DNA from: Halotia branconii CENA392
Lineage (GTDB): Bacteria > Cyanobacteriota > Cyanobacteriia > Cyanobacteriales > Nostocaceae
Direction: 5' to 3'
DNA length: 64,000 nucleotides
Assembly (NCBI RefSeq): GCF_029953635.1
Contig: NZ_CP124543.1
Location: 5,559,455-5,623,454 of the forward strand
This document shows, in pieces, positions 1 through 64,000 of the stretch (position 1 is its first letter; each line of letters starts with the position of its first letter). The position numbers and the translations under genes were made by a program. A model generated the notes under the pieces. That model saw nothing but the letters and a program-made list of their open reading frames with translations. It did no database searches and was not told where the DNA came from.

Positions 1-2
1 AC

Positions 3-287
3 CTGCAAGCCTTGGCAATTGTACTAGAACGGCGTGGGTATCCTGCGTCCTGTTATACGTGTGGCGACCAAATGAATAGTGCTTCATTTATGGTCAGTTT
101 GGGAGATAATCATCTAATTCGGTTTTTGGTATCCGATTATGGGATTACTTGGACAGAGATGCGGGATGACCGTGAACTCATGAAGTTGGAGGGTGCTGAG
201 GCAATTAACCAGTTACAAGAACTGGCTAATCTTGTCAAGCAGTTTGCACCCACTGCTTCAGGTAATAAAGCCCTAGCCAAAAACTGA
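3..287 (+). CDS. DUF1815-like protein, 3' part
   Basis: This is the C-terminal part of a short conserved cyanobacterial protein. The frame is open to the left edge of the window (codons for LQA precede the TTG at position 12), so the true start lies upstream. About 94 residues are visible, with a CYTCGDQ segment and a well-ordered DYGITWTEMRDD stretch, and it ends in a TGA stop. The sequence resembles what I remember of the DUF1815 family, which is confined to cyanobacteria and has no assigned function. No membrane segment is visible. The family call is from memory and moderately sure; the coding status is secure. Confidence 0.65.
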   Translation: MQALAIVLERRGYPASCYTCGDQMNSASFMVSLGDNHLIRFLVSDYGITWTEMRDDRELMKLEGAEAINQLQELANLVKQFAPTASGNKALAKN

Positions 288-774
288 TAAGGATTCCTGT
301 ATCTGATGGGCTACATCAAAAAAGGTTCTGATAGTCGATCTAAAATTGGAAATCAATTGTTGGTAATTGCTAATAGGTAATTGTGGCTTAGTTTGTGATC
401 GCCCGTTACCTATTTGCCATTACTATAGTGCTTCTTAGTTGTGTGCAATACACTTCATTAAGGAAAAGGGACTAGGAACTAGGGGTTAGGGACTAGAGTG
501 GTGTATTTCATTCATCATAAAAACCGCTATACTACCTCATACCTCAGTAGCTGGATAAAATTAAATTCATTATTTTAGATTCTCAAAAAACAGGGAGTGC
601 AAAACATCTGTGTAGTTACAGCATTTTGCAAGTAAAACCAAGTTTTCTTCATTTTTAGTTCAGCGATCGCCACATAGAAAGATTACCGTTTAGTATAATC
701 AGATTTGATACTTAATATATTGTGGCGATCGCAGCAATGCCCAATTTTATTACTAAAATTTTCAAATAGTTTTA
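288..774. other. intergenic gap with repeats and a HIP1 inverted repeat
   Basis: There is no supportable gene between the DUF1815 tail and the SRPBCC gene. The gap holds a GGACTAGG-type short tandem repeat around 468-497. It also holds a perfect 12-base inverted repeat containing HIP1 octamers, at 663-674 and 721-732, close to the 3' end of the minus-strand SRPBCC gene. The repeat could fold as a long-loop stem, but no T-run follows it, so a terminator role is not shown. Confidence 0.6.
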
Positions 775-1329
775 TTAAGACCTACACAGAACTTGCCGCA
801 TTTTCTGCATATTCGCGGGCAATTCAAAGTTCATCGCTTGTTGAATGAAAACTGAAGGTATCGGGATATTAGGCGTAGCTTGGACATTATAAGCTAACAA
901 AGTACCATTTCCACAATCTTTTAGCTCTAAATTGGCTGCAAAATCGAGAAAATTCCCTTTTTCCATCTTAAATTGAATTTTTTGCCCTACCACTTCCACA
1001 ACGTTAAGATAAATTTCCACTTGAGCTGTGAAAAATAAAAAGGCTTTTTGTGCTACTTGATACAAACGCTTAACTTCGCCTTTATAGAGAATTTCGCTTT
1101 GAGTGATGTCAGGAAAATATTGCACCCAGCGAGGATAATCTGTTAATTGCTGCCACACCTGCGATCGCACTAACGGTAAATACATACAGGCGGTAACAGC
1201 ACCACCCCAGGCTGTATGCGATTGCGTTTGCACCAAAATTTCACCCTGGATCAGCAATCTTTGTTTTTCATGACTAGCAGCCATATCTGAACCTGTAATA
1301 ATTGAGTCTAAGATATAAGACGCAGACAT
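775..1329 (-). CDS. SRPBCC (START-like) family protein
   Basis: This 184-residue protein looks like the START/polyketide-cyclase-like lipid or ligand-binding fold. It has an N-terminal segment, the VRSQVWQQLTDYPRWVQYFP motif typical of SRPBCC proteins, then alternating beta-strand segments and a C-terminal amphipathic helix (IPSVFIQQAMNFELPANMQK). Such proteins bind hydrophobic ligands in a helix-grip cavity; the ligand here cannot be read from sequence. No signal peptide or membrane segment is seen. It stands alone on the minus strand, with an unremarkable gap on each side. It could instead be annotated as a cyclase/dehydrase. Confidence 0.8.
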   Translation of the reverse strand: MSASYILDSIITGSDMAASHEKQRLLIQGEILVQTQSHTAWGGAVTACMYLPLVRSQVWQQLTDYPRWVQYFPDITQSEILYKGEVKRLYQVAQKAFLFFTAQVEIYLNVVEVVGQKIQFKMEKGNFLDFAANLELKDCGNGTLLAYNVQATPNIPIPSVFIQQAMNFELPANMQKMRQVLCRS

Positions 1330-1676
1330 ACGATTTAAGTTACTCCTCAGATTATCCAGCTTTTAAGGTTAAGACTACAAACTATCAAAATAGGTTCGAG
1401 TCCAACCAAACTAAATATTAATTCCAGTCATACATTTGAATTTCCTGGAACTAATCATTTTTAGGTCATTATTCAGGCATCATACTTAAGCAAACTGTAT
1501 TTTAAATTACAATTAATTAAAAAAACATCCAAGTGGCTTTTAATGTAGCACCACTTTATAAAGAAAAATTGAGTTAATAACAGCTAGAATGGCACAAATG
1601 CAATCTTAGATGCAACCAGCTTTATATTGTCAAAATTATAGTTAGTAGTAAATTTTCAGTTAAGAGGTGAATTAAG
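1330..1676. other. intergenic gap, nothing recognised
   Basis: This AT-rich region lies between two divergent genes, so it must hold their promoters. I see no RNA gene, clear palindrome or reading frame of note. A short RBS-like AGAGGTG lies just before the ATG of the next gene. Confidence 0.5.
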
Positions 1677-1871
1677 ATGAGACAATCTGCTTTAAACCGT
1701 TTACTAACCCAAGCTTTTGGTGTCTTTCTCGGTGTTGGCATAGCAGTTTGGGTACTTAGGGGTTTTGGCATTCTCACGTTTATTCCGGGCGGAGTTATTT
1801 GGCTATTATTATTAGGGGCGATCGCCATAGGGATCATCAATTATGCTCAAAGAACTTGGTGGCGTTTCTAA
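1677..1871 (+). CDS. small two-helix membrane protein
   Basis: This 64-residue protein has two hydrophobic spans. Residues about 12-34 (AFGVFLGVGIAVWVLRGFGI) and about 36-54 (FIPGGVIWLLLLGAIAIGII) are separated by a short Pro-Gly turn, and the protein ends in basic and aromatic residues (AQRTWWRF). An AGAGGTG ribosome-binding site about 8 bases upstream supports the ATG start. It is a small integral membrane protein of unknown function, and I do not recognise the family. The ORF on the opposite strand here is its shadow. Confidence 0.7.
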   Translation: MRQSALNRLLTQAFGVFLGVGIAVWVLRGFGILTFIPGGVIWLLLLGAIAIGIINYAQRTWWRF

Positions 1872-1921
1872 AAAATACTCATTATTTTTATTACATATAA
1901 ATAAAGCTATTACTTAAGGGC

Positions 1922-2052
1922 ATATAGTAATCCGGTTTGATTCGGTGAATTTATTTGTGTAGGTAGGGAACAGGAAACAGGAAACAGGGAACAGTTAAGA
2001 AGGGATAGATATGTACTGAATCGTGTTCAAAAATCAAATAGGAGTCCTATAT
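1922..2052. repeat. MITE-like inverted-repeat element (131 bp)
   Basis: The left end begins ATATAGTAATCCGGTTTGAT. The complement of the right end begins ATATAGGACTCCTATTTGAT, so the two ends are imperfect terminal inverted repeats. The interior holds a GGAACAGGAAACA tandem heptamer (about 1969-1995) and no coding capacity. It looks like a small non-autonomous mobile or palindromic element sitting just before the rubredoxin gene. No target duplication is obvious. Confidence 0.5.
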
Positions 2053-2112
2053 TACTAAAATTTATCTAAATCAAACTTTTATCCAATAACCAAAAATCTT
2101 TAAGGAAAAATT

Positions 2113-2277
2113 ATGGAACTTCATGTGTGTACACTTTGCGGCTATGAATATGATCCAGAAGTAGGCGATCCAGATGGCGGTATAGCCTCAGGAACACCCT
2201 TTGAAGAAATACCAGAAGATTGGGTATGTCCAGTTTGCGGCGCAACCAAAGATGAATTTGAACCAGCAGAGTCGTGA
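2113..2277 (+). CDS. rubredoxin
   Basis: This short gene encodes 54 residues. It carries the two rubredoxin knuckles, C6-T-L-C9-G and C39-P-V-C42-G, which together bind one iron atom, with the conserved [10 protein letters not shown] and [10 protein letters not shown] segments between and around them. It is a soluble one-iron electron carrier. It lacks the C-terminal membrane anchor of the longer cyanobacterial RubA type needed for photosystem II assembly, so it is a separate soluble rubredoxin. The flavoprotein gene 40 bases downstream on the same strand could be an electron partner, but this is only an inference from position. A TAAGGAAAAATT leader provides the ribosome-binding site. Confidence 0.95.
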
Positions 2278-2317
2278 GAGACTAGCCTAGAAAGTAAGCG
2301 CTATAGAAGAGATATTT

Positions 2318-3574
2318 TTGAAATTGCTACCGTTAAAAGTTGTAGTTATTGGAGGTGGGGCAGCGGGATTTTTTGGTGCGATCGCTTGTGCTGAATCCAA
2401 TCTTTACGCCCAGGTTACTTTACTTGAAGCTAGTCGTAAACCGCTGGCTAAAGTTCGCATTTCTGGTGGAGGACGCTGCAATGTTACTCATGCTTGTTTT
2501 GAAGCAGGTGAATTAGTACAAAACTACCCTAGAGGTGGAAAAGCCCTGCGGGGTGCTTTCACTCGCTTTCAACCCCAAGATACAATAGCTTGGTTTGCTG
2601 ATCACGCAGTCAATCTTAAAACTGAAGCTGACGGACGGATGTTTCCGATTACAGATAGTTCTGAAACAATTGTGGACTGTTTGATGAATGCAGCCAGAGT
2701 ATCGGAGGTAGAACTTTGTACGGGAACATCTGTTGTTTCAGTCAAACGACTACCTAGCAATGAATTTGAAATACTGCTGAAGTCGGGAGAAATCAAGAAG
2801 TGCGATCGCTTGTTGCTAGCAACAGGAAGCAACCCTATAGGTTATAAAATAGCTCAAGAGTTTGGTCATTCAATTCAACCACCTGTCCCCTCACTATTTA
2901 CCTTCAACATTCTTGATCCCCATCTTAGGGCTTTAGCTGGAATTAGCGTTAACCCTGTGCAGTTACGGTTATCTGTTGGTGGAAAACCTCAACTATCACA
3001 AACAGGGCCATTACTCATTACTCACTGGGGTTTAAGTGGCCCGGCAGTTTTAAAGCTTTCGGCTTGGGGTGCAAGACTTTTACATGAAAACCGTTATCAA
3101 GCCACATTGTTAATCAATTGGCTACCGCATTTACAGCAAGAACAAGTACGAGAAAAAATCTTAGCAGTTAAAACACAATGGGCAAACAAAGCGATCGCTT
3201 TACATCGTGGAGTTGATTTACCTCACCGCCTTTGGCAATATATTATTGCTCGTGTAGATATTACTACAGAAGATCGCTGGGCAGAAATCTCTAACAAAAC
3301 CTTAAATCAGCTAGTACAAGAACTTACCCAAGGACAATATTTAATCGCTGGGAAGGGAGTGTTTAAAGAAGAATTTGTCACCTGTGGCGGTGTCAGCCTC
3401 AAACAAGTCAACTTCAAGACGATGGAAAGTAAATTAGTTCCGGGGCTTTACTTTGCCGGAGAAATTTTAGATATTGATGGCATTACGGGTGGGTTTAACT
3501 TTCAAAGTGCTTGGACAACAGCTTATTTAGCTGGTAACGCAATGGGAACTAGTGATCTGTCAACCCAAAAATGA
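2318..3574 (+). CDS. BaiN/HI0933-like FAD-dependent oxidoreductase
   Basis: This 418-residue flavoprotein has the dinucleotide-binding motif VVIGGGAAGFFGAI at residues 9-22. It also has the ISGGGRCNVTH motif (about 49-59) that marks the HI0933/BaiN family, and a closing FAD motif GLYFAGEILDIDGITGGFN near the C-terminus. Family members are cytosolic NAD(P)/FAD enzymes of mostly unknown substrate. No ATG lies near the N-terminus; the TTG at 2318, preceded by AGAAGAG, is the most plausible start. It follows the rubredoxin gene with a 40-base gap, possibly co-transcribed. Length and motifs look complete. Confidence 0.9.
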   Translation: MKLLPLKVVVIGGGAAGFFGAIACAESNLYAQVTLLEASRKPLAKVRISGGGRCNVTHACFEAGELVQNYPRGGKALRGAFTRFQPQDTIAWFADHAVNLKTEADGRMFPITDSSETIVDCLMNAARVSEVELCTGTSVVSVKRLPSNEFEILLKSGEIKKCDRLLLATGSNPIGYKIAQEFGHSIQPPVPSLFTFNILDPHLRALAGISVNPVQLRLSVGGKPQLSQTGPLLITHWGLSGPAVLKLSAWGARLLHENRYQATLLINWLPHLQQEQVREKILAVKTQWANKAIALHRGVDLPHRLWQYIIARVDITTEDRWAEISNKTLNQLVQELTQGQYLIAGKGVFKEEFVTCGGVSLKQVNFKTMESKLVPGLYFAGEILDIDGITGGFNFQSAWTTAYLAGNAMGTSDLSTQK

Positions 3575-3855
3575 CGGGTGGAGGCAAGCAGGGGAGGCAG
3601 TGCGGTCTTGGGGAGCCACTGCGGTCTTGGGGTCTCCCCAAGTGGAGCAAGTGGCGTGGTTCCCCCCAGGAGCAACTGCCGTGGAGCAGAGGAAGCAGAG
3701 GAAGCAGGGGGAGAGAAAAACTGGACTTTTTCCCATTAATCCAGAAAAGTTCCCTTAGCAAACTACTAGTTAGTTTGTCTCATTTATATTATGAGTTTGT
3801 AGTAAGTACTTCAGTGCTTAAAAAGACAGGACTAAAGTCCTGACTACGAACTTCA
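3575..3855. repeat. repeat-rich intergenic spacer
   Basis: This spacer is built of cyanobacterial filler repeats. A GAGGCAGTGCGGTCTTGGGG-type unit, doubled here, recurs near 48703. It is followed by AGCAGAGGAAGC tandem units and a hairpin of the aggactaaagtcctga type (AGGAC/GTCCT) near 3829-3843. Several open frames of 68-90 codons cross it on both strands, but they are low-complexity translations of the repeats and are not genes. Confidence 0.6.
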
Positions 3856-5937
3856 TTACAATCCATTGCCAATCAAAATAAACGATCCCCAATAGTAGGG
3901 GTGAGTCAGGTTACTGCCGACTGCTGCTGATGTATCTTGATTTTTTGCCTGTGAGTCTCCATTAATTAAAGCAATTTGGGCTTGCCGTAAAGCTTCGGCT
4001 TTGGTAAATTTACCTGATGAAAGTGTGGTATAAAAAGCGTTCATCAATGCCTGAGTTCCGCCATCATCTACAGCCCATAAAGAGGCGATCGCTGCCCTAG
4101 CGCCGGTTTTTTGAATTTGGTAGCCGAAGCCTAAAATTTCTTCACCATTGCCCAGTTTGCCCCCTAAGCCAGTTTCACAGGCACTCAAAACTACCAGATC
4201 TACACGGGGAAGTGACCAAGTGCCAATATCTGTAAGGTTAACGCGATCGCCGTTGCCAAACAAAATAAATGAATCTTCTGGTTTACCAACTACAAAAGCT
4301 GCATGAGTCGCTAGATGGACAATTGGATAATCATCCATTTGCGGTACGGTAGCTTGCGGACTAAAATCATCGTTTAAAAGTTTTTTGGTTTGGGGAATAA
4401 TAGCCGCTAAACTTTCCACTTCTCGTCCGGCAAAGGGCAATCCTGAAAAATCAACTTGTCGATTGCCTAGTGCAACTTCAAAATTACCTCTAGTAAAAGC
4501 ACCAGCTAAAACCCGCAAAGTAGATGTTCGTGGACTATTTAAATTAGTTAAACTCGTAGCAGTAATATGATTGACATTAAAGCGTTCTACTAACCACTGT
4601 TTACCATCGTATAGGGCTGCTAAAGGAACATAGCGTAACTGGTCATCTGGTGCATAAATCAGAGTTTGTGTCTTTACTTGTTGCAAGTCATTTTCGATGG
4701 GTTTGATTAGCCATGCATACAACTGACTGGCAGGTTTTTTAATATTCCGGCTGGGATTTGTTAAAGCTTCACGGAAGGTAACGATAGTCTGGTTGAGTTG
4801 TTCGCGCGTGACAGCAACCGGACGGTGAATTGGCGGGGAGTCTGGAGTTACCAACACCAATTCCAAGCGATCTTTGAGAACTAATGGATACAGCAGTACA
4901 GATTTTTGGGGTAATCGCGCCAAGTTATCGCGGATTTCGTTAATATTTTCTAAATCCAAATTTTGCCGTCTAGCAGTACGGCTAATTTGATCTATCTGTG
5001 CTGTGACTGCGGGACTAGTAATAAATTTGTTAAATGCTTCTAGGAGTTGTTGCTGATTGCCTACTAGTTGATTAATGCGTTGATTTTGTTGTGGCGATCG
5101 CTTCTGTGGAGGAATGTTACGTAATTTTGTCAGTTCTTTACCTAAGACAACGGCATTATCAAGGGTTTGATCTAGTTGTTGCTTAATTGGTTTTTCTATG
5201 GGCAATATATTAATGCCTTTAGCAGTCCGTTGATTGCCAGGTACATTGTGGAGATACTCTTCTAGTTCTTCAACTTTAAGTAAATCTATAGTGCGTTGCG
5301 CTTCTGCAACACGTCCTTGTTTTAATAAGCCTTCACCCAAAAAGCGATATGTCTGGGCAACAGTTATGCTGTAAGCGTCTGGTTGCGGGGCAGAAAATAC
5401 TGATGGATTCAAGCGAACTTTTTCGCGGTTAATTAAGCAATGTTTGTAAAAGAAAACTGCTAACTCTGGTTTATTTTGGATATCAAATAAATAACCTATA
5501 TTACTGTAAGTTTTACCCAAATCAGTGTAAGCTTGCCCAGGTGTAGTTTCTTTGACGCTAAGTTCTTTGTTAATGCGTAAAGCAGTGAAAAAAAAGCTCA
5601 GTGCTTGGGAATAATCACCTTGATTTTGATACACTCTACCCAGATTATTAAGAGTAACAGCTTCCCAAGAAGAGTTGGCAAGTTCTTTGCTAATGACTAA
5701 TGCTTTCTGTAATCTCTGCAATGCTGCTGTAAATCGCCCTTGCTGAGATGCGGCGATCGCTTCTGCATTTAACCGCTTAATTTCTGATTGTTGATTGTTC
5801 TGGGGTTGCTGTGCATGGTTGTTTTGTGCTTGAGTATTTGAATTTACTAAATTGTTTTTTGGATAGGCGATCGCACAACTGAGGAAAAAAAGTACATTTA
5901 CGGCAAAAATACTAAAATATTGGAGATGAGGGTACAT
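3856..5937 (-). CDS. secreted TPR-CHAT caspase-like protease
   Basis: This is a 693-residue protein. An N-terminal hydrophobic stretch (residues about 6-24, ending AIAYP) looks like a signal peptide or anchor. Tetratricopeptide-like repeats follow at about 55-170 (for example AVTLNNLGRVYQNQGDYSQA), then a helical linker. The C-terminal half is a CHAT domain (about 370-690), a caspase-like cysteine peptidase. The catalytic pair is visible as His545 in IVHLATHAAF and Cys587 in LVVLSACETGLGG. Proteins of this plan are common in filamentous cyanobacteria (HetF is a relative by domain), usually without a known substrate. It stands alone on the minus strand. Confidence 0.88.
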   Translation of the reverse strand: MYPHLQYFSIFAVNVLFFLSCAIAYPKNNLVNSNTQAQNNHAQQPQNNQQSEIKRLNAEAIAASQQGRFTAALQRLQKALVISKELANSSWEAVTLNNLGRVYQNQGDYSQALSFFFTALRINKELSVKETTPGQAYTDLGKTYSNIGYLFDIQNKPELAVFFYKHCLINREKVRLNPSVFSAPQPDAYSITVAQTYRFLGEGLLKQGRVAEAQRTIDLLKVEELEEYLHNVPGNQRTAKGINILPIEKPIKQQLDQTLDNAVVLGKELTKLRNIPPQKRSPQQNQRINQLVGNQQQLLEAFNKFITSPAVTAQIDQISRTARRQNLDLENINEIRDNLARLPQKSVLLYPLVLKDRLELVLVTPDSPPIHRPVAVTREQLNQTIVTFREALTNPSRNIKKPASQLYAWLIKPIENDLQQVKTQTLIYAPDDQLRYVPLAALYDGKQWLVERFNVNHITATSLTNLNSPRTSTLRVLAGAFTRGNFEVALGNRQVDFSGLPFAGREVESLAAIIPQTKKLLNDDFSPQATVPQMDDYPIVHLATHAAFVVGKPEDSFILFGNGDRVNLTDIGTWSLPRVDLVVLSACETGLGGKLGNGEEILGFGYQIQKTGARAAIASLWAVDDGGTQALMNAFYTTLSSGKFTKAEALRQAQIALINGDSQAKNQDTSAAVGSNLTHPYYWGSFILIGNGL

Positions 5938-6051
5938 AAAAACCCCCTCGTATTTGCGAGAGTTGAATACTAATAAAATAGATTTTACAATGCAACTGCT
6001 TTTTATGCTATTCCAGATGTGGAAAGTTCATAGTTGCTAAAAAACTTGAAA

Positions 6052-6543
6052 ATGTTTGAAGAACAAGCAAAACTACCACCAACCAGCGCCCTTGATATTC
6101 CATCAAATCGCAACTTTGAAAGTTGGTTTGAATATCCTGTGAGAGTGCAACCTCATCATACTGACTATGCAGGTATTGTCTGGCATGGTACTTATATAAC
6201 TTGGCTGGAAGAAGCACGTATAGAATGTTTGCGATCAATTGGTATTGAATTTGCTGATTTAGTAACTTTAGGTTGTGATTTACCAGTTGTAGAACTTTCC
6301 CTACGCTATCACCGTTCTATTCAACTAGGAATGGCAGCAGTAGTAAAAACCCGCATGACCGAGGTAACAGGCGTACGTATTAACTGGGATTATGCGATTG
6401 TTTCAACCGATGGACAACAATTGTATGTCACTGCCAAGGTGGCGTTAGTAGCATTAGATCGCGAAAGAGGTAAAATTATGCGTCAGCTACCTCCCAGTTT
6501 CAAAGATGCATTAGCGAAGATTTACTCATTACACAATAATTAA
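6052..6543 (+). CDS. acyl-CoA thioesterase, hotdog (4HBT) family
   Basis: This hotdog-fold thioesterase has 163 residues from the ATG at 6052. A TTG six codons upstream is also possible. The VQPHHTDYAGIVWHGTYITWLEEAR block carries the conserved Asp and the N-terminal helix typical of 4-hydroxybenzoyl-CoA thioesterase relatives, followed by the LSLRYHRSIQLG strand. Such enzymes hydrolyse acyl- or aroyl-CoA thioesters. In cyanobacteria one relative acts on DHNA-CoA in phylloquinone synthesis, but I cannot say this copy does. It is divergent from the CHAT gene. It has no signal peptide and is cytosolic. Confidence 0.82.
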   Translation: MFEEQAKLPPTSALDIPSNRNFESWFEYPVRVQPHHTDYAGIVWHGTYITWLEEARIECLRSIGIEFADLVTLGCDLPVVELSLRYHRSIQLGMAAVVKTRMTEVTGVRINWDYAIVSTDGQQLYVTAKVALVALDRERGKIMRQLPPSFKDALAKIYSLHNN

Positions 6544-6640
6544 CCAAATAAACCTCAATTTTTAAGCTTTTCACTCTGCCTCTTTGTGGTTAAATAAATA
6601 CTTTATAAACCACAGAGGCGCGGAGGCAACAGAGAGAAAC

Positions 6641-6766
6641 AGGACTTACGCAAGCCCAAATCGTCATTGCGACCGAAACGAAGTGTAGGGAAGCAATCGC
6701 GGAATTTTTGCGATTACGTCGCTATCGCTCGTAATGACGGAATTGCGTTAGTTTTGCGTAAGTCCT
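6641..6766. mobile_element. MITE with perfect 13-bp terminal inverted repeats
   Basis: The 126-bp element starts AGGACTTACGCAA (6641-6653) and ends with its exact complement TTGCGTAAGTCCT (6754-6766). Inner segments also pair partly (CGTCATTGCGA near the left, TCGTAATGACGG near the right). It has no coding capacity. This is the form of a non-autonomous miniature transposable element. A target-site duplication is not clear in the flanks. It lies between the 3' ends of two convergent genes. Confidence 0.78.
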
Positions 6767-6797
6767 AAGAAAAAAGAAAGTTTGTGAGTTACAGTTT

Positions 6798-7004
6798 TTA
6801 ATTACCGCTACGTATCTGTGACACGGTTTGAGCAAACTGCATTATCTGATGCCAAATATCTTGCGGTGTAATACCAAAACCAATATTTAATAAGACCAAA
6901 ATTGCGGCAATAGTCAGTGCATTGCTGATAGTTGTTTTTAGCAACTTCCATAACACTACAAATATAATCCAAGCAATGATTAAAGTAGGAATCATAAATA
7001 CCAA
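6798..7004 (-). CDS. small membrane protein, unknown
   Basis: This protein has up to 68 residues, and an internal ATG four codons in (MIPTLIIAW) is an equally good start. Two hydrophobic spans are visible (about 5-22 and 28-46), followed by a polar tail with IWHQIMQFAQTVSQIRSGN. The composition and amphipathic tail look like a genuine small inner-membrane or thylakoid protein, but I do not recognise the family. It lies alone, convergent with the thioesterase gene. Confidence 0.6.
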   Translation of the reverse strand: MVFMIPTLIIAWIIFVVLWKLLKTTISNALTIAAILVLLNIGFGITPQDIWHQIMQFAQTVSQIRSGN

Positions 7005-7356
7005 TTATTTAAAAACTACCCTTTTTTCAAAGGGTTTTTATTTAAAAAGGTAAATTTTTATGCATGTAATAATTACTGCTACAAAAGTAGCTTGACCCTA
7101 GTTATAATAGATACAATAGTTGAAATATTTGGTAGATTTTTTAGTAATTGCTCTACTTCCAATATACCATAAATTGACAAAATAATTTGTCAGTTTTAAA
7201 ACTTTTTTAGATAAATTATTCCAAATATCTCTTTTTTTTAGATCAAAAGTAGTGAGGGTGGTGTATTTAGAGAATATTTGTAAAGTCTTAGCCCAAAACT
7301 TTTAAAATTCCTCTTTGCTCACCATCCTCAACAGTATTTTTCTACCAATGAAATTC
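7005..7356. other. AT-rich intergenic gap with short hairpin
   Basis: No gene is supported here. A short stem, ACCCTTT/AAAGGGT, followed by five Ts lies at about 7018-7042 on the plus strand and could fold as a weak terminator-like hairpin. The remainder is AT-rich sequence between two minus-strand genes and must contain the promoter of the small membrane protein. Confidence 0.4.
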
Positions 7357-8553
7357 TTAGCGTAGAGAAATAATTGGCGAGTGAGTTGCTAATTTGTTAG
7401 TTGCTGTTAAAACTTCTTGTCTGGCCCATTTATCTGCTGCCAAAATGTCATCTAAAGTGGGATTTGCACAGTTATTATTTTGATGGCGATCGCACACCCA
7501 TTCGATACATCGGGGAATATCTAAAAATCGAATTTTCTCTTCTAAAAATAAAGCTACAGCTTGTTCATTGGCGGCGTTTAACACAGCTGGCATCGAACCA
7601 CCAGCTTTACCCACGGCATAAGCTAACTGCATACAAGGATACTTTTGATGATCTGGTTCACGGAAGGTTAAATCACCAGCTTTCACTAAATCCAATCTTT
7701 CCCAGTCGGTGTAGATGCGTTCAGGCCAAGATAAAGCATAAAGCAAGGGTAAACGCATATCAGGCCAACCAAGCTGAGCTAAAACTGAAGTATCTTGCAG
7801 CTCAATTAGGGAGTGAATAATGCTTTGGGGATGAATGACAATTTCGATATCGTCGTAATCCAACCCAAACAGAAAGTGAGCTTCAATCACTTCCAGTCCT
7901 TTATTCATCAAAGTAGCAGAATCTACGGTGATTTTGCGCCCCATCGACCAATTAGGATGCTTGAGGGCATCGGCAACTGTCACCTGCGCTAACTTTTCTA
8001 CATCCCAATCTCGAAAAGCTCCACCAGAGGCAGTGAGCAAAATCCGCCGTAAGCCGCCTTTAGGCACGCCTTGGAGGCACTGAAATATTGCCGAGTGTTC
8101 AGAATCGGCTGGTAAAAGTTTTACCCCATGTTTTTCGACTAAAGGTAGAACTACAGGGCCGCCAGCAATGAGAGTTTCTTTATTTACGAGGGCAATATCT
8201 TTACCAGCTTCAATAGCGGCGATGGTAGGGAGTAACCCAGCACAACCAACTATACCCGTGACAACCGTTTCAGCATCACCATAGCGAGCAACTTCAACAA
8301 CTCCAGCATCACCTGCCAGTAGAATCGGTTGGGGATCAAGATCTTTGATAGCTTCTTGGAGTGCTGGCAATTTTTCTTGTGAACAAATCGCTGCTATACT
8401 CGGTTGAAATTGTCGAATTTGAGCAGCTAACATTTCTACATTATTTCCAGCTGCCAATCCCACAATCCGAAATTGATCTGGGTACTGAGTCACAATATCT
8501 AAAGTCTGAGTACCGATTGAGCCAGTGGAACCAACAAGAGTAATCGCTTTCAC
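7357..8553 (-). CDS. dxr: 1-deoxy-D-xylulose 5-phosphate reductoisomerase
   Basis: This 398-residue enzyme catalyses the first committed step of the MEP isoprenoid pathway, converting DXP to MEP with NADPH and a divalent metal. The N-terminal NADPH fold shows [25 protein letters not shown] and the metal-binding [11 protein letters not shown] block follow, with the flexible loop and substrate-binding [20 protein letters not shown] region and the [12 protein letters not shown] segment after that. Length matches the family (about 390-400). It provides precursors for carotenoids, phytol and quinones. It is monocistronic, and the next upstream gene is divergent in function. Confidence 0.97.
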
Positions 8554-8639
8554 AATTGCTTAAGGATTTACAGACAACTCCCACTATAAATTGCTGAGGA
8601 CTCCTTCGGGATCAAAAATTTAGTTAAGTGATCAAGTAA

Positions 8640-8765
8640 ACATAAAAACTCTACTCACCAAGAGGCAGCGCGGAGCGTTTCGTATGACTGGGGGAAGTAC
8701 AAGCTCCGCTCCGTCCCAGCCTCTCCCCCTTGCTCCCTGCTCCCCTGCTTCCAGGGGTATGATGA
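8640..8765. repeat. intergenic filler repeats
   Basis: The gap between dxr and the DUF4082 gene carries GC-richer filler of the kind spread across this window: an AGCGTTTCGTATGACTGGGGGA stretch followed by CTCCCCCTTGCTCCC units. It is non-coding. Confidence 0.4.
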
Positions 8766-8790
8766 GCTTAACTCTTCTTGCTTTCTTCAG

Positions 8791-11208
8791 TTACTCTTTA
8801 ATTGAGGGTGGATTAGGAACTTGTGAAGCTAACTCAGGATAGCCAGCATTATTTAAATATGTACGTACCGCATCATAATCACTATATCTGAGTTCCCTGA
8901 GCGCTGAATTTAAATGAGACTTGACTTTTTCATCAGTCACTTCAGCTAATAACGCAGAAATTTGATGTAACAGGCTATTAAAATGATGTGGTTTTGAAGT
9001 TAATTGGCGTTCCATAGATAACTGCCGTGTCATAGTAAACTCGATTAATTGAGCTGGTACAGGTGCAGGCAATCCTCCCCATACCCCCATATCTTCAAAT
9101 ACGTTGTAAATCAATCGTTGATAAGCTGTAGATTCTCTTGCAGGAGAAACTCCCCACGAGTCTAAACCCCAAGAAGTTTGGATTGAACCCACAGAAAAAA
9201 CTCTAGCACCACTAGGAGCCGTAAAGTAGACACCTTGAGCTGTTTGCACAGCATCCAAAGGTAGATTACCTAAAAATGATTGAGAAACATTAGAAGTTCC
9301 AGGAATAGAATCGGGGATAGTGGATTCAAAAATAATACTGTCTACAAACTTGGGTGTTCCTGTTTTAGTCTGGGGCTGTGCCAGGGAATCTGGATCAATG
9401 TGATCCCATTCATAACCAATTAATTGAGTGAGTTTAGAACCTATCGTCAAGCCAGTTCCTCTAAAAATACTATCTTCTTTTTTGACCGTCAGATCATATC
9501 CTCCATAAATATTTCCAATATCCCCGATATACCCAACTCCTAATAAACCGCACTCACCTTTAATTTGGCATCCATTAAACGTTTTACCAATTAATTCTTG
9601 GTCACGAAAACGATAGGTTGGTGGAACATTAAATGTGTCTACTATGTAATTAGAAACGACACCTCCTGCTAAAGGGTCATTCTTTTTATAAAGATCAGCA
9701 GTTCTATAATCATCACTCCATTTTATATTCCAATAACAAGTATTTGCTGATAGAGAAACGACATTTACACCAGCTTCTATAGCTTCTTTTATTGCTTTAT
9801 ATTCTTTAAAACTCCAATATTCATCGTGTCCACTGTTCATAAATACACGATATTTTTTTACAAAATTGGAACCTTGCTTATCTATATCTTGCCCACCACA
9901 GTAAGAAACACGATAGTTATTTTTTTCTAACCAGCGTATAGTGTTGACTTCCCAACGTAAAGGATTACTATTTACTGCATTTGGATTAAAGGTGTTAGCT
10001 TCCCAAGGGCGATCGTGAGTAATTTGTAATGCTCTTTCGCCACCAGAATATGTTGATTTCCTGTTATCCCCATTGTAAGAAAAAGTATTGTAAGCAAGAT
10101 GAGTGGCAAATCCAAACTTATACACAATATCAGATTTTAGTGCATCATCTCGCAAAATAAAGAATGCCAAACATTGTTTATTTGTATTTTTTTCAGTTAA
10201 TTTTACCATATAACAACCCGTGACCCAGGTGTCATTAGTTGTAATAGTATAAGTTTTTGCCCAACTATAGCGAACGAGTTTTGTTTGTGAGTTAACAAGC
10301 TCGTTAAATATAGATTGTTTAGCTGCTACAATATTATCAATATCTTCAACTAACCTTCCTCCTACACCTCCGTAATAACCTAATCTATAAACTTCTAATC
10401 TAATGTTTCCAGGTGTAAGAACACTTGCTTTGATATCAATCGACTCGCCTTTATTAATAGATTCTGCACTCATAAAAGCAGCAATTTCTAGACTCAAAGC
10501 ATAGTTAGTTTCTAACCAGTTTTCAGTTCCAGATTTGAGATTTTCCAAAAATATGGGATGATTGATAACATGTTCTCTAACATTGATAGTTGTCGATTCA
10601 CTCTCAGTCTGAAAAACAATATCTTGATAATAATAACTATTCTGAAAACTCCTTTGTGGAAAAACGGGAGCTAATGCTGGATCATCGTATCCATCTTCTA
10701 AATTATAATAAGTAAAGACTCCATTTAGAGACTCAGTTGTAGCCAATGCAGTGATTGGACTTTTGACAAAGGGTGTATTGAAAAAATTACCTTGTCGCGG
10801 AAGATTTTTCAGCACATCCGCAGAAACAATATAAGTTTTATTAGGTTGAATATCAACAGGCGGGTTTAATGCTGCTTCATTCCAACTATCACCAACGATA
10901 TTTTCAAATGTAACTTCAGCTAATATCTGTTTTGTTTCACCATCCCATAATCTCGCTTTATGGGGCTGATTTATATTATCTTGGGCAGATATCCAAGACC
11001 TCAAAGCTTTGATTTTACCAGCTTGCGAAGATTTGAACTTAAAACCAGCATCATAGAGTTTATCATCGCCAGAAACCAATGATGAGCTACCACCATTAAT
11101 TGCACCATCAAATCGAGGATCTTTATCACTAAATAACTTGATATCTTGAATAGTAGAATCTTCGCCAATTGGATAATCAATAAAATTAGGCTCTGTTGCT
11201 GTCAGCAT
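8791..11208 (-). CDS. DUF4082 / dimethylformamidase-like large protein
   Basis: This is an 805-residue protein without an obvious signal peptide. Residues about 30-200 match the DUF4082 pattern: FDAGFKF-like start, LWDGETKQILAEVTF, TYIVSADV, NGVFTYYN. DUF4082 is a beta-sandwich often found in surface or carbohydrate-associated proteins. Residues about 225-700 resemble the C-terminal region of N,N-dimethylformamidase large subunit, including LEVYRLGYYGGVGGR, NTFSYNGDNR, and the MNSGHDEYWS motif with His461 and Glu463. A helical tail follows (about 735-790). The substrate is unknown, and the dimethylformamidase name reflects homology only. The neighbouring 173-residue gene lies 209 bases upstream on the same strand. 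Confidence 0.78.
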   Translation of the reverse strand: MLTATEPNFIDYPIGEDSTIQDIKLFSDKDPRFDGAINGGSSSLVSGDDKLYDAGFKFKSSQAGKIKALRSWISAQDNINQPHKARLWDGETKQILAEVTFENIVGDSWNEAALNPPVDIQPNKTYIVSADVLKNLPRQGNFFNTPFVKSPITALATTESLNGVFTYYNLEDGYDDPALAPVFPQRSFQNSYYYQDIVFQTESESTTINVREHVINHPIFLENLKSGTENWLETNYALSLEIAAFMSAESINKGESIDIKASVLTPGNIRLEVYRLGYYGGVGGRLVEDIDNIVAAKQSIFNELVNSQTKLVRYSWAKTYTITTNDTWVTGCYMVKLTEKNTNKQCLAFFILRDDALKSDIVYKFGFATHLAYNTFSYNGDNRKSTYSGGERALQITHDRPWEANTFNPNAVNSNPLRWEVNTIRWLEKNNYRVSYCGGQDIDKQGSNFVKKYRVFMNSGHDEYWSFKEYKAIKEAIEAGVNVVSLSANTCYWNIKWSDDYRTADLYKKNDPLAGGVVSNYIVDTFNVPPTYRFRDQELIGKTFNGCQIKGECGLLGVGYIGDIGNIYGGYDLTVKKEDSIFRGTGLTIGSKLTQLIGYEWDHIDPDSLAQPQTKTGTPKFVDSIIFESTIPDSIPGTSNVSQSFLGNLPLDAVQTAQGVYFTAPSGARVFSVGSIQTSWGLDSWGVSPARESTAYQRLIYNVFEDMGVWGGLPAPVPAQLIEFTMTRQLSMERQLTSKPHHFNSLLHQISALLAEVTDEKVKSHLNSALRELRYSDYDAVRTYLNNAGYPELASQVPNPPSIKE

Positions 11209-11346
11209 GATAGATTACTCCAATATTAATTTGTTAGCTTGTTGCCAGGAACACAATTGATTGATTGTATTAATTAGTACAATCAGTAATTTAGATATTG
11301 TGATTAGTCCCGCTAATATATTTTAATATTGAAGTTTTATTAAATT

Positions 11347-11368
11347 ATAGTACCCTTAAGGGTACTAT
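11347..11368. promoter_or_regulatory. perfect 22-nt palindrome
   Basis: A perfect 22-base palindrome is centred between 11357 and 11358, with core AGTACCCTTAAGGGTACT. It lies in the gap between the DUF4082-like gene and the 173-residue gene, both on the minus strand. It is about 140 bases upstream of the DUF4082-like start, with no T-run on either side. It could be an operator for a dimeric regulator or part of a cruciform; nothing in the sequence names the regulator. Confidence 0.45.
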
Positions 11369-11417
11369 TAAGATATCGAAAAACTTCACTAAAATTTATC
11401 AATAAAATTGTCAAATA

Positions 11418-11939
11418 TTAACGTTCTTTAGTAATTACCGAATTACCATTACTAATAATTACTTTTTGAACCGAAACATTAGTACATAAGGATAAAATAT
11501 CCTTTGTCATTTTATTGGCAATATTTTCAAAATTTTGGGTTGTTAATCCACATGCATGATCACCACTTAAGGTAATCGAGACAGTTAGGATTTGAGGAAC
11601 AGCATAATCCTGTTCATTATCTAATAATTCGAGTTCGTATTCTGATATACCTAAATCAAATTCCTTACTCCAGGTGGGAATATCTTCACCTGTTTGTTGC
11701 CAGTAAACCTGGACTTTTTCAATAGACGTAGTACCTAAACTAGTGATCCCTCTATAAACAAATGCAACTAAGGCTTGCTGATTTGGCACTTGAGCAGATT
11801 CTAGCATCACCTGTAAGCAACCGTCTTCAAGAATAGCTTTTACAGTGATACCCTTAGATTGTAGTTGACGATTCATGAGAAATGCGATCGCCTGTGCATC
11901 TCCCTGTTTAGCAAGTTGCAAAAGATTTGCCTGTGTCAT
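11418..11939 (-). CDS. conserved cyanobacterial hypothetical protein
   Basis: The gene encodes 173 residues, with the N-terminal module MTQANLLQLAKQGDAQAIAF and ALVAFVYRGITSLG. I recall this as a recurrent domain at the start of various uncharacterised cyanobacterial proteins. The second half (about 110-170) has SITLSGDHACGLTTQ and a helix-strand end. No signal peptide or membrane span is present. It is the first gene of a possible two-gene unit with the DUF4082/dimethylformamidase-like protein. Function is unknown. Confidence 0.7.
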   Translation of the reverse strand: MTQANLLQLAKQGDAQAIAFLMNRQLQSKGITVKAILEDGCLQVMLESAQVPNQQALVAFVYRGITSLGTTSIEKVQVYWQQTGEDIPTWSKEFDLGISEYELELLDNEQDYAVPQILTVSITLSGDHACGLTTQNFENIANKMTKDILSLCTNVSVQKVIISNGNSVITKER

Positions 11940-12061
11940 AACCAGTAAAAAATAAAAACTGAGAAATTAATCTTCTATCTCAGGATTCCCTATTTACAGG
12001 TAGAAGCAACATTTTCCGATGCATAGACCACAGTTAAGGTAAAAAGAGGGATTAGGGGCTA

Positions 12062-12166
12062 ATATCGTTTCATTTTAAAGTTGATACATTTGGGCAAGCA
12101 GGGGGGGCATGGGAAGCAGGGGGAGTAAGAAAAGTAATTTGTATTAGTAATTTCGTAAAATAGTAT
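12062..12166. repeat. 106-bp-family inverted-repeat element, copy 1
   Basis: This 105-bp element has ends ATATCGTTTCAT and GTAAAATAGTAT. Its interior has TTTTAAAGTTGATACATTTG followed by GGCAAGCAGGGG filler. It shares nearly its whole sequence with the copy at 40491-40596 and its left half with 18446-18503. It is flanked by near-identical 13-base direct repeats (GGATTAGGGGCTA at 12049-12061 and GGATTAGAGGCTA at 12169-12181). Those repeats may be a target duplication or part of the local heptamer repeats. Confidence 0.6.
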
Positions 12167-12352
12167 AAGGATTAGAGGCTACGGATTAGAACAATAATGT
12201 CTTTTACGAATCTGTAAACCCTAAATTTAAAGTAAAAAAAATATTTTGTAGAAAGTTGCAGGCAATTACAGCTAAGAATCGGCATACTGTAAAGAGGGAG
12301 AGCAGTTGAAACAACTTTCTGCTTTCTTGGGCGTGAATGTGAACTAGCAAAA

Positions 12353-12889
12353 ATGAGACGTAAAAATACTGTTAGACCGACTACTTCTAGACCTTCTGCT
12401 TTACAATCTCCTGTATTTAACATCACTACCATTGCAATTTTGGCAGGAGTGCTGATTTTAGGGATTGGAATTGGCATTGCTTTTAGCTCTACGACTACAT
12501 TAAGTCCGTCAAACGTAGCTTCTCGTGAGTTCATTGATACTAAAGCCCCAAACCCTGAGATTTGTGTGCAGTATGGAGCTAGCGCAATGGTGATGGATGC
12601 CAGACTGTTTGTAACTCTCAACCCTTTTAATGTCTATGTCGCTCAGCCAAGTATGCGCCCTGGATGTGTTTTACGTCAAAATAACTGGGCACTATTAGAG
12701 CAACGTAAACTTGTGACATCTGAGCAAGTCAGAGAATGTAAAAATCGTCTGAATACCTTTGGTTTTACAGGTAACTTAGACAGCGAAAAACCTGATATTA
12801 GATGTATTTATCAAAACGAATCGGCTCAAAACTTTTTTATGTCTCAACCAGGAGCAGTTGCACCGCCTCAAGAAACAGAAAGATTTTAG
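12353..12889 (+). CDS. DUF3172 protein, membrane-anchored
   Basis: The gene encodes 178 residues. A basic N-terminus is followed by one transmembrane helix (about 27-46, TIAILAGVLILGIGIGIAF). A conserved extracytoplasmic domain comes next, with NPEICVQYGASAMVMDARLFVTLNPFNVYV, which matches the DUF3172 family of cyanobacteria and chloroplast lineages. Four cysteines (in PEICVQ, RPGCVL, VRECKN and IRCIYQ) could form disulfides outside the cytoplasm. Function is unknown. The ATG at 12353 lies close behind GTGAACTAGC, with no strong Shine-Dalgarno. Confidence 0.85.
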   Translation: MRRKNTVRPTTSRPSALQSPVFNITTIAILAGVLILGIGIGIAFSSTTTLSPSNVASREFIDTKAPNPEICVQYGASAMVMDARLFVTLNPFNVYVAQPSMRPGCVLRQNNWALLEQRKLVTSEQVRECKNRLNTFGFTGNLDSEKPDIRCIYQNESAQNFFMSQPGAVAPPQETERF

Positions 12890-12916
12890 ATTTGTGTCAA
12901 TTCAATAATATTAGTC

Positions 12917-13732
12917 TCAGCGCTTAGGAAGGGGTTGGCCAAACTCAATCACCTCGATATTTGGCGCGTTAGATGGATAGTTAGGAATAGTTGGAACAGG
13001 AAAAGCGGGACTCGTTGCCGGGGAAGTGCCATTAAAACTATCGGTTTGATTGGGAAAATTCGCTGGCGGGAGAATAGAGCCGGGTAGTTGAGAAGAATTG
13101 TTAGGAACGATAGGGGGTACAGTAAACAAAGGCTGCTGTTGATTAGTCGTTACCGGGGATAGAGTGCTGGGTAACTGTTGGTAATTGGGAGTTATAGGTA
13201 GGCTACTAGGCGGTTGTTGGTAGTTTTGACTTGGGGATAGGTTATTAGGCAATGGCTGGAGGTTTACTGGTGGAATGGAGGGACGGTTATAACTAGAAAT
13301 TACAGGACGTAACACCCAGCGAGTGGGGTTTTTTGGGGAAACAGCTTTTAGTTGCACTTGATTAGGATCGATAAAACTTCCTGCTGCCAAATCAAGAACA
13401 ATGCGAGTCACAGTCGCATCTAATTGGGAAACACGAATTCTTTGGATTGCTCCAGCATAATTTTCGTTAGTGGAGACATAACCGAGCTGAGTGTCTGGTA
13501 AATCTACAACCAGACGAGGCGGTTGAGAAAGGTAAAAGTAGTGGGGAGTTGTACCTGCTGAGAGAGTAATTTCTAGTTGGACAGCCTTTGGATTAAAGCG
13601 CCAAGCATTTAACTTTGCTACTGGTGCGGCAATGCTGCTACTAGGTTCAAGGGTGACTGCTGCATACAAGCTCAAGCTCAAAAGCCGTTGGCTTAATTGC
13701 AAAAATTGCCTAGTTGTTGGTTTTTTGTACAT
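12917..13732 (-). CDS. AMIN domain protein with Pro/Gln-rich tail
   Basis: This is a 271-residue secreted or periplasmic protein. Residues about 10-35 are hydrophobic (LLSLSLYAAVTLEPSSSIAAP) and look like a signal peptide. Residues about 42-140 are an AMIN domain (WRFNPKAVQLEITLSAG, PPRLVVDLPDTQLG, VTRIVLDLAAG), a small beta-sandwich that targets proteins to the cell envelope or septal peptidoglycan. The rest is low-complexity and rich in Pro, Gln, Ser and Asn, with repeated NYQQLPS units, and no catalytic domain such as amidase follows. It probably acts as an envelope-binding protein. It is convergent with the DUF3172 gene. Confidence 0.85.
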   Translation of the reverse strand: MYKKPTTRQFLQLSQRLLSLSLYAAVTLEPSSSIAAPVAKLNAWRFNPKAVQLEITLSAGTTPHYFYLSQPPRLVVDLPDTQLGYVSTNENYAGAIQRIRVSQLDATVTRIVLDLAAGSFIDPNQVQLKAVSPKNPTRWVLRPVISSYNRPSIPPVNLQPLPNNLSPSQNYQQPPSSLPITPNYQQLPSTLSPVTTNQQQPLFTVPPIVPNNSSQLPGSILPPANFPNQTDSFNGTSPATSPAFPVPTIPNYPSNAPNIEVIEFGQPLPKR

Positions 13733-13860
13733 TATTTTAATCTCTTAAATATCTTGAGCAATCACACATTTTGCAATCATTGTTTATAGATAATCCAATG
13801 TCAAAAATTAACAGGCAAAAGAAACAGTCTATTTACTATTCTTCATAAATTGTGCGTATT

Positions 13861-14370
13861 TTAGTGACTTTGTAATTTTTGTGTTTGTTCTTGGGCTGTT
13901 TGTGGTATCGCAGTAAATTTTAGAGGTTGTGGAATACCATTAACATTTAGTTGACCTGTAATCGGGAGTTGATCTCGTAGTTGCATTTGGATTATGGCTG
14001 ATTTTTGACTACCTTTATGGGGGTCTGGGAGATCACAAAAAATGTCTGTGTCAATTTTGCCAGATAAACTTAACTGGTGATTTTTCAAATTACCTGTGAG
14101 TGAAAGTGGCTTTTTTGTATCTGCGTTGGTATTTGCTGGCAAGAAAGAAGCATTTAAATAAATACCTGATTGCTGAATATTTAACATTAAGGGGTTTGAT
14201 GTACCACAATTTGGTAGATTTTCATTAAATGTGAGACGATAGCGATCGCCAATTATAGTAGAAGCCTGAAGATTGGTTTCTCCATAAGCTGTAACAGCTT
14301 TAAACAACAATAAAACTGAGCCTAGAGCCACTCCATAGAAGGCTAAGGATTTGAAGTTAAAATGATTCAT
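13861..14370 (-). CDS. hypothetical exported protein
   Basis: Starting at the ATG of MNHFNFKSL (14370), the protein has 169 residues and begins 4 bases after the stop of the upstream antiporter gene. The longer frame to 14427 would overlap that gene by 53 bases and lacks the signal sequence at its N-terminus. The start region (KSLAFYGVALGSVLLLFKAVTAYG) looks like a signal peptide. The mature part has repeated beta-rich stretches (LSLTGNLKNHQLSLSGKI) and two cysteines. The tight spacing suggests co-transcription with the antiporter. I do not recognise the family. Confidence 0.7.
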   Translation of the reverse strand: MNHFNFKSLAFYGVALGSVLLLFKAVTAYGETNLQASTIIGDRYRLTFNENLPNCGTSNPLMLNIQQSGIYLNASFLPANTNADTKKPLSLTGNLKNHQLSLSGKIDTDIFCDLPDPHKGSQKSAIIQMQLRDQLPITGQLNVNGIPQPLKFTAIPQTAQEQTQKLQSH

Positions 14371-14374
14371 CGTT

Positions 14375-16561
14375 TCAGTTATTGACTGTTGATTCTGGAG
14401 TATTAACCTCAGAAAGTACCGCTGCAAGGTGAGAAGTAACTTGACTATAACAGCGGGTAATCAGCAGTGAAGAGCGACATTGAATCGCTAATGCATCTGT
14501 GTATCTTCCTAAGGTTTGACGCTGGATACCCCAGGTGCGGCTAGTACCAGCAATAGTCAAATCAACATTTTCTGAGGCTGTGACTACAGCTTGGATTGGC
14601 TCTGTAGATTCAATAATTTTGATTTCAATGCGATCGCGGACACTACTCGGTAATTGTTCCAGCATGGTATGTAATTCATAACTCAATTCATCTTGGATAT
14701 AATTTTCGGTTACTACCTGTAAAACTTGCAACATACAGGTATCACGATTAACCAGTAGCCGTAGAGCCAGTGTTAATGCTAGATCATCATGGATATTTGC
14801 AGAGTAAGGAACCAACAAGCTTTCTAACCGTTCGCCGCCTCGATCTACAAATACTGCAACATCCACAGGTGCAGTACTAAGAATTTGCCCAACTCGTCCA
14901 CCTAGGCGATTATTACTAAAAGCTGGACGATGCCATCCGACAAGAATTAGATCGGGTTGATCGATTTTGGCAATCTCTGCTGTTTCTCTAGCAACATTAC
15001 TTGATATGCGAATAATAGGATGCACATAAGAGCGCGTTGTTGGCGGTTCTAGTGTATCAATTAATTCTTCTAGCTGTTGCCGACGCTGGATAATTAAGCG
15101 ATTAGCTTCAACTGGCGTACTATCAAAGGCATAGTCTTCTTCTAATTCAATTAAGCTGAGAGGATTAACAACAGCAGCTTGTCGATGGTTAAGAGCGATC
15201 GCAACTGCTAACTGCAATAAACCTTTTTGGGTACTAGGATTAGCCACTGGTACTAAAATCCGGTAGGGAATAACGTCAGATTCCTCAGTTTCTGTAGTAA
15301 CCGTATCTGTTTCTACTTCCGGCTCTACCATATCTAACTGAATCAGCCTTTTCGGATATGTCCACTCTAGTAGCGGCGAAGTCATAAATGTTGTTACCAA
15401 TGCCATAACTACCAGCATGGTAAACAGTAATGGGGAAATGACTCCCAACTCTAAACCAATATTTAAAACAATCAACTCCGTTAAGCCGCGAGTATTCATC
15501 AGCCAACCGAGTGCAGAGGCTTCCCTTTTATCAATGCCACTGAAACGAGCTGCTACATAAGTACCAATATATTTTCCTGCGATCGCCACTCCTAAAATTG
15601 ATGCACATAATAGCCATAATTGGGGACGGTTTAATAAGCCAATTTGCGTCCGCAAGCCACTGTAGGCAAAAAATATCGGCAGCAGAAATATCAAAACAAA
15701 ATCTTCAGTCTTTACCGCCAATTCCCTAACTAAACCTGCATTCTTGGGCATTGCAGCTCCCAATAAAAACGCTCCAAAAATCAGGTGAATACCAATGAGT
15801 TCAGTAATCAATGCCGAAGCAACCACAGCCATATAAATCCCGGCTAGCACTAACTGGTTAAGTCGTCCAGTGCGGCGGTAGTAAACGGCAAGACGCTGAA
15901 GAAACCAACGTCCCAGCGTCAGCATGAAGCCAATATAAATTAAACTTTCGATAATTGTGGGTATTGCTCCAGCAAAGTTACCAGTCCTGGCGACTGCGAT
16001 CGCAACTGCCAACAAACACCAAGCTGTAACATCATCTACTGCTGCACAAGTTAATGCTAATGTTCCTAAACGTGTTCCTTGCAAATTGTTCTCAGTAATA
16101 ATTCTTGCCAATACTGGAAAAGCAGTAATTGACATTGCTGCCCCCAAAAATAGCGCAAAGGCAGTAAAGGAAACATTAGCATTGGAAACTAAAGGATATA
16201 GCAGCAAAGATAAAACAGTTGCTAAAGAAAACGGCACAATAATACTGACATTAGAAGTGAGAATAGCTGCTTGTAAATTGCCGCTGAGATATTTAGGATT
16301 TAGCTCTAGCCCAATCAAAAACATGAAAAATATCAGTCCCACCTGAGATAAAACGTTGAGAAAAGGAATAGTTTCTGGTGGGAACAAGGTAGCTGCTATT
16401 CCAGGAGCAATTAAACCAAATAGAGATGGGCCAAGCATAATCCCAGCGACAATCTCACCAATTACCAGTGGTTGCTTAATTGATTTGAACGCCAGTCCTA
16501 CCAGCCGTGACAGTCCAATAACAATCAACACCTCAACCAGAACAAGAACAACTGTGTGCAT
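14375..16561 (-). CDS. CPA2 cation/proton antiporter with USP domain
   Basis: This 728-residue membrane antiporter has a Na+/H+-exchanger domain of 11-12 spans in residues 1 to about 405, including GEIVAGIMLGPSLFGLIAPG and the paired LTCAAVDDVTAWCLLA. The DD pair is the ion-binding aspartate signature of CPA2. After a short acidic linker, the C-terminal 300 residues form a tandem universal-stress-type domain (PYRILVPVANPSTQKGLLQLA, then a second unit at about 565-700). Similar proteins (NhaS/KefB type) exchange Na+ or K+ for H+ across plasma or thylakoid membrane. A second antiporter gene lies immediately upstream on the same strand. Confidence 0.93.
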   Translation of the reverse strand: MHTVVLVLVEVLIVIGLSRLVGLAFKSIKQPLVIGEIVAGIMLGPSLFGLIAPGIAATLFPPETIPFLNVLSQVGLIFFMFLIGLELNPKYLSGNLQAAILTSNVSIIVPFSLATVLSLLLYPLVSNANVSFTAFALFLGAAMSITAFPVLARIITENNLQGTRLGTLALTCAAVDDVTAWCLLAVAIAVARTGNFAGAIPTIIESLIYIGFMLTLGRWFLQRLAVYYRRTGRLNQLVLAGIYMAVVASALITELIGIHLIFGAFLLGAAMPKNAGLVRELAVKTEDFVLIFLLPIFFAYSGLRTQIGLLNRPQLWLLCASILGVAIAGKYIGTYVAARFSGIDKREASALGWLMNTRGLTELIVLNIGLELGVISPLLFTMLVVMALVTTFMTSPLLEWTYPKRLIQLDMVEPEVETDTVTTETEESDVIPYRILVPVANPSTQKGLLQLAVAIALNHRQAAVVNPLSLIELEEDYAFDSTPVEANRLIIQRRQQLEELIDTLEPPTTRSYVHPIIRISSNVARETAEIAKIDQPDLILVGWHRPAFSNNRLGGRVGQILSTAPVDVAVFVDRGGERLESLLVPYSANIHDDLALTLALRLLVNRDTCMLQVLQVVTENYIQDELSYELHTMLEQLPSSVRDRIEIKIIESTEPIQAVVTASENVDLTIAGTSRTWGIQRQTLGRYTDALAIQCRSSLLITRCYSQVTSHLAAVLSEVNTPESTVNN

Positions 16562-16918
16562 GGTTTCCTCGCAAGCGACTATCTGGTTTTCTTAAGATGA
16601 TTGTTTAAATCACTAGAAATTGTCAACCTTTTAAGCAATAAATAATGTTCATTGGTACTTGTTTGAAATTTTAGCTTTTGTTACAATATCACTATAATAT
16701 TCAATTATTAATTGATGTAATTTGAGGAGACTACGAGATAAAAACTGACAAATTAGCAGGATCAATATAGATTTTTAGTATGAAATTAGCAGTAGTAGCG
16801 CTTAAACGCTACTACAAGCAAATCAGCAATAAACACTAAAGTTTAAATATAGATATTTTTCCCATTATTAGGTAATTAATATCTATAATTTAATGCTTAC
16901 TTTTTTCTGCAAAATGGC
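16562..16918. other. gap between antiporter genes, with hairpin
   Basis: The 357-base AT-rich spacer between the two antiporter genes contains a clean stem-loop. GTAGTAGCG (16792-16800) pairs with CGCTACTAC (16807-16815) around CTTAAA. No T-run follows on either strand, so it may be a processing or regulatory hairpin and not a terminator. No gene is seen. Confidence 0.5.
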
Positions 16919-18208
16919 TCAAATGAGAGATTTTTCATAATTTGTACCATGTAGTAAAACTGCGACTAACGGCGATGCCATGAGTGTAGTCACAATCGCC
17001 ATAATTACCATGATAGTGAATAAAATAGGAGTAATTATACCTTGTTCTAGACCAATATTGAGGATAATTAACTCCATTAAACCGCGAGCATTCATCAAAG
17101 CACCAATAGTTGCTGATTCCCGCCAACTTTCTCCTGCCAATTTAGCTGCTAGCATACAAGCAACACCTTTACCAAGAATAGCGATCGCTACAATTAAGAA
17201 TGTAATTCCCCATAAAGCAGGTGTATTTACTAATCCTATTTGTGTATTCAATCCAGAAAAGACAAAAAATATTGGTAGTAAAAACGCAGTAGTTAAATAT
17301 TCAGTGCGATCGCGTATTTGTTCGGCAAATATGCCTCGTGGCATTGCTGTACCTAAAATAAATGCTCCGAATACTGCATAAATGCCCATTGCATCGGTAA
17401 ACCAGGAACTCAACATCAAGATCATTAATACCAAAGTTAAAGTTTGAATGGTTACACCACCATCACGATTAGTCATACGAGTAAAGATAGTCAGTGCAGG
17501 CCGTCCCACAAATATGGAAAATATGACATAGCCAATACCACCACCAATCGCAAAGACAGCAATGCTACTATTAGCTTTGAGGCTAGCTAGGACAACAGCT
17601 AGCAAACACCATGCAGTTGCATCATCCATCGAACCTGCTGCTAATGCCAAAGTTCCGAAGCGAGTTTTGGCAAGACCACGTTCATACAGCATTCTAGCTA
17701 ACATAGGAAAAGCAGTAATCGACATGGAAGCGCCTAAATATAACGCTGCTGCCCAAGGCGTTACTCCTTCTTTGAACAATTCAGTTTTGCCATATAATAA
17801 AAAAGTTGCGATCGCACCTAAAGTAAACGGTGCAAGTATTCCCGCCCCAGAAACCAAACTTGCACTCTTGATTCGCTGCTTAATCAGATCAGTATTCAAT
17901 TCTAAGCCAATCAAGAACATATAAATGATTAGCCCAATCTGACTAATGGCAAAGAGAATTGACATTGATGGATGAGGAATTTTTTCTCCCGAAGCCAGTA
18001 AAATTGCAGTGTTAGGAAATAACCACTGTTGTAACTGAGGTGCAATTAAACCAAACAAGGATGGCCCCAACATGACACCAGCAATCATTTCGCAAACAAC
18101 ATCGGTTTGCCCCAGGTAACGTCGCCCAACTATAGTTACCAACCGACAAGCCACTAAAATCACAGTTAGTTGCAGCAATAACTTTAGGACTAGCTCAAAA
18201 TTCGACAT
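16919..18208 (-). CDS. CPA2 cation/proton antiporter
   Basis: This 429-residue Na+/H+-exchanger family membrane protein is closely similar in layout to the antiporter domain of the next gene: MIAGVMLGPSLFGLIAPQ, LIYMFLIGLELNTDL, and the LALAAGSMDDATAWCLLAVV ion-binding DD motif. It lacks the universal-stress tail. About 12 membrane spans are visible. It probably exchanges monovalent cations for protons. The two adjacent antiporters likely arose by duplication and may have different ion preference or membrane location; sequence alone cannot tell. Confidence 0.92.
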   Translation of the reverse strand: MSNFELVLKLLLQLTVILVACRLVTIVGRRYLGQTDVVCEMIAGVMLGPSLFGLIAPQLQQWLFPNTAILLASGEKIPHPSMSILFAISQIGLIIYMFLIGLELNTDLIKQRIKSASLVSGAGILAPFTLGAIATFLLYGKTELFKEGVTPWAAALYLGASMSITAFPMLARMLYERGLAKTRFGTLALAAGSMDDATAWCLLAVVLASLKANSSIAVFAIGGGIGYVIFSIFVGRPALTIFTRMTNRDGGVTIQTLTLVLMILMLSSWFTDAMGIYAVFGAFILGTAMPRGIFAEQIRDRTEYLTTAFLLPIFFVFSGLNTQIGLVNTPALWGITFLIVAIAILGKGVACMLAAKLAGESWRESATIGALMNARGLMELIILNIGLEQGIITPILFTIMVIMAIVTTLMASPLVAVLLHGTNYEKSLI

Positions 18209-18591
18209 TTGAATTTCCTTATCAAAAATGACGAGATTGAGTAAGGTAAATTTAGCAACCTTTAGTCAAGATGACACAACAGCAATAGAGAGGTATCTTG
18301 TCTGTTGGTTGCAGGATTCCTTACATACTGTATAGTTAGTTTGCCCCGTTTTTTTTGATAAAAGCTAAAACTGTTTGACTCGTTCATGTTTTAGAAAATT
18401 GAGACTACAACTACGTTTCCCATTTGGTATCATGATTAACGCCTCATACCGTTTCACTTTAAAGTTGATACATTTGGGCAAGCAGGGGAAGCAGGAGAAG
18501 CAGCACTTCGGCTTACTTCGGCTTCGCCCTTCGGCTACTTCGACTACGCTCAGCACAAGTACGCTATAAATAATTTATTTTGTACAACTAC
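18209..18591. other. gap with partial 106-bp-family repeat and filler
   Basis: No real gene is present. From 18446 to about 18503 it carries the left half of the 106-bp repeat family (ATACCGTTTCAC end, then TTGATACATTTG and AGCAGGGGAAGC). The right end is replaced by CTTCGGCTTACTTCGGC-type filler that also occurs near 19207-19290. The two small frames crossing here are translations of repeats. Confidence 0.55.
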
Positions 18592-18945
18592 TCATCTACT
18601 GCCAATTGGCTGATCTAACCAAGCTTCTAAGTCAGAGATGGTTGAAAAATCTAAAAACGCTTCTCCTAAAGCTTCCAATTCTTCAGTAGATAATTCTTTA
18701 ATCTGATCAAGTATTGATGTATCTATTTCGCCAAAGCGACTATTTAACTGACGGGAAAAAAACTTAAATGCTTCCTTTTGGACAATATCTTGATAAATTA
18801 TTGACTCTTGCATAATATCCTCCCTGAAAAACTGACGAATTAATTCCTTGTTAAATCTTAATCCAGCCAAAATTTCTGTACATCCGATAATATTCTGTAT
18901 TCTGTTTTTCTTCTCTATTTGAGATTTTAGCGACTCTTTGAGCAA
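18592..18945 (-). pseudogene. truncated Rpn/DUF2887-DUF4351 nuclease-family fragment
   Basis: This 117-codon frame corresponds only to the C-terminal part of the recombination-promoting nuclease/putative transposase family of cyanobacteria. It has the FFREDIMQESIIYQDIVQKEA linker and then a DUF4351-like end (LNSRFGEIDTSILDQIKELS, LEALGEAFLDFSTISDLEAW). The PD-(D/E)XK nuclease half that normally precedes it is missing, and the upstream DNA runs into AGCAGGGGG filler. It is most likely a relic, though a short protein could still be made from it. The family is prone to decay; compare the relic at 53418-54186. Confidence 0.65.
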
Positions 18946-19571
18946 CCTGTGATAGTAGTGTACTAGTAGTTTACCAACCCAAAATTGCCATATAGGTCGA
19001 GCAGGGGGAGCAGGGGGAGCAGGGGGAGCAAGAATTGTTATTCAATCAGGCTTTTACTCCCCCTGCCATCCCTGCCGTTCATTATGCAAAGATGACTTGG
19101 TGTACTACTAGGGGAGTTAGTTTTAGTAAGAGATGCTAAAGGTAAGTAGGTCGATGTCAATAATTATTGTTGGGATAAAGCAGGAGGCATACTTCGACTG
19201 CGCTCAGTAGCCAGGGGGCAGCACTTCGGCTTACCTCGACTTCGCCCTTCGGCTACTTCGACTACGCTCAGCACAAGTACGCTCAGGCTAAACTCGGCAC
19301 AAGTCGCTCAGTGACCAAGAGCAGCGGGAGAAAGAGTTTGAGGCTTATTTACTTTTATTCACATAGTTTGATTTTATTTCACCGACTTACTTAGCAGTGC
19401 TAAATTTTCAAGAAATAGTGCTGAATCTTCTTCTCACAAACGCACAACTCGGTAGCGGTAAATTGTTGCTTCGTCAGTATATTCTTGGGTAAAAGCAATT
19501 TCATTAAAAGTGACGGGAAACTCCATCCCCTGGTTTTCTGGGTAGCTCTATACTTTGTGCGGTTGTTGTGT
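18946..19571. other. repeat-filled gap left of the CRISPR array
   Basis: The gap contains GAGCAGGGG tandem units (about 18998-19031) and two blocks of CTTCGGCTTACCTCGACTTCG/CTACGCTCAGCACAAG filler (about 19180-19310). On the minus strand, from about 19545 down to a TGA at 19434-19436, an open stretch reads ENQGMEFPVTFNEIAF and ends YRYRVVRL. It looks like the tail of a real protein with no start, possibly a decayed gene once next to the array. I cannot name its family. Confidence 0.4.
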
Positions 19572-20035
19572 GTGCTCAACGCCTTACGGCATCTAAGGTT
19601 TAAACAGTAATATTTACGCTAACTAATAAAGCTCCCCATTTTGTGCTCAACGCCTTACGGCATCTAAGGTTTAAACAGTTTTTAGGAGGAGGAAAATCTC
19701 CCAAAGGAACCTACGTGCTCAACGCCTTACGGCATCTAAGGTTTAAACAGGGTAATCTTATTGGTAATAAATTTTATATATGTCAAGTGCTCAACGCCTT
19801 ACGGCATCTAAGGTTTAAACAGATATTTTGATATGATCAATCATTTCAGATTCAATAAGTGCTCAACGCCTTACGGCATCTAAGGTTTAAACAGCCAATG
19901 CGATCGCCTGTCTTTTTCCATGCTTGATGTGCTCAACGCCTTACGGCATCTAAGGTTTAAACAGTGTTGTGTAGGAGGGAGTATGTCTGCTGGTGCTTTG
20001 TGCTCAACGCCTTACGGCATCTAAGGTTTAAACAG
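19572..20035 (-). CRISPR. CRISPR array, 7 repeats of 36 bp, 6 spacers
   Basis: There are seven identical 36-base repeats, at 19572, 19643, 19715, 19787, 19859, 19929 and 20000. Spacers are 35, 36, 36, 36, 34 and 35 bases. On the plus strand each repeat starts GTGCTCAACGCC and ends GGTTTAAACAG. Read on the minus strand, each repeat contains ATGCC-GTAA-GGCGT, a 5-bp stem with a GNRA-type tetraloop. Eight bases follow it to the repeat end (TTGAGCAC), the usual type I 5' handle. This and the minus-strand cas genes to the right suggest transcription right to left. No interference genes are in the window. All repeats are identical, so the array is not visibly degenerate. Confidence 0.97.
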
Positions 20036-20298
20036 GGCGAAGCTTGAAAGTCTTATCAAGCAAGCGCTCTAATCCAAGTTTACAAGCACCTCCCAAAAAA
20101 ACCAATAAGAAACTAAAATTTTGCAATTTTGACTCAATTACAATCTAGTTTGATTATTCAAAACCTTTGATATGAGAGGGTTTGCAAATTTTGCAAGCAC
20201 CTCCAACGCCTCAAAAAGTCCTGAAATATAGTATTGATCAGGATTTCAGCAATTGAATGTACCTTCATTGCCTGAACAAACAGAGATGCTTGCGTTTT
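20036..20298 (-). promoter_or_regulatory. candidate CRISPR leader
   Basis: This AT-rich, gene-free stretch lies between the last repeat and cas2, where a leader for a minus-strand array would lie. Features are two near-identical blocks, ACAAGCACCTCCC (20082-20094) and GCAAGCACCTCCA (20193-20205). There is also an inverted repeat around TTGCAAATTTTGCAA (about 20182-20196). These could be integration or promoter elements. Leader function is inferred from position and hairpin orientation only. Confidence 0.45.
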
Positions 20299-20592
20299 TC
20301 AGACAATCAAAAAAGGCTTGTCTGTATTTTCCCATGTACCTGGTCGGTTGTACTTGGGTATATCCTGCACACAGCGATCGCTCAAACGCACAAACAAAAT
20401 ACAATCCTCTTTTGCCAAAATCGTCTCCAACTCCCAACGTAGTTTTTCGCGATCGCGTTGATTCATGACGCAGCGAAAAATTGAATATTGTATCCGTTCT
20501 CCATATCCCTCCAACAACTTATAAGCTTTGCGCCAACGTTTAGGATCGCGAATGTCGTAACAAATGAGGTAACAATTTTTTTGTTCTGCCAT
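20299..20592 (-). CDS. cas2: CRISPR-associated endoribonuclease Cas2
   Basis: This 97-residue Cas2 is a ferredoxin-fold subunit that forms the spacer-integration complex with Cas1. The first strand and active-site region read CYLICYDIRDPKRWRKAYKL. The body has the family's SIFRCVMNQRDREKLRWEL and a C-terminal FLIV strand. Length and order look complete. It begins 9 bases after the cas4-cas1 relic stop, as in a single operon (cas4-cas1, cas2, leader, array). With its Cas1 partner largely deleted it probably has no adaptation partner here, unless another locus in the genome provides one. Confidence 0.93.
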   Translation of the reverse strand: MAEQKNCYLICYDIRDPKRWRKAYKLLEGYGERIQYSIFRCVMNQRDREKLRWELETILAKEDCILFVRLSDRCVQDIPKYNRPGTWENTDKPFLIV

Positions 20593-20601
20593 TTTGATAC
20601 C

Positions 20602-21290
20602 TCACCGCAGTATTAAATGACCAAACAAACCACCCTCACCAGACCATTCTTTTTCTAACAGTCGCACTTCTAGCTCAAACAAACGGCGATAGGTAAGAGA
20701 GTAACCCAGAACTGGATGTTTCCAAGTTTCTTGTTTGCGATTTTCATACAGTTCAACGAATTTACGCCGCCCAGCTTCGCTTAACCAAACTTGTTGTCCT
20801 CGAATTTCAAAATCTGCTTTAATATCCCATTGACCCCGATTAACTGAAGCCATTACAGTTATATCTACCAAAGGCACTCGAAATATTTCCAGCAAATCTA
20901 ATGCTAGGGGTGCAGCTTGCGATCGCGGCTGTAAGTAAGCATAAGCGAGAATTTGTAGGCGATCGCTTTCCCATGCTTGGGGTTGTTTATTCTCATCTCG
21001 ATGAGCGCGGCCGCGTTTGTGTTCGTAGGGAATTGTTTGCCCGTCACGAGTGCGGAGGGCATCAAGCCGACCTCTTAATCCTAATTCTTCACTTTCGAGA
21101 AATAATTCTTCCCAATCCTCGTCTTCTTGTTTTTCTAGTTCTGCATGAAGTCTGCGTCCGGCAAACACCGCAGCATCTTGGGTATAAAGTTCCTCAACTT
21201 CTTCGAGGTAGAACAGCCGAGGGCGTGAAGGGCAGAGACGCGAATAGTTTCGGGTTTGGCGGAGATTTCAAAATGTTCAAGAATTTGCAT
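20602..21290 (-). pseudogene. cas4-cas1 fusion gene, deleted and frameshifted
   Basis: The intact gene would encode a Cas4 nuclease fused to the Cas1 integrase. The visible 188-residue frame keeps Cas4 motifs (LRGRLDALR, PYEHKRG, DRLQILAYAY) up to about residue 78. It then jumps straight into the Cas1 C-terminus (PLALDLLEIFRVPLVD, SVNRGQWDIKADFE, WLSEAGRRKF). The C-terminal iron-sulfur cysteines of Cas4 and the catalytic Glu region of Cas1 are gone. Upstream, ATG at 21290 starts MQILEHFEISAKPETIRVSA, but the frame is shifted near 21217-21227. The usual YCPRLFYLE motif survives only as RPRLFYLE in the other frame. HIP1 octamers at 20921-20928 and 20959-20966 lie at and near the deletion junction. 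Confidence 0.85.
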
Positions 21291-21321
21291 ATATGTCTGT
21301 AAGGTTTTTTTGTATTGGTTA

Positions 21322-21342
21322 AACGCCTTACGACATCAGAGG
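21322..21342 (+). repeat. degenerate CRISPR-repeat-like segment
   Basis: Twenty-one bases beginning AACGCCTTACGACATC match the middle of the array repeat with three differences. The segment lies about 32 bases beyond the cas4-cas1 start, that is, in its promoter region. It is either a relic repeat or an unrelated intergenic repeat sharing the core. Confidence 0.4.
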
Positions 21343-21352
21343 AAATGGAATT

Positions 21353-21931
21353 TTAGGGATTTAACCCAGCTTGTTGAAAGATTGCGTTAGGGGTAATTTC
21401 CAATTCTGGTAGTAAATCATCAGTAATTACTTGATGAGATTGATAAGTAATCGGTAAAGAAGATGGCGCAAACACAGTTACAGTTCTAGCTTTCGTATCA
21501 ACCACCCAAACACGAGAAACACCAGCTTTGATATAATCAGTTGCTTTTTCGGCAATTTCGCCAAAAGTTTGACCGGGGGAGATGATTTCAATCACTAATT
21601 CCGGTGCAACAGGACAAGCTTCATCTAATAGCCAGTCAGCAGTCAGACGGTGATATGAAACATAAGTCAAATCTGGTACGGGCATCCAATCTTGATTTTG
21701 GAGTTTTAATTTAACAGCCCATTCAACTACTACACGGCCTTGATTGTGAAAGCATTGGTCTAGAAGAAGAAGTAAAGTTTTTTGAACAGTAGAATGAAAA
21801 AATTTTGGTGACATTTCATCGTTTTTATATTTGGGTACAGCTTCACCGTTCACAAACTCGTATGTAATATCACCTTCGGGAAGTGCGAGAAATTCTTCTA
21901 GGGTTAGGCGTTGATTAGAAGACTGAACCAT
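21353..21931 (-). CDS. Uma2 family endonuclease-like protein
   Basis: This 192-residue protein has the PD-(D/E)XK Uma2 fold, which is greatly expanded in cyanobacteria. It has the N-terminal LTLEEFLALPEGDITYEFVNGE. The catalytic pattern follows: Asp87 in PVPDLTYVSY, Glu115 in PELVIEIISP and Lys129 in AEKATDYIKAGV. The end is VWVVDTKARTVTVF. The role is unknown; the family is predicted to cut DNA and is often linked to mobile DNA. The next gene upstream is a close paralogue, so the pair looks like a tandem duplication. Confidence 0.88.
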   Translation of the reverse strand: MVQSSNQRLTLEEFLALPEGDITYEFVNGEAVPKYKNDEMSPKFFHSTVQKTLLLLLDQCFHNQGRVVVEWAVKLKLQNQDWMPVPDLTYVSYHRLTADWLLDEACPVAPELVIEIISPGQTFGEIAEKATDYIKAGVSRVWVVDTKARTVTVFAPSSLPITYQSHQVITDDLLPELEITPNAIFQQAGLNP

Positions 21932-21998
21932 AGGTATCGTATGGTAAAAGATACTTATTTTTAGTTTAGGCGAGTTTAGGCGATCGCCTCAATTGAAC

Positions 21999-22556
21999 TT
22001 AAACAATTCCAGCTTGTTGAAAAATATCTTGGGATGTAAATGTTATTTTTTCTAATAGTGAATCAGCTAAACTATCGTTACCCCTTTTTGTTTGTGGTGG
22101 TGTATTGGGATAAAAAATAGTGATGGCTTTAGCTTGTGCATCCACAACCCAAACTCGTAAAACTCCTGCTTTGAGGTAGTCGGTAGCTTTTTCAATCATT
22201 GCTGTAAAAGTCTGATCGGGTGAGATAATTTCTACAGCAAGTTCTGGGGGAACTGGACAAGCTTCATCAATTACAACATCTCGATTTAAACGAGTATAGG
22301 AAATGTAAAGCAAGTCAGGAATAGAAACCCAATCTCTACCATTACGCTTTAAAGTAACAGCCCATTCAATACCTACTTCTCCCAAATCTTGCGCCCATTG
22401 GTTGAGAAGTAAAGCCAAGACAAGGGTTAATTTGGAATGAAATCGTTTTGGTGACATCTTCGGTTTAGCTTCTCCATCAACCAACTCGTATGTAATATCT
22501 CCTTCAGGTAGTGCAAAAAATTCTTCAAGGGTAAGTTGGGTTTTGAGTTGAGTCAT
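21999..22556 (-). CDS. Uma2 family endonuclease-like protein
   Basis: This is a paralogue of the preceding Uma2 gene, with the same opening (LTLEEFFALPEGDITYELVDGE). The active-site pattern is intact: Asp81 in SIPDLLYISY, Glu109 in PELAVEIISP and Lys123 in IEKATDYLKAGV. I use the ATG at 22556 (MTQLKTQ); a TTG four codons upstream is less likely. The encoded protein is 185 residues. It is cytosolic, with no other domain. The function is unknown, and DNA cleavage is predicted from the fold. Confidence 0.87.
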   Translation of the reverse strand: MTQLKTQLTLEEFFALPEGDITYELVDGEAKPKMSPKRFHSKLTLVLALLLNQWAQDLGEVGIEWAVTLKRNGRDWVSIPDLLYISYTRLNRDVVIDEACPVPPELAVEIISPDQTFTAMIEKATDYLKAGVLRVWVVDAQAKAITIFYPNTPPQTKRGNDSLADSLLEKITFTSQDIFQQAGIV

Positions 22557-22735
22557 GGTTAATTTCAAGGTTGAGGGATGACTCTATTTTGATGGAATTT
22601 TGTCAGAATGAGGATCGATGATGGAGGTAAATCTTTCTGGCGGAGGTTGATGATTTATGATTGATGGGTTGACATCAAAACTATACCTTTGCCAGCGTGT
22701 ATCAAATGCCCAATGCCCCATGCCCAAAAACTAGA

Positions 22736-23170
22736 CTACAACCACTGTCCACCTCGGAAACGCCAACGCGGAAACAGAATCCGCATTAGACTTTGGGAAA
22801 CTATAAAAACTGATAACCAGACAACGCTATAGTGTGTTAAAAAAGCTCCTAATGGCAGTTCTTCTTTAGGTAGAGGTATTGGTAAAAAGCCAAAAAGTTT
22901 GACTCCACAGAAAACAAACACTATTTCCCAAATACCAGCTAAGAGTTGATAAGCTGCTGGCCAATCCCTATCCCAGCGAAACTTTTGCAGATAGTCATAA
23001 AGCACATCCCAACCCAAACCCAAAATAGCAATGTAGCCGAGTATCCAAAAATAAACCGAATCAGCACCAGGGCCAATTAAGCCCATTGCAAAAGGCAAAG
23101 AGACTAATACACCTACAGTACTAAGTAATAGTAATCGAGTTTGCCAACGACCAAATAAAGTTGGTGTCAT
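22736..23170 (-). CDS. hypothetical membrane protein, four spans
   Basis: From the ATG of MTPTLFGRWQ (23170) it has 144 residues; the longer frame begins with a TTG ten codons upstream. Four hydrophobic spans are visible: about 13-33, 38-58, 75-95 and 110-130. Charged loops contain YLQKFRWDRDWPAAYQ and IPLPKEELP. The C-terminus is basic (FPRWRFRGGQWL). I recall similar proteins as conserved cyanobacterial hypotheticals but cannot assign a family. It stands alone. Confidence 0.7.
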   Translation of the reverse strand: MTPTLFGRWQTRLLLLSTVGVLVSLPFAMGLIGPGADSVYFWILGYIAILGLGWDVLYDYLQKFRWDRDWPAAYQLLAGIWEIVFVFCGVKLFGFLPIPLPKEELPLGAFLTHYSVVWLSVFIVSQSLMRILFPRWRFRGGQWL

Positions 23171-23295
23171 AAAAGTGCTGAGTAATGAGTAAAAAACCAA
23201 AGTTAATCAAGATTAATTTAATACTGACCTGATGGTGAAGTTGGGAAGTAAAATATATAAACAAAATTAAAACTCTGTTGATTCAGAGCAAATAT

Positions 23296-23448
23296 ATGTT
23301 GAGTATACTTTGGGGTATTGTTGTTGTACTAGTGGCTTTTTGGGCTTTAGGACTAGTACTTCATATTGCCGGAAATTTAATTCATGCAGTGCTGCTTCTA
23401 GCGATCGCCCTTGCAATCTATAATTTTTTCAAAGCCCGCGATGTGTAG
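23296..23448 (+). CDS. lmo0937-family small membrane protein
   Basis: This 50-residue protein is too short for most gene finders. It reads MLSILWGIVVVLVAFWALGL, then HIAGNLIHAVLLLAIALAIY, then NFFKARDV. The LWxxGL...GNLIHxLL pattern with two short hydrophobic segments matches the lmo0937/DUF5670 family of tiny bacterial membrane proteins, often stress-linked. The function is not established. Upstream is AT-rich with no strong Shine-Dalgarno. Confidence 0.85.
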   Translation: MLSILWGIVVVLVAFWALGLVLHIAGNLIHAVLLLAIALAIYNFFKARDV

Positions 23449-23815
23449 AAGAATAGCTAAAACATTTTAGTAGCTTGTAACTCTTACTGAACAACAAGAA
23501 GCTGCCCCTAGAGTGATAAAGCAAAAATATGTGATTTATTGAACTTGAGACAGACTCATACCAATTCACAATTCGCAAGTCGCAATTCGCAATTCGCAAT
23601 TAAAAAACCTAGATACAGTAAACCTTGAGAGGTTTACTGTATCAAATTTTTCGTGAAATGGTATCACCCAGCAGTTTGTCTTTTTGTTGCGGGTAAATCC
23701 TGAGAAATTATCATAAAATTAGAGGTCGGCAGCAGACAATCATCTCGCTACCAAAATAAGAAGTCAGCACCCTACACCTGATTATTGCTCATTTAGGAAC
23801 AGACTGGAGACTTTT
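23449..23815. other. gap carrying an inverted-repeat element
   Basis: This 367-base gap has no gene. Most of its centre is the repeat element at 23558-23664, described separately. The last 100 bases must contain the promoter of the downstream Uma2 gene. Confidence 0.5.
23558..23664. repeat. 106-bp-family inverted-repeat element, variant interior
   Basis: The ends ATACCAATTCAC (23558-23569) and GTGAAATGGTAT (23653-23664) match the ends of the 40491 and 12062 copies, and the length (107 bp) is the same. The interior is quite different. It has a CAATTCGCAAGTCG tandem stretch, then a perfect 14-bp stem (23612-23625 with 23630-23643, arms GATACAGTAAACCT and its complement) around TGAG. This suggests ends that mobilise or persist independently of the cargo. 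Confidence 0.55.
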
Positions 23816-24436
23816 ATGATCCCAGCAGTGATTTTAACGCCAAAAAAAGAATTACCTCTGTTGTTTGAAGGACTAACCTGGAGAGAATTTAAAGCTGTTG
23901 AGCAGTTGTTAGACCGTCCGGGATATCGCCTGTCTTTTCTAGATGGAGTTTTGGAGATCCGAAGAATGCCAGGAGAAGCACACGAAACCGTTAAAGAAAG
24001 GCTTGGCGCATTGTTGGAACTTTTTTTGCTCGTGGCAGGGTTTGACTTTACTCCAACTGGCTCAATGACCTTGGAAAGTGAATCTGGTGCAGTGAAGCGA
24101 GAGGCGGATAAGTCTTATAAACTTGCTCCCGGTCGAGTGCGTCCTGACTTAGCAATTGAGGTGGTATTTACCAGTGGAGGGATCAACAAGCTGGAGGCAT
24201 ACAAGCGCCTATTAATTCCTGAAGTGTGGTTTTGGGAAGATGGCGTATTAGAAATTTACCACTTGCGGCAAGAGAGCAACGCACTTAATTATGAAAGGAT
24301 TTCCAATAGTGAAGAGGTCAAAGGAATCGATCTGGATTTGTTGTTACGCTGCATTAATATGGTAAATCATGTTGACGCGATCAAGACTTTTCAACAGGCG
24401 CTTTTGAAGATGGTTCCATCTGAAAATCAAATTTAG
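23816..24436 (+). CDS. Uma2 family endonuclease-like protein
   Basis: This 206-residue protein is of a Uma2 subfamily different from the two at 21-22.5 kb. It opens LPLLFEGLTWREFKAVEQLL and keeps the nuclease residues Asp111 and Glu115 in RVRPDLAIEVV and Lys125 in INKLEAYKRL, followed by VWFWEDGVLEIY. Predicted PD-(D/E)XK nuclease; the biological role is unknown. The 3' end overlaps the convergent GDSL-esterase gene by 56 bases, so the two mRNAs would be antisense at their ends. An RBS-like TGGAGA lies 8 bases upstream of the ATG. Confidence 0.85.
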   Translation: MIPAVILTPKKELPLLFEGLTWREFKAVEQLLDRPGYRLSFLDGVLEIRRMPGEAHETVKERLGALLELFLLVAGFDFTPTGSMTLESESGAVKREADKSYKLAPGRVRPDLAIEVVFTSGGINKLEAYKRLLIPEVWFWEDGVLEIYHLRQESNALNYERISNSEEVKGIDLDLLLRCINMVNHVDAIKTFQQALLKMVPSENQI

Positions 24437-25130
24437 CATGATAGTTAGCAAGTGCTTCCCAATCAAGTACATCCTCTAGCAATGCTTGATAACCCAGAGT
24501 ATTAGGGTGCAGACCATCTACGCTGAGACGGTTGAGTCGCCAAGCTTCGCCACGTTGCATCCATTGCTCAAAAGTATCCAAATAGGGAATCTGCCGTTTA
24601 TTGCAAGCAACTTTAGTAGCTTCTTTATAGCGATACTGATCGGCGTGATTGTAATATAAGCAATCTAGAAATGGCATTTTGGTTTCATTTACTGGAACCA
24701 TGCCTACAAACAACACAGGACAAAGCTGTTGAGCCAGATCTAATAGAGAAGCGATTTCTGATTCAAACTCAGCAAAATCTGTATAATTCCGCCCATTGGG
24801 ACGAGATAACCGTGCTGAATCATTTCCCCCTACAGACAGAATAATCAAGTCAGGAACGCGATTTCGCAGTTCACCTCGATGACGAAATTCTACTTCCAGT
24901 CTTTTTGCTACTTGCTGTGTGCGATCGCCCCTTACCCCTAAATTGTAAAGAACATGACCGGCATTATCTGGCAACATCCACCAGCGTCGCAGCTGTTCTA
25001 CCCAACCTCCCTTTTCTGGATCGCCAAATCCGTAAACTAAGCTATCCCCCAGTGCGAGGATCTTCAAAGGCTGACGAGGGTTTGATGTTACAGACAGCTG
25101 CATTGAGGAAGGAAGCTTGAATGTTTGCAT
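24381..25130 (-). CDS. GDSL/SGNH-type esterase
   Basis: This 249-residue SGNH hydrolase has block I LALGDSLVYGFGDPEKGGW with the nucleophile Ser30, block III LSVGGNDSARLS, and the C-terminal catalytic pair in VDGLHPNTLGYQALL. Such enzymes hydrolyse ester bonds of lipids, acyl-thioesters or acetylated sugars; the substrate here is unknown. No signal peptide is seen, so it is probably cytosolic. The 3' end overlaps the convergent Uma2 gene by 56 bases. Length is normal for the family. Confidence 0.9.
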   Translation of the reverse strand: MQTFKLPSSMQLSVTSNPRQPLKILALGDSLVYGFGDPEKGGWVEQLRRWWMLPDNAGHVLYNLGVRGDRTQQVAKRLEVEFRHRGELRNRVPDLIILSVGGNDSARLSRPNGRNYTDFAEFESEIASLLDLAQQLCPVLFVGMVPVNETKMPFLDCLYYNHADQYRYKEATKVACNKRQIPYLDTFEQWMQRGEAWRLNRLSVDGLHPNTLGYQALLEDVLDWEALANYHAKFDFQMEPSSKAPVEKS

Positions 25131-25473
25131 GTTAAATAAAAACTATAATTTATATCTCTACAAGAGTCTATACATTTCTATACCATTAAAGGTCAAACAT
25201 TAAAAATTCATCTAATAACTAAACTGTCTTCCTCAGAATTTCATTAAAGTTGTCTCTATCATCACATTTGCGATCGCAGATAAACTGACTTACATCATGT
25301 CCGTGTAATTATTTATAATTTCCCCCTCTGTGCAGAAACCATCAAACCCTCTTTTCCCCTGGTTACTGAGCGTTGGTTGCTGAGTTTCGACTTCGCTCAA
25401 CTGCCGCGCAGTCGAAGCAAGCCGAAGTATGCCCCCTGCGATCTTAATCATGAGTCTTTAACCGGACACGATA
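25131..25473. other. gap with STRR-like hairpin repeat
   Basis: No gene is seen. Around 25385-25415 it holds the TTCGACTTCGCTCAACTG...CAGTCGAA stem-loop repeat that also occurs near 32695-32730 and 40435-40465 in the ribosomal cluster. Confidence 0.5.
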
Positions 25474-26358
25474 TTACATCTTTGCTTGAGAAGCATTGAC
25501 TAAGTAAGGAACTGAAGCATCTTTGTAAGGCCAATTCCGTGAAAAAAAGCGAACTAATAAAGAAAGTGATACCAGCATTAGCAAAATCCCCAACCACCAG
25601 CTAGAACGTAATTGTTCTAAGCTGTTAGCAGCTGAGGTAGTCTGGGGATTAGCTAACAGCCCCATTGACACAGCTAGTAAATTGTTCAATGCATGACAGG
25701 CGATCGGGACAATCAATGTGCGGGTTTTGATGTATAAAACCCCCATCACAAGACCAAAAACCGATAATCCCAAGACATTTGCATGTAAAACTCCAAATAA
25801 CAGCGACGAAACCACCAAAGCAGCTCGAATACCCCACTTAGCCGCCCAACGCTGCAAAATAATTCCCCGAAATAGAAATTCCTCTGCGATGGGAGCAAAT
25901 ATGATGTAAGCGATCGCTCCTAACAGATTAACAAACAGTGGCGCAGAACGACTTGGAGATGGATTGCTAGCAAGTTGGCGCAAAATTCCTTCTACGAAAT
26001 TAGGAGCGATTAACGATATTAGGGAAAACGATACAAGATAAGCACTAAGGGAAAATAAGATGATGATAATCACCAAGCCTAAAGTTTTAAGCCATTTGTA
26101 GTTTTCTGGTACTCTGCCTACTATATATCTGAGATTGATTCCTAAGCGATGCAATTCTACTAATTGCCAAAGACAAAGTAACCCAAATATTAAAAAGTAG
26201 AGGCTTAAACTCAAGACTTGATTATTCAATTTCAGTTTACTAATCCCTTGTACTAACCCTAGTACAATACCTAGACTCAAGCTAATCAGCAAACCCCGCA
26301 ATAGTAAATTGCGAACTTTAAGCTTGTGGAATGGGTGATCAAGATACTGATTTGTCAT
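25474..26358 (-). CDS. CPBP family intramembrane metalloprotease
   Basis: This 294-residue polytopic membrane protein has about eight hydrophobic spans. The family motifs are intact: the glutamate pair in FAPIAEEFLFRGIILQRW (about residue 160), the FGVLHAN motif, and the third motif ACHALNNLLA. CPBP (Abi/Rce1-like) proteases cleave within the membrane. In plants and cyanobacteria some members act in membrane-protein maturation, others are immunity-related. The target here is unknown. The protein lies downstream of the FHA-flavoprotein gene on the same strand, 47 bases away, so the two may be co-transcribed. Confidence 0.9.
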   Translation of the reverse strand: MTNQYLDHPFHKLKVRNLLLRGLLISLSLGIVLGLVQGISKLKLNNQVLSLSLYFLIFGLLCLWQLVELHRLGINLRYIVGRVPENYKWLKTLGLVIIIILFSLSAYLVSFSLISLIAPNFVEGILRQLASNPSPSRSAPLFVNLLGAIAYIIFAPIAEEFLFRGIILQRWAAKWGIRAALVVSSLLFGVLHANVLGLSVFGLVMGVLYIKTRTLIVPIACHALNNLLAVSMGLLANPQTTSAANSLEQLRSSWWLGILLMLVSLSLLVRFFSRNWPYKDASVPYLVNASQAKM

Positions 26359-26405
26359 AAATAATATAGTGGGCGATCGCCAATAATTTTTTTGCTCTTA
26401 CCGAA

Positions 26406-28364
26406 CTAAGGCGATTGATTAAACACCCACTTTAGCCACTGCTGAAAGGAAGTTACAGGATTTAAGGGATGAACTCCAGGCGCACGGGCAGCTACAAGTC
26501 CGTTCACTGCAACTAATGCCGAATACTGCAAGCCCAAAAAACTATCAACTGCTGCATAAGGACCACCTAGGGTAATTGCCCCAGACGCATACATTTGACC
26601 TTTTGCACTACGCATTTCTACTAATTCAAAATTGTTGGCTACCACCAACCGCCCTAGATAATTCAACGGCAGACTGTAATGTTTCACCAAATCAGCCAGC
26701 AAAGGATTTGCTTCCACCTTGGCATCAAGTCCGGTAGCATCAACAATAAAGTCAGCCGCTAGTTTCATTTCTCCCAAGCCTTTTTCTTTGATATGGGTAA
26801 TAGTGCGATTTTGAGCATCTTGTTCTACACTTAAAACTTCGCCAAAAGTAATTTGATACCAACCTTCTTTTAACCCTTGTTCGGTAATCTGCTGCCAGTC
26901 ATAGCGATCTGCGGTAGTTGTACCGCCCCAGTCTGCTAATAAACGCTGGCGTTCTTCAGGACTAGCATTTTCTAACATGACACGGAGTTCACCACCCCAA
27001 CAAGCTTTCGGCCAGTTAAACGGTTGAAATTCGTAGTGATTTTTGACTAGCCGCTGAGACTTTTGAAATTTGTTACCTTGAGGTTTAGGCGATCGCATTA
27101 AATGCAAAACTGTGATCTTCTGATTTCGCTTTCTCGCTTCATAAATCCGCTGCACAATCCGCGAAGCTACAATTCCTCGCCCCCGAATCAAGACAGTACC
27201 ACCTTGTCTTTCTAGTTGCTCATAAACATGGTCGTGTGCTTCATAAGCATTGACAACAGACTTAAAATCTTGATATTTTCCCCTATAAGCTTGTAAATCT
27301 GGAAGAAACTGGATAGCTGGATATCCAGTAGCTAAATGTAAATAACGACTAACTAAAAAAGCATAGTTGCCTGGGCCGCGAGAATAAGCTACGCAATATC
27401 TGCCATCATCAGTTTTGCGAATTGCCCTAACTCGCCCATAGCGATAGATTTGATTCCAGCCAATGCGCTTGACCTCTCGATCTATCGAATCGAAGACATT
27501 ACCTGCGCGGGGCGTATAAGTTTCGGCAAAGGTTGGTTCAGCGAACACCTGCCATAAATACTTGAACATTGAATTAAACTGACCTTTGCTCAAATCATGC
27601 CAAGCTTCCCTCAAAGCGTAACTAGGCCAGCCCCAAATATTATCAGGGCAAGAGTCAGAATTAGAACGTAATCTTTCATATAAAGGAATTTGCGAATTAA
27701 GACAGAGGCGTTTGTAACGCGCATACGGTTCACTCTCCAATCCCAAAGCCACGATTCGATCAGCACGTACACCACTAATTCGCAGTAAATCAACCCACAC
27801 AAAACTACCTAGTCCTGCCCCAATTGCCAAATAATCACATTCATCTACTGGTAAACCTGTAGCGTGAAGTGCTTGTACAACCACTTTTTCTGCCTGAAAT
27901 GCTGGTGGTGGAAAAGTGCTACTTATGGGTGATATCGGCTGAGCTACTGGAGGTAAGCTAGGGTCTGGGAGATTAGTATTAGGGTTAAACTGAATCATTG
28001 ACGGCGGACTGGTGGCTTGTGTAGTTGCGTTAACATTAAACCTCACCGTCATCATGTAAGGGCCAATTTGCAAAGTATCCCCATTAGTTAGGGTACTACG
28101 CACCTGTCGCTGACCATTGACGAATACACCGTTAACGCTGCCTTGATCAATTACCACCAATTGGTTGTGTTCATAGTCAATCAAAGCGTGATAACGAGAA
28201 ACTTCGTTACTGTTAAGCAACATTCTGGCAACGCGCTTACCTGCTAGTTCAGCAGGTAAACGGGCGAACTCTCGACCAAAAGCGATGGGTACACTCAAAT
28301 TTGGTTCTCGCTGTTCTCCCGTCGCCGGATCTTCCCAACTTAATTGAATTTGTAAGTTAGTCAT
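26406..28364 (-). CDS. FHA domain fused to flavin monooxygenase-like enzyme
   Basis: This is a 652-residue fusion. Residues about 20-110 form an FHA phosphothreonine-binding domain (ISFGREFARLP-like start, SNEVSRYHALIDYE, QGSVNGVFVNGQ, LQIGPYMMTV). A Pro-rich linker follows. From about 165 it is an FAD/NAD(P)-dependent oxidoreductase resembling lysine/ornithine N-monooxygenases. It has LAIGAGLGSFVWVDLLR for FAD, GTVLIRGRGIVASRIVQRIY for NADPH, and DFIVDATGLDAK near the C-terminus. This implies a flavoenzyme whose location or activity is tied to Ser/Thr phosphorylation. The upstream gene is another FHA protein, 81 bases away. The substrate is unknown. Confidence 0.82.
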   Translation of the reverse strand: MTNLQIQLSWEDPATGEQREPNLSVPIAFGREFARLPAELAGKRVARMLLNSNEVSRYHALIDYEHNQLVVIDQGSVNGVFVNGQRQVRSTLTNGDTLQIGPYMMTVRFNVNATTQATSPPSMIQFNPNTNLPDPSLPPVAQPISPISSTFPPPAFQAEKVVVQALHATGLPVDECDYLAIGAGLGSFVWVDLLRISGVRADRIVALGLESEPYARYKRLCLNSQIPLYERLRSNSDSCPDNIWGWPSYALREAWHDLSKGQFNSMFKYLWQVFAEPTFAETYTPRAGNVFDSIDREVKRIGWNQIYRYGRVRAIRKTDDGRYCVAYSRGPGNYAFLVSRYLHLATGYPAIQFLPDLQAYRGKYQDFKSVVNAYEAHDHVYEQLERQGGTVLIRGRGIVASRIVQRIYEARKRNQKITVLHLMRSPKPQGNKFQKSQRLVKNHYEFQPFNWPKACWGGELRVMLENASPEERQRLLADWGGTTTADRYDWQQITEQGLKEGWYQITFGEVLSVEQDAQNRTITHIKEKGLGEMKLAADFIVDATGLDAKVEANPLLADLVKHYSLPLNYLGRLVVANNFELVEMRSAKGQMYASGAITLGGPYAAVDSFLGLQYSALVAVNGLVAARAPGVHPLNPVTSFQQWLKWVFNQSP

Positions 28365-28445
28365 TGTTGGTCAGTTGTCAGTTGTCAGTTGTCATTGGTC
28401 AGTTGTTATTCTTATTGCTTCCCCTGCCTCCCCTGCCTCCCCTGC
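28365..28445. repeat. short tandem heptamer repeat (STRR)
   Basis: The gap between the two FHA genes consists of TCAGTTG heptamers (TCAGTTGTCAGTTGTCAGTT) followed by CTGCCTCCCC units, repeats typical of filamentous cyanobacteria. Copies of the same heptamer fill gaps in the ribosomal cluster. Confidence 0.6.
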
Positions 28446-29018
28446 TTAATTACTAGGTGCTACTAATACACTCACTGCCGCAGCTAAAGATGTACCACAC
28501 CAAGGACAGCCAATTTGCAGATTTTCACCAGGGGAAACTTTATGACATTTAGGACACTCTAAGCCATAAATTCCTTGTGGTGGTGTTGGTGGATGGTAAT
28601 GATGCCTCGGCTGTACTTGTGGCTGCTGTGGATGCAGATTTGCTACTGCTGGTTGTGGTGGTACTAATATAGTTGCTGGAATATTATTAATTGCAACAGC
28701 AGTAACTTGGAATTGCATTTGACCCAAACAAATCACACTTCCTTGATTTAAAGGCATTTCACCTTGGGCTAGTTGCTGTCCATTTATTAAGGGGGGATTT
28801 TGCGATCGCAGATTTCTAATTAAAAACTGTTGCTGTTGAGGATGAAAAAATATTTCTACATGTAGACCAGATACGGTCGGGTTACTTACAACAATATCGC
28901 ACCGCACTGGATCACGACCGATGCGGACAGTTCCAGTATTTTTGCTGGGTTGTTGTTCATAAATATTCTGTGTTTTATCTTGACCTGCATCGTGCCACTG
29001 CAAAGTTAGTGCATTCAT
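28446..29018 (-). CDS. FHA domain protein with C-terminal zinc ribbon
   Basis: The gene encodes 190 residues. The FHA domain spans about 25-110 (VRIGRDPVRCDIVVSNPTVS, GLHVEIFF, LIRNLRSQNPPLINGQ, ICLGQMQF). A Pro/His/Gln-rich linker leads to a C-terminal zinc ribbon with ECPKCHKVSPG and GCPWCGTSL, two CxxC knuckles. FHA domains bind phosphothreonine; the ribbon suggests contact with another protein or with nucleic acid. It precedes the FHA-flavoprotein gene in the same direction, so the two likely share one regulatory role downstream of Ser/Thr kinases, which are numerous in such cyanobacteria. Confidence 0.82.
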   Translation of the reverse strand: MNALTLQWHDAGQDKTQNIYEQQPSKNTGTVRIGRDPVRCDIVVSNPTVSGLHVEIFFHPQQQQFLIRNLRSQNPPLINGQQLAQGEMPLNQGSVICLGQMQFQVTAVAINNIPATILVPPQPAVANLHPQQPQVQPRHHYHPPTPPQGIYGLECPKCHKVSPGENLQIGCPWCGTSLAAAVSVLVAPSN

Positions 29019-29121
29019 TGTTTTAATGTAGCTACTTCAACTTCTTCCTGTGCGATTCCTAACACGAGTCAGTAGTAGCAAGCAAGTATTTAGAACAAAC
29101 TTCAACAAATCAATATCGATA

Positions 29122-29796
29122 TTATTTGCTTGATCTTGCAGATGCTAGTTTGTCAGCAATACGTGTGGTTTCTGGTAGTCGATATTTGGGTGTACAGCGT
29201 AGTACATAGTTAATTGCTGTAGATAAACTCACTTTATGACCACTAGAGACATACACAGGTTTGACTTTTGTCCGCGATCGCAAAGCGGCCCCTATTATTT
29301 CGCCTTTGTGTATCAATGGTTGCCAATTACCTCTAGTTTCTGGTAATTCTTCATGCTTACCAATTAACAATGATTTTGCTACACCAATGGTAGGCAGATC
29401 CAACAGTAAACCTAAATGACTGGCTATACCCAATCTTCGAGGATGGGCAATGCCTTGACCATCACACAAAATAATATCTGGTGTTGTTTCTACTTTTTCT
29501 AAGGCATCCAATACCGCTGGGATTTCCCGAAATGAAAGGAAACCAGGAATATAGGGAAATGATGTCGGACGGTAGGCTAAAGTTGTCTCGACTACTTGCA
29601 AATCAGGAAAACTCAGCACTGCTACTGCTGCCCGGCTAATCGTTCCATTGGCTTCAAAGCCCATATCCACACCAGCAACGTACTGCACAGATTCTTGAAG
29701 TTGATCTTCAGTAATTACTTGATTCCGTAACTTTTCTTGGATAGCTATAGCTTCCTCAACTGTCAAAGGCCAAGCATGACTTTGATAAATTTTCAT
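29122..29796 (-). CDS. nfi: deoxyribonuclease V (endonuclease V)
   Basis: This 224-residue endonuclease V starts repair at deoxyinosine by nicking the second phosphodiester bond 3' of the lesion. The core shows the first acidic residue in VAGVDMGFE, the wedge and binding strand RPTSFPYIPGFLSFRE, the second Asp in ILCDGQGIAHPRRLG, and GVAKSLLIGKH. Length matches the family (220-230). It is monocistronic on the minus strand. No sign of damage is visible. Confidence 0.95.
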   Translation of the reverse strand: MKIYQSHAWPLTVEEAIAIQEKLRNQVITEDQLQESVQYVAGVDMGFEANGTISRAAVAVLSFPDLQVVETTLAYRPTSFPYIPGFLSFREIPAVLDALEKVETTPDIILCDGQGIAHPRRLGIASHLGLLLDLPTIGVAKSLLIGKHEELPETRGNWQPLIHKGEIIGAALRSRTKVKPVYVSSGHKVSLSTAINYVLRCTPKYRLPETTRIADKLASARSSK

Positions 29797-30028
29797 ATTT
29801 AAAAGCTGTATTTAATGATTAAATTCAATTGATTAGCATCTTTTAATATAGAAAAAACAACACTTTCTACTATTTTGATAATTGTACAAAATTTGTATAA
29901 TCAATTAGTTTGTCTACGCGGACTTTGCTTGTATAGTGACGAATTATCTTCGCCCAAAACTTTTAAAACTTTTGAAACAACTCAGTAAATTTGTATTTAT
30001 TTTCTGTTTCCTGTGTTTACGCTTTTTA

Positions 30029-30586
30029 TCATAAACTCAACCAACTAAAAACCTGTTGGGCTGTTAGTTCCAATTCAATACCCTCAAGAATTGGTAATTT
30101 ATCAGCACCTTCATATAATTCCACTCGTTGACCAGGAAAAATCCCTAGCACACTTTCATCTTCCGGATTGATTAACCAGCCAATTTCAGTACCATTGCGT
30201 GAACAATGCAATAACTTACTCAATACTTTTTTTAACCTTTGGTCTGGGGAAAGAATCTTAATTGCCCAGTCGGGATGAATTTCAAAGCGATTAACAATTC
30301 TGCCAGATGAAGTTTTAGGGATTCTATGCCAGCGAAACACAGACACATCAGGAACAACAGAAGCACCGCCAAAGGTACAACGCAGTTCTGGCAAAGCGTA
30401 AGCAATTTTTTGGCTTTTAGCTATGCCGTTTATTGTTTCGCAAAAAGTAGCTTGGAGCAAGCTATGTTCACCTTGAGGCATGGGTTTTTGAATGATGTCT
30501 CCATTGATAAAATCTGATGCTGGTTCAGTTTCCGGTAGTTTGAGGAACGCGTCTAAAGTTAGTTGGGGTTGACTGGCAATAGTCAT
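30029..30586 (-). CDS. Uma2 family protein with altered catalytic residue
   Basis: The protein has 185 residues, with the Uma2 fold. The N-terminal LTLDAFLKLPETEPASDFIN and the Asp80 in SVVPDVSVFRW are present. At the position where the family usually has Glu in IEILSP it reads HPDWAIKILSPDQ with Lys110. One G-to-A change (GAG to AAG) would account for it. The rest, including KLLHCSRNGTEIGWLINPE, is well kept, which points to recent loss or a non-catalytic role. It lies alone between nfi and ndhN. Confidence 0.85.
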   Translation of the reverse strand: MTIASQPQLTLDAFLKLPETEPASDFINGDIIQKPMPQGEHSLLQATFCETINGIAKSQKIAYALPELRCTFGGASVVPDVSVFRWHRIPKTSSGRIVNRFEIHPDWAIKILSPDQRLKKVLSKLLHCSRNGTEIGWLINPEDESVLGIFPGQRVELYEGADKLPILEGIELELTAQQVFSWLSL

Positions 30587-30681
30587 AAGTAAATAACAAA
30601 GGCTAGGGGAAAATAGTATCTGTGGTTAGAAAAAATGGGCGATCGCATCTTGACAGGAGCGATCGCCCAAAAGTTAATTAA

Positions 30682-31170
30682 TTACACAGCTTGATAGCTA
30701 GCAGAGTAAGTCTCTTTTAGCGATTGCCAACGAAAAGTGCGATCGCCACCTCTTTCAACAATCACCTTAACTCGTGGTTCTAAGCTAGGCAAAGTTGCTA
30801 AAAATTCCACTTCCTGATCAGAAAGAATATGTCCTTCTATCATCCACACAACTAACCCCTTTGACTTTGGTGATAGCTGTTCTAGTTGATAGTTAACAAT
30901 CGGCGGCAAATAATATGTATAACCTACTGCCGCGCCACTACCAGTACTTTTCTTACCTAGATGTGGCGGCCTCACTCCATGAACTCCTGTCAGATAAGCA
31001 GCTACATCACCCAACCCCCTAGCGGTAATGTGGAGGGTAGTATAACCAGCCGCCCGCAGTCGCCGTTGATATCTACCTTCAAATCCTCCCTCCAAAGGAA
31101 TATACACGCCAAGAGAGCCAAATTTTTCCAGATCGCGAATTAAACCGTTGCCAGTGGTAATTAGTGCCAT
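30682..31170 (-). CDS. ndhN: NAD(P)H-quinone oxidoreductase subunit N
   Basis: This 162-residue subunit is specific to the cyanobacterial/chloroplast NDH-1 complex on the thylakoid membrane, which drives cyclic electron flow, respiration and CO2 uptake. The sequence is ALITTGNGLIRDLEKFG..., LHITARGLGDVAAYL, GKKSTGSGAAVGYTYY and KGLVVWMIEGHILSDQE, all typical. It is a peripheral, soluble-arm subunit without membrane spans. It is divergent from the ribosomal cluster, which starts 817 bases away. The length is complete. Confidence 0.97.
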   Translation of the reverse strand: MALITTGNGLIRDLEKFGSLGVYIPLEGGFEGRYQRRLRAAGYTTLHITARGLGDVAAYLTGVHGVRPPHLGKKSTGSGAAVGYTYYLPPIVNYQLEQLSPKSKGLVVWMIEGHILSDQEVEFLATLPSLEPRVKVIVERGGDRTFRWQSLKETYSASYQAV

Positions 31171-31987
31171 AGATTTTTGTTTTGTCCCACCTAGATATCT
31201 CTATTATTTACTGTCAACGGAGTGATTAACTCAGATAACTAACGTATAAGTTTAGATTAGCTTCCTCATACCCCATTGCAAAGTCACAAATTGATCTAAA
31301 AAAATATAGACAAAGATAATGAAATGATTTATATTATTAGATTGTGACCAAACGCCTAAAATAGAATACCTTTTACTGCCATTGAAAACTGGTGTTAGCA
31401 TTAAAAGCTGATGACTCAAATTTAAAGAGTATAAGCTAGTTTAAATTGGCAGCAAACTGGTAAACTAGAAAAGCTTTCAGGTCAAGACAAGGAGCCAGAG
31501 GCCAAAAAACCAAAGCTCCAGACTACAATCACTCCTGTAGCCCCTAAAAAAACCAGACAAGACCTTAAGCTATAGTTTAAGGTGTTTAGTGGAGTAGAAA
31601 CTGAGCAGTGATGTTGGTTTATGACGTTGCATCAGCCTCAGTTAACGGATACTGAGCGAAAAAGCAACGCTTAAGTCCTACTACAATCAGCAAAGTGCCA
31701 AAGCAGATGCTTGGACGAAAGCATTGCTGCACGAAGCGCAAAGCTCTAAAGCATTGCCTCAATTCCAGAAGTTATTGCTTTCCATTGGGAAGAAGCTTGT
31801 GGCTGTTCTGGTAAGAGGGTGAGTGAAAATAAACGGATTCATCAAGCAGTAAAGGCACAGCTTGTTGTGTCCAGGAGAAATTGCCACGGCATTCTAGAGG
31901 ATCGTCCACCCTCAACCAACGGCTACACAGCGTGTCTTAACAGAATCCAATTCCAAGGTCAGTAAGTAGAAAGGAGAGCCAGTTACT
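31171..31987 (+). promoter_or_regulatory. divergent promoter region and S10-cluster leader
   Basis: This 817-base gap lies between ndhN and rplC. The half nearer rplC (from about 31440) looks like an mRNA leader. It has GGAGC (31490-31494) pairing with GCTCC (31525-31529), and a hairpin at 31562-31583 (ACCTTAA with TTAAGGT, 8-base loop). It also has repeated AAAGCATTGC segments near 31719-31757. An AAAGGAGAG Shine-Dalgarno precedes the GTG at 31988. No coding frame is convincing. It may hold an autoregulatory ribosomal-protein binding site; this is an inference from length and folding only. Confidence 0.45.
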
Positions 31988-32629
31988 GTGTCTGTAGGTA
32001 TTCTCGGCACCAAGCTGGGCATGACCCAAGTGTTTGACGAAGCAGGAGTAGCTATTCCTGTCACCGTAGTTCAAGCTGGTCCATGCACCGTTACCCAAAT
32101 TAAAACGAAACAGACTGATGGTTACGCCGCCATTCAAGTCGGCTTTGGCGCAGTCAAACCAAAGGCATTAAACAGACCGCTACTAGGTCATCTGGCAAAA
32201 TCATCTGCCCCTGCGTTGCGTCACTTAAACGAGTATCACACAGATGCCACTAGTGATTATGCTTTAGGTCAAGAGATTAAAGCAGATATTTTTAGTGTTG
32301 GTCAAATTGTAGATGTAGTTGGTACAAGTATCGGTCGCGGTTTCGCCGGCAACCAAAAGCGTAATAATTTTGGTCGTGGGCCGATGTCTCACGGTTCCAA
32401 AAATCACAGAGCGCCAGGTTCCATCGGTGCTGGTACGACACCCGGTCGTGTTTATCCCGGTAAACGGATGGCAGGGCGTTTAGGCGGAAAGCGCATCACA
32501 ATCAGCAAGTTGACTGTAGTGCGAGTAGATGTAGAACGCAACTTACTGCTAATTAAAGGAGCCATTCCTGGTAAACCAGGTTCCTTAGTGAATGTTCTAC
32601 CCGCAAAGAAAGTTGGTAGCAAAAAATAG
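31988..32629 (+). CDS. rplC: 50S ribosomal protein L3
   Basis: This 213-residue protein is first in the cluster. [19 protein letters not shown] is the canonical N-terminus, and the [26 protein letters not shown] loop reaches towards the peptidyl-transferase centre. GTG start with AAAGGAGAG about 12 bases upstream. rpsJ is not in front of it, as usual in cyanobacteria, where rpsJ sits with tuf. The gap to rplD is 136 bases and filled with repeats. Confidence 0.98.
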
Positions 32630-32689
32630 CTGTTAGCCGTCAGTTGTTAGTCACTACTGACCACTGACCACACTTCTAACTACGCGGTA

Positions 32690-32760
32690 GTTGAATCTCG
32701 ACTTCGCTCGATTGCCACGCAGTCGAAACTCAGTGCATCGCTGACAACTGACAAAGGACA
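32690..32760. repeat. TCGACTTCGCTCG stem-loop repeat in rplC-rplD gap
   Basis: The gap holds GTAGTTGAATCTCGACTTCG, then GCAGTCGAAACTCAGTGCATC, and ends in a GACAACTGACA heptamer. The CGACTTCG...CAGTCG arms pair. The unit recurs almost unchanged at about 40427-40480 and partly at 47752-47775 and 25385-25415. It lies inside an operon and is therefore transcribed. Confidence 0.6.
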
Positions 32761-32765
32761 TAAAA

Positions 32766-33398
32766 ATGGTAGAAAGTGTAGTTAAAAATTGGCAAGGAGA
32801 ACAAGTCGGACAGACGACCTTTGAATTGCGAGTTGCTAAAGAAGAAACAGCAGCACACGTAGTGCATAGAGCATTGGTTCGGCAAATGACCAATTCTCGT
32901 CAAGGAACAGCCAGTACAAAAACTCGTGCAGAAGTTAGAGGCGGCGGTCGAAAACCTTGGCGGCAAAAAGGTACAGGCCGCGCCCGTGCCGGATCTATTC
33001 GTTCACCATTATGGCGTGGTGGTGGCGTAATTTTTGGGCCTAAGCCTAGAGACTTCAACGTCAAGTTAAATCGCAAAGAACGGCGTTTAGCATTGCGGAC
33101 AGCACTGGTAAGCCGTGCTGACGACTTGATCGTGGTAGAAGAATTTAGCAACGAGCTAGCCCGCCCGAAAACTAAAGAATTGATAGCAGCGCTAACTCGT
33201 TGGGGCGTAGAACCAGATAATAAAGCACTATTAATTTTGGCTGACATTGCGGAGAACGTTTATTTGTCTGCCCGCAACGTACAGAATTTAAAGCTAATAC
33301 CAGCTGACCAGCTAAACGTTTATGATTTGCTGCACGCTGACAAAATTGTCGTTACGGCATCAGCCCTAGAAAAAATTCAGGAGGTCTATAGTGCCTAA
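32766..33398 (+). CDS. rplD: 50S ribosomal protein L4
   Basis: The gene encodes 210 residues. The central extended loop carries [20 protein letters not shown], the hallmark of L4, which lines the exit tunnel. In other bacteria L4 also represses the S10 operon, a role not shown for cyanobacteria. It overlaps the rplW start by 8 bases, so the pair is probably translationally coupled. Confidence 0.98.
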
Positions 33399-33705
33399 CC
33401 TTGACCCCCGTCACCTTGCTGATTTAGTGCGTCGCCCAATTGTTACAGAAAAAGCGACCATCTTGATGGAGCAGAACAAATACACATTTGAAGTCACTCC
33501 TAAAGCAAGCAAGCCAGAAATTAAAGCAGCAATTGAAGACTTGTTTCAAGTCAAAGTTGTCAAAATCAATACTGCATTACCCCCACGTAAAAAACGGCGT
33601 GTAGGTAAATTTATTGGTTATAAACCCCAATACAAACGAGCCATCGTCACTGTCGCGTCTGGGGATGAAGAGAAGATTAGACAAGTTCTGTTCCCAGAAC
33701 TTTAA
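33391..33705 (+). CDS. rplW: 50S ribosomal protein L23
   Basis: The protein has 104 residues, with a GTG start overlapping the end of rplD and a CAGGAGGTC ribosome-binding site inside rpl[21 protein letters not shown] and the basic loop [20 protein letters not shown] are typical. It sits at the tunnel exit, where trigger factor and SRP dock. Confidence 0.97.
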
Positions 33706-33782
33706 AAAGTTATGAATGATGAGTTACGAATTATCGCTAACTCCTAACTTCTAACTTAAAACTCACAACTCGAAATTTAATT

Positions 33783-34646
33783 ATGGGTACTCGTTCTTAT
33801 CGCCCCTATACCCCCAGTACTCGCCAAGTTACGATCTCCGACTTTGCGGAAATTACCAAAACAGAGCCGGAAAAGTCACTCACTGAGTACAAACATCGTG
33901 CCAAAGGCCGAAATAATCAAGGGCGGATAACTAGCCGTCGCCGGGGTGGCGGCCACAAACAGCTTTATCGGATCATTGATTTTAAACGGAATAAGCGTGA
34001 TATTACTGCCACGGTAACAGCAATTGAATACGATCCAAATCGCAATGCTCGGATTGCTTTATTGGTTTATGAAGATGGCGAAAAGCGGTACATTCTCCAT
34101 CCCAATAATTTGAAAGTTGGGACAACAGTTATTGCCAGCCCAGAAGCTCCTATTGAAGATGGCAATGCTTTACCACTCTCGAATATACCTTTAGGTACAG
34201 GAGTTCACAATGTAGAATTGACTCCCGGTAAGGGTGGTCAAATTGTGCGTGCAGCTGGTGCTACAGCGCAAGTTGTAGCGAAAGAAGGTAAATACGTAAC
34301 TCTCAAATTACCTTCAGGAGAAGTCCGCTTAATTCGCCGGGAATGTTATGCCACCATTGGCCAAGTAGGCAATACCGATGCGCGAAATCTCAGTGCGGGT
34401 AAAGCAGGAAGAAATCGCTGGAAAGGTCGCCGTCCTAAAGTTAGAGGTAGTGTGATGAACCCCGTTGACCACCCACATGGCGGTGGTGAAGGTAGAGCGC
34501 CTATCGGTAGAGCTGGTCCTGTTACTCCTTGGGGTAAACCTACCTTGGGTGCAAAAACACGCAAACCTAAAAAAGCTAGTAGTAAATTGATCGTGCGTCG
34601 CCGCCGTAAGTCTTCTAAGCGCGGTCGTGGTGGTCGTCAATCCTAA
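33783..34646 (+). CDS. rplB: 50S ribosomal protein L2
   Basis: This 287-residue protein is needed for subunit joining and peptidyl transfer. The N-terminal RNA-binding fold and the C-terminal [20 protein letters not shown] motif, with the conserved HPHGGGEGR histidines, are intact. The tail is very basic ([16 protein letters not shown]). The 77-base gap to rplW contains AACTCCTAACTTCTAACTT tandem units. Confidence 0.98.
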
Positions 34647-34734
34647 AATTTTGGATTTTAAATGGGGAAAACTCAGTTGAGATACCTAATTGTCCAAAAT
34701 CCGAAATCTAAAATCTAAAATCCAAAATTAAATT

Positions 34735-35013
34735 ATGGGTCGTTCTCTAAAAAAAGGTCCTTTCGTTGCTGACCATCTGCTTAGCAAAATTGAAAAGCTG
34801 AATGCCAAAAATGAAAAACAAGTTATTAAAACTTGGTCGAGAGCCTCGACAATTTTGCCATTGATGGTAGGTCATACGATCGCAGTTCATAATGGACGAC
34901 AACACGTTCCTGTTTTTGTCAATGAGCAGATGGTAGGACATAAGTTGGGTGAATTTGCCCCAACACGTACTTATAGGGGTCATGGCAAAAGCGACAAAAA
35001 ATCAGGTAGGTAA
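34735..35013 (+). CDS. rpsS: 30S ribosomal protein S19
   Basis: This 92-residue protein carries [16 protein letters not shown] and the C-terminal [20 protein letters not shown], contacting 16S rRNA in the head of the small subunit. The gap upstream holds AATCTAAAATCCAAAAT tandem units that provide no Shine-Dalgarno. Confidence 0.97.
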
Positions 35014-35148
35014 GTAGTTAGTGGTCAGTGGTCAGTGGCAACTATGTTTGGTAAGACTACGACATTTGCAAGATTGGGATACTAAACCAGATTAAAAACA
35101 ACTAACAACTAACAACTGACAACTGACAACTGACAAAAGGAGAAAAAT

Positions 35149-35505
35149 ATGGCTGTTGATACGACTGAAGTCAAAGCGATCGCTCGTTACATACGCATGT
35201 CTCCCTTTAAAGTACGTCGAGTCCTCGATCAAATTCGCGGGCGATCGTACCGAGAAGCGTTAATTGTTCTGGAATTTATGCCTTATCGCGCCACTGAACC
35301 AGTATTAAAACTGCTCAGAAGCGCTGCGGCTAATGCCGAGCATAATGCTGGATTAGATCGCACTCAATTGGTGATTACCCAGGCTTATGCAGACCAAGGG
35401 CCAGTCCTAAAACGGTTCCAACCTAGGGCGCAGGGACGAGCTTACCAGATTCGCAAACCGACGTGTCACATTACTTTAGCTGTTGGTGCTGATCCTAATA
35501 GCTGA
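35149..35505 (+). CDS. rplV: 50S ribosomal protein L22
   Basis: The gene encodes 118 residues. [20 protein letters not shown] and the beta-hairpin end [18 protein letters not shown], which lines the exit tunnel near the macrolide site, are intact. An AAAGGAGAAAAAT site precedes the ATG. The 135-base gap before it is made partly of GACAACTGACAACTG heptamers. Confidence 0.97.
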
Positions 35506-35561
35506 GTAGGTAAATAAACACAAAAAATTGCGTAAAGTAAGAAATTTTAGAGGAAGTATTT

Positions 35562-36320
35562 GTGGGACAAAAAATACATCCAGTCGGTTTCCGTCTGGGT
35601 ATTACACAAGAACATCAATCTCGTTGGTTTGCCGTTCCTGAACGCTATCCAGAACTTCTCCAAGAAGATCACAAACTCCGTAAATACATAGAACAAAAGC
35701 TCGGTAGACTCGCTCAAAACAACGCCGGAATTTCCGAAGTGCGAATTGAGCGTAAGGCAGATCAAATCGACCTAGAAATCCGCACAGCTCGACCAGGTGT
35801 GGTTGTAGGTCGTGGTGGACAAGGCATAGAAGCATTGCGTACCGGACTCCAAGATCTATTGGGCGGCAATCGCCAAATTCGGATTAACGTAGTTGAGGTA
35901 CAACGAGTTGATGCTGATGCTTACCTAATTGGTGAATATATTGCTCAACAATTAGAACGCCGAGTTTCTTTTAGACGAGTGGTACGCCAAGCAATTCAGC
36001 GCGCCCAAAGAGCTGGTATTCAAGGTATTAAAATTCAAGTCAGCGGACGGCTCAACGGTGCAGAAATTGCCCGGACAGAGTGGACTCGTGAAGGTAGAGT
36101 GCCTTTACATACCCTCAGGGCAGATATTGATTATGCTTACTGCACAGCCAAAACAGTTTACGGCATTCTGGGTATCAAAGTGTGGGTGTTTAAAGGAGAA
36201 GTTATTCCTGGACAAGAAGAAACTCCATCTCAACCAACCACACGCGATCGCGAACCTCGTCGTCGTCAACAACAACAACGCCGTCGCCAGCAATTTGAAG
36301 ACCGTTCTAATGAAGGATAG
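35562..36320 (+). CDS. rpsC: 30S ribosomal protein S3
   Basis: This 252-residue protein is at the mRNA entry channel. [20 protein letters not shown] starts it. A KH domain with [14 protein letters not shown] follows, then the C-terminal domain [16 protein letters not shown] start preceded by TTAGAGGAAG. The last 30 residues are a low-complexity Arg/Gln tail ([15 protein letters not shown]) common in Nostocales S3. Confidence 0.98.
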
Positions 36321-36418
36321 GGGCTAGAGGCTAGAGGCTAGAGGCTAGAAAAATACTAGATTCAAGTCCTTAATTCCTAATTCCCAATCTCTAATTCTTA
36401 AATCCCTAGTACCTAGTC
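36321..36418. repeat. GGCTAGA tandem heptamer in rpsC-rplP gap
   Basis: Four successive GGCTAGA-type heptamers (36323-36350) are followed by AATTCCTAATTCCC and CCTAGTACCTAGTC units. The gap is intra-operonic and non-coding. rplP starts directly after it without a visible Shine-Dalgarno. Confidence 0.6.
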
Positions 36419-36838
36419 ATGTTAAGTCCTAGAAGAACTAAATTCCGCAAACAACAACGCGGACGGATGGAAGGTTTAGCCAGCCGTGGTAGCACCATTA
36501 ATTTTGGTGATTTTGCCCTCCAAGCTCAAGAACCCGCTTGGATCACCTCTCGCCAAATCGAGGCTTCACGACGAGCCATGACCCGTTATATTCGTCGGGG
36601 TGGACAAATCTGGATTCGGATTTTCCCTGATAAGCCTGTAACCATGCGTCCAGCTGAAACCCGGATGGGTTCTGGTAAAGGTTCGCCAGAATTTTGGGTA
36701 GCAGTAGTCAAGCCAGGGCGAATTATGTTTGAAATCGCTGGCGTTTCCGAAGAAGTAGCCCGTGAAGCTATGCGTTTAGCTGCATACAAATTGCCCATAA
36801 AAACTAAATTTATTGTGCGCTCTCAACCACAGGAGTAG
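36419..36838 (+). CDS. rplP: 50S ribosomal protein L16
   Basis: This 139-residue protein is near the A-site t[22 protein letters not shown] and the conserved [20 protein letters not shown] are intact, as is the [15 protein letters not shown] loop. Only 9 bases separate it from rpmC. Confidence 0.98.
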
Positions 36839-36847
36839 GAGTAGGTC

Positions 36848-37075
36848 ATGCCTCTTCCCAAAATTTCAGAAGCTAGAGAATTAAGTGACGAGAAACTGGC
36901 TCAAGAAATTCTCGCTATTAAAAGACAACTATTTCAGTTGCGCTTGCAAAAAGCCACAAGACAACTCGAAAAACCTCACCAGTTTCGACATGCAAGGCAT
37001 CGTCTAGCTCAATTGCTAACTGTAGAAACAGAACGCAAACGAGCAGCAAGTCAATCGCCTCAAGAAGAAAAGTAG
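36848..37075 (+). CDS. rpmC: 50S ribosomal protein L29
   Basis: This 75-residue two-helix protein is at the tunnel exit. EARELSDEKLAQEILAIKRQ and LFQLRLQKATRQLEKPHQFR are typical. The ribosome-binding site (AGGAGTAGGTC) overlaps the rplP stop. Gaps on both sides are under 10 bases. Confidence 0.96.
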   Translation: MPLPKISEARELSDEKLAQEILAIKRQLFQLRLQKATRQLEKPHQFRHARHRLAQLLTVETERKRAASQSPQEEK

Positions 37076-37081
37076 GAAATT

Positions 37082-37333
37082 ATGGCAATCAAAGAACGAG
37101 TTGGCTTGGTAGTGAGCGACAAAATGCAAAAAACGGTGGTAGTTGCTGTAGAAAACCGCGCTCCCCATCCTAAGTACGGCAAGATTGTAGTTCAAACCCG
37201 GCGCTATAAAGCTCACGATGAAGACAATAACTGCAAAGTGGGCGATCGCGTGCGGATTCAGGAAACTAGACCTCTGAGCAAAACCAAGCGCTGGCAAGTT
37301 AAAGAAGTCCTGAATACTAAAGCTACAACTTAA
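37082..37333 (+). CDS. rpsQ: 30S ribosomal protein S17
   Basis: This 83-residue OB-fold protein has [20 protein letters not shown] and [19 protein letters not shown]. It binds 16S rRNA helices 7 and 11. It begins 6 bases after the rpmC stop, within the same tightly packed block. Confidence 0.97.
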
Positions 37334-37375
37334 TAGTTGTTATTTAACTAACAACTTAAACAAGGGAGACCTATT

Positions 37376-37744
37376 GTGATTCAACCCCAAACTTATCTTA
37401 ATGTCGCAGACAATAGCGGTGCTCGTAAACTAATGTGCATCCGCATCTTAGGTGGAGGCAACCGCCGTTATGGTTTCATCGGCGACAAGATTATTGCTGT
37501 TGTCAAAGATGCTATCCCCAACATGGCAGTCAAAAAATCTGATGTCGTAGAAGCAGTGATCGTCCGCACCCGCCATCATATTAGTCGGGACAGCGGCATG
37601 ACCATTCGCTTTGACGATAACGCCGCAGTCATCATCAACAAAGATGGTAATCCTAGAGGCACACGGGTTTTTGGCCCTGTAGCACGGGAATTACGCGATA
37701 AAAGCTTCACCAAAATTGTTTCTCTGGCTCCGGAGGTGCTGTAA
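37376..37744 (+). CDS. rplN: 50S ribosomal protein L14
   Basis: The protein has 122 residues. [20 protein letters not shown] and [20 protein letters not shown] match L14, which forms intersubunit bridges and is the docking site of the silencing factor RsfS, encoded near the end of this window. GTG start with AAGGGAGACC upstream. The stop overlaps the rplX ATG by one base. Confidence 0.98.
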
Positions 37745-38097
37745 TGGCAACCAAACACAATAAGCCCAAAGTATTCTACAAAATGCACGTCAAAACTGGT
37801 GATACTGTACAAGTAATTGCCGGTAAAGACAAAGGCAAAGTTGGTGAAGTTATTAAAGCACTTCCTCAACTCAGCAAGGTTTTAATCAAAGGCGTAAATA
37901 TTAAAACCAAGCACGTTAAACCCCAACAAGAAGGTGAATCAGGGCGCATTGTCACCCAAGAATTTCCCATCCATAGCTCCAATGTGATGCTTTATTCTAA
38001 TAAGCAAAACGTTGCAAGTCGTGTTTGTTACACCTTTACACCAGAAGGTAAAAAGGTGAGAAAACTCAAGAAAACTGGCGAGATTCTAGATAAATAG
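37744..38097 (+). CDS. rplX: 50S ribosomal protein L24
   Basis: This 117-residue early assembly protein has a KOW motif ([20 protein letters not shown]). The start overlaps the rplN stop (TAATG), suggesting coupled translation. The GGAGGT Shine-Dalgarno lies inside rplN. Confidence 0.97.
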
Positions 38098-38200
38098 TTA
38101 GGAGTTAAAAGTAAAGAGTTAGGAATTTAATTTAATTCATAACTAAATAACTCATAACTTTATTCCCTGACCAAGCCCAGGGATAATCAGGATAAAAATT

Positions 38201-38749
38201 ATGGCAACAACAAGACTCAAAAACTTATACCAAGAGACAATCGTCCCTAAACTAACTAATCAGTTTCAATACACCAACATACATCAAGTACCCAAATTGG
38301 TGAAGGTGACTATTAACAGAGGTTTAGGGGAAGCAGCGCAAAATGCTAAAGCCTTAGAAGCATCTTTAAGCGAAATTGCCTTAATTACTGGTCAAAAGCC
38401 AGTAGTAACAAGGGCGAAAAAAGCGATCGCTGGCTTCAAAATTCGTCAAGGGATGCCTGTTGGCATCATGGTGACACTCCGGGGCGAACGGATGTACGCA
38501 TTTGTCGATCGACTCATCAGCTTGGCATTGCCCAGGATTAGAGACTTTCGCGGCGTTAGTCCTAAAAGTTTTGATGGTCGTGGTAACTATACTCTGGGTG
38601 TGAGAGAACAACTCATTTTTCCAGAAGTAGAATATGACAGCATCGATCAAATCCGTGGTATGGATATCTCCATCATCACAAGTGCGAAAAACGACGAAGA
38701 GGGCCGCGCCTTACTTAAGGAAATGGGAATGCCCTTTCGCGATCAATAA
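38201..38749 (+). CDS. rplE: 50S ribosomal protein L5
   Basis: This 182-residue protein binds 5S rRNA. Typical segments are [39 protein letters not shown] and [15 protein letters not shown]. It is followed directly by rpsH: the rpsN gene found here in most bacteria is not in this slot, as in other cyanobacteria. Confidence 0.98.
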
Positions 38750-38769
38750 GTTCATCTAAAGAGGGAACG

Positions 38770-39171
38770 ATGGCGGCTAACGACACAATTGCAGATATGC
38801 TGACGCGCATCCGCAATGCCAATATGGCGCGGCATCAAACTACACAAGTGCCAGCGACAAAAATGACCCGGAGTATTGCTAAAGTACTACAGGAGGAAGG
38901 ATTTATTGGTGAGTTTGCAGAAGCAGAAGAAGGAGTAAAGCGTAATCTGGTGATTTCCTTAAAATACAAGGGTAAGAGTCGCCAGCCGCTAATTACTGCC
39001 TTAAAGCGTGTAAGTAAACCAGGTTTGCGTGTTTATTCCAACCAAAAAGACTTACCAAGAGTATTAGGTGGTATTGGCATTGCCATTATTTCTACATCTA
39101 GTGGGATCATGACCGACCGGGAAGCACGCCGTCAAAACGTGGGTGGTGAAGTACTTTGCTACATTTGGTAG
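38770..39171 (+). CDS. rpsH: 30S ribosomal protein S8
   Basis: The gene encodes 133 residues. [20 protein letters not shown] and the C-terminal [20 protein letters not shown] are intact. S8 organises the central domain of 16S rRNA. An AGAGGGAACG ribosome-binding site precedes the ATG. Confidence 0.98.
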
Positions 39172-39382
39172 CTAAAAGTCAAAAGTCAAAAGTCAATGGT
39201 CAATTTTCATTGACAACTGACAACTGACCCTTCGGGTGACGCTCCTAACGTCGCTCTAAGCGAAGCCATGCCGTAGGCTTTACGCTAGCGTCAGTTGCTC
39301 ATGGGAGAAACCCCCATCGCTTTTAGCGTCTCCCCTGGGGAGAAGACCGCACTGACTGACAACTGACAAAGGACAAAAAGCT
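39172..39382. repeat. repeat island in rpsH-rplF gap
   Basis: This 211-base insert-like gap has AAAAGTCAAAAGTC and GACAACTGACAACTG heptamers. They flank a GC-rich palindromic unit, with GCGAAGCCATGCCG and TAGGCTTTACGCTAGCGTC, then GAGAAACCCCCATCGC with CTCCCCTGGGGAGAAG. It is non-coding and lies within the operon. No Shine-Dalgarno is lost: AAAGGACAAAAAGCT precedes rplF. Confidence 0.6.
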
Positions 39383-39931
39383 ATGTCTCGTATTGGTAAA
39401 CGTCCAATTACTATTCCCGCCAAAGTACAAGTAACGATTGATGGCGCAAGGGTTGTAGTTAAAGGCCCGAAAGGGGAACTTTCTCGCGATCTGCCTACCA
39501 ACGTCATAGTCTCTCAAGAAGGGGAAATTTTACAAGTAACCCGCCGGGACGAATCTCGTACCTCTAGGCAAATGCACGGCTTAAGCCGCACTTTAGTTGC
39601 CAACATGGTTGAGGGAGTTTCCCAAGGTTTTCAGCGCCGATTGGAGATCCAAGGTGTTGGTTATCGCGCCCAACTTCAAGGGCGTAACTTAGTTTTGAAT
39701 ATGGGTTACAGCCATCAAGTACAAATTGTTCCGCCAGAAGGAATCCAATTTACAGTCGAAGGTAACACTAACGTCATTGTTAGCGGCTACGACAAAGAGA
39801 TTGTAGGCAACACAGCAGCTAAAATTCGTGACGTTCGTCCACCGGAACCTTACAAAGGTAAAGGTATTCGTTATGCCGGCGAAGTAGTCAGACGCAAAGC
39901 TGGTAAGACTGGTAAGAGTGGTAAGAAGTAA
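39383..39931 (+). CDS. rplF: 50S ribosomal protein L6
   Basis: This 182-residue protein is a tandem alpha/beta repeat, with [20 protein letters not shown] and the C-terminal [20 protein letters not shown]. It binds near the sarcin-ricin loop. The tail is extended and rich in Lys and Gly ([11 protein letters not shown]). rplR follows after 2 bases. Confidence 0.98.
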
Positions 39932-39933
39932 AA

Positions 39934-40296
39934 ATGAAACTTACTCGTAGAGAATCAAAACAACGTCGCCATCGACGTGTCCGTGGTAAAGTGAATGGCT
40001 CCTCAGAACGGCCGCGTTTATCTGTGTTTCGTTCCCGTGAGCATATTTACGCCCAGGTAATTGATGATACACAACATCAAACCATCGTAGCAGCCTCAAC
40101 TGTAGAACCAGAATTAAAATCTAGTTTAGCTTCAGGCTCTAATTGTGAAGCATCAGTGCAAGTCGGCAAATTAATCGCAGCGCGATCGCTAGAAAAAGGC
40201 ATCACCCAAGTAGTCTTTGATCGTGGTGGCAACCTATATCATGGTCGAATCAAAGCACTAGCTGATGCAGCACGCGAGGCTGGTTTAGATTTCTAA
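39934..40296 (+). CDS. rplR: 50S ribosomal protein L18
   Basis: The protein has 120 residues. [20 protein letters not shown] and [20 protein letters not shown] are characteristic. It binds 5S rRNA together with L5. It starts 2 bases after rplF. A 329-base repeat insert separates it from rpsE. Confidence 0.97.
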
Positions 40297-40625
40297 ATCG
40301 GTCAGTGGTCAATGATCAGTAGCAACTAACAACTGACAACTGACTAAAAGAAAGCATTTGATTATAGCAACTGATCGTCGGTCAATAGTCAGTAGCAACT
40401 GACAACTGACAACACTTCGACAAACGGTAGTTGAATCTCGACTTCGCTCGATTACCGCGCAGTCGAAACTCAGTGCATCGCTGACAACTGATACCGTTTC
40501 ACTTTAAAGTTGATACATTTGGGCAAGCAGGGGAAGCAGGGGAGGCAGGGGGAGTAAGAAAAGTAATTTGATATCAATAATTTCGTGAAATGGTATGACA
40601 ACTGACTAAAAGAGAGCATTTGATT
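40297..40625. repeat. composite repeat insert before rpsE
   Basis: In order, this gap holds GACAACTGAC heptamers, a mutated copy of the rpsE leader and start (40335-40380), and more heptamers. Then come a TCGACTTCGCTCG stem-loop unit (about 40427-40480) and a 106-bp inverted-repeat element (40491-40596). The true rpsE leader follows at 40597. Nothing is coding. The layered structure indicates successive insertions or duplications. Confidence 0.7.
40491..40596. repeat. 106-bp-family inverted-repeat element, copy in rps cluster
   Basis: The ends ATACCGTTTCAC (40491-40502) and GTGAAATGGTAT (40585-40596) pair at 11 of 12 positions. The interior carries TTTAAAGTTGATACATTTGG and AGCAGGGGAAGC units, shared with the copy at 12062-12166. 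It is flanked on both sides by GACAACTG, either a target duplication or the surrounding heptamers. Confidence 0.65.
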
Positions 40626-41153
40626 ATGGCAACTGGTCGTCGTAAAGCTAATCGCACAAAGAAAGAAGAAACCAACTGGCAAGAACGAGTTATTCAGATC
40701 CGGCGCGTGAGCAAGGTCGTCAAAGGAGGTAAAAAACTTAGCTTCCGAGCGATTGTAGTCGTCGGCAACGAACGTGGCCAAGTTGGTGTAGGAGTAGGCA
40801 AAGCCTCAGATGTCATTGGTGCTGTTAAAAAAGGCGTAGCTGATGGTAAAAAACACTTGATTGACATTCCCATCACCAAATCTAACTCGATTCCCCATCC
40901 TATTGATGGTGTCGGTGGTGGCGCTAAAGTAATTATGCGCCCAGCTGCACCCGGTACTGGGGTAATTGCTGGTGGTGCTGTCCGGACTGTGCTGGAATTG
41001 GCAGGAGTTCGTAACGTGCTAGCTAAGCAACTAGGCTCCAATAATCCACTCAACAACGCTAGAGCCGCAGTTAATGCCTTATCTACACTGCGTACCTTAG
41101 CTGAAGTTGCTGAAGATCGGGGCATTGCTATTGAAAAACTCTACATATCGTAG
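40626..41153 (+). CDS. rpsE: 30S ribosomal protein S5
   Basis: The protein has 175 residues from the ATG at 40626 ([14 protein letters not shown]); a TTG two codons upstream is not needed. The dsRBD-like [20 protein letters not shown]-type region, [20 protein letters not shown] and [19 protein letters not shown] are intact. S5 is important for decoding accuracy. Its leader is duplicated about 262 bases upstream. rplO follows directly, and rpmD (L30) is absent from its usual slot, as in other cyanobacteria. Confidence 0.97.
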
Positions 41154-41197
41154 AGCTACCCTGACAAAGTTTTTGTGTAAACAAATACTAATAAAAA

Positions 41198-41641
41198 ATG
41201 AGACTCAACGATGCTAAGCCTCAAAAAGGCTCAAAAAAACGCCGCCGCCGCGTAGGTAGAGGTATTTCTGCCGGTCAAGGTGCTAGTGCTGGTCTAGGTA
41301 TGAGAGGTCAAAAATCTCGATCTGGTAGCAGTACCCGACCAGGTTTTGAAGGAGGTCAACAGCCGTTGTACCGCCGTTTACCGAAGCTAAAAGGCTTTCC
41401 GATTGTGAATCGGAAGAATTACACTACGATTAATGTAGAGAAGCTAGCCTCTCTTCCTGCCAATACAGAAGTAACTTTGGATTCCTTAAAAGCCGCAGGT
41501 ATTATCACTGCTGTTAAAGGCCCATTGAAAATTTTGGGTAATGGGGAATTGGGCGTAGCGCTCAATGTCAAAGCGGCAGCTTTTACAGGTCAAGCTCAAA
41601 GCAAAATTGAGGCAGCTGGCGGGAGTTGTGAAATTTTATAG
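41198..41641 (+). CDS. rplO: 50S ribosomal protein L15
   Basis: The gene encodes 147 residues. The Gly/Arg-rich N-terminus [20 protein letters not shown] and [20 protein letters not shown] are typical. It is an assembly protein of the large subunit. secY follows after 72 bases. Confidence 0.97.
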
Positions 41642-41713
41642 TGAGAGCAACAGCGCACTTAAATAGCACCCCACCCTTTTCCAGTGCCTGATTCACTAAA
41701 AAGGTAGCACTCT

Positions 41714-43027
41714 ATGATCAGTCGAGATAAAGCCCCAACGGCTCAAGAAACTTTTATGCAGATGGCGCAAGCAGCCGGACTCAGAGGTAGGCTGCTTGTT
41801 ACCGTTGGTATTTTAATTTTGGTGCGCCTGGGCATCTTTTTACCCATACCAGGAATTGATAGAGCTAGATTTGGCGAAGCCATTTCGGGTAATAATTCCG
41901 TATTCGGTTTATTGGATATATTTTCTGGACGAGGACTTTCGACTTTAGGAATCTTCGCTTTAGGGATTTTACCCTTCATTAATGCGTCTATTATTATCCA
42001 ATTGCTCACCGCAGCAATTCCATCTTTAGAAAATTTACAAAAAAATGAAGGTGAAGCAGGGCGGCGAAAAATCTCACAAATTACCCGCTATGTGACTGTA
42101 GTTTGGGCAATTATTCAAAGTACAGCTTTTTCGGCATTATTTTTACAGCAATTTGCCATAACCCCAGGGCCGATATTTGTAGCTGAAACTGCGATCGCTC
42201 TAACTGCTGGTTCCATGTTTGTCATGTGGGCATCAGAACTAATTACAGAACGCGGTATTGGTAACGGTGCATCATTGTTGATTTTTGTCAATATTGTGGC
42301 TTCATTACCAAAATCCTTGGGCGATACCATTGACTTGGTACAAGTCGGTGGTAGAGAAATAGTCGGCCGGGTAATTGTGCTGATTTTAGTATTCCTAGCA
42401 ACTATTGTGGGGATTGTATTTGTTCAAGAAGGAATCCGCCGCATCCCCATTATTTCAGCCCGTCGCCAAGTAGGTAGACGAGTTTTGGCAGAGCAACGTA
42501 GCTATTTGCCTTTGCGTTTAAATTCTGGTGGCGTAATGCCGATCATTTTTGCGGCTGCTATTTTGAGTCTGCCACTTTTAATTGCCAACTTTACCAAAAA
42601 CCCAGACATAGCAAACATTGTCAGTACTTATTTAAGTCCTAGTGGTTCTCAACCTTGGGTCTACGCACTTGTCTACTTAACTTCGATTGTTTTCTTTAGT
42701 TACTTCTATTCTTCATTGATTGTTAACCCGGTTGATGTGGCACAGAACTTGAAGAAAATGGGTTCTAGTATTCCCGGTATTCGTCCTGGAAAATCTACAA
42801 GTGAGTATATCGAGCGCGTAATCAATCGACTAACTTTTTTAGGTGCGATCTTTTTGGGCTTTGTGGCTATTATCCCCACCGCTGTTGAAAGTGCTTTAGG
42901 TGTACCAACTTTTAGGGGTTTAGGTGCTACTTCGCTATTAATTTTAGTGGGTGTGGCGATTGATACAGCAAAACAAGTTCAAACTTATGTCATCTCTCAG
43001 CGTTATGAAGGAATGGTGAAACAATAG
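41714..43027 (+). CDS. secY: protein translocase subunit SecY
   Basis: This 437-residue protein is the channel of the Sec translocon, with ten membrane spans. The plug region [20 protein letters not shown] and the cytosolic loop [15 protein letters not shown] are visible. In cyanobacteria it serves both plasma and thylakoid membranes. SecG is encoded at 58.0 kb in this window. The stop overlaps the adk GTG by one base, suggesting coupling. Confidence 0.98.
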
Positions 43028-43581
43028 TGACGCGATTAATTTTCTTGGGACCACCTGGAGCTGGTAAAGGAACTCAAGCTCAAACCTTGGCTGCACACTT
43101 AAATATTCCTCATATTTCTACGGGGGAAATATTAAGACAAGCCATGAAAGAGCAAACCCCTTTGGGAATTAAAGCTCAAAGTTATGTCAATAGCGGCGAG
43201 TTAGTTCCTGACCAGCTAGTACAGGATTTGGTACAAGAGCGCCTTAATCAATCAGATGCTAAATCCGGTTGGATTCTAGATGGTTTTCCCCGCAAGGTCA
43301 CACAAGCGGCTTTTCTAGAAGAATTGCTAGAAAAGATCTATCAAAGTGGTGAAAGGGTAGTTAATCTAGATGCGCCTGATGAAGTTGTGGTAGCACGTTT
43401 ACTAGCTAGAGGACGAAAAGATGATAGTGAAGAAGTAATTCGTCGTCGCCTAGAAGTATACCGGGCTGAAACTGCACCTTTAATTGATTATTACCGCGAT
43501 CGCCAGAGACTTTTGAATGTCAACGGCAATCAATCCCAAGAAGAAGTCACTAGCGAACTCCACCAAGTAATTGCCTCATAA
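43027..43581 (+). CDS. adk: adenylate kinase
   Basis: This 184-residue kinase interconverts ATP + AMP and two ADP. The P-loop [16 protein letters not shown]-binding [14 protein letters not shown] and [14 protein letters not shown] are intact. The lid is short ([16 protein letters not shown]), the small variety without a zinc motif. GTG start inside the secY stop. Confidence 0.97.
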
Positions 43582-43764
43582 CCTGAGTATAGGGAGTAGA
43601 AAATTCACCACTCAGCTACTCCCCTTAACATAATCTAGGCAAGAAACAAGTCAAATTTAGCTAAGATATATTAATAAACTGTTGATATATTTCTCAAAAT
43701 ATGTTCTTTTGCAGGTAAATTGCTGCAACTGGACAGAAAATTATTGAGTTGAGGAAAAAACAAA

Positions 43765-43989
43765 TTGTCTAAGCAAGATCTAATTGAAATGGAAGGAACG
43801 GTAACAGAGTCCTTACCTAATGCGATGTTTCGTGTTGACTTGGACAATGGCTTTAACGTCCTAGCACACATTTCTGGTAAGATTCGCCGCAATTACATCA
43901 AGATTCTACCTGGCGATCGCGTCAAAGTAGAATTAACACCCTATGACCTCAGCAAAGGCAGAATTACTTATCGGCTCCGGAAAAAGTAA
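43765..43989 (+). CDS. infA: translation initiation factor IF-1
   Basis: This 74-residue S1-type OB-fold protein reads [20 protein letters not shown] and [23 protein letters not shown] start, preceded by GAGTTGAGGAAAAAACAAA. It blocks the A site during initiation. The 183-base gap before it may hold an own promoter. Confidence 0.97.
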
Positions 43990-44106
43990 GTCTATGCAGA
44001 AAAGTTTACCATAAAAACATTTTTTTGGCTGTTACGTTGGTTAATTAACTGAATTAATTTCCCTAAAAATGCTATAATCTACTATTTGGAGTCAGTTACA
44101 AAAGGC

Positions 44107-44220
44107 ATGAAAGTTAGAGCCTCAGTCAAGAAAATTTGTGAAAAATGTAACGTGATCAAACGTCGTGGTCGCGTCATGGTGATTTGTGTAAATCCCAAGC
44201 ACAAACAACGTCAAGGATAG
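44107..44220 (+). CDS. rpmJ: 50S ribosomal protein L36
   Basis: This 37-residue protein is easily missed. It reads [20 protein letters not shown], then [17 protein letters not shown]. The zinc-binding C11-x2-C14...C27...H32 set of the C+ form is intact. It lies between infA and rpsM, its usual place in the alpha cluster. Confidence 0.97.
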
Positions 44221-44221
44221 T

Positions 44222-44240
44222 ACTCTCAAATTTTGAGAGT
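44222..44240. terminator. short palindrome after rpmJ
   Basis: ACTCTCAAA and TTTGAGAGT form a 19-base palindrome directly after the rpmJ stop. The loop would be A/T only and there is no clean T-run after it, so it may be a weak terminator or an mRNA processing site. Confidence 0.35.
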
Positions 44241-44335
44241 TGGGTGCAACACACATAACCGCCTAAACAAAGTGTAAACGCGATTAGTCGTGTTTTTCCA
44301 AAAGCAACTGCGAGAACAATAGGGAGATATTGATT

Positions 44336-44716
44336 GTGGCACGTATTTCCGGAGTAGACCTTCCACGCGATAAGCGAATTGAGATTGGTCTAACTTACGT
44401 CTACGGAATTGGAGTATCCAGATCGCTAGAAATTTTAGCGACCACAGGTGTAAACCCAGACACCCGCGTTAAAGACTTGAGTGATGCTGATGTCGCCGCC
44501 CTCAGAGCAGAAATAGAAAGTAACTATCAAGTCGAAGGAGACTTGCGGCGCTGGGAGGCAATGAATATCAAGCGTTTGGTGGACATTGGAGCCTACAGAG
44601 GTCGTCGTCATCGTATGGGCTTGCCAGTTAGAGGTCAAAGAACTCGTACCAATGCTAGAACCCGTCGTGGGAGAAGGCAGACAGTTGCTGGGAAGAAAAA
44701 GGCTCCAGGTAAATAA
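44336..44716 (+). CDS. rpsM: 30S ribosomal protein S13
   Basis: The protein has 126 residues from the GTG at 44336 ([20 protein letters not shown]); the TTG two codons earlier would add Ile-Val not seen in the family. [20 protein letters not shown] is the conserved C-terminal block that contacts tRNA and bridges subunits. AGGGAGAT lies 9 bases upstream. Confidence 0.97.
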
Positions 44717-44770
44717 ATTTCATTGCTTGTTCATCAGAACAAGTTTCACCTTTAGATTAACCAAACAAAC

Positions 44771-45166
44771 ATGGCGAGACAACCAACAAAAAAAGGCGGG
44801 AGCAAAAAGCAAAAACGGAACGTTCCCAACGGAATGGCCTACATCCAGTCTACTTTCAACAATAGCATCGTCACCATTACCGATCAAAACGGAGATGTTA
44901 TTTCCTGGGCTAGTGCTGGTTCTAGCGGTTTTAAAGGTGCAAAAAAAGGAACTCCTTTTGCTGCCCAAACCGCCGCTGAAAGCGCAGCACGCCGAGCTAT
45001 AGACCAAGGAATGCGCCAAATTGAGGTGATGGTCAGTGGCCCAGGAGCAGGTAGAGAAACTGCTATCCGCGCCCTTCAAGGTGCAGGACTGGAAATTACA
45101 CTTATTCGGGATATTACCCCAATTCCTCACAATGGTTGCCGTCCGCCCAAGCGCCGCCGAGTTTAA
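44771..45166 (+). CDS. rpsK: 30S ribosomal protein S11
   Basis: The gene encodes 131 residues. [39 protein letters not shown] and [18 protein letters not shown] are typical. It lies on the platform near the E-site mRNA. rpsD, which follows in many bacteria, is not in this slot. Confidence 0.98.
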
Positions 45167-45518
45167 ATTCAACTTAATTAGGCGGTTTGAGGGCGAAAGG
45201 TTTAAGCAAAGAGAAGTCACCTGCAATGACTGCTTAAAGATTTGGTATCAAACTTACTAAGCAGGGTGAGTGCTAAAGAACTTCTGACGGCTTGGGCGAT
45301 TAGAAGCATAGCAGATCTTTACTTTATGAAAGGCTACTAAACTTCGAGATCACCCAAATTATGATAATTGTCTACAGGCTGAAAAAGGCTTCAAACTCTA
45401 TTGCTACAACATGTTGGCAGTTTGATACAGCTAAATTAAGTTTCAGGACAATAAAGTAAATTTTGAGAGGCAATAGATTTGCCTGCTAGCAGCACCTCAA
45501 AGCAAGGGAGGCTACTCC
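45167..45518. other. rpsK-rpoA gap
   Basis: This 352-base spacer has no supported gene or RNA. The long gap and absence of the heptamer filler seen elsewhere in the cluster suggest it may carry an internal promoter for rpoA. An AAGGGAGGC Shine-Dalgarno sits just before the GTG of rpoA. Confidence 0.45.
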
Positions 45519-46466
45519 GTGGCGCAATTTCAAATTGAATGTGTAGAGTCTAATACAGAAGAAAGTCGGAGCCATTACAGTAAATTTGTTCTGGAACCTC
45601 TAGAGCGTGGTCAAGGGACAACAGTTGGCAACGCGCTACGGCGGGTATTACTGTCTAATCTAGAGGGGACAGCAGTTACAGCAGTAAGGATTGCAGGCGT
45701 TTCACACGAGTTTGCTACAGTTCCGGGTGTGCGAGAAGATGTACTAGAAATCCTCATGAAAATGAAGGAAGTCATCCTCAAAAGTTATTCTTCGCAAGCC
45801 CAGATTGGTAGATTACTCGTAAATGGCCCAGCAACAGTTACTGTGGCCCACTTTGATTTACCAAGTGAAGTCGAAGTCATAGATCCCACCCAGTATGTAG
45901 CTACCCTAGCCGAAGGGGGCAAACTGGAAATGGAATTTCGCATCGAAAAAGGTAAAGGATATCGCACCGTAGAAAGAGGGCGTGAAGAAGCTACCTCTTT
46001 GGACTTTCTCCAAATTGACTCGGTATTTATGCCGGTGCGGAAGGTCAACTATAGTGTTGAAGAAGCCCGTGGGGAAGGCTCGATTACCAAAGACAGACTA
46101 CTTTTGGAAGTTTGGACAAATGGCAGTGTTTCACCCCAAGAAGCACTATCCTCAGCCGCTGCGATTCTAGTAGATTTATTCAACCCCTTGAAAGATATCT
46201 CACTAGAACCAACAGATACAGGGGCTGATATCCCAGATGATCCCACAGCTCAGATTCCCATTGAGGAATTACAACTTTCGGTGCGGGCTTATAACTGTCT
46301 CAAACGAGCGCAAGTGAACTCTGTAGCCGACTTGTTGGACTATACCCAAGAAGACCTATTAGAAATTAAAAATTTCGGTCAAAAGTCAGCGGAAGAGGTA
46401 GTTGAAGCTTTACAGCGACGCTTAGGCATTACCCTACCGCAAGAAAGAGGATCTAAACACGCCTAA
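45519..46466 (+). CDS. rpoA: RNA polymerase alpha subunit
   Basis: The protein has 315 residues. The N-terminal dimerisation domain (FVLEPLERGQGTTVGNALRR, AGVSHEFATVPGVREDV) nucleates assembly of RNA polymerase. The C-terminal domain (LSVRAYNCLKRAQVNSVADL, LLEIKNFGQKSAEEVVEAL) binds UP elements and activators. GTG start behind AAGGGAGGC. Length is normal. Confidence 0.98.
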   Translation: MAQFQIECVESNTEESRSHYSKFVLEPLERGQGTTVGNALRRVLLSNLEGTAVTAVRIAGVSHEFATVPGVREDVLEILMKMKEVILKSYSSQAQIGRLLVNGPATVTVAHFDLPSEVEVIDPTQYVATLAEGGKLEMEFRIEKGKGYRTVERGREEATSLDFLQIDSVFMPVRKVNYSVEEARGEGSITKDRLLLEVWTNGSVSPQEALSSAAAILVDLFNPLKDISLEPTDTGADIPDDPTAQIPIEELQLSVRAYNCLKRAQVNSVADLLDYTQEDLLEIKNFGQKSAEEVVEALQRRLGITLPQERGSKHA

Positions 46467-46499
46467 GCTAAAACTTTTAATAATACATAGTTGATTATT

Positions 46500-46850
46500 A
46501 TGCGTCACCGTTGTCGAGTTAAAAAACTCAGTAAACCAGCTGACCAGCGCCGCGCCCTGTTGCGATCGCTTGCGACCGAATTGATCCGTCATGGTCGAAT
46601 CACCACCACTTTAATCCGTGCAAAAGTAGTACGAAGTGAAGTAGACAAAATGATTACCCTAGCTAAAGACGGCTCCTTGGCAGCACGTCGTGAAGCTTTA
46701 GGCTACATCTTTGACAAACAACTAGTTCACGCTTTGTTTGAGCAAGCTCCTACGCGGTATGGTAATCGTCAAGGAGGTTACACCCGCATCCTGCATACTG
46801 TGCCTCGTCGGGGTGACAATGCTCAAATGGCCATAATTGAACTGGTTTAA
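46500..46850 (+). CDS. rplQ: 50S ribosomal protein L17
   Basis: This 116-residue protein starts at the ATG at 46500, which gives [20 protein letters not shown], the family N-terminus. A TTG three codons earlier gives extra residues and is rejected. It sits near the tunnel exit. It follows rpoA by 33 bases, as is usual in the alpha operon. Confidence 0.97.
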
Positions 46851-46891
46851 AAAGGATGAAGTTTTCGGACTTCAGCCTTGATTGAGATTCT

Positions 46892-47719
46892 ATGTTAGAA
46901 AGCCACCAGCCTACACCAACTGATCGAGTAGCCCTAGTAATTCAATACTTGGGTACTCATTTTCATGGCTGGCAACGGCAAAAACAACACCGTACAGTCC
47001 AAGAAGAGATAGAAATAGCGATCGCTAAAATTCTTGGCCATCATGTGACCTTACATGGTGCTGGGCGAACCGATGCCGGGGTTCACGCTGCTGCTCAAGT
47101 AGCCCATTTCGAGGCTACAAGTTTAATTCCGGCTCACAAATGGGCAACAGTTCTTAACAGCTATCTGCCACCAGATATATTAATAAGAGCTTCAGCTAGT
47201 GTAGATAAACGTTGGCACGCTCGTTTTAGTGCAGCCTATCGACGTTATCGCTACACAATATACACTGAAGATCGGCCGAACTTGTTCGTGAAATCCTTCA
47301 GTTGGCATTATTATTATGCACCCCTAGACGAATCCTTAATCGCAGCTGCTCTGAAACCTTTGTTGGGAAAGCATCATTTAGCTGCATTTCACCGTGCAGG
47401 ATCAAAGCGATCGCATTCCTGGGTAGAGGTACAGGCAGTAGAGTGTATTCGTAGTGGGTCATTTCTCCATATTGAAATACAAGCAGATGGATTTTTATAT
47501 GGCATGGTAAGGCTGTTGGTAGGGATGTTGGCACAAGTTGGTTCTGGGCAGCGGACACTTGCTAGCTTCACCGAACTCTGGAAAGAAGAACGTCGGCAAG
47601 AAGTGAAACACGCCGCACCTCCACAAGGTTTGTGCTTGTTGAGAGTCGGATATCCAGATTTTCCTTTTCCTAACGAGATTTGGTACGACACCCTACCAAA
47701 GCTAGTTCTAAATCAGTAG
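46892..47719 (+). CDS. truA: tRNA pseudouridine(38-40) synthase
   Basis: This 275-residue enzyme isomerises uridines 38-40 in the anticodon stem. The catalytic Asp lies in HGAGRTDAGVHAAAQVAHFE, and the C-terminal FLYGMVRLLVGMLAQVGSGQ block is intact. It lies between rplQ and rplM, a common bacterial arrangement. Confidence 0.96.
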   Translation: MLESHQPTPTDRVALVIQYLGTHFHGWQRQKQHRTVQEEIEIAIAKILGHHVTLHGAGRTDAGVHAAAQVAHFEATSLIPAHKWATVLNSYLPPDILIRASASVDKRWHARFSAAYRRYRYTIYTEDRPNLFVKSFSWHYYYAPLDESLIAAALKPLLGKHHLAAFHRAGSKRSHSWVEVQAVECIRSGSFLHIEIQADGFLYGMVRLLVGMLAQVGSGQRTLASFTELWKEERRQEVKHAAPPQGLCLLRVGYPDFPFPNEIWYDTLPKLVLNQ

Positions 47720-47800
47720 TCATGGGTTAGACCCAAACAACTGAACTGACAACACTTCGACTACGCTCAGTGCATCGCTGACAACTAACAACTGACAAAA

Positions 47801-48256
47801 ATGACTAAAACATACCTTCCTCCTCAAAAAACTATGGAGCGTGATTGGTACGTAGTAGATGCTACTAACCAACGCCTTGGTCGCCTTGCCAGTGAAGTCG
47901 CTCAAATCCTCAGAGGCAAAAACAAAGCTATATTCACTCCTCACTTAGACACAGGTGACTTTGTAATCATCGTTAATGCTGAGAAAGTAGCAGTTACAGG
48001 CAAAAAACGCACCCAAAAAGTTTACCATCGTCATTCCGGTCGTCCTGGCGGGATGAAAACTGAAACTTTTGCCAAGCTACAACAACGCTTACCAGAACGA
48101 ATTATAGAAAAGGCTGTTAAAGGTATGCTGCCTAAAAATAGCTTGGGTAAGCAATTGTTTACTAAACTAAAAGTCTACGCTGGGCCTACTCATCCCCATG
48201 ATGCTCAAAAACCTCAAGAACTAAAAATTAGTACAATTCCTGGAGAAGAAAATTAA
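47801..48256 (+). CDS. rplM: 50S ribosomal protein L13
   Basis: The protein has 151 residues. [20 protein letters not shown] and [20 protein letters not shown] are typical. It is an early assembly protein. Its stop overlaps the rpsI ATG by one base (TAATG). The 81-base gap upstream contains a TCGACTACGCTCAGTGCATC repeat remnant. Confidence 0.97.
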
Positions 48257-48672
48257 TGCAAGCAGTAGATACTAATAGCGGTCGCGCTGTGTACTGGGGT
48301 ACTGGCCGCCGTAAGTCCGCAGTAGCACGGGTACGTCTAGTTCCTGGTGAAGGTAAGCTAATTGTGAATGGCAAGCCTGGAGACTTGTACTTTCAATTTA
48401 ATGCCAATTACTTGGGAGTTATTAAAGGGCCTCTAGAAACTCTAGGACTAGAAAACGAATATGACATTTTAGTGAAAGCAGAAGGCGGCGGCTTAACCGG
48501 ACAAGCTGATTCTGTTCGGTTGGGTGTTGCTCGTGCTTTGTGTCAATTAGACCCAGACAATCGCCCACCTTTAAAAACTGAAGGTTATCTAACACGCGAT
48601 CCCCGTGCAAAAGAACGGAAAAAATATGGCTTGCACAAAGCTCGCAAAGCGCCTCAGTATTCTAAGCGTTAG
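48256..48672 (+). CDS. rpsI: 30S ribosomal protein S9
   Basis: The gene encodes 138 residues. [20 protein letters not shown] and the C-terminal [14 protein letters not shown] tail, which reaches the P-site tRNA, are intact. It overlaps rplM by one base; GGAGAAG inside rplM serves as its ribosome-binding site. Confidence 0.97.
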
Positions 48673-48876
48673 GAAATGGGGCATTGAGCATTGAGCATGG
48701 GGGAGGCAGTGCGGTCTTGGGGTTTTTCAAAGTGGAGTAACTGCCGTCATAGGGCATGGCTAATAACCAATAGTTATTCTTTTCTTCTCTTAATCCCTAG
48801 TCTCTAGCCCCTAATCCCTAGTCTCTCTTGGCATCTGCAAAGTTATAATTGATATAGATTCACTACACAAAGAACA
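48673..48876. repeat. repeat spacer before rpmE
   Basis: The spacer carries a GAGGCAGTGCGGTCTTGGGG unit also present twice near 3584-3630. CCCTAGTCTCTAGCCCCTAA heptamers follow. No gene is seen. Confidence 0.55.
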
Positions 48877-49119
48877 ATGGCTAAAGCTGATATTCATCCT
48901 CAGTGGTATCCAGACGCTAAAGTTTACTGTAACGGTCAAGTAGTAATGACTGTTGGCTCTACCAAGCCAGAATTACACGTAGATGTTTGGTCGGGAAATC
49001 ACCCTTTTTACACAGGTACTCAGAAAATTATTGACACCGAAGGTCGAGTTGAGCGCTTCCTCCGCAAATATGGTATGTCCAGCACTCAAGCCTCTGGCGA
49101 CGACCAAAACAAAAAGTAG
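48877..49119 (+). CDS. rpmE: 50S ribosomal protein L31
   Basis: This 80-residue L31 reads ADIHPQWYPDAKVYCNGQVV and HPFYTGTQKIIDTEGRVERF. The N-terminal CxxC zinc pair of the C+ form is not present (only Cys18 is seen), so it is a zinc-independent form. It bridges the subunits. The ATG follows ACAAAGAACA. Confidence 0.96.
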   Translation: MAKADIHPQWYPDAKVYCNGQVVMTVGSTKPELHVDVWSGNHPFYTGTQKIIDTEGRVERFLRKYGMSSTQASGDDQNKK

Positions 49120-49122
49120 CGG

Positions 49123-49188
49123 GTTGGCTCTGCTGTTAACGACGACCCTGCGTCTGCTGGGTCGATTGTCATTTTTTGCCGAGCCAAT
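49123..49188 (+). terminator. nested stem-loop between rpmE and prfA
   Basis: An outer stem GTTGGCTC (49123-49130) pairs with GAGCCAAT (49181-49188), and an inner stem CGACCC (49143-49148) pairs with GGGTCG (49159-49164). A T6 run lies on the right arm side (49172-49177) after the inner stem. The inner hairpin plus T-run could terminate part of the transcripts before prfA. Confidence 0.5.
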
Positions 49189-49218
49189 TTGTTATTTTAA
49201 GGAGCGATCGCATTTGTC

Positions 49219-50316
49219 ATGGCTGAATCATACCTGTTAGAAAAACTCAAATCCGTTGAACAAACTTTTAATGAATTAACTCGTCGCTTGGCTGACCCTG
49301 ATACTGCTAACAATCCTGATGAGTATCAAGAAATTGCCAAGTCGCGTTCTTCCTTGGAAGAAGTAGTAACTACTTATGATACTTGGAAAGTAGCCCAAGA
49401 AGACTTAACAGGAGCGCGTCAGGTTTATAAAGAATCTGCGAGTGACCCAGAGTTGCAAGAAATGGCAGCACTGGAAGTAAAAGAATTAGAAGAAAAAATA
49501 GAATATTTAGAAGATCGCTTGAAAGTCTTACTGCTACCCCGCGACCCCAACGATGAGAAAAATATCATGTTGGAAATTCGCGCTGGTACTGGTGGCGATG
49601 AAGCGAGTATTTGGGCTGGCGATTTGATGCGGATGTATACGCGTTATGCTCAAACTCAAGGCTGGAAAGTTTCGTTGGTGAGCGAATCTCTCGGTGAAAT
49701 GGGCGGCTGGAAAGAAGTCATTTTAGAAATTAAAGGTGACAACGTTTACAGTCAGCTGAAGTTTGAAGCTGGGGTGCATCGTGTGCAGCGTGTGCCAACA
49801 ACTGAAGCTGGGGGAAGGGTTCACACCTCTACTGCGACAGTAGCGATTATGCCAGAAGTGGATGACGTAGAAATCCACATTGACCCGAAAGATATTGAAA
49901 TGAGTACGGCTCGTTCTGGTGGTGCTGGTGGACAAAACGTCAACAAAGTAGAAACAGCTGCTGACTTGTTCCACAAACCAACAGGAATACGGATTTTCTG
50001 TACAGAAGAACGTAGCCAGTTGCAAAACAAAGAACGGGCGATGCAAATTCTGCGGGCAAAACTGTACGAAATGAAGTTACACGAACAACAAGAAGAGGTA
50101 ACTTCGATGCGGCGATCGCAGGTTGGGACAGGATCGCGATCGGAAAAAATTCGCACCTACAACTATAAAGATAACCGCGTTACCGACCACCGTTTAGGTC
50201 AAAACTATTCTCTTAATCCTGTTCTGGAAGGCGATTTAGAGACGGTTGTTCAATCTTGTATCTCTCAAGACCAGCAGGAACGTTTAGCAGAATTGGCAGC
50301 TTCTAGTAGTAACTAA
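49219..50316 (+). CDS. prfA: peptide chain release factor 1
   Basis: This 365-residue factor reads UAA and UAG. The catalytic GGQ motif sits in [16 protein letters not shown], and the RF1-type context [19 protein letters not shown] and [20 protein letters not shown] separates it from RF2. Class and length are clear. It closes the ribosomal cluster and is followed by a strong terminator. Confidence 0.97.
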
Positions 50317-50339
50317 TATTTAGCTATTCAATAATGTAG

Positions 50340-50384
50340 AAAACCGCTTATGCTGTTATTTTTAAAGCATACAGGCGGTTTTTT
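50340..50384 (+). terminator. terminator after prfA
   Basis: AAAACCGC-TTATGCT pairs with AGCATA-CAGGCGGTTTT around a TGTTATTTTTAA loop with a small bulge, and a T6 tract follows. It is a typical Rho-independent terminator 24 bases after the prfA stop and closes the long cluster. Confidence 0.8.
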
Positions 50385-50438
50385 AGTCTACTTAGATTGG
50401 GCTGATGTTAGGACAATCAACGTTTTGGAGGCACTGCG

Positions 50439-50471
50439 AGATCCCCGACTTTTTCAAGAAGTCGGGGATCT
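50439..50471. repeat. perfect 13-bp hairpin repeat
   Basis: AGATCCCCGACTT (50439-50451) pairs exactly with AAGTCGGGGATCT (50459-50471) around TTTCAAG. This is a common filler palindrome in filamentous cyanobacteria. No T-run follows. Confidence 0.6.
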
Positions 50472-50581
50472 GACCGCCATTATTTATGTGCGTTAATTTG
50501 CTTGATGTTTTTCACCATTTTTGTTAATTAATTCATAACATAGGAATTGCTAAAAGTACTTAGGCTAATTCCCAATTCAAA

Positions 50582-53059
50582 ATGCCAGCAACACCTGAAA
50601 GTCTCAATAAGTTTGTTAGTTTTTGTCAGCAGCACATTAATGGACACGAAAAGAGAGAAGCACAAACGTTTTTAGACCGCTTTTTTCAGGCTTTTGGGCA
50701 TGAAGGGGCGCTAGAAGTTGGAGCAAGTTTCGAGGAAGCGATAAAAAAAGGCAGTAAGACGGGTAAGACTGGTTTTGCTGATTTGGTATGGAAACCCCGC
50801 GTTTTAATTGAGATGAAAAAACGTGGTGAGGATTTAAGCAAGCATTATTCTCAGGCGTTTGATTATTGGACGAGGTTAGTACCAGATCGTCCGCGTTATG
50901 TTTTGCTGTGCAATTTTGACGAATTTTGGATTTTTGACTTTGATATTCAATTAGATACACCCGTTGATAAAATATCTCTGGAGCAACTGCCAGAAAGGGC
51001 GGGAGCCTTTGCGTTTATGGAGTTTGGCAACAAAACTCCTGTTTTCAATAATAATCAGGTGGAAGTTACAGAACGGGCTGCCCGTCGTATGGGTGAGTTG
51101 CTGCTGGAACTGGAGAAGCGCGGGATTGAGAAGTTGACAGCGCAGCGTTTTATTTTGCAGTGTGTCTTAGCAATGTTTGCGGAAGATAGGCAACTTTTAC
51201 CCCGTGATATGTTTATTTCCTGTGTTCAGGATTGCATGAGTGGAGGAAGTTCTTATGATGTTTTGGGTGGATTATTTCGGGAAATGAATTTGCCGGGAAT
51301 TACGCCAGCGGGACGTTATAAAGGCGTAGATTATTTCAATGGTGGGTTGTTTTCCCAGATTCACGCGATTGAATTGACAAGGGAAGAATTGAATTTTTTG
51401 GATGTATCAGCGAAGGAGAATTGGAGTAAGGTACGTCCTGCTATTTTTGGTAATTTGTTTGAAGGAACGGTAGATAAAAAAGAGCGTCATGCACGGGGTA
51501 TTCACTTTACCTCAGAAGCGGACATTATGAAAATTGTGCGCCCGACGATTAGCCGCTACTGGGAAGAAAGAATTGAATCAGCTAATACAATTGGTGAATT
51601 ATCGACGTTGCAATTAGAATTACAAAGTTATCGCGTACTTGATCCAGCTTGTGGTTCGGGTAATTTTCTCTATATAGCGTATCAAGAACTTAAAAGAATC
51701 GAAATTTTACTATTAGAGAAGATGCAACAGCGCCGTAGATCAGAAGATAAACAAATGCAAATGGGTTTTGTCACACCATTAAATTTTTTTGGTATGGATA
51801 CTAACCCTTTTGCTGTAGAATTGGCTAGAGTTACGCTGATGATTGCGCGGAAGATTGCAATTGATAATTTGCAATTAACTGAGCCGGCGTTACCTCTAGA
51901 TTCTTTGGATAATAATATTGTTTGTCAGGATGCGTTATTTAGTGAATGGCCAAAGGCTAATGCAATTATTGGTAATCCGCCATTTTTAGGTGGCAAGCAT
52001 ATCAGAATAGCTTTAGGTGACGAATATATAGATAAAGTTTTTAAATGTTTTCCTAATGTCAAAGATTCAGTAGATTTTTGTGCTTATTGGTTTAGGTTAG
52101 CTCATGAACATATTGATGAAAAAGGTAGAGCAGGATTAGTTGCTACTAACTCTATTAGTCAAGGTAAAAGTAGAGTTGCAGCATTAGATTACATTAATCA
52201 AAATGGTGGTTATATTCATGAAGCGGTTTCTACTCAAACGTGGTCAGGTGAAGCTAAGGTTCATGTAAGCATTGTTAATTGGAGTAAAACTAACCCACAT
52301 AAGTATTATTTGGATAACCAAATAGTTTCACAAATAAATTCTTCTTTAGCATCAACAATTGATGTTTCTCAGGCTGTCCGCTTGAAAGTCAACCTTAATA
52401 AATGCTTTCAGGGTATAACTCCTCGTGGTGCAGGTTTTATTGTTACTGAAAAGCAAATCATAGAGTGGCTTGCTTTTGATTCAAAATATCACAATATTTT
52501 TAAGAAATTTTCAGATGCTACAAGTTTAACTAAGAGTATTAACTGTATTCCTAAACGCTGGATTATTGATTTTAATAATATGAGTATCGAGGAAGCAAAT
52601 ATTTATGTTTCTATTATTGAATACGTTAAGATTAATGTAAAACCACAACGTGAGTATACACAAGATATTGAAGCTATTAAATACTGGTGGAAATTTTGGC
52701 GATTACGGCCAGAACTGAGAGAAGCAATTGAACCTTTATCATATTACTTTAATATTCCCAGACATTCCAAATGGTTTATTTTTGTTCCTGCTCAATCTGA
52801 TTGGCTTCCTGGTGACTCAACCACTGTTGTTGCATCAGACGACTTTTACATTTTGGGAATCCTCACATCTAAAGTTCATCGCGTTTGGGTTAAAGCTCAA
52901 AGTTCAACTTTAAAGAGTGATACTCGCTACACTCATAACAGCTGCTTTGAAACCTTCCCTTTTCCCCAAACCCCCGACACTAAATTAGTGCGACAAATTC
53001 GCGCCAAGGCCGAAGAACTCCATGAATACCGGACACAACAAATGGAGTCTAAATATTGA
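50582..53059 (+). CDS. type IIL restriction-methyltransferase, MmeI-like, cut by stop
   Basis: This 825-residue enzyme combines cleavage and methylation in one chain. The N-terminal nuclease has Asp67 in GFADLVWKP and the E77-M-K79 motif, spaced as in MmeI. A helical connector follows. The gamma-class adenine methyltransferase has SAM-motif DPACGSG at 354-360 and catalytic NPPF at 465-468. The C-terminal part holds the target-recognition region up to about 800. A TGA at 53057-53059 ends the frame, but the same frame then stays open for 68 more codons to TAA at 53264-53266 and still reads like protein. The gene is thus a nonsense-truncated allele, perhaps still active. Confidence 0.85.
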   Translation: MPATPESLNKFVSFCQQHINGHEKREAQTFLDRFFQAFGHEGALEVGASFEEAIKKGSKTGKTGFADLVWKPRVLIEMKKRGEDLSKHYSQAFDYWTRLVPDRPRYVLLCNFDEFWIFDFDIQLDTPVDKISLEQLPERAGAFAFMEFGNKTPVFNNNQVEVTERAARRMGELLLELEKRGIEKLTAQRFILQCVLAMFAEDRQLLPRDMFISCVQDCMSGGSSYDVLGGLFREMNLPGITPAGRYKGVDYFNGGLFSQIHAIELTREELNFLDVSAKENWSKVRPAIFGNLFEGTVDKKERHARGIHFTSEADIMKIVRPTISRYWEERIESANTIGELSTLQLELQSYRVLDPACGSGNFLYIAYQELKRIEILLLEKMQQRRRSEDKQMQMGFVTPLNFFGMDTNPFAVELARVTLMIARKIAIDNLQLTEPALPLDSLDNNIVCQDALFSEWPKANAIIGNPPFLGGKHIRIALGDEYIDKVFKCFPNVKDSVDFCAYWFRLAHEHIDEKGRAGLVATNSISQGKSRVAALDYINQNGGYIHEAVSTQTWSGEAKVHVSIVNWSKTNPHKYYLDNQIVSQINSSLASTIDVSQAVRLKVNLNKCFQGITPRGAGFIVTEKQIIEWLAFDSKYHNIFKKFSDATSLTKSINCIPKRWIIDFNNMSIEEANIYVSIIEYVKINVKPQREYTQDIEAIKYWWKFWRLRPELREAIEPLSYYFNIPRHSKWFIFVPAQSDWLPGDSTTVVASDDFYILGILTSKVHRVWVKAQSSTLKSDTRYTHNSCFETFPFPQTPDTKLVRQIRAKAEELHEYRTQQMESKY

Positions 53060-53266
53060 GGAATTACCACCCTATACAACAAACTTTTTAACGAACCCAC
53101 CAGCCAACTTTATAAATTGCATGAACAGTTAGATAAATTGGTAATGCAAGCCTATAACTTTCAACCTAACGACGATATTTTAGAAAAGCTGTTGATATTG
53201 AATTTAGAATTAGCAGATAAAGAGAAACAGGGTAAACCCGTCATTGGACCTTGGTCGCCAATTTAA
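53060..53266 (+). pseudogene. cut-off C-terminus of the type IIL enzyme
   Basis: This stretch is in frame with the enzyme upstream, after its TGA. It reads GITTLYNKLFNEPTSQLYKL, then HEQLDKLVMQAYNFQPNDD, then ILEKLLILNLELADKEKQGK and PVIGPWSPI. The helical, charged composition and lack of any own start show it is the natural end of the 894-residue protein. Readthrough or a sequencing error could restore it. Confidence 0.8.
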
Positions 53267-53417
53267 AATATGAATGAGTATCACGCAAAGGCGCAAAGTA
53301 TAAGATTTAGTATTTTTAACTAAATTTAGCAACGCCTAAATTTAGTTATCACCTCTGAGATACTCTGCGCTTACCTTAGCGCCCCTCTGCGTTAAAATCT
53401 CTAATAGTATCAGTATC

Positions 53418-54186
53418 TTTTATCGCCTATTTCAAGACTTCCCTAACATCTTTTTTGAACTCATTGGCAATTATCCTGAACAAGCGAATATATACCAATT
53501 TTCATCAGTCGAAGTTAAACAAACAGCCTTCAGAATTGATGGTGTATTTTTACCTATACAAACTACTGAAAACCCAATTTACTTTGTCGAAGTACAATTT
53601 CAACCAGATAACGAAATTTACTCACGATTGTTTGCAGAAATATGTTTATATCTCCGGCAAAATAAACCTCAAAATGACTGGAATGCTGTAGTTTTATACC
53701 CTACTAGGAGTATAGATACAGGAAATATCAAACATTATCGTGAGTTCTTCACTAGTCAGCGAGTTAGACGAATTTATCTAGACGAATTAGGTGAATCTTA
53801 ATCTCTACCAATTGGTATCGCCACCATTAAATTAATAATTGCCACTGAAGATACTGCGGATAAACAGAACCAAACAAGAAATCAACTCACAACTGCAACA
53901 GCAGCAATTACTACAATTAATAGAGACAATCTTGGTTTATAAATTGCCCCAAATGGGTAGAAAGGAGATAGAGGCAATGTTTGGATTAAGCGAGTTAAAG
54001 CAAACGCGAGTTTATCAAGAAGCCTTTCAGGAAGGACAAGAAGAAGGCGAACGTCTAGGTAAATTAAAAGCAGTCCTACCAATGTTATCAGCTGGGTTGA
54101 GCGTAGAGCAGATAGCGGAATCTTTAGATTTGAGTGTAGAGCAAGTAAGACAAGCTGCACAACACCTGCCTTCTAGTGAAGGGTAA
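53418..54186 (+). pseudogene. decayed DUF2887/Rpn-family nuclease gene
   Basis: Frame 1 runs from 53418: FYRLFQDFPNIFFELIGNYP, then FVEVQFQPDNEIYSRLFAEI, then RRIYLDELGES followed by TAA. It then continues as SLPIGIATIKLIIATEDTAD before a frameshift near 53855-53870. The third part reads NRTKQEINSQLQQQQLLQLI, EAMFGLSELKQTRVYQEAFQ and ends HLPSSEG. The family normally starts MxTDxxFYxxF. Here no start codon precedes FYRLF. Three lesions (start lost, stop, frameshift) make it a pseudogene of the PD-(D/E)XK recombination-promoting nuclease/transposase family. The last 115-codon frame alone is not a gene. Confidence 0.85.
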
Positions 54187-54285
54187 TAGTGCAAAAAAGC
54201 AGAATCTTGAGTTAATTTTTGTTAATATTGGAAGCGGTGTTAGTATTTCGTCTTTAACTACCCATCCCTACCTGAGAGAAACTTG

Positions 54286-55980
54286 ATGCTGCGACTCGAA
54301 CATATCAGTAAAATTTATCCTACAGGCGAGGTTCTCAAAGATATCAACTGGGAAGTCAAACCAGGCGATCGCATTGGCTTAGTCGGTGTTAATGGTGCGG
54401 GAAAATCTACTCAGTTAAAGATTATCACTGGAGAAATTGAACCCACAGCCGGCGAAATCATTCGTCCCGCCAGTTTGCACATAGCCTACCTCAACCAAGA
54501 GTTTGAAGTTGATCCCAGTCGCACTGTTAGAGAAGAATTTTGGACAGTTTTTAAAGAAGCTAACCAAGTACAAATGTCTCTAACCCAGGTGCAGCGCGAG
54601 ATGGAAACAGCTACACCAGAACAACTAGATAAACTAATTGATAAATTAGATCGCTTGCAGCGTCAGTTTGAAGCTTTGGATGGCTATGGTTTAGACGCAC
54701 GTATTGGAAAAATCTTACCAGAAATGGGGTTTGACCCTGAAGATGGCGATCGCCTCGTCAGTGCTTTCTCTGGTGGTTGGCAAATGCGGATGAGTTTGGG
54801 TAAAATCCTTCTGCAAAAGCCCGATGTTTTGCTGCTGGATGAACCAACAAACCACCTGGACTTAGAAACCATTGAGTGGTTAGAAAATTACCTCAAAGGG
54901 TTGACTACGCCAATGGTTATAGTCTCCCATGACCGAGAATTTCTTGACCGCCTCTGCACCCAAATTGTAGAAACTGAACGTGGGGTTTCTACTACTTACC
55001 TTGGTAACTACTCGGCGTACTTACAACAAAAAGCTGAAAGTCAAGCAGCACAACTTAGCGCCTACGAACGCCAGCAAAAAGAGTTAGATAAACAACAAGC
55101 ATTTGTCGATAGATTCCGCGCCAGTGCGACTCGCAGCACCCAAGCAAAAAGCCGGGAAAAGCAGCTAGATAAAGTTGAGCGCATTGAAGCACCGATTGCT
55201 GGAGTTAAAACTCTGCACTTTCGTTTTCCTCCTGCACCTCGTAGTGGTAGGGAAGTAGTAGATATTAAGGATTTAACTCATATCTACGATGATAAAATTT
55301 TATTTTTGGGAACGAGCCTTTTAATTGAAAGAGGCGATCGCATTGCTTTTCTAGGCCCCAACGGTGCTGGAAAATCTACGCTTTTGCGTGTGATTATGGG
55401 TATGGAACCACCCACAGAAGGCAGCGTGCAATTAGGCGATCACAACGTCATTCCTGGCTATTTTGAGCAAAATCAAGCCGAAGCTTTGGATTTGAAGAAA
55501 ACAGTTATGGAAACAATCCATGACGAAGTTCCAGATTGGGATAATCAAGAAGTCCGCACGCTTTTAGGACGATTTTTATTTACTGGCGACACTGTATTTA
55601 AATCGGTGGGAGCATTGAGTGGTGGAGAAAAAGCCCGTCTGGCATTAGCTAAAATGCTTTTACGTCCAGCAAATTTGCTGATTTTGGATGAGCCGACAAA
55701 TCATCTAGATATTCCGGCAAAAGAAATGTTGGAAGAATCTCTGCAAAATTATGATGGTACAGCGATCGTCGTTTCTCACGACCGATATTTTATTTCTCAA
55801 GTAGCCAACAAAATTGTCGAAATTCGTGATGGTGAATTTCGTGTCTATTTAGGCGATTATCATTACTATCAAGAAAAGATTGCTGAAGAAAAAGAACAAG
55901 CTAAATTAGCAGCGATCGCTGCTGAAAAAGCCGCTAAAAAGGCTGCTAAAGCTGCCAAATCTTCTGCAAAAAAAAAGTAA
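54286..55980 (+). CDS. ABC-F family ATP-binding protein
   Basis: The protein has 564 residues from the ATG at 54286 (LRLEHISKIYPTGEVLK), with GAGAG upstream. Two ATP-binding domains are present, each with Walker A (GVNGAGKST and GPNGAGKST), signature (AFSGGW and LSGGEKARLALAKMLL) and Walker B (LLLDEPTNHLDLET and LILDEPTNHLDIPA). The linker between the domains and the Lys/Ala-rich tail (EKAAKKAAKAAKSSAKKK) are typical. No membrane span is present. ABC-F proteins act on the ribosome (translation factor or antibiotic protection). The exact subgroup cannot be fixed here. Confidence 0.93.
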   Translation: MLRLEHISKIYPTGEVLKDINWEVKPGDRIGLVGVNGAGKSTQLKIITGEIEPTAGEIIRPASLHIAYLNQEFEVDPSRTVREEFWTVFKEANQVQMSLTQVQREMETATPEQLDKLIDKLDRLQRQFEALDGYGLDARIGKILPEMGFDPEDGDRLVSAFSGGWQMRMSLGKILLQKPDVLLLDEPTNHLDLETIEWLENYLKGLTTPMVIVSHDREFLDRLCTQIVETERGVSTTYLGNYSAYLQQKAESQAAQLSAYERQQKELDKQQAFVDRFRASATRSTQAKSREKQLDKVERIEAPIAGVKTLHFRFPPAPRSGREVVDIKDLTHIYDDKILFLGTSLLIERGDRIAFLGPNGAGKSTLLRVIMGMEPPTEGSVQLGDHNVIPGYFEQNQAEALDLKKTVMETIHDEVPDWDNQEVRTLLGRFLFTGDTVFKSVGALSGGEKARLALAKMLLRPANLLILDEPTNHLDIPAKEMLEESLQNYDGTAIVVSHDRYFISQVANKIVEIRDGEFRVYLGDYHYYQEKIAEEKEQAKLAAIAAEKAAKKAAKAAKSSAKKK

Positions 55981-56195
55981 CCAACTTAGTTAGTAGTAGT
56001 GTTTTAGAGCTACTACTAATAAATCAATAATTCAAATATCATATAAATACACATAAAAATTTACTAAGATTAAGAAAAGACTAAGAAAACTATAAAGTAA
56101 TTAATAAAATTAAGTTAACAGGCATAAATTCACTTGCAGCGGTGATTAGCAGTGGTATCATTCGGGTATTACAAAAAGTAAAGGGCAATTTTACT

Positions 56196-57794
56196 ATGAC
56201 CAAAGCACCTGTTGCTCCTGTGGTGCTAGTCATTTTAGACGGATGGGGCTACTGCGAGGACAAGCGAGGAAACGCCATTATTGCTGCTAAGACTCCAATC
56301 ATGGAGAGCTTATGGGCAGCTTATCCTCATACTCTCATCCGCACATCAGGAAAAGCCGTAGGGTTGCCAGAGGGTCAGATGGGTAACTCAGAAGTTGGTC
56401 ATTTGAACATTGGCGCTGGGCGAGTAGTACCGCAAGAATTAGTCCGCATTTCAGATGCAGTTGAAGATGGTTCTATTTTGCAAAACCCAGCACTGGTCAA
56501 AATTTGCCAGGAAGTACGCTCTCGAAATAGCAAGTTACATCTTGTAGGGCTTTGTTCTCAAGGAGGCGTACACTCGCATATTACCCATCTATTCGGATTA
56601 CTGGACTTAGCCAAAGAACAGCAAATTTCAGAAGTTTGTATCCATGCGATTACCGATGGTCGCGACACCGCACCCACTGAGGGCATAAAAGCTATTCAAT
56701 TCCTGCAAAACCATATAGATAAGATCGGAATTGGACGTATTGCCACTCTCAGTGGCCGTTACTACGCGATGGATCGCGATCGCCGCTGGGATCGGATCAA
56801 ACGTGCTTATGACGTGATTACACAAGATGGGGCAGTCGATCATCGCCAAGCTGTAGAAATCTTAGAAGCGTCTTACGCCGAAGGAGTGAAAGATGAATTT
56901 ATTCCCCCAGTCCGAATTGCTCCTGGTGCGGTAGAACCAGGTGATGGGGTAATATTTTTCAACTTCCGCCCAGATCGCGCAAGACAGCTAACTCAAGCTT
57001 TTGTGAGTTCTAACTTTACAGGCTTTGAAAGACAGCAAATTACTCCGCTATCGTTTGCTACCTTTACTCAATATGATCCAGACTTACCTGTAGCTGTAGC
57101 TTTTGAACCACAGAATTTGAATAATATTCTGGGACAAGTAATTGCTAATCACGGTCTGAAGCAGTTTCGCACCGCCGAAACCGAAAAATATGCCCACGTT
57201 ACCTATTTTTTTAACGGTGGTCTGGAAGAACCTTTTGCTGGAGAAGATCGAGAACTCGTAAGTAGTCCAATGGTAGCGACTTACGATAAAGCTCCAGCCA
57301 TGTCAGCAGAAGCAGTCACAGATGTAGCGATCGCAGCTATTCAAAAAGGCATCTATTCTCTGGTAGTAATTAACTATGCTAATCCAGATATGGTAGGGCA
57401 TACTGGTCAAATAGAAGCCACTGTTACAGGAATTGAAACAGTTGATCGCTGTTTAGGTCGCCTACTTACCAGCATTACCAAAGCCGGAGGTACAACAATA
57501 ATTACTGCCGATCACGGCAACGCTGAGTATATGCTAGATAAAGAGGGTAATCCCTGGACGGCACATACTACTAATCCAGTTCCCTTGATTTTAGTGGAAG
57601 GAGAAAAACTAAAAATTCCCGGACATGGTACAAATGTCGAACTACGAAGCGATGGTAAGCTAGCTGATATTGCTCCCACGCTTTTGGATATTTTACAATT
57701 GCCCAAACCGCCAGAAATGACCGGGCGATCGCTCCTCAATTCAGCAGCTTATGATGTGCAACGCACTCGGACTCCAGTGCAAGCTGGGATGTAA
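56196..57794 (+). CDS. gpmI: 2,3-bisphosphoglycerate-independent phosphoglycerate mutase
   Basis: This 532-residue enzyme starts at the ATG at 56196 (MTKAPVAPVVLVILDGWGYC). The upstream part of the open frame (MISSGIIRVLQ...) is not conserved. The catalytic Ser lies in GQMGNSEVGHLNIGAGR. Metal ligands are in ILDGWG, HAITDGRDTAPTEG, ANPDMVGHTGQ and TADHGNAE. The enzyme interconverts 3- and 2-phosphoglycerate in glycolysis and is the manganese-dependent type. secG follows 210 bases later. Confidence 0.95.
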   Translation: MTKAPVAPVVLVILDGWGYCEDKRGNAIIAAKTPIMESLWAAYPHTLIRTSGKAVGLPEGQMGNSEVGHLNIGAGRVVPQELVRISDAVEDGSILQNPALVKICQEVRSRNSKLHLVGLCSQGGVHSHITHLFGLLDLAKEQQISEVCIHAITDGRDTAPTEGIKAIQFLQNHIDKIGIGRIATLSGRYYAMDRDRRWDRIKRAYDVITQDGAVDHRQAVEILEASYAEGVKDEFIPPVRIAPGAVEPGDGVIFFNFRPDRARQLTQAFVSSNFTGFERQQITPLSFATFTQYDPDLPVAVAFEPQNLNNILGQVIANHGLKQFRTAETEKYAHVTYFFNGGLEEPFAGEDRELVSSPMVATYDKAPAMSAEAVTDVAIAAIQKGIYSLVVINYANPDMVGHTGQIEATVTGIETVDRCLGRLLTSITKAGGTTIITADHGNAEYMLDKEGNPWTAHTTNPVPLILVEGEKLKIPGHGTNVELRSDGKLADIAPTLLDILQLPKPPEMTGRSLLNSAAYDVQRTRTPVQAGM

Positions 57795-58004
57795 ATGAAA
57801 AACTCCATCCCAAGAAGATGAAGTTTTAGGGCATAGGGAACTTGTACTGAGCGTAGCCGAAGTATGGGGAATAGGGCATGGGGAAAAATTACCAATGTCC
57901 ATTTCCCCTTCTTGATCAAAAATTTAGGAGTTAAAAAATTAAAAGTTTTCTAACTTCTATACAAACGCTTTGTTTTGAAACTTTTTATAAATGAGATTGC
58001 TACC

Positions 58005-58238
58005 ATGACAGTTACTAATATTGTGCAAGCTACTTGGGCACTTTCCGCCGTTGGTTTGATTATCTTAGTGTTGCTACATAGTCCTAAAGGTGACGGTATT
58101 GGAGCCATTGGGGGACAAGCCCAGTTATTTAGCAGCACCAAGAGCGCAGAAAATACCTTAAATCGAGTCACCTGGGCGCTGACAGTCATTTTTATGGGTT
58201 TAACAGTAGTTTTGAGTGCCGATTGGCTACCTAAGTAA
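58005..58238 (+). CDS. secG: protein translocase subunit SecG
   Basis: The protein has 77 residues from the ATG at 58005 (TVTNIVQATWALSAVGLIIL); the earlier ATG gives an N-terminus not usual in the family. Two membrane spans are present, with the conserved LLHSPKGDGIGAIGGQAQLF loop. It is the small accessory subunit of SecYEG. The pair gpmI-secG is common in cyanobacteria. Confidence 0.95.
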   Translation: MTVTNIVQATWALSAVGLIILVLLHSPKGDGIGAIGGQAQLFSSTKSAENTLNRVTWALTVIFMGLTVVLSADWLPK

Positions 58239-58256
58239 GAATAGGAAATTAGGAAG

Positions 58257-59051
58257 ATGGGGAACAAAATTCGATACCCAAAACCTAACACCCGCAGAAA
58301 TTTAAATATACGACAGTTATTAGCAGTTCTGACCTTAATTATTAGTACAGGACTGCTAATTGCTTTTACTAACTTCCAATCAATTGCTATTTTCACTAAT
58401 AAGCCAGAACATAATCTAGACCTCAACAAGTCCCTAGCTTCCCCAAAACCTCACCCTCTACCACCAAAATTAGTGCATTGGCAAGACAGCACAAACGATG
58501 GTGATTACTTTTCTCAAATCGCAACTACCAAAGTTGGTTATTTAGTCTGGTCGCAATTTCCTATTCGAGTATACGTAGAAACACCACAAGCATTTAATAA
58601 TAAACAAGCTCAAGGTTGGATTAACAGCGTTTTACAAGCTGTACAGGAATGGAATGTTTACTTGCCCTTAATAATAGTCGAACAGCCAGAGGTTGCTGAT
58701 ATTACAATTGTGCGGAAAGCGCCACCTTTACAGACTATCCCAGGTAGCAAAATCACCCGCGCCCGTTCTGCACTAACCACTTACGAGTTATATACCAACA
58801 GCAATCAAATTTTATGCCACAGATTTATAATTTTGCTGAGTCCTAGTCAAACCAATGCATATCTACAAGCAGCCGCCCGCCACGAACTCGGTCATGCTTT
58901 GGGAATTTGGGGTCATAGTCCACTAAAAACCGATGCTTTATATTTTTCCCAGGTTCGCAATTCGCCACCTATTTCTCCTAGAGATATAAATACTCTCAAG
59001 CGAGTTTATCAACAGCCAACCAGTTTAGGGTGGTCTTTATATTTAAATTGA
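58257..59051 (+). CDS. membrane-anchored or secreted zinc metalloprotease
   Basis: The gene encodes 264 residues. The N-terminal hydrophobic helix (about 22-42, LLAVLTLIISTGLLIAF) is a signal anchor. The zinc site HELGHALGIWGH has His209, Glu210, His213 and His220. The third histidine is one position further than in the usual metzincin HExxHxxGxxH, as in archaemetzincins, but no CxxC site follows. The catalytic domain is probably outside the cytoplasm. It begins 18 bases after secG, so it may be co-transcribed. The substrate is unknown. A short repeat of its 3' region lies at 59873-59900. Confidence 0.8.
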   Translation: MGNKIRYPKPNTRRNLNIRQLLAVLTLIISTGLLIAFTNFQSIAIFTNKPEHNLDLNKSLASPKPHPLPPKLVHWQDSTNDGDYFSQIATTKVGYLVWSQFPIRVYVETPQAFNNKQAQGWINSVLQAVQEWNVYLPLIIVEQPEVADITIVRKAPPLQTIPGSKITRARSALTTYELYTNSNQILCHRFIILLSPSQTNAYLQAAARHELGHALGIWGHSPLKTDALYFSQVRNSPPISPRDINTLKRVYQQPTSLGWSLYLN

Positions 59052-59077
59052 TATATCAAGACCATAAAAGTTGTGAT

Positions 59078-59479
59078 TTATATAAATAGACTGGGGTCAA
59101 CTCGAAAAAATTCTCCCAAAGCCTTAGCTTGAGCTTTGCTTATTTTTCGTTTGCCATTCACCACCTCTGAAACAACCCCTTTAGAACCGATAATACCCAC
59201 TAAATCTAATTGTTTAATATCCCTTTGTTTCATTAGAAAAAGCAGTGTAGAATGAGGCTCAGAGGATTTCCCTGGTGAATAATATTCTTGTTCAAACTTT
59301 TCAATTAAAATAATTAGTAACTCATAAAGTTCATTTTGTTCAAGGCTGCGGTTATGGAGATGCATCAATTCTTCTACAATAGCTAAAGCTTTTACATTTT
59401 CTTCCTCATTTCTAATTCGTTTTGGCTGATACTGTAATAATAATTCCTTGTATTTATCTGAATTAAAAGTAAGGGTCAT
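59078..59479 (-). CDS. higA: HigA-type antitoxin, HTH regulator
   Basis: The protein has 133 residues from the ATG at 59479 (MTLTFNSDKYKELL), with AAGGAGGATTG placed ideally upstream. The longer frame to 59500 would put the Shine-Dalgarno inside the coding part. The C-terminal half is a helix-turn-helix (LMKQRDIKQLDLVGIIGSKG, VVSEVVNGKRKISKAQAKAL). It neutralises the toxin encoded by the overlapping upstream gene and should repress the operon by binding an operator. Confidence 0.9.
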   Translation of the reverse strand: MTLTFNSDKYKELLLQYQPKRIRNEEENVKALAIVEELMHLHNRSLEQNELYELLIILIEKFEQEYYSPGKSSEPHSTLLFLMKQRDIKQLDLVGIIGSKGVVSEVVNGKRKISKAQAKALGEFFRVDPSLFI

Positions 59480-59762
59480 TTTTACAATCCTCCTTGTCAT
59501 ATTCAGCGTGGGTAAGTATATATTTGATATAAATCAATTGCTTTTCATAATCTATACTCACAATTAAACGATATTTATTACCCCTAACATTAAAGACAGT
59601 AAAGTTCCCAACTGCTTCTGCTTTTGGAAAAACTGATTGCACAGCAACCAAATTAGACCAATTAGCCTTGCTGGCAACTTTGTACCAATTATCAATAGAA
59701 TTACGGCAATCAGCGTGGTTTTCAGCGTATTCTTTTAAACTTCGGTAGCTGATGACGTGCAT
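59463..59762 (-). CDS. higB: HigB-type toxin (mRNA interferase)
   Basis: This 99-residue toxin of the HigB family reads MHVISYRSLKEYAENHADCR, then FNVRGNKYRLIVSIDYEKQL, then KYILTHAEYDKEDCKNDPYF. RelE-like toxins cleave mRNA on the ribosome. It overlaps higA by 17 bases and comes first in the operon, the usual HigBA order. A 10-bp inverted repeat lies 25 bases upstream of its start. Confidence 0.9.
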   Translation of the reverse strand: MHVISYRSLKEYAENHADCRNSIDNWYKVASKANWSNLVAVQSVFPKAEAVGNFTVFNVRGNKYRLIVSIDYEKQLIYIKYILTHAEYDKEDCKNDPYF

Positions 59763-59786
59763 TGATCATAATTTATCTGCAATTGA

Positions 59787-59811
59787 TTTAGTTCTCATTA
59801 CGAGAACTAAA
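59787..59811. promoter_or_regulatory. inverted repeat, candidate HigA operator
   Basis: TTTAGTTCTC (59787-59796) and GAGAACTAAA (59802-59811) are perfect 10-base arms around ATTAC. It lies 25 bases upstream of the higB start, the expected place for an autorepression operator of the HigBA pair. The role is inferred from position and symmetry. Confidence 0.55.
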
Positions 59812-60013
59812 CTCCAAAAAATAATATCACGAGAAAGGCTGATAAGGTTGTTGAGCGATCGCATTCGTTAGCGCCTATTTCTCCCAGAGATATAAAAACT
59901 ATTGGTGTTTTTTTGTACCTATCTAGTTCTACGATCTTATAAATTTAGCGCCTTGCTCTAGCAGTTTTGACTCTAAAAGAAATGCTACAACCTGATATAA
60001 ATGCTAAAATCCC

Positions 60014-60035
60014 CATATTCTCGATAGAGAATATG
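60014..60035. promoter_or_regulatory. palindrome upstream of sbpA
   Basis: CATATTCTC and GAGAATATG are perfect 9-base arms around GATA. It lies about 100 bases upstream of the sbpA ATG, in operator or promoter range. The core TTCTC-N4-GAGAA resembles the higBA palindrome (TTCTC-N5-GAGAA). Confidence 0.5.
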
Positions 60036-60136
60036 ATGTTTTGTGTTTGTAACTAAAATACTTGCAACTATCCAGTAATATAAATACATATCACTGTATT
60101 CCCATCAACTAACCGTGGATTTAGAGGAGGAAAAGT

Positions 60137-61270
60137 ATGGCTTTGTGGCAACGCTTACTGAGAAGATTACAAGCAAAGCGATTCAGCGTAAATTCGCTTC
60201 AAGGCTTCGTATCACTATTTTTAATAGGAACCGCCTTGAGTGTAGCCTTAGCTGCTTGCTCTGGTGGGAATGTGAGTAATTCTAATTCTGCCGCCCAAAC
60301 CCCAGGAGCTAGTCCTGTGTCGGCTAACAAGCAGAATGTGGAATTAACCTTAGTTTCTTTTGCCGTTACCAAAGCAGCCCACGAAGCCATAATTCCCAAG
60401 TTTGTAGAAAAGTGGAAGCAAGAACACAACCAAACCGTCACCTTTAACCCAAGCTATGGTGGTTCTGGTTCTCAAACTCGTGCTGTCATTGATGGCTTGG
60501 AAGCAGACGTTGTTCACTTGGCACTAGCATTAGACACCCAAAAAATTGAAAAAGCTGGACTGATTCAGCCAGGATGGCAGAAAGAAGTACCTAACGATGG
60601 CATCGTTTCCAAGTCGGTTGCAGCAATAGTTACACGACCAGGAAATCCCAAAGGTGTAAAAACCTGGGCAGACTTAGAAAAAGATCAAGTAAAACTGATT
60701 ACCGCCGACCCCAAAACATCAGGCATTGCTCGTTGGAATTTCTTAGCTCTCTGGAACTCCGTGATTAAAACTGGAGGTAATGAGGCTAAAGCTACCGAAT
60801 TTGTCACTAAAATCTATAACAATGTACCTCTTTTAACAAAAGATGCTCGTGAAGCAACTGATGCGTTTTTCAAACAGGGTCAAGGGGATGTCTTGATTAA
60901 CTATGAAAACGAAATTATCTTTGCTCAACAAAAAGGCCAGAAAATTGATTATGTTATTCCTGATGTCAACATCTCTATCGATAACCCAATCGCAGTAGTA
61001 GATAAGAATGTTGATAAGCATGGTACACGCGAAGTTGCTGAAGCTTTTGTGAAATACCTCTACACTCCAGAAGCACAACAAGAATTTGTCAAGTGGGGAT
61101 TCCGCCCAGTAAATGAGACAGTAATCCAAACAAAAGAAGTTGCCGATAAATATCCCAAAGTTAAAACCTTAAGCACCGTTCAAAACTACGGTGGATGGGA
61201 TGCAGTTCAAAATAAATTCTTCGCTGATGGCGCTCTTTTTGACCAAATTCAAGCTCAAAAGCAACGGTAA
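60137..61270 (+). CDS. sbpA: sulfate ABC transporter binding lipoprotein
   Basis: This 377-residue periplasmic lipoprotein has a signal sequence and a lipobox at Cys41 (SVALAACSGG). The binding domain shows VELTLVSFAVTKAAHEAIIP, SYGGSGSQTRAVIDGLEADV, ITADPKTSGIARWNFLALW and EIIFAQQKGQKIDYVIPDVN, typical of the sulfate/thiosulfate-binding family. A strong GAGGAGG ribosome-binding site precedes the ATG. The permease genes cysT and cysW follow on the same strand. The ATPase gene cysA is not in the window. Confidence 0.95.
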   Translation: MALWQRLLRRLQAKRFSVNSLQGFVSLFLIGTALSVALAACSGGNVSNSNSAAQTPGASPVSANKQNVELTLVSFAVTKAAHEAIIPKFVEKWKQEHNQTVTFNPSYGGSGSQTRAVIDGLEADVVHLALALDTQKIEKAGLIQPGWQKEVPNDGIVSKSVAAIVTRPGNPKGVKTWADLEKDQVKLITADPKTSGIARWNFLALWNSVIKTGGNEAKATEFVTKIYNNVPLLTKDAREATDAFFKQGQGDVLINYENEIIFAQQKGQKIDYVIPDVNISIDNPIAVVDKNVDKHGTREVAEAFVKYLYTPEAQQEFVKWGFRPVNETVIQTKEVADKYPKVKTLSTVQNYGGWDAVQNKFFADGALFDQIQAQKQR

Positions 61271-61369
61271 TCAGTCAACAGTAAATGGTGAGCCAGAGTG
61301 CAGTATTCTCACACGACTGGCTCCTAAATTTGGGCATTAATTTTGAATTTTAAATCGGAGCGAAGCGAC

Positions 61370-62239
61370 GTGACTTTATCATCTCCTGTAGAAGTTAACA
61401 ATAAAACTCCTGCCTGGAAGACTTTTCTCAATCAATTACGGCGGATTCCTTGGACGTGGCGAATTACCTGGGGATATCTGACAGTAATGTTATTTCTTCC
61501 TATTGCTGCTATGTTCTTGAAAGCCAGTACAGAACCCCCGGCAAGGTTTTGGGAAATTGCCACCAGTGATATTGCTCTGGCAACATACAATGTCACTTTT
61601 TTAACATCGTTGGGTGCTGCCTTTCTCAACGGTATTTTTGGGACTCTAATTGCTTGGGTTTTAGTTCGCTACGACTTTCCACTGAAACGCTTGATTGATG
61701 CCACCGTAGATTTACCTTTCGCGCTACCAACTTCAGTTGCAGGGTTAACATTGGCAACAGTTTACAGTAATAACGGCTGGATTGGTTCGTTATTAGAGCC
61801 ACTGGGAATTAAAGTATCTTTTACTCGTTTGGGGGTAGGGGTGGCAATGATATTTATTTCACTACCTTTTGTGGTGAGAACTGTACAACCCGTGCTGCAA
61901 GAAATGGAACATGAAATAGAAGAAGCAGCTTGGAGTTTGGGTGCTTCCCAATGGCAGACCTTTTGGAAGGTGATTTTGCCGCCTTTATTTCCCACAATTT
62001 TGACTGGTGTGGCTTTGGGCTTTTCTCGTGCAGTGGGTGAATATGGCTCAACTGTAATTATCTCTTCTAATACACCTTTTCAAGATTTGATCGCACCTGT
62101 ATTAATTTTTCAACGCTTAGAGCAGTATGACTACTCTGGTGCAACTGTAATCGGCATAGTTCTACTGACAATTTCGTTAGTGTTACTTCTCGCTATTAAT
62201 TTCTTACAAGCATGGGCTAGAAGATATGACAGTCAATGA
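61370..62239 (+). CDS. cysT: sulfate ABC transporter permease CysT
   Basis: The protein has 289 residues from the GTG at 61370, which has CGGAG about 10 bases upstream; the TTG nine codons earlier is less well placed. Six membrane spans are expected. [20 protein letters not shown] and the cytosolic EAA loop [20 protein letters not shown] are visible. It pairs with CysW to form the channel; the cysW start overlaps its end by 14 bases. Confidence 0.95.
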
Positions 62240-63101
62240 GCCAAAATTTCATTCATCTGGATCTAATACAGGTAAAGCCAGCCCAAAACAGCAAAAAAGC
62301 TGGGTTCCCACAGTTTTAATTGGTATAGCGATCGCTTATTTAGTTCTGGTTCAATATATACCTGCACTCAATGTTTTTTTTCAAGCTTTCAGCAGAGGAA
62401 TTGGCCCGTTTTTTTCCAACCTCAGCCGCCCCGCTTTTCTTCATGCAGCTTGGTTGACACTGTTACTAGCATTGATTGCTGTGCCTTTAAATACAGTATT
62501 TGGCTTATGTGCAGCTTGGGCGATCGCTCGTCATAAATTTCCTGGACGCGCAGTAGTTCTGAGTATTATTGATTTACCTTTTTCTATTTCACCCGTAGTT
62601 GCAGGATTAATGCTGGTATTGCTCTACGGTAGGCAAGGATGGTTTGGCCCTTGGCTGCAAGCATACGACATCGAGGTGATCTTTGCCTTTCCGGGTATGG
62701 TACTGGCTACAGCATTTGTCAGTATGCCCTTTGTCGCGCGAGAAGTGATTCCAGTTTTAGAAGAATTTGGCAAAGATCAAGAAGAAGCGGCTAGAACCCT
62801 AGGTGCTAACGATTGGCAAATATTTTGGCGCGTCACTTTACCCAGTATCCGCTGGGGCTTGCTTTATGGCTTAATTTTGACTAACGCCAGAGCAATGGGT
62901 GAATTTGGGGCAGTTTCAGTAGTAGCAGGTAATATTGCTGGCAAAACCCAGAGTTTACCACTGTTCGTAGAGGATGCTTACAAACAATATGAAACTGAAG
63001 CCGCCTTTTCTGCGGCTGTACTCTTGGCAATGCTAGCAGTAGTTACATTAGTGTTGAAGGAGATTCTGGAACGGAAAACCCGTATTAAAGATGTTGAATA
63101 A
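62226..63101 (+). CDS. cysW: sulfate ABC transporter permease CysW
   Basis: The protein has 291 residues. [20 protein letters not shown] and the EAA loop [20 protein letters not shown] mark the second permease subunit. The start overlaps cysT by 14 bases, so the two are probably translated in a coupled way. No cysA follows in the 900 bases left in the window; the next gene is rsfS. Confidence 0.95.
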
Positions 63102-63445
63102 ATTAGGGCATGGGGCATAAGAAGCAGAGGGGCAGGGTGCAGGGCGCAGAGGTGAATTAATAAAATGCCTTGAATTTGTTGTAGTTGTACTTAATATTTA
63201 ATCTTTCTCCCTGCCCTTCTGCTCCCTTGCTAGCCCCTAGTTCCTAGCTCCTTTTCCTTAACTTAGAAGCGCTATATTTAACTATCCGTTTCAAAGCGTT
63301 GTTAATTCGTATTACAATTCAACGCCATAGACACCTATTTTTTTGTTAGTATGCAAAAAAACCCATGTATACAGTTACGGTTCAATTGTTGTTTGTCAGT
63401 AACTGTAAAAAACTGTAACAAAAGGGATAAAGCACCTGAGGTTGA
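63102..63445. other. gap with filler repeats
   Basis: The 344-base gap after cysW has GAAGCAGAGGGGCAGGG-type filler (about 63120-63150) and CTTTCTCCCTGCCCTTCTGC. An AT-rich promoter-like part follows before rsfS, with two AACTGTAA repeats (63402-63418). No gene is seen. Confidence 0.5.
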
Positions 63446-63904
63446 ATGTCTGATTTTTTCCAAGGAAATTTCCCATTAAAATCTGTCTCAGTGATTAAGA
63501 GTGCGCTCAAAAGCCCAGAGGCTGAAACCGAGGTGAGTGGAAATTTAGCTATAACCATAGCCGAAGCTGCATCAGACCGCAAAGCAGGCGAAATTCTAGT
63601 GCTAAAGGTAGCTGACGTATCTTACCTTGCAGATTACTTTGTAATGATGACTGGCTATTCTAAAGCGCAAATCAGGGCGATCGCTGAAGCAATTGAAGCA
63701 AAAGTAGAGAATGAGTGGCATCGTCGTCCTTTACGAATAGAAGGAAAGTCCGAAGGGAGTTGGGTGCTACAAGACTATGGCGACGTGATCGTTCACATCA
63801 TGATGCCAAAAGAACGGGAGTTCTATAATTTAGAAGCGTTCTGGATTCATGCAGAACGTATTTCCCTTCCAGAACCTGATGAGGGTGGGGGTAAACCAAC
63901 ATGA
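63446..63904 (+). CDS. rsfS: ribosomal silencing factor RsfS
   Basis: The protein has 152 residues. The RsfS/Iojap domain covers about 30-140 (KAGEILVLKVADVSYLADYF, VMMTGYSKAQIRAIAEAIEA, GSWVLQDYGDVIVHIM). It binds L14 and blocks subunit joining when nutrients are low. The N-terminal 25 residues are less conserved, and the ATG at 63446 is a reasonable start. The stop overlaps the next gene's ATG by four bases (ATGA). Confidence 0.93.
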   Translation: MSDFFQGNFPLKSVSVIKSALKSPEAETEVSGNLAITIAEAASDRKAGEILVLKVADVSYLADYFVMMTGYSKAQIRAIAEAIEAKVENEWHRRPLRIEGKSEGSWVLQDYGDVIVHIMMPKEREFYNLEAFWIHAERISLPEPDEGGGKPT

Positions 63905-64000
63905 TTAGGTCTTCGGTTTCTAATTGCCCAGTTCCCATAGACCAACAACCACTTAATGAATATGAAGAATTAAAAGCCTCCTGGCTGTTTCGTGATTGCA
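63901..64000 (+). CDS. CGLD27-like (DUF1230) protein, 5' part
   Basis: A partial gene begins with an ATG overlapping the rsfS stop. It reads MIRSSVSNCPVPIDQQPLNE, then YEELKASWLFRDC, and leaves the window. The NCPVP...QQPLNEYEELKxSW motif matches the start of the CGLD27 family of cyanobacteria and plants (a predicted membrane protein, function unclear). The four-base overlap suggests an rsfS operon. Confidence 0.85.
   Translation, partial: MIRSSVSNCPVPIDQQPLNEYEELKASWLFRDC

Follow-up and report, generated by a model that had tools for sequence, protein, structure and literature searches.

A remnant of a type I-MYXAN CRISPR locus in Halotia branconii CENA392, with two deletions in cas4-cas1 beside an intact-looking cas2 and array

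The cas4-cas1 remnant and its two deletions

The window analysed here is a stretch of 64,000 nucleotides of contig NZ_CP124543.1 from Halotia branconii CENA392. On its minus strand a CRISPR array, a leader-like region, cas2, a broken cas4-cas1 fusion gene, a lone repeat-like element, two Uma2-family genes and the 3' end of a cas5 gene lie one after another (Table 1; L numbers denote loci, G numbers genomes). The array repeat is of the same family as that of intact type I-MYXAN relatives. Two hallmarks of this subtype are found at the locus, a repeat of the ...CCTTAGATGCCGTAAGGCGTTGAGCAC family near cas2 and a MYXAN-family Cas1 fused to Cas4, the latter recognised in the remnant by its matches to TIGR03983 and TIGR00372.

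Table 1. Features of the locus, in window coordinates
Feature	Position	Strand	Basis or description
CRISPR array	19572..20035	-	7 identical 36-nt repeats, CTGTTTAAACCTTAGATGCCGTAAGGCGTTGAGCAC on the - strand; 6 spacers
Leader-like region, cas2 to array	20036..20298	-	74-76% identity with its counterparts in L140, L143 and L016
cas2, full length, 97 aa	20299..20592	-	PF09827, E 3e-21; TIGR01573; PADLOC Cas2b
cas4-cas1 fusion pseudogene	20602..21290	-	ATG at 21290, stop at 20602; family models and alignment
Junction of 963-bp in-frame deletion	20931..20932	-	DNA alignment, L047 arithmetic
13-bp deletion site; frameshift, first Fe-S cysteine removed	21217..21227	-	DNA alignment
Solitary CRISPR-repeat-like element, CCTCTGATGTCGTAAGGCGTTTAA	21319..21342	-	24-mer, 28 nt upstream of the cas4-cas1 ATG
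Uma2-family gene 1	21353..21931	-	PF05685, E 1e-28; protein 96% identical to that encoded upstream of the intact L041 cas4-cas1
Uma2-family gene 2	21999..22568	-	PF05685, E 1e-28
3' stub of cas5 (DevS)	22600..22705	-	92% over 106 nt to L047; tblastn 86%, cas5 residues 180-214

The open reading frame at 20602-21168(-), 188 aa long, covers part of a Cas4-Cas1 fusion gene that originally began at the ATG given in Table 1. Family models assign its residues 1-80 to Cas4 (TIGR00372) and residues 78-188 to positions 237-347 of Cas1_MYXAN (TIGR03983, 347 positions), the last third of that model. Both scores are below the curated thresholds (206 of 358 bits for TIGR03983 and 36 of 65 for TIGR00372), since the greater part of the gene has been lost. 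The window gene was aligned at the DNA level with nine intact relatives (L041-L047, L049 and L112), and deletion sizes and residue numbers refer to the intact 554-aa relative L047. Two gaps are observed, one of 13 bp and a long one of 963 bp, or 321 codons, which is in frame.

The 963-bp deletion takes L047 residues 125-445 and with them Cys185, Cys188, Cys194, Glu376 and His445, while Cys27 is lost with the 13-bp deletion. The four cysteines are presumably the Fe-S ligands of Cas4, and Glu376, His445 and Asp457 the metal ligands of Cas1. Their positions were computed via an alignment to a Cas4/Cas1 fusion of solved structure (PDB entry 7mi4), which is homologous to L047 residues 16-548 (E 1e-71); compared with 7mi4, the window copy lacks the long deleted segment and the first cysteine. 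A functional CRISPR adaptation module has the Cas1 metal ligands Glu, His and Asp and the four Cas4 Fe-S cysteines. Neither set is complete in the window copy: none of the four cysteines is left, and two of the three metal ligands are gone. Asp457 and the Cas4 motifs RLDALR and YEHKRG are kept. The earlier note, which was made from the letters of this DNA, had described a Cas4 frame running straight into the Cas1 C-terminus, a second lesion near the N-terminus, the loss of the Fe-S cysteines and the catalytic Glu of Cas1, and an array left intact. All of this holds; the first point is borne out by the model matches and the in-frame gap, the second lesion proves to be the frameshifting 13-bp deletion, His445 is gone as well, and the seven repeats are indeed identical. 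Counted against a dead gene is that the 188-aa frame remains open; if expressed, it would yield a Cas4/Cas1 chimaera.

The two deletions appear to differ in origin. At the site of the 13-bp gap L049 carries the 9-mer GCCCTCGCC twice, 13 nt apart, and L041 carries an 8-mer twice with the same spacing. The short deletion fits slippage between direct repeats of 8-9 bp such as those seen in L041 and L049. At the junction of the long deletion no microhomology was seen by eye in the nine-relative alignment. Two HIP1 octamers (20919-20926 and 20959-20966) lie 5 and 27 nt from this junction, and recombination from HIP1 to HIP1 had been proposed at first as the source of the deletion. Such closeness is unusual, with HIP1 within 30 nt on both sides at 0.08% of window positions (a post hoc computation). 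The available part of PMC4390886 mentions some indication of HIP1 site-specific recombination in Synechococcus PCC 7002, and elsewhere states that nothing ties HIP1 to homologous recombination. A crossover between the octamers predicts that one copy is left and that 1003 bp are lost, the spacing in L047 (HIP1 starts at gene positions 337 and 1340, 0-based), but the gene misses 963 bp and retains both copies. Both sites are found at matching places in seven of the nine aligned relatives and therefore look ancestral (L044 lacks both and L043 the second). Because both survive, a simple crossover is contradicted, and HIP1-to-HIP1 recombination is very unlikely to have produced the deletion. A variant with a break at HIP1 and subsequent trimming is compatible with the data.

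Interference genes and other CRISPR loci of the genome

Annotated intact loci have the order cas6-cas3-cas8-cas7-cas5-cas4/cas1-cas2, followed by the array; one plasmid instead carries the interference genes downstream. At the window locus the type I-MYXAN interference genes cas8/cmx8, cas7 (DevR), cas5 (DevS), cas3 and cas6 (Cmx6) are missing, and the cas5 stub is the sole trace of this module found in the window. The locus is a remnant and not a complete I-MYXAN system.

The host genome comprises 7.12 Mb in two contigs. Two queries found no cas8 in it, and the only own-genome match of the second query has an E value of 0.25 and contains stops. As a control, this second query found cas8 in six of ten other genomes, including the one from which the query came, and missed G192, G197, G029 and G199, although the G192 operon has cas6, cas3, cas7 and cas5; divergent cas8 genes can therefore escape the search. 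For I-MYXAN cas7, a single query (cas7_L119), run without a positive control in the same tool, gave no credible match in the genome (best E 0.35, with stops). Since the queries were single sequences and the families evolve fast, these searches may have overlooked a very divergent cas8 or cas7. The cas3 match of the genome belongs to a type I-D locus. A MYXAN-type cas6-like scrap of 67 codons with stop codons lies far from the window (G000:C1:6796535-6796735, L180). We also considered a trans-acting MYXAN module elsewhere in the genome; the cas8, cas7 and cas6 searches found none.

All of this rests on one assembly, and the gene could be intact in the organism if the assembly or the sequencing were at fault. 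Two separate lesions and the adjoining loss from cas6 to cas5 in one locus argue against such an artefact, as does an assembly that is 99.97% complete in two contigs. We regard it as extremely improbable.

The array seems to be left without an effector as well as without an integrase. The earlier note had asked for a genome search for interference genes without mentioning their loss, and had allowed the array to grow if another Cas1 acts in trans. The genome does hold two other cas1 genes, each encoding a full-length Cas1d with Cas4 in a type I-D locus with cas2 adjoining. The locus at 3.342-3.355 Mb has cas10d, csc2, csc1, cas6, cas4, cas1, an adjoining cas2-like match and a 767-aa frame with cas3', and the one at 467-473 kb has cas3', csc1, cas6, cas4, cas1 and cas2. 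The Cas1-Cas2 of these loci might insert spacers into the window array, or a I-D effector might use its crRNAs, one I-D locus having cas3', cas10d, csc2, csc1 and cas6. The identity of all seven window repeats would also agree with continued use. However, the I-D arrays carry 37-nt repeats of the GTTTCAATCCC type, which are unrelated to the 36-nt repeat of the window, and Cas6 and Cas1 are as a rule repeat-specific. Use or extension of the array in trans is quite unlikely; of the suggestion in the earlier note, the existence of another Cas1 stands, while a repeat match to the window array does not.

Two observations concern the I-D loci themselves. In the fuller one (L194 15365-17291), genes for a HepT toxin, a nucleotidyltransferase and a YhcG-type nuclease lie between cas3' and cas10d. 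In the second (L193 10869-12948, G000:C1 about 470.9-472.9 kb), only the C-terminal part of csc2 is left and there is no cas10d between cas3' and csc2; this locus seems to be internally deleted too, while its cas4, cas1 and cas2 look full length.

A self-targeting spacer was considered as a cause of the loss, and the spacer search found no match in the own genome that covers a whole spacer. Within-array spacer matches are 16-29 nt long with E >= 0.03, the best being 20 nt across a repeat end and a HIP1 site. The search of phages gave no match, and the 22-25-nt cores of the six spacers have no exact match in viral_contigs. Eight plasmid records match. Six of them come from cyanobacteria and seem to be further arrays of the same repeat family; the other two are a Leptospira record, with 43% covered at 73% identity, and a Chryseobacterium record, matched over 29 nt at E 0.1.

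The region upstream of cas4-cas1

A genome-wide pattern search recovers the seven array repeats and the lone element upstream of cas4-cas1, and nothing else. Counting elements at most 100 nt from the projected start with at most 8 mismatches of 24, we find such an element in 42 of 84 distinct upstream regions, the window and 41 of 83 relatives, as against 4 of 4200 shuffled controls; the 84 regions are not independent, because they come from related species and include a few partial genes. In L100, L145 and L146 elements stand in a row about 70 nt apart that reaches the gene, and L094 has three elements about 140 nt apart. These rows suggest that the lone element represents the final repeat of an array lying upstream. 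In its stem the three inner pairs are standard in all 36 distinct 24-mers, and independence of the columns predicts 36 too. The next pairs are standard in 35, 21 and 29 of 36, again matching the independence expectation, and no compensatory change is seen among the 36. There is therefore no covariation support for a selected hairpin.

The lone repeat might be functional, that is, a fossil last repeat of an upstream array which persists in many cyanobacterial I-MYXAN loci as a hairpin for Cas6 to bind, placed in the 5' leader of the adaptation genes. We consider this possible but rather doubtful. If it were true, Cas6 could cleave or cap the cas4-cas1-cas2 transcript and so couple adaptation to crRNA processing; alternatively, the repeat could serve as a joint for swapping adaptation and interference modules. 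The lone repeat of the window would then have outlived the gene under its control. A recurring lone repeat at the boundary of interference and adaptation genes would be weightier if it were proven to be a control element read by Cas6. Stand-alone repeats in cas loci were reportedly noticed in a 2023 survey. CreR/CreA-like regulators consist of two repeats around a short guide that is partly complementary to a promoter. Ectopic degenerate CRISPR repeats are already known, as described in the available parts of PMC8501985 and PMC9458426, the former giving the CreA-type regulator with two repeats. The lone element is likewise a degenerate repeat outside an array, and it differs from the CreA type in being a single repeat upstream of cas4-cas1.

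The two Uma2-family genes could be taken for intruders that disrupted the operon. This is not supported: of the 66 loci that combine a full-length cas4-cas1 with 2 kb or more of upstream sequence, 15 have a Uma2 match in the 2 kb before the gene (over most of the Uma2 gene in 13, fragmentary in L063 and only 26% identical in L093). Uma2 is found upstream of intact cas4-cas1 in L041, L042, L044, L050 and others. In G060 (L196) a Uma2 gene sits between cas5 and cas4-cas1. Both window copies match the PADLOC candidate PDC-S03.

Decay of the locus and comparison with known systems

Among the matches listed (to E about 1e-42) in 217 genomes of the family, at least 28 genes of the L047 subfamily are full-length cas4-cas1, with 78-100% identity to L047, in 26 genomes. 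No copy among these matches has the window junction, which speaks for decay of the locus. Further partial copies among the matches listed are in G199, G142, G029, G060 and G012. Those of G199 and G142 are close to the end of a contig and could owe their shortness to the assembly. At least four others (G029, G060, G012:C45 and G001:C33, the last from a separate search) are remnants, because they are not near contig ends.

Compared with six intact relatives, from which it is separated by dS of 0.56-1.08, the remnant has a dN/dS of 0.08-0.11 in the C-terminal part and 0.02-0.04 in the N-terminal part. Comparisons of the six intact genes with one another give 0.02-0.08 and 0.02-0.07, respectively. 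Only in the C-terminal part is the value a little higher than between intact genes. This indicates that the gene was constrained over most of the branch and that the lesions are recent relative to its divergence from these relatives. The loss is probably recent, as had been argued at the outset from the identical repeats; repeat identity alone is insufficient for this, and the dN/dS values now support it.

The nearest relatives of the cas4-cas1 remnant are L041, L042 and L203-type genes (86-89%), and those of cas2 are L143 and L016 (91%); the leader is most similar to L140 and L143 (74-76%). The locus may have been stitched together from two lineages near the cas1/cas2 boundary. The switch of relatives falls at window 20592-20606 and suggests a recombination joint there. 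Elsewhere in the family, Cas4-Cas1 of L202 (G192) and L203 (G188) is 97-98% identical to that of L201 (G195), the L047 locus, and the interference proteins of L202 and L203 are only 22-49% identical to the L047 and L119 references. This pattern points to an exchange of interference modules at the boundary of cas5 and cas4-cas1.

We very probably see a decayed type I-MYXAN (I-B family) operon, its interference genes deleted, cas4-cas1 hit twice and the array inert. What we infer is the sequence in which the events took place, how each deletion arose and that the array is inert. The ancestral order would have been cas6-cas3-cas8-cas7-cas5-(Uma2)-cas4/cas1-cas2-leader-array. The interference genes would have been deleted except for the final ~110 nt of cas5, and a slippage-type deletion of 13 bp would have shifted the frame of cas4-cas1 near the N-terminus. 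The 963-bp deletion would have arisen through illegitimate joining. The array would now have neither a cognate integrase nor a cognate effector. The decay looks recent and ordinary. It illustrates clearly how a CRISPR locus can decay step by step, since interference has gone and adaptation has been damaged twice while array and cas2 are still intact, and it cautions that an intact array adjoining cas2 need not mean a working system.

Such losses have counterparts. The available part of PMC11237760 describes stochastic loss of CRISPR-Cas among strains of myxobacteria. The other decayed I-MYXAN loci of our comparison (G029:C1:921019, G060:C25, G012:C45 and G001:C33) also hold a partial cas4-cas1. 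They differ from the window in the parts left, G060 keeping cas8, cas7, cas5 and part of cas3, and the stretches examined next to these four yielded no array. The I-MYXAN subtype is known from cyanobacteria, as given in the available part of PMC5177637. With systems of this type, for example that of plasmid pNSMS101 of Nostoc sp. MS1, the window locus shares the Cas4-Cas1 fusion, cas2, the repeat family and the common order cas5 - cas4/cas1 - cas2 - array. In contrast to them, it lacks cas6, cas3, cas8, cas7 and nearly all of cas5, and its cas4-cas1 is broken.
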